Source of the DNA: Acidimicrobiia bacterium UBA1281
GTDB lineage: Bacteria > Actinomycetota > Acidimicrobiia > Actinomarinales > Actinomarinaceae
NCBI GenBank assembly: GCA_002308095.1
Contig: DBUV01000080.1
Location: forward strand, 12,586 to 38,566
DNA length: 25,981 bases
Direction of reading: 5' to 3'
The notes under the pieces: generated by a model
Told to the model about the DNA's origin: nothing
Databases searched by the model: none
The model's input: the letters and a program-made list of their open reading frames with translations, nothing else
In this document: piece after piece, positions 1 to 25,981 of the stretch
How the letters are laid out: every line of letters starts with the position of its first letter
Numbering within the stretch: position 1 is the stretch's first letter
Made by a program: the position numbers and the translations under genes

Positions 1-926
1 TCCAAACTATTGGAAACTATGTTCTTTCTTTCTCTATAAATCTCAGAAACCTCTAATGGATATTCATCTAATTCATTTATAGCAACTGTAGAAGCTATTT
101 GAATTGGTTGGAAAGTTCCGTAGTCTATATATGATTTGAGCTTAGTGAGGCCTTGTATTGCTTCTTTATTACCTAATGCGAACCCCACTCTCCAACCAGC
201 CATAGAATATCCTTTCGTTAAAGAATACAATTCAACAGAGTTTCCTAACTCTTTATCTGATTGCAAAAGAGATGGTGGTCTCTCTTCGTTGAAATAAACA
301 TCTGAATATGCAAAATCGTTAATTATTAGAAAATTATATTTTTGAGCTAATGAAACTAGTTTATCGTAAAAATCTTTTGTAACTGTAATAGTCGTAGGGT
401 TGTGTGGAAAAGATATTAATACAACTTTTATGTCTGTGGTTTTAAGAACATCAATTAAAGAATTTAAGAATTCTTCTGGATCTAAACATTTAATCTTTAT
501 AGGATTTCCTCCTGCAATTAATGGAGCGAAGTGATGTATAGGATAACTTGGATCAGGTACAACTATATTGTCCCCTTTATCGAGTACAGACATTAGTAAA
601 TGTGTAAGGCCCTCTTTGCTTCCAATAGTGTTAACAATATTTTGATCTTCATGTAAATCAACATCATATACTCTCATATACTTATCTCTCATTGCGGATC
701 TCAATCCATGAATGCCTTTTGATACTGAATATTTATGATTTTTTTTATTCTGTGCTGACTCAATAAGCTTGTCTACAACTTTTGTGTGCGTAGGAATATC
801 TGGATTACCATACCCAAGATCAATTACATCTCTCCCGTTTTTCCTTGCTTGAAGCTTTTGATTATTTATTTCATTAAACAAATACTCTGGAAAGTTATTT
901 ACTAAATTATTTGAAAAATTACTCAT
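1..926 (-). CDS. AlaC-like class I/II PLP aminotransferase (3' part beyond left edge)
   Basis: PLP-dependent fold-type I aminotransferase. The frame is open from the ATG at 926 to base 1, giving 308 residues of a family usually near 390-400, so the C-terminal small domain is cut by the window edge. Visible landmarks are GYGNPDIP (38-45), PHNPTT (174-179), the PLP-contacting Asp204 and Tyr207 in NDFAYSD, the Schiff-base Lys238 in SLTKGYSMAGWRVGF and Arg246. These motifs resemble the AlaC (glutamate-pyruvate) and LL-diaminopimelate aminotransferase group, so alanine transaminase is my best guess. Substrate is not settled, and a role in branched-chain transamination cannot be excluded. Its ATG overlaps the stop of the upstream gene (ATGA), so it is probably translationally coupled and last or near last in the minus-strand unit that begins at queG. 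Confidence 0.85.
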   Translation of the reverse strand, partial: MSNFSNNLVNNFPEYLFNEINNQKLQARKNGRDVIDLGYGNPDIPTHTKVVDKLIESAQNKKNHKYSVSKGIHGLRSAMRDKYMRVYDVDLHEDQNIVNTIGSKEGLTHLLMSVLDKGDNIVVPDPSYPIHHFAPLIAGGNPIKIKCLDPEEFLNSLIDVLKTTDIKVVLISFPHNPTTITVTKDFYDKLVSLAQKYNFLIINDFAYSDVYFNEERPPSLLQSDKELGNSVELYSLTKGYSMAGWRVGFALGNKEAIQGLTKLKSYIDYGTFQPIQIASTVAINELDEYPLEVSEIYRERKNIVSNSL

Positions 927-1606
927 GAAAAGATTTTATCGACATCAGAATAGAATTTCCCTAAATTTGAATCTTTTAAAATAAATATTTTTTCGAAATT
1001 TTTAGGTAAGTTCACTTCTGTATTACTAGGTTTTAAACACTGACTGAATTTTCCAATTAAAGATTGTTTTTGATGAAGGCTTTTATAAAAGGAGATTAAA
1101 TCTTTAGAGCTTCCTAACCATTGATTGATTCCAATGGAATATTTCCTAACTAATTCTTTTTTATTTTTTGAGGTGCCTCCTAAAAATAAATTCTTTCCTT
1201 TTGAAGAAAACGTATATAAATTTATTAATTCATGAATTATTTGATCCAAATCATATGAATATTTAGTATTTCTATTTTCATACTTTTTATCTCCAGTACC
1301 TAATCCAAGTTTGAAATTTTCAATCTCCATCATTGGATTAATAAAGTTAGAAAAGAGTAAATCTTTTTTTCTGGAATTAATGTTTAAAACACATAGACCC
1401 AAATTAAAATTTTTATTTTCATACTCCTGGAGTAAAGATAAAGATTTTTTTATTTTATAGACAGTCTTTTGATTATCTGAAGGATTAACAGAGTGATCAT
1501 AAAGATAAACACAGTTAACGTTATTTCTTGAAAGGTATTCCAGCTTACGCTTATATTCTTGCTCAAAAAAAGTGCCTGGCAGAAGAACAGATGAATTATT
1601 ACTCAT
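923..1606 (-). CDS. Divergent luciferase-like (LLM family) protein, function unknown
   Basis: A 227-residue protein I do not recognise with certainty. Its order of short motifs follows the bacterial luciferase-like (LLM, often F420-dependent) barrel: an N-terminal strand and helix ending in VYLYDHS (34-39), then LGLCVLNINSR (69-79), LGLGTGD (100-106), LFLGGTS (140-146) and KYSIGINQW (155-163). In LLM enzymes these places are the active-site DH, the fixed-length strand followed by R, the GxGTG(E/D) loop, the xxGG phosphate-site strand and the aaryaDGwn helix. The protein is clearly shorter than usual (about 300-340), with the segment between the GTGD loop and the GG strand compressed. It overlaps the ROK kinase upstream by 8 bases and the aminotransferase downstream by 4, so it is co-expressed with them. 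It could be a degenerate enzyme or a subunit that needs a partner. The coding call is firm; the family is an inference. Confidence 0.75.
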   Translation of the reverse strand: MSNNSSVLLPGTFFEQEYKRKLEYLSRNNVNCVYLYDHSVNPSDNQKTVYKIKKSLSLLQEYENKNFNLGLCVLNINSRKKDLLFSNFINPMMEIENFKLGLGTGDKKYENRNTKYSYDLDQIIHELINLYTFSSKGKNLFLGGTSKNKKELVRKYSIGINQWLGSSKDLISFYKSLHQKQSLIGKFSQCLKPSNTEVNLPKNFEKIFILKDSNLGKFYSDVDKIFS

Positions 1607-2510
1607 TTTTGGCTAACAGTGCTGCGCCAATAATCCCACCTTCTCCCCTTTGGTTTGACACAAATATATCAGGAAAAACTCTTGAAGGAAAGTTAAACCT
1701 ATTTGCAATATCTTCATTTATAAGATGTACCAAATCAAAAGGCTTGCTTGACATAGATCCTCCTAATACAAATGCTTCATTGTCAAATATCTCAAAAAGA
1801 CTTACTAAACCATTCGAAATATTAAGGATAATTTCGTCTCTTGTTGTTAATTCTTCAATATTTAATTGAATAGATTTATCAAAAATTATAGATCCAAGAT
1901 TATCTTCAGAAAACTTTTTTGCTAATTCTGATTGTGGATATTTTTCACACAAGTACTCGCATTCTTTAGTCCAAGCTGCTGCAGATGTACTTGCTTCAAA
2001 ACATCCTGTTTTTCCACAATTGCAAACATAGTCCTTTTTACCCTTTGATGTAAGCATATGACCTATTTCACCAGCGCTTCCTAGACCTCTTAGTAGTTTT
2101 CCATTCGAGATTATGCCCCCACCTACACCGGTACCGAAAGTTAGCATAATTAAATTAGAGAATTGATTTGAATAATGTAATAGGTATTCACTATAAGCCG
2201 CCACATTCCCATCATTATCAATAGAGAACTTTGAAGATTCAAAATTATTCAATTTTCTAAAATCTATTGCATATTTCAAATTTGCGCCATAAAGATAGGT
2301 TGATTGTCGTTTATTGACAAAACCTGGCATAGCGATTGAAATTTTTTCGTAATTATTTTTGTTATCAGCCACAATTTCATTAATTGTTTCTAAAAAAGTA
2401 ATTTCATTTTGTGGGGTTGGGACAGTTCCTTTTGATAAAACTTCAGATTGTTCATTTACTATTCCGTACTTTATAGAAGTCCCACCAACATCAAAAGATA
2501 AAATATTCAC
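1599..2510 (-). CDS. ROK-family sugar kinase (glucokinase-like)
   Basis: Cytoplasmic sugar kinase of the ROK (repressor/ORF/kinase) family, 303 residues, the usual kinase length and without the N-terminal helix-turn-helix of ROK repressors. The phosphate-binding DVGGTS lies at 7-12, the catalytic Asp is D100 in IDNDGN, and GTGVGGG is at 126-132. The zinc site is His151 in GEIGHM plus Cys163, Cys165 and Cys170 in CNCGKTGC, followed by FEASTS. This is the classical ROK signature and fits an ATP-dependent glucokinase or a related hexose/amino-sugar kinase; the exact sugar cannot be read. Translation starts at GTG (2510), whose GTGA overlaps the stop of the upstream phosphoesterase, so translation is probably coupled. 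The stop overlaps the start of the next gene by 8 bases. Confidence 0.9.
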   Translation of the reverse strand: MNILSFDVGGTSIKYGIVNEQSEVLSKGTVPTPQNEITFLETINEIVADNKNNYEKISIAMPGFVNKRQSTYLYGANLKYAIDFRKLNNFESSKFSIDNDGNVAAYSEYLLHYSNQFSNLIMLTFGTGVGGGIISNGKLLRGLGSAGEIGHMLTSKGKKDYVCNCGKTGCFEASTSAAAWTKECEYLCEKYPQSELAKKFSEDNLGSIIFDKSIQLNIEELTTRDEIILNISNGLVSLFEIFDNEAFVLGGSMSSKPFDLVHLINEDIANRFNFPSRVFPDIFVSNQRGEGGIIGAALLAKNE

Positions 2511-3277
2511 TGTAATAAAGATGATAATTCTAAATAATTACTATTCGCCCTAAAATAACCAACATTGACACACTGCGTAGTGCCTAATCTCCATCTTGAA
2601 GCTTGAGGTTGGTGAACATCGCCAAAAATAGAGAACCTTGGTTTCGTCTTTAGAATAAAATGTTTCAAACTATCCCACCCCTGCTCTTCCTTGTTTGTTA
2701 TAACATCTGTTACAAGCTCATTAATAAGTGGTGGTGCATGTGTACAAATTAGGTCAACCTTGCCTAAATTATTTAACTTCAATGAAAAGTCTTCTTCTGA
2801 TATCTCTCCACGAGCATTAATCGGTGTTGGAACACCTCCTCCTGCAAAACCTATTTTTAGGTTTTTGTAATCTAGAACCTCCCCATCAACATAATTAACA
2901 TTCTTTGTCATAGTCTCTTTAATTATCTTCACAGAGTCAACATTGCCAGGAATTAACCAAACTTCAAAGTTACTAAGGGCGTGAAATACTTCTTTGTACT
3001 GCTTATAGATAGCTAATTCTAATTTTTCTTGAATAGAATCTGGATCTTTCTTGTACATTGAGGACCAAAGCTCTCGTCTTTCTTTAAAATTATGATCTTT
3101 TCTTAATTGAATTAATTTAATAACAATTTCTCTACCAAAAACATCTTCTGCAATACCTTGACCTGTTCTGTAATCAATCCAGTTAATTAAATCACCAAGA
3201 ATAACGACTGGTTCTTTGGTTGTCGGAAGATTTTTTATAGAGGCAAGTCCATGGTGAACATCAGATATGAAAAGCAT
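2507..3277 (-). CDS. Calcineurin-like metallophosphoesterase
   Basis: A 256-residue protein with the two-metal phosphoesterase fold. Metal ligands appear in the expected order: Asp6 and His8 (SDVHHG), Asp29 (LGDLIN), Asn112 (PGNVDS), His180 (CTHAPP) and His222 (GDVHQP). The GN motif is followed by Val and Asp rather than His, as in the YfcE/MJ0936-type branch (GNCD), so the usual general-acid His is missing. A roughly 70-residue mostly helical stretch rich in charged residues lies between the second and third motifs. The substrate is unknown; nucleotide or sugar phosphates are possible given the adjoining kinase. It lies 4 bases downstream of ilvD on the same strand and overlaps the ROK kinase by 4 bases, so all three look co-transcribed. 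Confidence 0.85.
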   Translation of the reverse strand: MLFISDVHHGLASIKNLPTTKEPVVILGDLINWIDYRTGQGIAEDVFGREIVIKLIQLRKDHNFKERRELWSSMYKKDPDSIQEKLELAIYKQYKEVFHALSNFEVWLIPGNVDSVKIIKETMTKNVNYVDGEVLDYKNLKIGFAGGGVPTPINARGEISEEDFSLKLNNLGKVDLICTHAPPLINELVTDVITNKEEQGWDSLKHFILKTKPRFSIFGDVHQPQASRWRLGTTQCVNVGYFRANSNYLELSSLLQ

Positions 3278-3281
3278 TCAA

Positions 3282-4943
3282 TTATCCTGTCACGGCCCCT
3301 TTATCAGCTCCCTGCACTAGCTTTGAATATTTACTAAGAACGCCGGATGCATACCTTGGTTTTGGGAGTTTATAATTCTTTTTCCTTAATTTTTTTTCTT
3401 CTTCGTCTATATTAAGATTTAATTCTCTCTTCGAAAGATTCAACTCTATTTCATCTCCATCGTGACAAAGTGAAATTGGTCCACCATCTACACTTTCGGG
3501 GGCCACATGTCCTATACATAAGCCTGTAGTCCCACCAGAAAATCTACCATCTGTAATTAATAAAACATCTTTCCCTAAACCTGCTCCTTTTATTGCAGCA
3601 GTTATCTGTAACATTTCTCTCATACCTGGACCTCCTTTGGGTCCTTCATTACGAATTACAACTACTTGACCTTTTTGAATCTGATTATCAAATAACGCTT
3701 CTAGTGCATCTTGTTCGCTTTCAAACACATTTGCTGGTCCTTTAAAGGTGTCTATTTCAATTCCCGCTACTTTGACTACAGAGCCTTTTGGAGATAAAGA
3801 TCCATTTAATATAGCTATACCTCCTTCTTTTGAAATTGGGTTATCAGGAAAAGAAACTACATTTTGATTTGATGGTACTTCAATATTTTCTAGGTTTTCG
3901 CCAACTGTTTTACCTGTGACTGTTAGACAATTTCCATCAATTAAATTATTTTCTAGGAGTATCTTTGAAACGACAGGAACTCCACCAATATTGTTCAAAT
4001 CAACCATATGGTATTTTCCAAAAGGTTTCATATCTGCAATATGTGGAACTGTTTTACCTAGTTGATCAAAAGTATCTAAAGTTAAATCAACTTGAGCCTC
4101 ATAGGCAATAGCCATTAAATGTAGAACCGCATTAGTACTTCCCCCTAAAGCTAAAACAGTTGTTACTGCATTTTTAAATGCCTGCAGAGTCATTATGTCT
4201 CTTGGCTTAATGTCATTTTTAAGCAGATAATTTAATTGCTTTCCTGTTCTTTCAGCTTCAACTCTTAACTTTGAGTCTTCTGCTGGTAAAGCTGCTGTTC
4301 CTGGCAAACTCATTCCTATCGCTTCCCCTACAGATGCCATAGTGTTAGCTGTAAACATGCCTGCACATGAACCTTGCCCTGGGCATGCTGCGCACTCTAT
4401 TTCATACAATTCTTCTTCAGAAATTAAACCTTTTTCCATAGCTCCAATACCTTCAAAGACGTCGACTATAGAAATATCCTTGCCTTTATATGTTCCGGGA
4501 AGACTACTGCCGCCATATAAAAAGATTGAAGGTCTGTTTATTCTTGCTGCAGCCATGAGCATTCCTGGAAGGGACTTGTCACAACCTGCAATAGTTACCA
4601 TTCCATCAAACCTCTCTGCATGCATAACTAGCTCAACTGAGTCTGCGATAACTTCACGAGAGACTAAAGATGCCCTCATTCCTTCGTGACCCATTGAAAT
4701 GCCGTCAGATACAGCAATAGTGGAGAATATTAACCCAGCAGATTCTGGACCATTTACACCACTCTTTGCTTTTAAGGAGAGTTCAGGTCCAGTTACATTA
4801 CATGGAGTTACTTCATTTCCAGCAGAAACAATTCCGACTTGAAACTTGTTAAAGTCTTCATCTTTGAGCCCTACAGCTCTTAACATAGCTCTAGCAGCAG
4901 ATCTACCAGGGCCTTGAGTTACATCATCAGAATATTTAACCAT
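3282..4943 (-). CDS. ilvD: Dihydroxy-acid dehydratase IlvD
   Basis: Dehydrates 2,3-dihydroxy-isovalerate and 2,3-dihydroxy-3-methylvalerate to the 2-oxo acids, the last common step before transamination to valine and isoleucine and the source of the leucine precursor. At 553 residues it is full length. The three cluster cysteines are visible: Cys48 in EVTPCN, Cys121 in GCDKSLPG and Cys193 in [11 protein letters not shown]. Lys123, next to the second Cys, is the residue carbamylated in the family. The C-terminal half contains GGSTNAVLH and GRFSGGT. It starts at ATG 4943, 31 bases after queG, and is transcribed away from ilvBNC-leuAB although it serves the same pathway, so it is probably not under the ilvB attenuator. 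Identification is secure. Confidence 0.97.
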
Positions 4944-4974
4944 AGATTAAGAATAGATTATTTGTTGTATTAAA

Positions 4975-6060
4975 TCATTTCATAAGTCTTAGATATTCAT
5001 CTTTAACCAATTCACTTTTTTCAAAACTTACATCATAGTGTTGCGGTAAATCACCAAGCCTTTGAAGCTTCCATATTGCCCATATTGAATAAAAACGTAT
5101 AATCTCGGATTCAGACTTTAAAAGTGTAAATATAAAATCCACAGCTGACCTATCTGGATTGTTTGCGAGTGCAATTAAAGCGTTCCTTTTTAGATAATCA
5201 CCATTTCTTTTAGGAATATAGAACCATGAGTATGAATTTATCAATTCATCATTCGACATCTTTATTATTCTTTTTAAATCTACCTTACTAGTTAAATCAA
5301 TATTAAAGTCCTTGGTTTGTCCTGGTGGGCATGAAGTTAGACATTCATCACAACCATAAAATCTATTTCCAATATATGACCTCATATCATGAGGTATTAT
5401 TTCAGGAGATTGTAACCAATATGAAATACACTTATTTGAATCAAGAGTATATTCTTCATCAAGAGCTCCTGTAGGGCAAGAGATTTGGCATAAATTACAT
5501 GATCCACAAGAGAACTTTTTTTGGTCACTTGAGTCAAAGCTTTCCGAAACATATAAGTTTCCGATTAATTGCCATGGACCTATTCCAGGTGAAAGCATCA
5601 TTGTACTTTTACCTTGCCATCCTAAACCTGAAGTATTAAAAAATATTCGATCATAATGTTGAGGACTGTCAATAAATTCATGGGTTTGAATGTGCTTGTT
5701 ATCAAATAGCTCAATAAGATTATTCATGAATCTTTTAAGTGGTTTATAGTGATCTTCAGCTGCAAAAAGCGCAATTGCACCCTCTCCTGGTGCAAAAGAG
5801 TGATTATTAACTGATTTAGGTATGTAGTTGTAAGAAATTACGATGCAGCTCTTAGCCCATTCAAATTTGTCTCCTAATCCTGAATATTCTGGATCTGAAA
5901 AAGTAAATTTCATATTGGCGTGTTTGTTCTCATTCTTAGATTTTTTAATTTCTGTAGTTTTACTTATCAGAGAAGGGAGCGAAACAATAGATATATTTAT
6001 ATTTTCAGGTACCTCTACTTTGTGAATTTTTAGATAATTAAATAGGTTTTTTTCTTTCAT
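4975..6060 (-). CDS. queG: Epoxyqueuosine reductase QueG
   Basis: Cobalamin- and iron-sulfur-dependent reductase for the last step of queuosine synthesis in tRNA. With the start at ATG 6060 it is 361 residues. The catalytic Asp is Asp131 in EFIDSPQ, and GLGWQGKST (145-153) matches the conserved cobalamin-domain loop. Two ferredoxin-type clusters follow: Cys185, 188, 191, 195 (CGSCNLCQISCP), then Cys211 with Cys237, 240, 244 (GCDECLTSCPPG). The C-terminal 60-70 residues look like a short HEAT-type helical repeat, as in QueG. An ATG four codons upstream at 6072 is possible, but the divergent -10-like palindrome at 6073-6084 would place the transcript start near 6068, which favours 6060. The usual RYArGxDYH stretch is altered (AAEDHYKPLKR). 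It appears to head the minus-strand unit. Confidence 0.92.
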   Translation of the reverse strand: MKEKNLFNYLKIHKVEVPENINISIVSLPSLISKTTEIKKSKNENKHANMKFTFSDPEYSGLGDKFEWAKSCIVISYNYIPKSVNNHSFAPGEGAIALFAAEDHYKPLKRFMNNLIELFDNKHIQTHEFIDSPQHYDRIFFNTSGLGWQGKSTMMLSPGIGPWQLIGNLYVSESFDSSDQKKFSCGSCNLCQISCPTGALDEEYTLDSNKCISYWLQSPEIIPHDMRSYIGNRFYGCDECLTSCPPGQTKDFNIDLTSKVDLKRIIKMSNDELINSYSWFYIPKRNGDYLKRNALIALANNPDRSAVDFIFTLLKSESEIIRFYSIWAIWKLQRLGDLPQHYDVSFEKSELVKDEYLRLMK

Positions 6061-6072
6061 TTTTATCAGCAT

Positions 6073-6084
6073 TAACTATAGTTA
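6073..6084. promoter_or_regulatory. Symmetric -10-like palindrome between divergent operons
   Basis: TAACTATAGTTA is a perfect 12-base inverted repeat located between queG (minus) and the ilvB leader (plus). Each strand reads TATAGT, a good -10 hexamer: 6077-6082 on plus and 6080-6075 on minus. A plus start about 7 bases downstream would fall near 6089-6090, directly before the leader-peptide ATG at 6091, giving an almost leaderless transcript. A minus start would fall near 6068, just ahead of the queG ATG at 6060. No convincing -35 box is present on either side. The hexamer match is seen; promoter function is inferred. Confidence 0.45.
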
Positions 6085-6090
6085 TGTTTA

Positions 6091-6141
6091 ATGAAAAAAC
6101 TATCTATCTCAATTACATTATTAGTGCTAGTGCTTATGTAG
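6091..6141 (+). CDS. ilvB operon leader peptide (16 residues)
   Basis: A short reading frame, MKKLSISITLLVLVLM and a TAG stop, sits 62 bases ahead of ilvB. Nine of its 16 codons specify branched-chain amino acids: Leu five times, Ile twice, Val twice, with the run LLVLVL near the end. This is the hallmark of a ribosome-mediated attenuation leader for branched-chain amino acid genes, known upstream of ilv operons in enterobacteria and corynebacteria. The stop codon abuts the first of the hairpins that lead into the terminator at 6165-6193. No Shine-Dalgarno motif is visible, and the likely -10 lies so close that the message may start almost at the ATG. Uncharged Leu, Val or Ile tRNA should stall the ribosome here and allow read-through into ilvB. 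Confidence 0.82.
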   Translation: MKKLSISITLLVLVLM

Positions 6142-6165
6142 CGCTCACTATTTTGTGTTGAGCGC
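6129..6165 (+). promoter_or_regulatory. Alternative hairpins of the ilvB attenuator
   Basis: AGTGCT (6129-6134, itself the second copy of a tandem AGTGCTAGTGCT covering the Leu/Val codons) can pair with AGCGCT (6140-6145) around a 5-base loop. The same downstream arm, as GCGCTCA (6141-6147), pairs perfectly over 7 bases with TGAGCGC (6159-6165) around an 11-base loop. The two hairpins exclude each other, as regions 1:2 and 2:3 of a classical attenuator do. The second shares only its last one or two bases with the terminator arm, so the exact antitermination geometry is unresolved. Confidence 0.6.
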
Positions 6166-6193
6166 CTCCCAAAAAAAAGGGGGGTTTTTTTTT
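6165..6193 (+). terminator. Intrinsic terminator (attenuator) upstream of ilvB
   Basis: CCTCCC (6165-6170) pairs with GGGGGG (6179-6184), with one G-U pair and an A8 loop, and is followed directly by nine T residues (6185-6193). It stands between the leader-peptide stop and the ilvB ribosome binding site, the position of an attenuator rather than of a gene-end terminator. The A8 loop could alternatively pair with the T run, with TCC (6167-6169) pairing GGA (6196-6198). That would hide the ilvB Shine-Dalgarno, so a translational effect is also conceivable. Confidence 0.78.
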
Positions 6194-6198
6194 AAGGA
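6194..6198 (+). promoter_or_regulatory. ilvB Shine-Dalgarno site
   Basis: AAGGA lies 4 bases before the ATG at 6203 and directly follows the T run of the attenuator. It supports the start at 6203, although the ATG at 6215 is also within reach. It marks an in-frame upstream GTG (6155) as an artefact because that codon lies inside the attenuator. Confidence 0.6.
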
Positions 6199-6202
6199 TA
6201 CT

Positions 6203-7915
6203 ATGGAAGATAAAATGTTAACAGGCGCAGAGTTGGTCATAAGAGGACTAGAGCATCTTAAAGTCTCTACAATCTTCGGTGTTCCAGGTGGTGCGATATT
6301 ACCAGCTTATGACCCGCTATATGACAGCCCTATAAGACATATTTTAGCAAGGCACGAACAGGGTTCAGGACATATGGCAGAGGGATATGCTCAAGCAACA
6401 GGTGAATTGGGTGTAGTTATAGCAACCTCCGGTCCTGGGGCAACGAATTTAATAACATCTTTAAACAACGCGTTAATGGACTCCACTCCACTTTTAGCAA
6501 TTACTGGACAAGTAGCAAGTGAGGCTATTGGTAATGACGCATTCCAAGAAGCATACACAGTTGGTTTAACCATGGCAGCAACTAAACATAATTACTTGAT
6601 TACCAAAGCAAGCGAAATTCCTCAAGTATTACTTGAAGCAAAGCATATAGCAACAACTGGAAGACCAGGTCCTGTGCTTGTAGATATTCCAAAAGATATT
6701 CTTAATGAAAAAGCTAAATGGATAGAGCCTAAATTGTTAGATTTACCAGGTTACAAACCTACTCTTGAAGCAAATCCTAAAATGATTCAACAGGCTGTAA
6801 ATCTTATAACAGATTCAAAAAAACCCCTTCTTTATGTTGGAGGAGGAATTATCCACTCAAAGGCAAACGTAGAATTATATGATCTTGCCAAAAAATACAA
6901 TATACCAGTAGTAACAACTCTTATGGGTAGAGGAGCATTTCCAGATGGAGATGAACTGTGTTTAGGGATGCCAGGAATGCACGGAAACTATACTGCTACA
7001 ACTTCTATTCAAAATTCAGATTTACTTATTGCGATTGGAGTTCGTTTTGACGATCGTGTTACAGCAAATCCTAAATTTTTTGCGCAGAATGCAAAAGTCA
7101 TCCATGCAGATATAGATCCGGCCGAAATTGGAAAAGTAAGAGAAGCTGAAGTACCAATAGTTGGAGATGCTAAGAGTGTAATTAAAGGTATTATCGAAAA
7201 ACTTGGAGATGTTGAATTGCAAACTTCTGATTGGATTCAAGAGATTAACAACATGAAAGAAAACTACCCGTTGAATTATAAACAGGAAGATAAAGGTCCT
7301 CTTAAGGTCCCCTACGTTCTTGAAGAACTCCAAAAAATGTCCGAGGAGGATTCAATTGTTGTATCCGGAGTTGGGCAACATCAGATGTGGATATCACTTC
7401 ACTGGAAATTTACAAAGCCTAACACTTGGTTGAATTCAGGAGGATTAGGAACAATGGGTTACTCTTTACCCGCTGCAATTGGTGCAAAAGCTGCATTTCC
7501 AGATAAACAAGTTCTTGCGCTCGATGGTGACGGCTGTTTCCAAATGACTTGCCAGGAACTTATAACTGCCTCAACTGAAAATATTCCTCTTAAGATAGTC
7601 GTATTTAATAATGGTAATCACGGAATGGTAAGACAGTGGCAAAAAATATTTTACAATAATAGATTTTCTGCTTCAGAACTAACACATCACACACCAGATT
7701 ACGTAAAGCTTGCTGAAGCAATGGGTGCAGTGGGTCTAAGAATGGAACAAAAATCTGAAGTTAAAGATGTATTTGAGAAAATGTTAGAAATAAATGATAA
7801 ACCAGTGCTTGTAGACTGTGTTGTTGATCCAGACGATATGGTATTTCCTATGGTGCCTGCCGGTGGTAGTAATGACGTAATTATTTTAAATGAAGAGGAT
7901 TTAAAAGAACTATGA
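6203..7915 (+). CDS. ilvB: Acetolactate synthase large (catalytic) subunit IlvB
   Basis: ThDP-, FAD- and Mg-dependent acetohydroxyacid synthase. It condenses two pyruvates to acetolactate (valine/leucine) or pyruvate with 2-oxobutyrate (isoleucine). From ATG 6203 it is 570 residues, normal for the family. The catalytic Glu52 lies in RHEQGSGHMAEGYA, the FAD-binding middle domain includes GVRFDDRVT, and the ThDP motif begins at about residue 441 with GDGCFQMTCQEL and ends at NNGNHGMV. An open frame reaches back to GTG 6155, but that would translate the terminator into a meaningless KKGGFFF segment. The stop overlaps the ilvN start (ATGA). Regulation is by the upstream leader peptide and terminator. 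Confidence 0.97.
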   Translation: MEDKMLTGAELVIRGLEHLKVSTIFGVPGGAILPAYDPLYDSPIRHILARHEQGSGHMAEGYAQATGELGVVIATSGPGATNLITSLNNALMDSTPLLAITGQVASEAIGNDAFQEAYTVGLTMAATKHNYLITKASEIPQVLLEAKHIATTGRPGPVLVDIPKDILNEKAKWIEPKLLDLPGYKPTLEANPKMIQQAVNLITDSKKPLLYVGGGIIHSKANVELYDLAKKYNIPVVTTLMGRGAFPDGDELCLGMPGMHGNYTATTSIQNSDLLIAIGVRFDDRVTANPKFFAQNAKVIHADIDPAEIGKVREAEVPIVGDAKSVIKGIIEKLGDVELQTSDWIQEINNMKENYPLNYKQEDKGPLKVPYVLEELQKMSEEDSIVVSGVGQHQMWISLHWKFTKPNTWLNSGGLGTMGYSLPAAIGAKAAFPDKQVLALDGDGCFQMTCQELITASTENIPLKIVVFNNGNHGMVRQWQKIFYNNRFSASELTHHTPDYVKLAEAMGAVGLRMEQKSEVKDVFEKMLEINDKPVLVDCVVDPDDMVFPMVPAGGSNDVIILNEEDLKEL

Positions 7916-8385
7916 GTGAAAGAATCCTTAGTGTGCTGGTTGAAGACAAGCCTGGTGTATTGGCTAGAATATCATCTACGATATCAAGAAGAGGCTTCAA
8001 TATTAATTCACTTTCTGTTGGACCTACAAACATTGAAGGTAGATCTAAAATGACAATAGTTACTGAACTTGAATCTGTAGAACAAGTTAAAAAACAATTA
8101 AATAAACTTATAAATGTAATAAAAATAGTTGAACTCGATCCCGACAATACTATTGAATCAGAAGTTTTATTGATGAAAGTTTCAATCAACAAAGATTCTC
8201 AAACATCTGTTATTGAAAAAGCAAATTTATCTGGAGCAAAATCTGTTGATGTTGGACAAGACTATGCAGTTTTCGAACTGACTGGGACATCTAAAGAGTT
8301 AAAAAAATTTGAAAACCTCTTAAAGCCTTATGGAATTATAGAAATGATACGTGGTGGCAGAATAGCTATCCAATCTAATTTGTAA
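7912..8385 (+). CDS. ilvN: Acetolactate synthase regulatory (small) subunit IlvN/IlvH
   Basis: Regulatory partner of IlvB that raises its activity and confers valine feedback inhibition. It has 157 residues, as usual. An N-terminal ACT domain (about 4-75) begins ILSVLVEDKPGVLARI, followed by RRGFNINSLSVGPT; the C-terminal domain (about 84-157) ends in a typical MIRGGRIAIQS. By comparison with E. coli IlvH, the valine-site positions are Asp12 (Asn there), Gly15 and Asn30, so the allosteric pocket appears kept. Its ATG overlaps the ilvB stop, consistent with coupled translation and a matched subunit ratio. Confidence 0.95.
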   Translation: MSERILSVLVEDKPGVLARISSTISRRGFNINSLSVGPTNIEGRSKMTIVTELESVEQVKKQLNKLINVIKIVELDPDNTIESEVLLMKVSINKDSQTSVIEKANLSGAKSVDVGQDYAVFELTGTSKELKKFENLLKPYGIIEMIRGGRIAIQSNL

Positions 8386-8387
8386 AA

Positions 8388-8394
8388 AGGAGAG
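8388..8394 (+). promoter_or_regulatory. Strong Shine-Dalgarno for ilvC
   Basis: AGGAGAG lies 5 bases before the ilvC ATG at 8400. It is the best ribosome-binding match I see among the plus-strand genes, most of which rely on overlapping stop and start codons. It suggests that ilvC is translated independently and perhaps at a higher level than its neighbours. Confidence 0.6.
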
Positions 8395-8399
8395 AATAA

Positions 8400-9416
8400 A
8401 TGGAAACAAAAATTATTTATGATGACCAAATTAATGGAGACTTGATAAAAGAAAAAAAAGTAGCTGTTATTGGTTTTGGGAGTCAGGGTCATGCTCACGC
8501 ACTTAATCTCCATGAATCAGGAGTTGACGTAACTGTTGGTTTGAGGGAAACATCTGAAACTTTTTCTCGAGCAAAAGAAATGGGTCTCAAGGTTGCTTCC
8601 GTAGAAGATGCTGTATCAAATTCTGAAGTTGTAATGCTCTTGCTCCCCGACCAATTGATGGCTGATGTGTATAACGAAACTATTGCTCCATTAATGACTG
8701 AAAATTCTACTTTATTATTTGCACACGGTTTCAATATTCATTTTAATGAAATTAAACCTAGGGAAGATATCTCTATTGCAATGGTTGCTCCAAAAGGGCC
8801 GGGTCACTTACTAAGAAGAACCTACGAAGAGGGTTCTGGTATGCCGTGCTTAGTTGCTGTTGAGAGTGATACAAATGGAAACACACACGAACTAGCACTT
8901 TCATACGCATCTGCTATTGGTGGAGGTAGAGCCGGAGTATTAAACACTACATTTAAAGAAGAGACTGAAACTGATTTATTTGGAGAACAGGTTGTTCTTT
9001 GTGGGGGTTTAACTGAGTTGATCAAGAATGGCTTTGAAACTCTCGTTGAAGCAGGATATCAACCTGAAAGTGCCTATTTCGAAACACTACATGAAGTTAA
9101 ATTAATTGTTGACCTTATGTATGAGGGTGGTTTTGAATGGATGAGACACTCTATTTCTGACACCGCCGAATATGGAGACTTTTCAAGGGGTCCAAGAATT
9201 GTAAATGAAGACACAAAGAAAGAAATGAAGAAAGTATTAGAAGAAATTCAATCTGGATCGTTTGCTAAAGAATTTATGGCACAGTCGAGAGAGGGTTCAC
9301 CATTTTTGAATCAAAAAAGAGAGGAAGCCTCAAAGCATCAAATTGAAGAAGTAGGCAAAGAGCTTCGATCAATGATGCCCTTCCTGAGTGCAAAGGATAT
9401 CAAAAAAGACAAATGA
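8400..9416 (+). CDS. ilvC: Ketol-acid reductoisomerase IlvC (class I)
   Basis: Mg- and NAD(P)H-dependent enzyme that rearranges and reduces acetolactate or acetohydroxybutyrate to the dihydroxy acids used by IlvD. At 338 residues it is the short class I form. The Rossmann nucleotide site is GFGSQGHA (25-32) with the following strand and loop [11 protein letters not shown]. Catalytic and metal residues are His109, Lys132 in PKGPGH, Asp192 and Glu196 in TDLFGEQ, and Glu228 and Glu232 in the knotted C-terminal domain. It has its own strong Shine-Dalgarno in the 14-base gap after ilvN, and its stop overlaps the leuA ATG. Confidence 0.97.
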
Positions 9417-10903
9417 GCGATGACCAACTAATCATTTTTGATACGACCTTAAGGGATGGAGAGCAAAGCCCTGGAATAGCATTAACTCCATCTGAAAAAC
9501 TTTTAATAGCACAACAATTAGAGAAGTTAAAAGTAGATGTTATAGAAGCCGGCTTCGCAGCTTCATCTCCAGGAGACTGGGAGGGTGTAAATTTAATTGC
9601 AAAAAATATACATAACTCAACTATTGCGTCACTAGCAAGATGTGTTCCAGATGACATTGAGAGAGCATGGGAAGCAATAAAAGTGGCAAGAAAATCAAGA
9701 ATTCATGTATTTACTTCTACTTCAGACATCCACATGGAACACATGTTAAGAAAAACTAAAGAAGAGGTTCTTCACGATGCAAAAGAATCAGTAAGATACG
9801 CAAAAAAATTATGTGATGATATTGAATTCTCTGCTCAAGATGCGACAAGAACAGATAAAGATTTCCTTATAGAAATTCTTAAAGTAGCTGTTCAGGAGGG
9901 TGCTACTACAATCAATGTTCCCGATACTGTGGGTTACGCAACTCCTTCAGATTATTTAGAGCTACTTAAAGGAGTGTACGATGAAGTTAAAGGGAAAAAT
10001 GATGATATCGTCATTTCAACTCATTGCCATAATGATCTAGGTCTTGCGGTAGCTAATTCATTAACAGCAATAAAAGCAGGCGCTAGGCAAATAGAAGGCG
10101 CTATAAATGGAATCGGTGAAAGAGCTGGTAACACGTCTACAGAAGAAATAATTATGGCAGTTAAGACTAGACAAGATCAGTACGGTGTAGATATAAATGC
10201 TGAAACTACTGAGATTTTAGAAACTTCTAGGTTGGTCTCTAAATTGACTGGCTACCCAGTTCAGTACAATAAGGCCGTTGTAGGTAAAAATGCATTTAGT
10301 CATGAATCAGGTATTCATCAACATGGCTATTTAAGAAATAGTATGACCTACGAAATAATGACACCAGATTCTGTAGGCCAGGAAGCTAAAATTATTCTTG
10401 GAAAACACTCCGGAAGAGCAGGGTTCAAAGATGCATTAGACAAATTGAATATTGTTCTTGATGAGGAATCATTTAATTCGAGTTTTGATACGTTTAAAAA
10501 ACTTGCAGATAGAAAAGGTGAAATTGTTGAGAATGAACTTCGTGCAATTGTAGGTCAAGTTGAAACATCTTCATCAGAAGTTAAACTTTTATCTGTATCT
10601 GTAAACAGTAAAGATCAGTATGCCTCAGCAAGTGTTACTCTAAGTGTTCAAGGAAAAGAATTAACAGAGGAAGCTGAAGGTGATGGAATGATACATGCAG
10701 CATTCACAGCAGTAAAGAAAATCTTACAGACGGATGCAACTCTTATTGACTATAGGGTTGAAAGCATTACTAAAGGTGCTGATGCAACAGCAGAAATAGT
10801 AACAATTATTAATGATGGACATAACTTAAAACAAGGAAGAGCAGTATCAACAGATGTTGTACAAGGTTCAGTAGAATCTTTTCTGAATGCTCTTAATAGA
10901 TAA
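9413..10903 (+). CDS. leuA: 2-Isopropylmalate synthase LeuA
   Basis: Condenses acetyl-CoA with 2-oxoisovalerate, the first committed step of leucine synthesis. It has 496 residues. The DRE-TIM barrel starts with [13 protein letters not shown], carrying the catalytic Arg14 and metal-binding Asp15. The HxH metal motif is His204 and His206 in STHCHNDLG, and GERAGNTS contains Asn240. The C-terminal LeuA allosteric domain (about 370-496) ends with [13 protein letters not shown], which separates it from citramalate synthases of similar barrel sequence and suggests leucine feedback. The length is that of the ~500-residue bacterial LeuA rather than the longer ~600-residue form of mycobacteria. It starts within the ilvC stop (ATGA) and its stop overlaps the leuB start (TAATG). 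Confidence 0.94.
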
Positions 10904-11961
10904 TGAAAAATTATAACATTTCACTATTGGCCGGAGATGGGACAGGACCAGAGGTCGTAACTGAAGCTGTAAAAATACTTGAACAAACTCAATCATCTTA
11001 TGATGTAAATTTTACTTTTACTGAAAATGATTTAGGTGGTGAACGATTTTTAAAATCTCAGGAACTAGTTACAACAAAAGATATAGATGAACTTGGAAGT
11101 AGTGATTCAATCCTTCTAGGTGCTATAGGTCATCCAGATGTAAAACCAGGAATACTTGAGCAAGGGATACTACTTAAATTAAGAAAAGAATTTGATCAAT
11201 ATATAAATCTTCGTCCTGTAGTTCTATATCCAGGTGTAGAGACTCCCCTAGCTAATAAAGCACCTGAAGATATTAACTTTACAGTAGTAAGAGAAAATAC
11301 AGAAGGACTTTATGCGGGAGCTGGTGGATATATTCACTATGGGACAGAGAGTGAAGTAGCTACACAAGAATCAATTAACACTTATAAGGCAATCCACAGA
11401 TGTATTTTATATGCTTTTGAATATGCCAAAAAAAATAATAGAAAAAAGATTACCCTTTGTGCAAAAACAAATGTGTTAACTTATGCACATGATTTATGGG
11501 AAAGAATATTTTATGATGTAGCTAAAGATTATCCAGAGATTGAAACTGACTATGGACATGTTGATGCTGTTTGTATGTGGATGGTTAAAAATCCAGAATG
11601 GTTTGACGTAATAGTTACAGACAATATGTTTGGTGATATCATCACTGATTTAGGAGCCATGATTCAAGGAGGTATGGGAATCGCAGCAGGAGGTAATATT
11701 AACCCAAACGGAGTGTCTATGTTTGAACCCATAGGTGGGTCTGCTCCAAAATATACGGGAATGAATGTTATAAATCCCCTAGCCTGTATAGCAGCTGCAT
11801 CAATGATGCTCACTCAATTAGGTGAAACTGATTATGGCAGAGATATCGAGAATGCAATAATTGAAACTGCTCAAAAACTAGATTCACTTTCTGCAGGAAA
11901 AATGGGTCTCTCAACAAGCGAAGTTGGGGATGCTGTACTGGAATCTATTAAATCAAAGTAG
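10903..11961 (+). CDS. leuB: 3-Isopropylmalate dehydrogenase LeuB
   Basis: NAD-dependent oxidative decarboxylase for 3-isopropylmalate in leucine synthesis. It has 352 residues. Substrate arginines Arg94, Arg104 and Arg130, catalytic Lys188 (CAKTNVL) and metal-binding Asp221, Asp245 and Asp249 are all present. [19 protein letters not shown] is close to the actinobacterial LeuB pattern. The [10 protein letters not shown] segment also occurs in the wider isocitrate/homoisocitrate/tartrate dehydrogenase family, so sequence alone leaves some ambiguity. Its position directly after leuA settles it as LeuB. leuC and leuD, which must act between LeuA and LeuB, are not in the window. Confidence 0.93.
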
Positions 11962-11963
11962 TC

Positions 11964-12566
11964 ATGGATAATGAAGAAACCTATCTTCAGTCATTAATAA
12001 GCAAAAGGAAGATAGTTAGAAACTATGTTGGAAGTAAAAAAAACTATCCAGAATTAAAAACTATAGCTAAATACGCTATAAAGATTCCAACAGCAGGGTT
12101 CTCTAGAGGAATTGAAATTATTCATGTTTCAGAAAAACAAAATATTGAACTACTTGCTAAATACTCAAATGAAGATATTTATGTAGAAAAAGGATATGAA
12201 AAATGGATTTCAAAATCAGTATCATTGTTTTTAATTATTATAAATGTCGATGCGTATCATAAAAGATATAACGAAATTGACAAAATAACATCTAAGAAGT
12301 CCACTGATTGGGAAACTCCATATTGGTATGTTGATGCAGGTGCAGCAATGATGAACTGTATGCTCCTAATTGAGGAAGCTGGATTAAGGAGTGGATTCTT
12401 AGGTTCTCATAACATGTCGAACGATAAAATTAAAAAACATTTATCTATACCTGATGAATACTTACTATTAGGATTCATTACAGCCGGTGTTGAAAATGAA
12501 AGTAAAAACAATACAAAAACTAGAAAAAAAAGGAAAATAGTTCATAATGAATATTTCAGCAAATAA
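11964..12566 (+). CDS. Nitroreductase-family FMN protein
   Basis: A 200-residue protein of the nitroreductase (FMN-dependent, NAD(P)H-oxidising) fold. The N-terminal FMN-phosphate motif is SKRKIVRNY, with Arg15 and Arg19. YVDAGAAMMNCMLLIEEAGL followed by RSGFLG (about 114-141) is the helix and glycine turn of the FMN pocket, and LLGFITAGV is the usual closing strand. The C-terminus is lysine-rich. The substrate cannot be read. It begins 2 bases after leuB, so it is probably the last gene of the ilv-leu transcript, and it overlaps the next gene by 20 bases. The link with amino acid synthesis may be only positional. Confidence 0.85.
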   Translation: MDNEETYLQSLISKRKIVRNYVGSKKNYPELKTIAKYAIKIPTAGFSRGIEIIHVSEKQNIELLAKYSNEDIYVEKGYEKWISKSVSLFLIIINVDAYHKRYNEIDKITSKKSTDWETPYWYVDAGAAMMNCMLLIEEAGLRSGFLGSHNMSNDKIKKHLSIPDEYLLLGFITAGVENESKNNTKTRKKRKIVHNEYFSK

Positions 12567-13341
12567 ATCAATTAGTTCACTAGTAAATCCTGAGTTAAAG
12601 TTTCTCATCTCTTTATCAAAAAATAAAATCAGAAAATCAGAAAATAAGTCACTTGCTGAAGGTTATAGAGAAAATAAATCTCTTATTTCCTCAGACTATG
12701 AAATAGATACCCTGTACATATGTGAAGAACTATTCATAGGAGAAAATAACTACTCATTAATTAGCCTTTTTAATAAGAAAAATATCAGAATTGTAACTTT
12801 AACAAAAAAAGTTTTTGAAGCAGTTTCATATAGAGATAGACCTGATGGAATACTTTCCCTTTTTATTCAAAAGAATTTAGCTATCAATGACGCGCCTTTC
12901 GAAGGGCCAATATTAATAGCTGATCAAATAGAAAAACCAGGAAACCTTGGCACAATGATTAGAACTGCAAAGTCCCTAGGTGTGATGAATATCTTTTGTA
13001 GTGATGAAATCACAGATTTTTATAATCCGAATGTAATTAGAGCTTCAATTGGTCACATTTTTTCAATGAACTTAATAAGTGATACCACTACAAATATTAT
13101 AAATTTACTAAAAGCAAAAGAATATCAAATAATTTTAATGGATCCGGATTCAGATAATCAACTAAAAGGATTCAGACCAGAATATAATTTTGCATTAGTT
13201 ATTGGTTCTGAGCAATACGGAATTTCTGAAAAATGGAGTGAAATAAACAATATTAAATTGAAGATTGAGTCAATCAATGAAGTTGATTCAATAAATGCAT
13301 CTACTGCTGCAGCAATCTCTTTATGGGAACTTCTGAGGTAG
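12547..13341 (+). CDS. TrmH/SpoU-family RNA 2'-O-methyltransferase
   Basis: SAM-dependent ribose methyltransferase of the SPOUT class acting on tRNA or rRNA. It has 264 residues. An N-terminal substrate-binding domain (about 1-105, with SLAEGYRENKSLI) is followed by the knotted catalytic domain. Motif 1 is PGNLGTMIRTAKSLG with Asn133 and Arg139, motif 2 is LVIGSEQYGIS (217-227), and motif 3 is VDSINASTAAAISLWE near the C-terminus, the knot that binds SAM. The GxE of motif 2 is intact. The target nucleotide is unknown. It overlaps the nitroreductase by 20 bases and the exonuclease by 19, so no promoter of its own is apparent. Confidence 0.92.
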   Translation: MNISANKSISSLVNPELKFLISLSKNKIRKSENKSLAEGYRENKSLISSDYEIDTLYICEELFIGENNYSLISLFNKKNIRIVTLTKKVFEAVSYRDRPDGILSLFIQKNLAINDAPFEGPILIADQIEKPGNLGTMIRTAKSLGVMNIFCSDEITDFYNPNVIRASIGHIFSMNLISDTTTNIINLLKAKEYQIILMDPDSDNQLKGFRPEYNFALVIGSEQYGISEKWSEINNIKLKIESINEVDSINASTAAAISLWELLR

Positions 13342-13838
13342 GAATCATAAATACTACTATCTGTGTTCTTGATATTGAAACAACAGGTTTCGAACCTGGC
13401 CCAGCGGAGATAATTGAGTTGTTTATTTTAAAAGTAGAAGAAAATAATATTATCGATGAATTTTACTCACTTTTTAAACCGAAATCATCAATTACAAATT
13501 CCCATATTCATGGCATAGATAACAAATCCGTTATAAACTCTCCATTATTCTCAGATAAAATATCTGAGATTTTAGATTTTATTGATGGTACGACTTTAAT
13601 GGGTCACAATATTGATAACTTTGATTTAAAGTTTTTAAATTATTTTTTAGAACAAGAAATCACTAATAAAACAATCGATACTTTAAATATAAGCAGATCG
13701 AAACTTGGCAATAAGGTAAAAAACCATAAACTAAAAACCCTTGCAGAATACTTTAATGTTGTTACCCCAACACACACTGCAAGAGATGACGTAATGACAA
13801 CTTTTGAAGTCTATAAAAAACTATCCTCAATACAATAA
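13323..13838 (+). CDS. DEDDh 3'-5' exonuclease (DnaQ-like)
   Basis: A 171-residue stand-alone exonuclease domain of the DnaQ / PolC-proofreading type. All catalytic residues are visible: Asp17 and Glu19 in LDIETTGF, Asp101 in GHNIDNFDLKF, and His151 and Asp156 in HTARDDVMTT. It may act in DNA proofreading, repair or RNA trimming. There is no polymerase, BRCT or UvrC domain attached. It starts at ATG 13323 inside the end of the methyltransferase gene; no better start is apparent in this frame. ccmA follows after 4 bases. The linkage to cytochrome c maturation genes is unexplained and may reflect genome packing. Confidence 0.9.
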   Translation: MGTSEVGIINTTICVLDIETTGFEPGPAEIIELFILKVEENNIIDEFYSLFKPKSSITNSHIHGIDNKSVINSPLFSDKISEILDFIDGTTLMGHNIDNFDLKFLNYFLEQEITNKTIDTLNISRSKLGNKVKNHKLKTLAEYFNVVTPTHTARDDVMTTFEVYKKLSSIQ

Positions 13839-13842
13839 TCTT

Positions 13843-14436
13843 GTGGACAAAAATTACTTTTCTTCCAAAAACTTAACTCTTGGTTACGGGAATAGTATTG
13901 TTATAAATAATTTACCCTTGTCACTAGATTTTGATAAAAATTATGAAATAATTGGTCGTAATGGTGCTGGAAAATCAACATTGCTTGATTTTATATCAAA
14001 CAATTTTCAGGGAAATAAATTTGACTCTGCTGTAAACCTAAAAGATTTAAGGATATTACAACTTTCAAGTGAGTTCACTTTAATAAGCAACTTAACCCTA
14101 CGTGAAAATTGTCTTTACTTCACCAAAAATAAAATCTCATTGAATGATATAAATAAGGTGCTCACTGATTATGATATTTATCATTTTGAAAATGATGTAA
14201 TACAAAAATTTTCCAGTGGAATGATTAAAAGATCAGAACTTGCAGTTGCTGAATTGATTAGTCCAGATGTTCTGTGTATAGATGAACCGTTGAATTATCT
14301 TGATGGGCTTGGTGTTGAACTTTTAAAAAAACTTATTATTAAGAGAAATGAAAATAAACAAAGCACTATTTTATGCTCACAGGAGCCTTTAAACCTCTTT
14401 ACTGAAACATGGGAGACAATTGATTTAAATGCTTAA
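13843..14436 (+). CDS. ccmA: ABC transporter ATPase CcmA (cytochrome c maturation)
   Basis: ATPase of the CcmABCD module that releases heme-loaded CcmE in System I cytochrome c maturation. I start it at GTG 13843 (197 residues), 4 bases after the exonuclease stop; a TTG at 13804 would overlap that gene. Walker A is GRNGAGKST (38-46) and Walker B is VLCIDEP (143-149) with NYLD as D-loop. The signature motif is FSSGM (123-127) instead of LSGGQ or the usual CcmA LSAGQ. At the H-loop, where CcmA has THxPL, the sequence is SQEPL, so Gln180 replaces the switch histidine. It overlaps ccmB by 8 bases. Family assignment rests on these motifs plus the ccmB-C-E-F genes behind it. Confidence 0.85.
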   Translation: MDKNYFSSKNLTLGYGNSIVINNLPLSLDFDKNYEIIGRNGAGKSTLLDFISNNFQGNKFDSAVNLKDLRILQLSSEFTLISNLTLRENCLYFTKNKISLNDINKVLTDYDIYHFENDVIQKFSSGMIKRSELAVAELISPDVLCIDEPLNYLDGLGVELLKKLIIKRNENKQSTILCSQEPLNLFTETWETIDLNA

Positions 14437-15064
14437 AAACATTTATCTTATTAAAAAAGAACTGCTTATTGAATACAGGAATAATGTTTCATTATTTATC
14501 ATAACCCCAACTGTGGCTGTTTTAATTTTGGTGTTTCCAATATTATCAGAAAACAGATTTGTAGTAGACGATAATTTCTTCACAATTAACAAACTACTTT
14601 TCCTGATATTTTTTACTACATTATTTTCAATTAGAAGCCCTCTAAATCAAAAACAACTAACTAGAGAGTTGAATTTTGGAAATATAACAAGGAAAAACTT
14701 TTTTTTATTCAAAACTATTTCTGAATTCATTATATTCATGCCGCAGTCAATAATTTTGCTAGTTTCTTTTTCGATATTTACTAACACAGGATTACAAAAT
14801 CATATTTTATATTTTGGGATATCAATTATTTTCTTTTCGTTAAATTCAATAATGATTAACTTAATTCTTCAAATGTTTACAAGTTTCAACAACAGATTTG
14901 TCCAGTTTATATTAATGGTACCTGTCTTAATGTCACTATCGTTCTTTATTGCCCCAATCTGGTTAGGGATAAACCCAAATTTAACTAATATTTATTTAAT
15001 GATGTATTTAGGAATTACTTTATTAGTTTTTTCTTACACAAGCTGGTTTTTAGAGAGAGAATAA
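14429..15064 (+). CDS. ccmB: CcmB membrane permease of the heme/CcmE module
   Basis: A 211-residue polytopic membrane protein with about six hydrophobic segments. Its N-terminus, LIKKELLIEYRNN, is the cytoplasmic coupling region typical of CcmB, followed by a first segment at about 21-40. CcmB pairs with CcmA and CcmC in the membrane. Sequence motifs in this family are weak, so the call leans on length, hydropathy and position between ccmA and ccmC. It overlaps ccmA by 8 bases and ends 3 bases before ccmC. Confidence 0.85.
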   Translation: MLKNIYLIKKELLIEYRNNVSLFIITPTVAVLILVFPILSENRFVVDDNFFTINKLLFLIFFTTLFSIRSPLNQKQLTRELNFGNITRKNFFLFKTISEFIIFMPQSIILLVSFSIFTNTGLQNHILYFGISIIFFSLNSIMINLILQMFTSFNNRFVQFILMVPVLMSLSFFIAPIWLGINPNLTNIYLMMYLGITLLVFSYTSWFLERE

Positions 15065-15067
15065 ATT

Positions 15068-15736
15068 ATGATTTTTTACGGTTCGTTAATATTATGGGCA
15101 ATAACAGTAGCTTTTGGGCCATATGACATTACACAAGGAATTTCTTCAAAGCTTCTTTATGTACATGTTCCAACAGTTTGGATAGCCTACCTTGGGTATT
15201 CCTTAACATTTGTTTATTCTCTTCTTTATCTATTTAAAAAAGAACCAAAATATGATGCTCTAGCTCTATCAAATGCTAAATCAGGTGTGCTTTTTACAAT
15301 TACAACTCTTCTCGCAGGATCAGCATGGGGTAAAGCTACCTGGGGAACATGGTGGGTTTGGGGTGATGCAAGGTTAAATTTAACTGCAATACTCCTTCTT
15401 GTATATTTAGGGTATTTAGTTTCAAGAAGCTTTAGTGATGATTTAGGAAAAACAGCTAAGAACTCCTCATTTATTGGCATATTTGGAATCATACAACTTC
15501 CAATCTTACACTTTAGTGTCATATGGTGGAGATCTGTTCATCAACAAGCATCAATTCTAAGTCAGGAAACAGCTTCAACAGGAAGTGCTCCAATGTCTTC
15601 TGATATACTAACTACACTTTTGGTATCTGTTCTTCTAGTGACTCTTGTACACTTTTCTTTACTCAAAAAATTTAGAAAAACCGCAGATAAATTGTGGGAT
15701 GATTACTTGAATCCAAAGAACAGAGTTAAAATCTAA
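15068..15736 (+). CDS. ccmC: CcmC heme-handling membrane protein
   Basis: Attaches heme to the periplasmic chaperone CcmE. It is 222 residues with about six membrane segments. The two heme-ligand histidines are visible: His33 in LYVHVP and His148 in LPILHFSVIWW. The external tryptophan-rich (WWD) loop is WGTWWVWGDARLN (92-104). Other CcmC proteins read WVWDARLT here, so a Gly is inserted between Trp and Asp. The short N-terminal part before the first histidine suggests either a start at 15068 or a naturally short form. It lies 3 bases after ccmB. ccmE follows after 4 bases, leaving no space for a ccmD. Confidence 0.92.
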   Translation: MIFYGSLILWAITVAFGPYDITQGISSKLLYVHVPTVWIAYLGYSLTFVYSLLYLFKKEPKYDALALSNAKSGVLFTITTLLAGSAWGKATWGTWWVWGDARLNLTAILLLVYLGYLVSRSFSDDLGKTAKNSSFIGIFGIIQLPILHFSVIWWRSVHQQASILSQETASTGSAPMSSDILTTLLVSVLLVTLVHFSLLKKFRKTADKLWDDYLNPKNRVKI

Positions 15737-15740
15737 ATAA

Positions 15741-16148
15741 GTGAACAAAAATTTTATATTTATTTTTTTAGGAATCATACTAATCAGTTTTGCAACTGTC
15801 CGAATAGCATCTAATAACACTATTTTCTACTACACAACAAGTGAAGCGGCAGAGAATGTTAATTTATCAGATTCTGAAAGATTGAAACTTGGTGGTTTTG
15901 TTGTGAATGAAACAATAAGTAAAACATCCACCGAAGAGACGAGATTTAAGGTTACTGACGGAAATTTAGAGATAGTAATAATTTTTGATGGCTATATTCC
16001 TGAACTATTTCAAGAAGAAATGGGAGTTATCCTCGATGGGTATTTCAAAAATGAAATATTCTACTCAGACGACATGCTGGTAAAACATGATAACGAATAC
16101 ATATCTGAAGATGGTCAAACTTACGACGTTGAGAACTTTACAAAATGA
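15741..16148 (+). CDS. ccmE: CcmE heme chaperone
   Basis: Periplasmic-side heme chaperone that accepts heme covalently from CcmC and passes it to CcmF. It is 135 residues with a single N-terminal membrane anchor (about 4-20) and an OB-fold beta domain. LGGFVV (50-55) and VILDGYF match conserved CcmE strands. The covalent heme site is His116 in LVKHDNEY, with Tyr120 as axial ligand, at the same spacing as HDENY of E. coli, so this is the histidine-type CcmE and not the cysteine variant. It starts at GTG 15741, and the stop overlaps the ccmF ATG (ATGA). Confidence 0.92.
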   Translation: MNKNFIFIFLGIILISFATVRIASNNTIFYYTTSEAAENVNLSDSERLKLGGFVVNETISKTSTEETRFKVTDGNLEIVIIFDGYIPELFQEEMGVILDGYFKNEIFYSDDMLVKHDNEYISEDGQTYDVENFTK

Positions 16149-18037
16149 TTTCTAATTCTGGAATTATTTTAAGTTGGATATGTTTATTAAATCTTCTTTT
16201 CTTACTATTATCAAATAATAAATTTCAGATTCAATTGTTGGTAAGGCTAAATTTATTTTTTAACTTTTTACTTTTTTGCTTATTAGAAATCGGGTTATTT
16301 CTAAATGATTTTTCAATAAGCTACATTGCAAACTACTCAGCAACAACTACCCCGCCTGTGTATAAATTTGCTTCATTATGGGGCTCACTAGATGGATCTA
16401 TACTTCTGTGGAACTTAATTCTTGCTTTGTATTTCCTTATTTATTTAAAATACTACAAAAAAAGTGATGCAAATGTGGATGTTAAAATTTATACGACTAT
16501 TGTTATATTCTTTACTAGCTATACGATATTTAGTTCCTCACCTTTTGCGGGATGCATAGAATTATCTTCTATTGGATGTCAATCATCAACACTGATACCT
16601 TTTCAAGATCTATTAACTTCTTCTCAAGGGAGGGGGCCAAATCCATTGCTACAAAATCATCCACTTATGGCAATACACCCGCCTATTTTATATCTTGGCT
16701 ATATAGGATTAGTTCTTCCTTTTGTAATTACAACTAGTTACCTTTTTCGAAAAGATACAAACAGCAACTGGGTAAAAACTGCAGCTGATTCAACTTTTTA
16801 TCCATGGCTTTTTTTAACAGCAGGGATAACTCTTGGTGCAGCGTGGTCATATGAAGTTTTGGGCTGGGGTGGCTACTGGGCTTGGGATCCCGTTGAGAAT
16901 GTATCATTCATACCATGGCTTCTTGCAACAGCTTTCTTACATTCCTCAAAAGCACAAATAAGTGAATCTACTTTACTAAATTGGAACTATTTCCTTGGGG
17001 GTTTAATGTTTTTATCAACAATTTTTGGCACATTTATAACCCGCTCTGGTGTACTAATTTCAGTACATGCATTCTCTAATGGAAATATAGGAGTATACCT
17101 TCTTTCTGGCCTAGCAGTTTTTACTTTATTTTTTGTCTACACTGGCTCAAGAAATATCGAATATTTTGGTACATCAAAAAAATTAAAGAACTTTTTTGGT
17201 AGATCTGGTTTTTTTGTTGCAAATAATATACTTCTTTTTGTTTCTGCACTAATTATTTTTATAGGGACTATCTATCCTATTTTTTATGAAACTTTGTATG
17301 AAAGACAGCTCACAATTGGAAGAAGTTTTTTTGATATATTAGTTGGACCAATATTACTAGGACTTGTTTTTTTGATGATTTTCTCAGTAAAGCTTGGAAT
17401 AAAGAATATAAATTTTAATGATTGGTTGCAAAACAATCTTTTGAACTTAAATGTATCACTGTTTATTACCATCATCATTTCCCTCGTATACCGTTTGCCT
17501 TACTTAGGAATTTTTTCAATATTTGGTGGGACATTATTGTTTTTATCAGGGGGTATCAACCTAGTAACTAAAATTCGAAAAGGAGCGATTAAAGGTTCGT
17601 ATTGGACTGGACAATTGGCTCATATAGGTATTGCTGTTTTTAGCATCGGATTGATATTAAATGTTACACAAAGTTACTCAACAGAATATATAGTTAAAGA
17701 AAATAACTCGATTGAGTTTGGTGGTAAAACATACAAAGTAAATAAAGCATACGACGTATCAAGAGATGAAAAGAATGTAATCAACCTCCCTATTACATCG
17801 GATACAAAAAATAAAAACGCCTCACTAAATATTTTTAAAAACTCCTCGCAGCAGGCAATAAGTTCTCCTGCGATTTTTAGAAATATTGAATTTGATACAT
17901 ATGTAACTATCAAATTTATAGATAATGAGAATTTTAAATTAATTTTTAGAAGAAATTATGGAATTCTAATAATGTGGATTGGCCTAGCTTTAAGCACAAT
18001 GTCTTTTATACCTAAGATTGTAAAAAATGAAAAGTAA
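16145..18037 (+). CDS. ccmF: CcmF cytochrome c heme lyase subunit
   Basis: Large integral membrane component of the cytochrome c synthetase that transfers heme from CcmE to apocytochrome c with CcmH. At 630 residues with about 14-15 hydrophobic segments it is full length. The WWD heme-handling motif is WGGYWAWDPVENVSFIPWL from residue 241. GTFITRSGVLISVH nearby contains a conserved histidine, and NHPLMAIHPPILYLGY carries the other. A soluble external domain lies near 515-600 before the last membrane helix. It starts inside the ccmE stop and overlaps ccmH by 11 bases. Confidence 0.95.
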   Translation: MISNSGIILSWICLLNLLFLLLSNNKFQIQLLVRLNLFFNFLLFCLLEIGLFLNDFSISYIANYSATTTPPVYKFASLWGSLDGSILLWNLILALYFLIYLKYYKKSDANVDVKIYTTIVIFFTSYTIFSSSPFAGCIELSSIGCQSSTLIPFQDLLTSSQGRGPNPLLQNHPLMAIHPPILYLGYIGLVLPFVITTSYLFRKDTNSNWVKTAADSTFYPWLFLTAGITLGAAWSYEVLGWGGYWAWDPVENVSFIPWLLATAFLHSSKAQISESTLLNWNYFLGGLMFLSTIFGTFITRSGVLISVHAFSNGNIGVYLLSGLAVFTLFFVYTGSRNIEYFGTSKKLKNFFGRSGFFVANNILLFVSALIIFIGTIYPIFYETLYERQLTIGRSFFDILVGPILLGLVFLMIFSVKLGIKNINFNDWLQNNLLNLNVSLFITIIISLVYRLPYLGIFSIFGGTLLFLSGGINLVTKIRKGAIKGSYWTGQLAHIGIAVFSIGLILNVTQSYSTEYIVKENNSIEFGGKTYKVNKAYDVSRDEKNVINLPITSDTKNKNASLNIFKNSSQQAISSPAIFRNIEFDTYVTIKFIDNENFKLIFRRNYGILIMWIGLALSTMSFIPKIVKNEK

Positions 18038-18380
18038 GTCTTTGCTTGTTTCTTTAATTGTAATCTTACTTCTAATTCCCTTACTCTATGAAAATGACGA
18101 ATCGAGATTTGAGAAATGGAGTAAAAATTTACTATGCCCTGTGTGTCAGGGTGAGACTATTTATGATTCACCATCTGAATATGCTGATGATATGCGTTTA
18201 GTATTACAAGATCAAATTAATAACAACTTATCTGATCAAGATATTTATAACTATTGGGTATCAAGATTTGGGGAAAGAATTATCACCAATCCACAAAATA
18301 AAAACTTTGAGATCGTAATCATCCCATTGTTTGTATCTTTATTGTTTGTTTTATATTTTTTAAATAGGATTAAAAAATGA
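18027..18380 (+). CDS. ccmH: CcmH apocytochrome thiol oxidoreductase
   Basis: Membrane-anchored thiol protein that keeps the CxxCH cysteines of apocytochrome c reduced for heme attachment. It is 117 residues, the short CcmH/CcmL form without fused TPRs. A signal-anchor covers about 5-21 and a second membrane segment about 94-113. The redox motif is LLCPVCQGE with Cys37 and Cys40, matching the family LRCxxCQ except Leu for Arg. YYWVSRFGE-like sequence (YNYWVSRFGERI) is the expected three-helix-bundle end. It overlaps ccmF by 11 bases and the TPR gene by 4 (ATGA). Confidence 0.93.
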   Translation: MKSKSLLVSLIVILLLIPLLYENDESRFEKWSKNLLCPVCQGETIYDSPSEYADDMRLVLQDQINNNLSDQDIYNYWVSRFGERIITNPQNKNFEIVIIPLFVSLLFVLYFLNRIKK

Positions 18381-18907
18381 ACAAATGGGTCCTCTCTCTT
18401 TTTGCTGTGTTTAGCCTCTTTATAGTGATTTTTGTGAATTTGAACAATAACTCTGATGCAAATATAAGAACTAACACTGAACTTGATAATGTTAGTAATG
18501 CAGAAATGGAATTAGTGATTGAAGAAAATCCTGATATTTTTCCCATGAGAATAGCTCTCGCAAACAGATATTTTGATACAGTTGACTACTCAAAAGCACT
18601 CCCTCACTTCATGTATGTGGCTGAAAATAGTACAGATGTTGAATTGAAAAGCTATTCACTTGCACAGATTGCCTGGATGGTTTATGAATCTGGAAATAGA
18701 GAAGTTGCAATCAATTATTTAAATGAATCAATTTCTATTAATCCTAGTTCAGTAATCTCAAATTCTTATTTAGGAGTATTGTACTTACAAGAACAATCAA
18801 CACAATCAAAGGGTTTGGATATGATTAATAATCTCTTGATTGGTGATAATCTCTCAGAAGAAGACAGAAGCTTTCTAGAAGGAATTATTTCAAACTATGA
18901 AAGTTAA
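18377..18907 (+). CDS. CcmI-like TPR protein of cytochrome c maturation
   Basis: A 176-residue protein with one N-terminal membrane segment (about 4-22) followed by two to three TPR-like helix pairs. The pairs are seen as IALANRYFDTVDYSKALPHF (58-77), AQIAWMVYESGNREVAINYL (95-114) and SNSYLGVLYLQ (126-136). In System I the TPR part of CcmI/CycH holds the C-terminal tail of apocytochrome c. Position directly after ccmH supports this role, although the protein is much shorter than proteobacterial CcmI. It overlaps both neighbours (4 and 11 bases), so it belongs to the same transcript. Confidence 0.8.
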   Translation: MNKWVLSLFAVFSLFIVIFVNLNNNSDANIRTNTELDNVSNAEMELVIEENPDIFPMRIALANRYFDTVDYSKALPHFMYVAENSTDVELKSYSLAQIAWMVYESGNREVAINYLNESISINPSSVISNSYLGVLYLQEQSTQSKGLDMINNLLIGDNLSEEDRSFLEGIISNYES

Positions 18908-19373
18908 ACTTTTTGTAATCATTTTTCTTTTAACATGTTGTGCAGGTACATCTGTCAATGAAGAAAGTATTCAAATAACTAACTCAGATTTAAATGCATT
19001 GGAAAATCTCGAACCAGATAAATCTACTAATTTAAGCTCTGATTTTCTTATAGTAAATTTTTGGGCATCATGGTGTTTAGAATGTATAGAAGAACACGAA
19101 CTTCTTATTTCGTTAAATGAAATTGATTCCTTTAAGGGTCGGGTTGTATTGATTAGCTTTCAAGATAATGTTTCAAATTCAACAGATTTTCTAAATAAAT
19201 ATGGTTATGGTGAATTGACTTACCTTGTAGATAAAAAAAGTAAGTTTGCAATTAATTCTGGAGTATTTGGAGTACCTGAGACCCATATTATTAAAGAAGG
19301 GAAGGTAATTAAGAAATATATTGGCCCACTCTCTTTTCTTGACGTAGAAGAAATTATAATTTTATATTCATAA
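18897..19373 (+). CDS. CcmG/TlpA-like thioredoxin-fold protein
   Basis: A 158-residue thioredoxin-fold protein placed as the last gene of the ccm cluster, where CcmG/DsbE reduces CcmH and apocytochrome c. The N-terminus is a hydrophobic export signal (about 3-14) followed by Cys14-Cys15, a possible but atypical lipobox. The active site is NFWASWCLECIEEH with Cys60 and Cys63. The family normally has WCxPC, and here Glu replaces the Pro before the second Cys. The cis-proline loop GVPETHII is intact. The redox role fits context; exact partner is inferred. rnpB follows on the same strand. Confidence 0.87.
   Translation: MKVKLFVIIFLLTCCAGTSVNEESIQITNSDLNALENLEPDKSTNLSSDFLIVNFWASWCLECIEEHELLISLNEIDSFKGRVVLISFQDNVSNSTDFLNKYGYGELTYLVDKKSKFAINSGVFGVPETHIIKEGKVIKKYIGPLSFLDVEEIIILYS
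19339..19368 (+). promoter_or_regulatory. Candidate promoter for rnpB
   Basis: TTGACG (19339-19344) and TATATT (19363-19368) are separated by 18 bases, inside the end of the thioredoxin gene. Transcription would start near 19375, shortly before the predicted RNA 5' end. Box matches and spacing are seen; use in the cell is inferred. Confidence 0.45.
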
Positions 19374-19386
19374 CCATTAAATTCTG

Positions 19387-19735
19387 AGGTAAAGTTAGTT
19401 TGAGATGGATAATCGCGATTTATCGAGGAAAGTCCGGACACTATAGAGCAGAGAGCTGGGTAACTCCCAGGCAAGTAATTGACGGAAAGTGCAACAGAAA
19501 ATAAACCGCTTATCAAGGTAAGTAAGGGTGAAAAGGTGGTGTAAGAGACTACCAGTAATTTAAGTGATTAAATTAGCTTGTAAACCCCTCTCAGTGCAAT
19601 ATCAAGAAGCAATTAGCTTGCTCGGCTTTTAATTGCGGGTAGATAGCTAGATGTATTTGGTAACAAATACACAAGATGGATGATTATCTTACATTAATTT
19701 GTAAACAGAATCCGGCTTATAGTCTCATAAGACCT
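19387..19735 (+). ncRNA. rnpB: RNase P RNA (class A)
   Basis: Catalytic RNA that trims tRNA 5' leaders. The universally conserved blocks are present in order: GAGGAAAGTCCGGAC (19425-19439, P4 and CR-I), GGGTGAAAAGGTGG with GTAAGAG and CTACCAG (19526-19555, CR-II/III and P10/11), AAACCCC (19582-19588), and ACAGAATCCGGCTTAT (19705-19720, CR-V and the second half of P4). A perfect 7-bp hairpin with a GTAA loop (19653-19670) fits P18. The ends are set from P1, where TGAGAT near 19401 pairs with GTCTCA near 19722 and AGGT (19387) may pair with ACCT (19732-19735). The true ends may differ by about 10 bases. The length of about 350 is typical. Confidence 0.95.
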
Positions 19736-19759
19736 GGGTGTCTCTTTTAGAGGCACCCA
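19735..19759 (+). terminator. Hairpin at the 3' end of rnpB, without U run
   Basis: An 11-bp stem with one G-U pair and a TTT loop (arms 19735-19745 and 19749-19759, core GGGTG/CACCC) directly follows the RNase P RNA. No T run follows, so it is either a U-less terminator of the kind proposed for actinobacteria or a 3' processing or stability element. The remaining bases to 19790 before the next gene hold nothing else I can support. Confidence 0.6.
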
Positions 19760-19790
19760 CCTAAATTGGATTGTTTGTTAATCTAATATA

Positions 19791-20771
19791 ATGACAAAAT
19801 TTTCTTATTTTTTAGGTTCAGAACAATGGCAACCAGAAGTATTAATTAAACATGCAAAACTAGCAAAAGAAGCTGGGTTTGATATGGTTACTATATCAGA
19901 GCATTTTCATCCATGGGTTGACGACTATTCAGCATCAAACTTTACATGGTCAACTTTAGGAGCTTTAGCAAATAGTACTCCTGAATTAGACCTAGGAACA
20001 GGTGTAACTACTCCACTATGGAGAATGCATCCTGGAGTTGTTGCTCAAGCATCAGCAACTATAGATAGGTTGACTAACTCTACTTTTCATCTTGGTGTAG
20101 GTACGGGTGAAAATATGAATGAAGGACCCTTAGGCTATACTTTTCCAAAATATGATGAAAGAGCTTCCAGGATGAAGGAAGCGTTAACTATCATAAGAAG
20201 ATTGCTTGATGGTGAAAAACTTGACTTCGAAGGTGAATTCTATAATACAAAAGGTGCTAAATTGTACTCTCCCCCTGTTAGTAGTGTTCCAATATGGCTT
20301 GCAGCTGGTGGGCCAAAATCATCAATGCTTGCAGCAGAATATGCTGACGGACTAATGATTAGCGTTAAGAATCCTGAGGATGCATATGAACGGGTAATTA
20401 ATCCAGCAAAGACAAGGACTGATGAGCTTGAAAAATCAAAATTAAGAGTACACACATATAGGTGGACTATGTTTGCAGATAATGATGAAGATGCATGGGA
20501 ATCACTAAAATCATGGAGGGGTTTACGCGCACCAAACAGACTTCAAGAAATTGATCCCCAGGCATTACGAGAGCAAGCTGATTCTTTACCAAAAGATGAA
20601 ATAATGTCTAAATTCTCAAGAGCAGGGACTGTTGATGAGTTGGTAGACATATATTCACCTTTAGTTAATGAATTTGGTTCTGAAATTGTTACAATCCAGA
20701 TCTCATCTGTAAACCAAGAAGAGACAATTAAGCTACTTGGTGAAGAATTGCTTCCAAAACTTAAAAAGTAA
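19791..20771 (+). CDS. F420-dependent LLM oxidoreductase, FGD-like subfamily
   Basis: A 326-residue luciferase-like monooxygenase-fold protein closest in pattern to mycobacterial F420-dependent glucose-6-phosphate dehydrogenase and its relatives (TIGR03557-type). The N-terminus FLGSEQWQPEVL and TISEHFHPW carry His38 and Trp42, equivalents of the catalytic His40 and Trp44. GVGTGE gives Glu107 (equivalent of Glu109), and WLAAGGP is the F420 phosphate site. Lys193 aligns with the sugar-phosphate Lys198, but the later phosphate-binding Lys and Arg of FGD do not appear conserved, so glucose 6-phosphate as substrate is doubtful. It indicates an F420-using cell. It begins 31 bases after the rnpB hairpin and overlaps or abuts the next gene. 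Confidence 0.88.
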   Translation: MTKFSYFLGSEQWQPEVLIKHAKLAKEAGFDMVTISEHFHPWVDDYSASNFTWSTLGALANSTPELDLGTGVTTPLWRMHPGVVAQASATIDRLTNSTFHLGVGTGENMNEGPLGYTFPKYDERASRMKEALTIIRRLLDGEKLDFEGEFYNTKGAKLYSPPVSSVPIWLAAGGPKSSMLAAEYADGLMISVKNPEDAYERVINPAKTRTDELEKSKLRVHTYRWTMFADNDEDAWESLKSWRGLRAPNRLQEIDPQALREQADSLPKDEIMSKFSRAGTVDELVDIYSPLVNEFGSEIVTIQISSVNQEETIKLLGEELLPKLKK

Positions 20772-21504
20772 ATTGTTGTCCTTATTTTTCATAGGGTCTG
20801 TAGGAGGATTTCTTTCTGGAATATTGGGTATAGGAGGTGGCGTAGTATTCGTTCCCCTCTTAACATACTTTACCGATCAAGATTTCAAAGTTAATACTGG
20901 AATATCTTCTATGGCTGTAGTTTTTGTAGCTACAACCAGCAGCATCACATATATTTCAAATGGGCAAACATTTTCAATTTATATTATTTATTTAATATTA
21001 GGTGGAATTATTGGCGGGTACTTAGGAAGTAAGCTCACTTTTTCACTAGATACAAAGACTTTACAAAAGATATTTGCATTATTACTTTTACTTGTTTCGT
21101 ACAGAATGATGTTTTCAAACGGGTTTTCATCAAGATTTGAAGAAAATATATTTCTATATATTTTGATTGGTATTTTCTCAGGTATTCTTTCAGGACTCTT
21201 AGGAATTGGTGGGGGTATTGTAAGAATTCCTTTACTAATCTTTTTTGGTGGGTTAGGAAATCTTGTTGCCCAGGGGTTCTCTCTAATTGCTACAGTACCA
21301 ACAGCATTGACTGCAGCCTACACAAAATTAAAAAACGATAAAGAGTTTGCCAAAAGGGGTTCTATTGTTGGAATATCCGGTATATTAGGTTCTGTTATTG
21401 GGGGAAATTTAGCTTTTAACTTACCTCAGGAACTTTTGAATACTTCCTTCGCTCTTTTTTTATTACTAGTTAGTTTAAATATGTTATTTAAAACTTCTAA
21501 ATAA
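20737..21504 (+). CDS. TSUP (TauE/SafE) family membrane transporter
   Basis: A polytopic protein of up to 255 residues with about 7-8 membrane helices, built from two related halves. The signature is repeated: GGFLSGILGIGGGVVFVPLL at 23-42 and SGILSGLLGIGGGIVRIPLL near 148-167, the mark of the sulfite/organosulfonate exporter (TSUP, DUF81) family. The transported compound, probably a small sulfur-containing anion, cannot be told. The start is unclear: the frame opens at TTG 20737, GTG 20740 is next, and TTG 20773 or 20776 would begin just after the upstream stop and right at the first helix. It converges with the next gene and their ends overlap by 8 bases. Confidence 0.87.
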   Translation: MVKNCFQNLKSKLLSLFFIGSVGGFLSGILGIGGGVVFVPLLTYFTDQDFKVNTGISSMAVVFVATTSSITYISNGQTFSIYIIYLILGGIIGGYLGSKLTFSLDTKTLQKIFALLLLLVSYRMMFSNGFSSRFEENIFLYILIGIFSGILSGLLGIGGGIVRIPLLIFFGGLGNLVAQGFSLIATVPTALTAAYTKLKNDKEFAKRGSIVGISGILGSVIGGNLAFNLPQELLNTSFALFLLLVSLNMLFKTSK

Positions 21505-21961
21505 TCCCATGTGAGAGAAATTTTTTTATAGAAGTAAAGTTTTTTAGCTTAAAAATTAGATAAGTAATACCAAATATTTCGAGAATTAAATTAGTAGATA
21601 AAGTTTTCACGTTAATTTCATTAGATTCAAATGGTAAAGGGAAAAGAAATGTCGACTGGTCTAGCCACATAAAATCTAAAAATAAATGTAGATAAAGACC
21701 TATTGAAAAAAGTAGAAGGTTTTTTCTTTTTGAAGTTCCCCTCTTGGATAAAATCATAATTACAAACATTACTAAAACAGAAAATATCAGTGAATGAGTT
21801 ATATACCTTGGCTCTTTATCTATATATCTAATTGATAAAACTACGTCTGCCACATCAAGGAACAAAAGACCCGTTACAAGATATCTTAAATCTGCTTTGT
21901 TATCTTTAAATACTGATTTAAATATTAAAATACCAGTTCCGATAAACCAAAAAAACATCAT
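21497..21961 (-). CDS. Small membrane protein resembling YdjM/DUF457 metal-dependent hydrolases
   Basis: A 154-residue protein with about four hydrophobic segments. The spacing of conserved-looking polar residues, FLDVADV (Asp36, Asp39), ITHSLIFS (His56) and YLHLFLDFMW (His92, Asp96), followed by FLFPLPF, matches the pattern of membrane-bound YdjM/DUF457-type predicted metal-dependent hydrolases (D, HSL, HLxLD, P). The assignment is by pattern only and the function of that family is poorly known. The ATG overlaps the RNase H stop (ATGA), so it is the last gene of the minus-strand unit. Its 3' end overlaps the TSUP gene tail-to-tail. Confidence 0.8.
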   Translation of the reverse strand: MMFFWFIGTGILIFKSVFKDNKADLRYLVTGLLFLDVADVVLSIRYIDKEPRYITHSLIFSVLVMFVIMILSKRGTSKRKNLLLFSIGLYLHLFLDFMWLDQSTFLFPLPFESNEINVKTLSTNLILEIFGITYLIFKLKNFTSIKKFLSHGII

Positions 21962-22350
21962 TCATCCAATGCTTGATTTGCTAGTTGGTCTGCTCTTTTA
22001 TTGTCTTCCCTGTAGACATGCTCTATTGTAAAATTGTCTATCTCAGAAATTAAATTAATAGCTTCGTTGTAATGTTCTTTTAAATTTTCAGATTTTACTT
22101 TAAAGTTGCCAATGATTTGCTCAACAACTAACTTTGAATCTAAATAAAAACATACTGTTTGAACTTTACTATTAACACAATATTTCAAGCCCTCGATTAA
22201 AGCTAGATATTCAGCAACATTATTACTTGCGACACCAATTTTTTTTGAAATAGTGGCTATCTCTAATTGTGATTCAGTTATAGATACCCCAATTGAAGCT
22301 TCACCAGGATTAGAGCGTGAAGCTCCATCACAATAAACAACTACACTCAA
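21958..22350 (-). CDS. rnhA: Ribonuclease HI
   Basis: Cleaves the RNA strand of RNA-DNA hybrids. I start it at TTG 22350, whose TTGA overlaps the stop of the zinc-ribbon gene, giving 130 residues and the expected N-terminus SVVVYCDG. An open frame reaches ATG 22377, but the nine added residues come from the neighbour's coding sequence. The catalytic carboxylates are Asp8 (YCDGASRSNPG), Glu47 (NVAEYLALIEGL), Asp71 (FYLDSKLVVEQ) and Asp121 (EDNKRADQLAN). It is the short single-domain form; mycobacteria have RNase H fused to an acid phosphatase at this locus, and that fusion is absent here. Confidence 0.93.
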   Translation of the reverse strand: MSVVVYCDGASRSNPGEASIGVSITESQLEIATISKKIGVASNNVAEYLALIEGLKYCVNSKVQTVCFYLDSKLVVEQIIGNFKVKSENLKEHYNEAINLISEIDNFTIEHVYREDNKRADQLANQALDE

Positions 22351-23066
22351 ACTAAGATTCCACCACAATAAGGACATTGTTGAAATTCAGTACTAAATAT
22401 TAAATCTAGCTCACTAGTTGTGAGATCTACACCACAGCATCCACACTGATTGTTATCTAATCTATAAGCAGCGATTACATCAACTCCGCGTGATTTAAGT
22501 TCGTCATAGAGTTCTTGAGCTTTCTGAGGGAAATTAGAAAGCATAGATTTTTTTTCAGTTTCGTATACTGCTAATTTTTGATCTATATTCTTCCACTCAC
22601 TCTTCACTAACTTAGAGACCTCTATTAAATCAACTTTAATTTCGTCTAGAGAATCAGTAAGAAGGTTTATTTCATTTAGTTCATCTAAATTATTCCTATT
22701 AAGGATGTTTAACTTTGTCTCCAATTGAGACAGCTGCAACTCATTTGATTCCTTCTGTTTTGTATAATTTATCAAATCATTTGAGTCTAAGCTTTGGTCT
22801 TCAAGTTTTGCTTTAATGCTGATTATTTTTTGTGATATAGATTTTTTAGAGGTAGCAATATTATCACTTTCTTTATAATAATCCTGAATTTCATTTTTTT
22901 GGATTTGAATTTTTTTTGTAATTTCGTTGAACTCCGATTCAAGATGCATTAAACGAATTACACTTTCACTACCTTTTTTATCTTTTTCAAGTTTAAAAAT
23001 TTGATTATCTATTTCTTGAAGATCAATTAAGTTGCTTAATAAAAAGGGTTCATTCATAATACTCAT
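22347..23066 (-). CDS. Coiled-coil protein with C-terminal C4 zinc ribbon
   Basis: A 239-residue protein. Residues about 10-175 form a long, charged coiled-coil hairpin. The C-terminus is a zinc ribbon with Cys208, Cys211, Cys231 and Cys234 (QCGCCG and QCPYCGG). This is the architecture of the CT398-like, zf-RING_7 family widespread in bacteria, whose role is poorly defined although nucleic-acid binding is suspected. Gene order Nif3 > this protein > RNase H is the same as in mycobacteria (Rv2230c-Rv2229c-Rv2228c). It starts at ATG 23066, with ATG 23057 an alternative, and overlaps both neighbours. Confidence 0.87.
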   Translation of the reverse strand: MSIMNEPFLLSNLIDLQEIDNQIFKLEKDKKGSESVIRLMHLESEFNEITKKIQIQKNEIQDYYKESDNIATSKKSISQKIISIKAKLEDQSLDSNDLINYTKQKESNELQLSQLETKLNILNRNNLDELNEINLLTDSLDEIKVDLIEVSKLVKSEWKNIDQKLAVYETEKKSMLSNFPQKAQELYDELKSRGVDVIAAYRLDNNQCGCCGVDLTTSELDLIFSTEFQQCPYCGGILV

Positions 23067-23814
23067 TATGTAAATATGTTATTTGCGTATTTAGGGATTC
23101 ACTAATTTTATCAGTAAAATTCTTCATTCCAGGTATTTCTGTAGATATGTGATTAACTTGAACAACACCCATTTGATATTCATCAGCTAATAAAAAATGA
23201 TGGTGTGAGACGTCTCCTGTTATGAATACATCAACTTTTCCTAATATCTCTTCTAAGAATTGTGTTCCGGAACCTGGAACAAAAGCTATTGATTGAATAT
23301 TTTTCTGATTGTTAAAATACTGGTTAGTTCTGACAACTTTAGTAGATAATTTATTCTCTATAGTAATTCGTAATGAGTCTGAATCTACTTTATTAATATC
23401 TCCAATCCTTCCAACACCTTTTTCTTCTGATGTGATGCCGAAAATTTTTATATTTTTTAAATCAAATAACTTAGCTAATGTGTCTGCATTACCATCATTT
23501 GATACATCTTGAGCAGTATGAATAGAAATTACATTTATATTTTCTTTATAATAATTAAGTGATATCTTTGACAGCATCAAATCTTCATTGAGATTTTCAA
23601 ACTGTCTATATGTAGCTGGATGATATGAAATTACAGTATTTATTTTATTTTTTATACAATACTTAAGTGTTGCCTCATCTAGATCGTGACTAACAACAAC
23701 GCCTGAAACTGTATTCGTACCGGCACCAATAAGTAAACTTACTTTATCATCTTCAAATGCATCCTCGAAAGGACAAATTTGATTGACAATTTTTATTAAT
23801 TCAACAACCTTCAC
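23050..23814 (-). CDS. Nif3-like dinuclear metal centre protein
   Basis: A 254-residue member of the Nif3/YbgI (GTP cyclohydrolase 1 type 2 homologue) family. Putative metal ligands are in order: His65 in ISYHPATY, His99 and Asp103 in IHTAQDVSNDG, and His204-206 plus Glu226 toward the C-terminus (DVSHHHFLLADE, TEIPGM). The first pocket has YHP, where E. coli YbgI has two histidines. There is no PII-like insertion, so this is the short form. The biochemical role of the family is uncertain. It starts at GTG 23814, 22 bases after the transporter gene, and overlaps the zinc-ribbon gene by 17 bases. Confidence 0.87.
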   Translation of the reverse strand: MKVVELIKIVNQICPFEDAFEDDKVSLLIGAGTNTVSGVVVSHDLDEATLKYCIKNKINTVISYHPATYRQFENLNEDLMLSKISLNYYKENINVISIHTAQDVSNDGNADTLAKLFDLKNIKIFGITSEEKGVGRIGDINKVDSDSLRITIENKLSTKVVRTNQYFNNQKNIQSIAFVPGSGTQFLEEILGKVDVFITGDVSHHHFLLADEYQMGVVQVNHISTEIPGMKNFTDKISESLNTQITYLHNEYYE

Positions 23815-23836
23815 TCAATTAATAGTAATAACTAAT

Positions 23837-25981
23837 TTACAAAGATTTAGCAGTTTTTTTATTATGATAATTTGCCCACAATACAAGTAATGTAGGAAGA
23901 ATTAAAATTGAAGCTACCAAGGCAAAGCCAATTGATACTAAAACAACTTGGCCCATTTGTTGAAACGGTTTCAATGTTGAAGTTGTTAAAATTCCAAACC
24001 CAGCCATAGTGGTAAAAGCTGATCCAAATAAAGACCCACCTGTTGTCTTCAATGTTGTTGTTATTGCTGAAACAGGATTCGAATCTTTGTTCAATGCCTC
24101 TCTAAATCTGTTTGTGACGTGGATAACAAATGGAACACCTATTCCAATTGCAATACCCGTTAATGTAGCGGTTACTGGGTTTAAAGGAATTTCTAATAAA
24201 TTCATTCCTAAATAGGTACCCATAACTATTGCAATTACTGGAAAAATTGTAACTACACCAAGAAATGGTCTTCTTAAATCAATCCAATAATAAATAATCA
24301 GAAAGAGCATTGATGAAAATATCGCAAAGACTAATGATTGAAACTGTGAAGCAGAAATCAAATCACTAACACTATTTGTGACTATGCTGTCGTTTGTAGC
24401 AGCAACATTGACTCCTAATTCAATGACTGGCTGAAAAGCTGCATATATATCATCAGTTAGTTGCCTCGAACCTTCTGAACCAGCAGAAGTAGTTATTTTA
24501 ATTTGTTGAGCGGTAAAAACTTCTTGATCATCTAAATATAAAGATCCAAAAAATGTAATAGGGTCCTTGGCAAGAAGAAATTTATATAGTCCGTCAACAT
24601 CACCGCTAGAGGATACTTTTAGTGCATCTAGCCCTTCGCCAGACATGATCTCCACACCATATGACATTAATCCTGAAACCAACTCCATATCTGGAGCTTG
24701 TGGTGGTGCTCCTGGAATGGCATCTTGTGGGGCCAGCATGGCACCAAGTGAAGCTACTACAGATTCATTTGCTACATTTTCACCAAAGGTAACAATATTA
24801 TCTGCACCAGCTAAATCTCCTATAGCATCAATTATTGCATTATGAATTTCAGGTGTAGCTAAATTATCCCCTTCCAACAAAACAGATGTAGTCTCTCCAA
24901 ATCCTCCTCCAAATTCATCTGTCAAAACTGCAAGTGTTGCAACAACTGGATCATCTTCTGGAAGGAAATCGGTAAAATTAAATACTGTATCTAAGTTTGT
25001 GAAGCTAACGTAGCCATAACTAGACACTCCAATTAATAATGCGATGCTGATAAGTTTCAATTTCCTAGGAATAATTGAACTAGCTCCAGCTATTTTATTT
25101 AGTACACTTTCACCGGATGATGAAAAAGCATCCCTACTGATAGAGTTTTTAGTTTCAGCTCGTTTATCAAGTAATGATCGTATGGCGGGTACAAAAGTCA
25201 TCACAAGAAGTAATGCAAACAATATACCGAAAGAAACAGTGATTCCAAAATCTTTAAATTCAGGTAATGGGGAAACTACATTTGAGAGAAAGCCAACAAT
25301 TGTAGCTAATGTCGCTAAGGATAAGGCAATTCCTACTGAGCTTAATGTATTCTTGGTTGAGTCATTAATTGATTGACCATTACCTAATTCTTCTCTGTAT
25401 CTACCCGTAAAGTGGATTGCATAATCAACACCCAGACCAATTAATAGGATTGGTCCAATTTGTGAAATTTGATTTGGTGGACCTATTATATCCAAGAAAC
25501 CAGGTCCCAACAGTGCCCCTACTCCTTGCATCCATCCGATAGAAAGCAAAATTGTTCCAAGACTCAAAAGTAGATCGCTGAGAGTTCGTCTTGATGATTT
25601 GAAAAAGCCGTAACCTTTTCTTGGTCTAATAAAAAATATATATGCAAGAACGCCTAAAATAATAAGAAAAGCTTTTCCAAAAAGAACTCCTATTTCACTA
25701 ATAAAATCATCTTGATCGCCTCCAAGAAGTAAACCAAATGAGAAACCACTAACATTTATTGTTTCAAATTTGCTGGAAACTGAGGTAAGTTCATCACTTA
25801 ATGCAACTTCCATACGTGGTTGCTCTATGAAAGCAGCGTCGCTTCCACCAAACTCCTCAGCAATTTTCGCACTATCAATTGTAATTATTGCCAATCCAGC
25901 AGTTGAAGTGGTAGCTTCTGAATCATAGTTTTCTGACAACAATGCAGAGGCGAAAGCTTGAAATTCTGGGGGCATCTGAGC
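23837..25981 (-). CDS. RND/MMPL-family transporter (5' end beyond right edge)
   Basis: Integral membrane exporter of the RND superfamily, in the COG1033/MMPL-type branch. 714 codons are present. The frame is open to base 25981, so the first ATG at 25975 is probably internal and the N-terminal helix and part of the first external domain are missing. Two half-repeats are visible. The first membrane block holds GLGVDYAIHF, with the proton-relay pair Asp184-Tyr185 (counted from 25975). The equivalent place in the second block is GIGVPFVIHV, with Pro615-Phe616, so the acidic residue is lost there. External domain two spans about 330-550. It is followed on the same strand by the Nif3-like gene. The cargo, perhaps lipids or hydrophobic compounds, is unknown. 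Confidence 0.9.
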   Translation of the reverse strand, partial: AQMPPEFQAFASALLSENYDSEATTSTAGLAIITIDSAKIAEEFGGSDAAFIEQPRMEVALSDELTSVSSKFETINVSGFSFGLLLGGDQDDFISEIGVLFGKAFLIILGVLAYIFFIRPRKGYGFFKSSRRTLSDLLLSLGTILLSIGWMQGVGALLGPGFLDIIGPPNQISQIGPILLIGLGVDYAIHFTGRYREELGNGQSINDSTKNTLSSVGIALSLATLATIVGFLSNVVSPLPEFKDFGITVSFGILFALLLVMTFVPAIRSLLDKRAETKNSISRDAFSSSGESVLNKIAGASSIIPRKLKLISIALLIGVSSYGYVSFTNLDTVFNFTDFLPEDDPVVATLAVLTDEFGGGFGETTSVLLEGDNLATPEIHNAIIDAIGDLAGADNIVTFGENVANESVVASLGAMLAPQDAIPGAPPQAPDMELVSGLMSYGVEIMSGEGLDALKVSSSGDVDGLYKFLLAKDPITFFGSLYLDDQEVFTAQQIKITTSAGSEGSRQLTDDIYAAFQPVIELGVNVAATNDSIVTNSVSDLISASQFQSLVFAIFSSMLFLIIYYWIDLRRPFLGVVTIFPVIAIVMGTYLGMNLLEIPLNPVTATLTGIAIGIGVPFVIHVTNRFREALNKDSNPVSAITTTLKTTGGSLFGSAFTTMAGFGILTTSTLKPFQQMGQVVLVSIGFALVASILILPTLLVLWANYHNKKTAKSL

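What the first reader, a model, noticed from the sequence alone, without database searches (positions are those of the whole stretch)
6091..6202. Leu/Val/Ile-rich leader peptide plus terminator: attenuator of the ilvBNC-leuAB operon
The 16-residue frame MKKLSISITLLVLVLM has nine branched-chain codons. It is followed by mutually exclusive hairpins and a C/G stem with nine Ts, all within 112 bases of the ilvB start. This explains how a single signal could control six plus-strand genes. The arrangement differs from textbook cases: the 2:3 hairpin shares only one or two bases with the terminator stem, and the A8/T9 tracts could form a second structure hiding the AAGGA ribosome site. The switching mechanism may therefore be new or partly translational.
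Basis: partly seen in the sequence, partly recalled or inferred. Interest (0 to 1): 0.78.

Follow-up and report, generated by a model that had tools for sequence, protein, structure and literature searches.

The report
Marine actinobacterial branched-chain amino acid attenuator
A tiny leucine- and valine-rich peptide gene in front of a marine actinobacterium's branched-chain amino acid operon very probably lets a ribosome decide whether transcription stops early; the general kind is known, but its two RNA hairpins barely overlap, so how the switch works is open.

Summary
The window belongs to a Candidatus Actinomarina-like marine actinobacterium. Before ilvB lie a 16-codon frame (MKKLSISITLLVLVLM), a hairpin (P2) that starts at the last base of its TAG stop, and a strong intrinsic terminator. 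A signature of P2 plus terminator arm occurs once in 33 of 42 genomes of the genus. The full anatomy is found in 32 of 32 Actinomarina loci and 92 of 100 class-level ilvB loci, against 0 of 96 and 0 of 300 shuffles. It is a branched-chain amino acid leader-peptide attenuator, a kind already reported before ilvB in other Actinobacteria (PMC1262725, PMC10272879). Conserved spacing to the -10 box suggests a leaderless frame. In E. coli thr, leu, trp and his leaders a stalled ribosome leaves 81-100% of the terminator's 5' arm sequestered at the main stall codons; in Actinomarina the median is 26%. The A8/T9 idea is not supported. Most likely P2 forms when the ribosome stalls on Leu/Val codons and weakens the terminator's base; that last step is inferred.

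The parts
6074..6083 (.). AACTATAGTT, palindromic box holding the -10 hexamer TATAGT (6077-6082) of the leader transcript; probably also serves the divergent queG side
   Evidence: ACTATAGT invariant in 26 of 26 aligned loci; 7 or 8 nt from TATAGT to the leader ATG in 26 of 26. Promoter function inferred.
6091..6141 (+). leader peptide frame MKKLSISITLLVLVLM, TAG stop; probably leaderless
   Evidence: 18 distinct peptides in 32 Actinomarina loci, 8-10 Leu/Val/Ile each; no GGAG/GAGG/AGGA 4-16 nt upstream in 32 of 32
6129..6145 (+). P1 (1:2) hairpin AGTGCT / AGCGCT, within the last Leu/Val codons and the stop; excludes P2
   Evidence: -6.2 kcal/mol; a longer-loop version 6123-6128/6140-6145 also pairs; no covariation test passed or failed
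6141..6165 (+). P2 (2:3) hairpin GCGCTCA / TGAGCGC, starting at the G of the TAG stop
   Evidence: -10.8 kcal/mol; stop-anchored P2 in 32 of 32 Actinomarina and 92 of 100 class loci, with compensatory changes across the class
6164..6185 (+). intrinsic terminator stem-loop (3:4)
   Evidence: -11.5 kcal/mol
6185..6193 (+). T9 tract of the terminator
   Evidence: at least 7 T columns invariant in 26 of 26
6194..6198 (+). AAGGA, probable ribosome site of ilvB
   Evidence: position only
6203..7915 (+). ilvB, acetolactate synthase large subunit
   Evidence: TIGR00118 759 bits, cutoff 538
7912..8385 (+). ilvN, acetolactate synthase small subunit
   Evidence: TIGR00119, above cutoff
8400..9416 (+). 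ilvC, ketol-acid reductoisomerase
   Evidence: TIGR00465, above cutoff
9413..10903 (+). leuA, 2-isopropylmalate synthase
   Evidence: TIGR00973, above cutoff
10903..11961 (+). leuB, 3-isopropylmalate dehydrogenase
   Evidence: NF002898, above cutoff

Best explanation
This is a ribosome-sensed transcription attenuator of ilvBNC-leuAB. RNA polymerase starts 0-2 nt before the ATG, so the leader frame is translated as a leaderless message. When Leu/Val/Ile-tRNAs are plentiful the ribosome reaches the TAG stop, whose 3' side is the 5' arm of P2; P2 cannot form, the terminator closes fully and transcription stops. When one of these tRNAs is short, the ribosome waits 4 or more codons before the stop, P2 folds, keeps the 2 nt at the base of the terminator and butts against it, and the terminator is left with 5 instead of 7 pairs (-6.2 instead of -11.5 kcal/mol), so polymerase reads into ilvB. 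Without translation, P1 can block P2 and the terminator wins. Shown: frame, P2, terminator, their order, spacing and conservation. Inferred: start site, translation, stalling, and that P2 is what reduces termination.
For: 32 of 32 Actinomarina and 92 of 100 class loci have peptide, stop-anchored P2 and terminator; shuffles 0 of 96 and 0 of 300. Leu/Val/Ile at codons -2, -3, -4, -5 before the stop in 92, 99, 98, 89% of 92 class loci, but 10% at -1; the filter asked only for 3 of 5 somewhere in the last 9 codons. Stop is TAG in 32 of 32 and 83 of 92, as expected if its G is a P2 base. P2 differs in sequence but pairs: 59 distinct arm pairs, up to six pair types at a position. With a footprint edge at A-site+12 (recalled value) P2's 5' arm is 99-100% covered at the stop, 0-3% at codons -4 and -5. 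Losing the 2 shared nt costs the terminator 5.3 kcal/mol. -10 to ATG is 7 or 8 nt in 26 of 26. The same logic is on in minimal and off in rich medium for the Corynebacterium ulcerans ilvB leader in B. subtilis (PMC10272879, section read).
Against: P2 sequesters little of the terminator: stalled-state occupancy of the terminator 5' arm has a median of 0.26 in 26 Actinomarina loci, against 0.81-1.00 at the main stall codons of E. coli thr, leu, trp and his. For this window the value at the stop (0.30) is no lower than when stalled (about 0.26), so this measure shows no switch. Codons -2 and -3 already cover 65% and 26% of the P2 arm, so not every Leu/Val stall should free P2. Within the genus 0 of 16 pairs show compensatory change. 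Terminators elsewhere in 29 class loci: 2 of 5 also had an abutting hairpin, so the abutment control is weak. PMC1262725 (passages) reports that codon substitutions in the S. coelicolor ilvB leader had no effect. No expression data.
Confidence: 0.62

Rival explanations
1. Textbook attenuator: P2 (or another antiterminator) base-pairs with the terminator's arms and excludes it by shared nucleotides alone.
For: In Actinomarina P2 and terminator share 1-2 nt (gap -1 in 26, -2 in 6 of 32), worth 5.3 kcal/mol in this window. 8 of 91 class loci reach 0.5 occupancy of the terminator arm.
Against: Class loci have gaps of 0-8 nt, none overlapping among 92. No other partner: duplexes of the terminator arms with the upstream leader are not better than with shuffled leader (mean z 0.32 and -0.02 in 92, 0.88 and 0.44 in 32).
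Confidence: 0.25
2. Corynebacterium-type switch: the terminator's 3' arm pairs with the loop of the upstream hairpin, as proposed for ilvB-II.
For: Proposed in PMC10272879 (section read). 31 of 84 class loops of 6 nt or more can pair with the terminator 3' arm at -8 kcal/mol or better.
Against: Not above shuffled loops: mean z 0.09 in 84 class loci and -0.13 in 32 Actinomarina loci; 0 of 32 Actinomarina loci reach -8 kcal/mol; 8 class loops are under 6 nt.
Confidence: 0.05
3. P2 is only a pause hairpin that couples ribosome and polymerase; the terminator is controlled by the ribosome's distance or by something else.
For: P2 stands where a pause hairpin would stop polymerase inside the terminator arm or loop (geometry, inference). 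Terminator and P2 can coexist in the class loci.
Against: With P2 formed, almost no spare RNA is left before the terminator (median -1 nt in Actinomarina, 3.5 in class) against 13 and 21.5 nt with the ribosome at the stop, which suggests a direct effect on the terminator.
Confidence: 0.15
4. Not attenuation: a constitutive short peptide frame and terminator, or a purely translational control of ilvB.
For: No transcript data; PMC1262725 (passages) calls the mode unclear in Actinobacteria.
Against: Codon positions, TAG bias and P2 anchoring are conserved; the terminator lies 17 nt before the ilvB start; A8/T9 is not conserved.
Confidence: 0.05

Closest known systems
Leader peptides with terminators upstream of ilvB in Corynebacterium, Mycobacterium and Streptomyces (PMC1262725, passages seen)
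   Same: Leu/Val/Ile-rich short frame and U-tailed terminator before ilvB in Actinobacteria; mode of regulation left open there
   Different: That paper as seen does not cover Actinomarina or the class sample. In several Streptomyces and Mycobacterium loci here the 5' arm of P2 lies in the frame, not at the stop codon
ilvB-II motif of Corynebacterium (PMC10272879, passages and sections 11, 12, 15 seen)
   Same: uORF of 15-17 codons rich in branched-chain codons, upstream hairpin followed by terminator, on in minimal and off in rich medium
   Different: Its proposed antiterminator pairs terminator 3' arm with the hairpin loop; this pairing is not above chance here
ilvB-OMG motif (mentioned in PMC10272879)
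   Same: ilvB-associated motif with a branched-chain-rich uORF
   Different: No Rfam family reached its cutoff here (E-value searches gave chance-level matches); I did not verify that ilvB-OMG is in the library
E. coli thr, leu, trp and his attenuators
   Same: Leader peptide, hairpin that competes with ribosome position, intrinsic terminator
   Different: Their stalled state sequesters 0.81-1.00 of the terminator 5' arm at the main stall codons; here median 0.26
Sinorhizobium meliloti trpL (PMC7298713, passages seen)
   Same: Leader frame whose ATG is at the transcript's 5' end
   Different: Different amino acid, phylum and RNA structure; leaderless status here is inferred from spacing only

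Membership tests
Leader-peptide transcription attenuator (branched-chain amino acids) | Short frame rich in codons of the operon's product, before the biosynthetic genes | tested here: met
Leader-peptide transcription attenuator (branched-chain amino acids) | Intrinsic terminator between frame and first gene | tested here: met
Leader-peptide transcription attenuator (branched-chain amino acids) | Hairpin whose folding depends on ribosome position | tested here: met
   Geometry only: footprint coverage; footprint length is a recalled value
Leader-peptide transcription attenuator (branched-chain amino acids) | Read-through rises on amino acid starvation | not testable with these tools
   no expression data
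Classical three-segment attenuator (E. coli trp type) | Antiterminator sequesters most of the terminator's 5' arm | tested here: not met
   median 0.26 (26 Actinomarina), 0.31 (91 class) versus 0.81-1.00 in four E. coli controls; two further controls, ilvL and ivbL, gave no terminator in my search
ilvB-II motif | Terminator 3' arm pairs with the loop of the upstream hairpin | tested here: not met
   not above shuffled loops
ilvB-OMG or any Rfam family | Score above the family's cutoff | tested here: not met
   window: only RNase P; six loci: none; presence of ilvB-OMG in the library not checked
Leaderless leader frame | Transcript starts at or within a few nt of the ATG | tested here: inconclusive
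   7 or 8 nt from TATAGT to ATG in 26 of 26; no start site mapped

The most novel reading that the evidence does not exclude
Actinobacterial ilvB leaders use an antiterminator that does not share its bases with the terminator but abuts it: a hairpin anchored at the leader stop codon removes the spare RNA next to the terminator, so that the terminator's base cannot close inside RNA polymerase. Mutual exclusion would be by space, not by base pairing; Actinomarina adds a 2-nt overlap.
Probability: 0.3. Interest if true: 0.72.

Novelty: new variant of a known kind. Interest (0 to 1): 0.47.

Why it matters
Candidatus Actinomarina is uncultured and streamlined, so a conserved amino acid switch is a rare handle on its regulation. 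More broadly, the class sample shows one strict geometry (four branched-chain codons at -5 to -2, TAG stop inside a hairpin, terminator 0-8 nt on) in which the usual explanation of attenuation, shared bases between antiterminator and terminator, fails or nearly fails. That turns the 'mode not clear' of PMC1262725 into a simple linker-length test.

Tried and rejected
A gammaproteobacterial (SAR86) origin was my first guess, from recall; one search showed Candidatus Actinomarina instead, and the SAR86 paper search returned nothing.

Equilibrium cost of forcing the terminator was 0.0 for all four E. coli controls that could be run, so it cannot show a switch; I replaced it with occupancy of the terminator 5' arm before the 3' arm is made. 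ilvL and ivbL gave no terminator in either script, so 2 of 6 controls were dropped.

A8/T9 structure: rejected because the loop is not conserved. Alternative partners of the terminator arms: none above shuffles. Covariation within the genus: none, 0 of 16 pairs, the sequences being too alike. Control of abutment on other terminators: too few, 2 of 5 abutting. Other Actinobacteria: of 69 loci 35 had no terminator by my criteria and 32 had peptide, hairpin and terminator; 22 of those had at least 7 bp and a gap of -4 to 4; no shuffle control was run on these. Literature: searches returned no papers; one search returned 35, of which 10 were listed and none looked relevant by title.

Class sample: of 100 loci, 8 failed the strict joint search (L030, L049, L120, L155, L167, L169, L196, L206); L030 and L155 show no element to my eye, several of the others parts of it. 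I counted L049 in the class although its title says only 'bacterium'. L125 was dropped as a copy of L028 but not.

Full report
What is there. The frame 6091-6141 encodes MKKLSISITLLVLVLM, with 9 Leu/Val/Ile of 16. Its TAG stop supplies the first base of hairpin P2 (6141-6147/6159-6165). The terminator stem is 6164-6170/6179-6185, followed by T9, and ilvB begins at 6203. Pfam and NCBIfam identify ilvB, ilvN, ilvC, leuA and leuB in tight order on the plus strand, and a QueG-like gene and ilvD on the minus strand (QueG scores 179 bits against a curated cutoff of 200). A QueG-like gene adjoins the element in 32 of 32 Actinomarina loci.

Where it comes from. A named contig, CACNFT010000001.1 (uncultured Candidatus Actinomarina sp.), encodes an ilvB 85% identical to the window's and carries a leader peptide identical to that of five other Actinomarina loci. 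NCBI places the genus in Actinomycetota; the assignment of its order to Acidimicrobiia follows GTDB as I recall it and fits the next named hits (L032-L035). Below, 'class' means what genome-search runs the same class plus named loci of that group.

Conservation. The pattern TAGCGCTC-N8-20-GAGCGCCTCC occurs exactly once in 33 of 42 genomes of the genus, and its reversed control in none. Eight of the nine genomes without it gave either no ilvB match or a match to a late part of ilvB only; for the ninth, G062, I know only that no match reached 1e-150. In an alignment of 26 loci the P2 arms and ACTATAGT are nearly or fully invariant, so within the genus there is no compensatory change (0 of 16 pairs). 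Covariation comes from the class: 92 of 100 loci have a branched-chain-rich frame, a hairpin starting within 4 nt of the stop and a terminator 0-8 nt further on, against 0 of 300 shuffles. Among the 92 there are 59 distinct P2 arm pairs, and most positions show several pair types, including G-C, C-G, A-T and T-A. Pairing was a selection criterion there; swapped arms pair at 46% of positions.

Geometry. Leu/Val/Ile occupy codons -2 to -5 before the stop in 89-99% of the 92 loci, and codon -1 in 10%. The stop is TAG in 83 of 92 class and 32 of 32 Actinomarina loci. Taking the ribosome's leading edge as 12 nt beyond the first A-site base (recalled), the P2 5' arm is covered completely at the stop, about two thirds at codon -2, a quarter at -3 and hardly at all at -4 and -5. 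Stalling at the first of the branched-chain codons thus frees P2, and reaching the stop abolishes it.

Leaderless frame. TATAGT ends 7 nt (7 loci) or 8 nt (19 loci) before the leader ATG in 26 of 26; no Shine-Dalgarno-like core was found upstream in 32 of 32. In the class, TANNNT at a spacing of 7 is found in 13 of 92 loci against about 0.9 expected (the start codon was chosen by rule). S. meliloti trpL is a precedent for an attenuator frame at the 5' end (PMC7298713, passages). No start site was measured.

Switch. In the four E. coli controls that my search could handle, a ribosome on the main stall codons leaves 0.81-1.00 of the terminator 5' arm paired before the 3' arm is made; at the stop this falls to 0.01-0.03 in thr, leu and trp but stays at 0.80 in his. 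In 26 Actinomarina loci the stalled maximum has a median of 0.26 (1 of 26 at 0.5 or more), in 91 class loci 0.31 (8 of 91), in 13 other actinobacterial loci 0.43 (5 of 13). For this window the value at the stop, 0.30, is not lower than when stalled. So sequestration of the arm is not the main device. In Actinomarina P2 and terminator share 1-2 nt; in this window those are worth 5.3 kcal/mol to the terminator (-11.5 to -6.2). In the class sample no base is shared (gap 0-8, median 3.5), and neither the upstream leader nor the P2 loop offers the terminator arms a partner better than shuffled sequence. What stays constant is the lack of spare RNA beside the terminator when P2 is formed: -1 nt (Actinomarina) or 3.5 nt (class) against 13 or 21.5 nt with the ribosome at the stop. 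I therefore propose that P2 acts on the base of the terminator by abutment, helped in Actinomarina by the 2-nt overlap. The evidence for abutment is geometric; the control on other terminators was too small and not favourable (2 of 5 abutting).

Known or new. Leader peptides with terminators before ilvB in Corynebacterium, Mycobacterium and Streptomyces were described in PMC1262725 (passages seen), which left the mode open and cites codon substitutions without effect in S. coelicolor. The Corynebacterium ilvB-II motif is on in minimal and off in rich medium in a B. subtilis reporter (PMC10272879, sections 11, 12 and 15 seen); one point mutation there had no effect. No Rfam family reached its cutoff in this region. 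My paper searches for this class or genus with attenuation or leader peptides showed nothing on it. I rate it a new variant of a known kind: the function is expected, the geometry and its spread across the class are the new part.

Noticed in passing
6074-6083: AACTATAGTT is a palindrome; its core ACTATAGT is invariant in 26 of 26 loci. It could serve as -10 box in both directions, for ilvB and for the divergent queG-ilvD side.
   Followed up: partly
4975-6072 (minus): The QueG-like frame listed from 6072 more likely starts at the ATG at 6060: the palindromic box lies 2 nt from 6072 but 14 nt from 6060. Reading of the sequence only.
   Followed up: no
19397-19735: Bacterial RNase P RNA, class A (Rfam RF00010, 267 bits).
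   Followed up: no
3282-4943 (minus): ilvD lies in the divergent queG-side cluster, so it is outside the reach of this attenuator although it belongs to the same pathway.
   Followed up: no
L043, L055, L058, L061, L063, L066, L075 and other non-class loci: In Streptomyces-type loci the 5' arm of the hairpin lies inside the leader frame (about 14 nt before the end of the stop codon) and the gap to the terminator is often 0.
   Followed up: partly
window, both strands: With the criteria the attenuator terminator at 6165 is the only intrinsic terminator found in the window.
   Followed up: no
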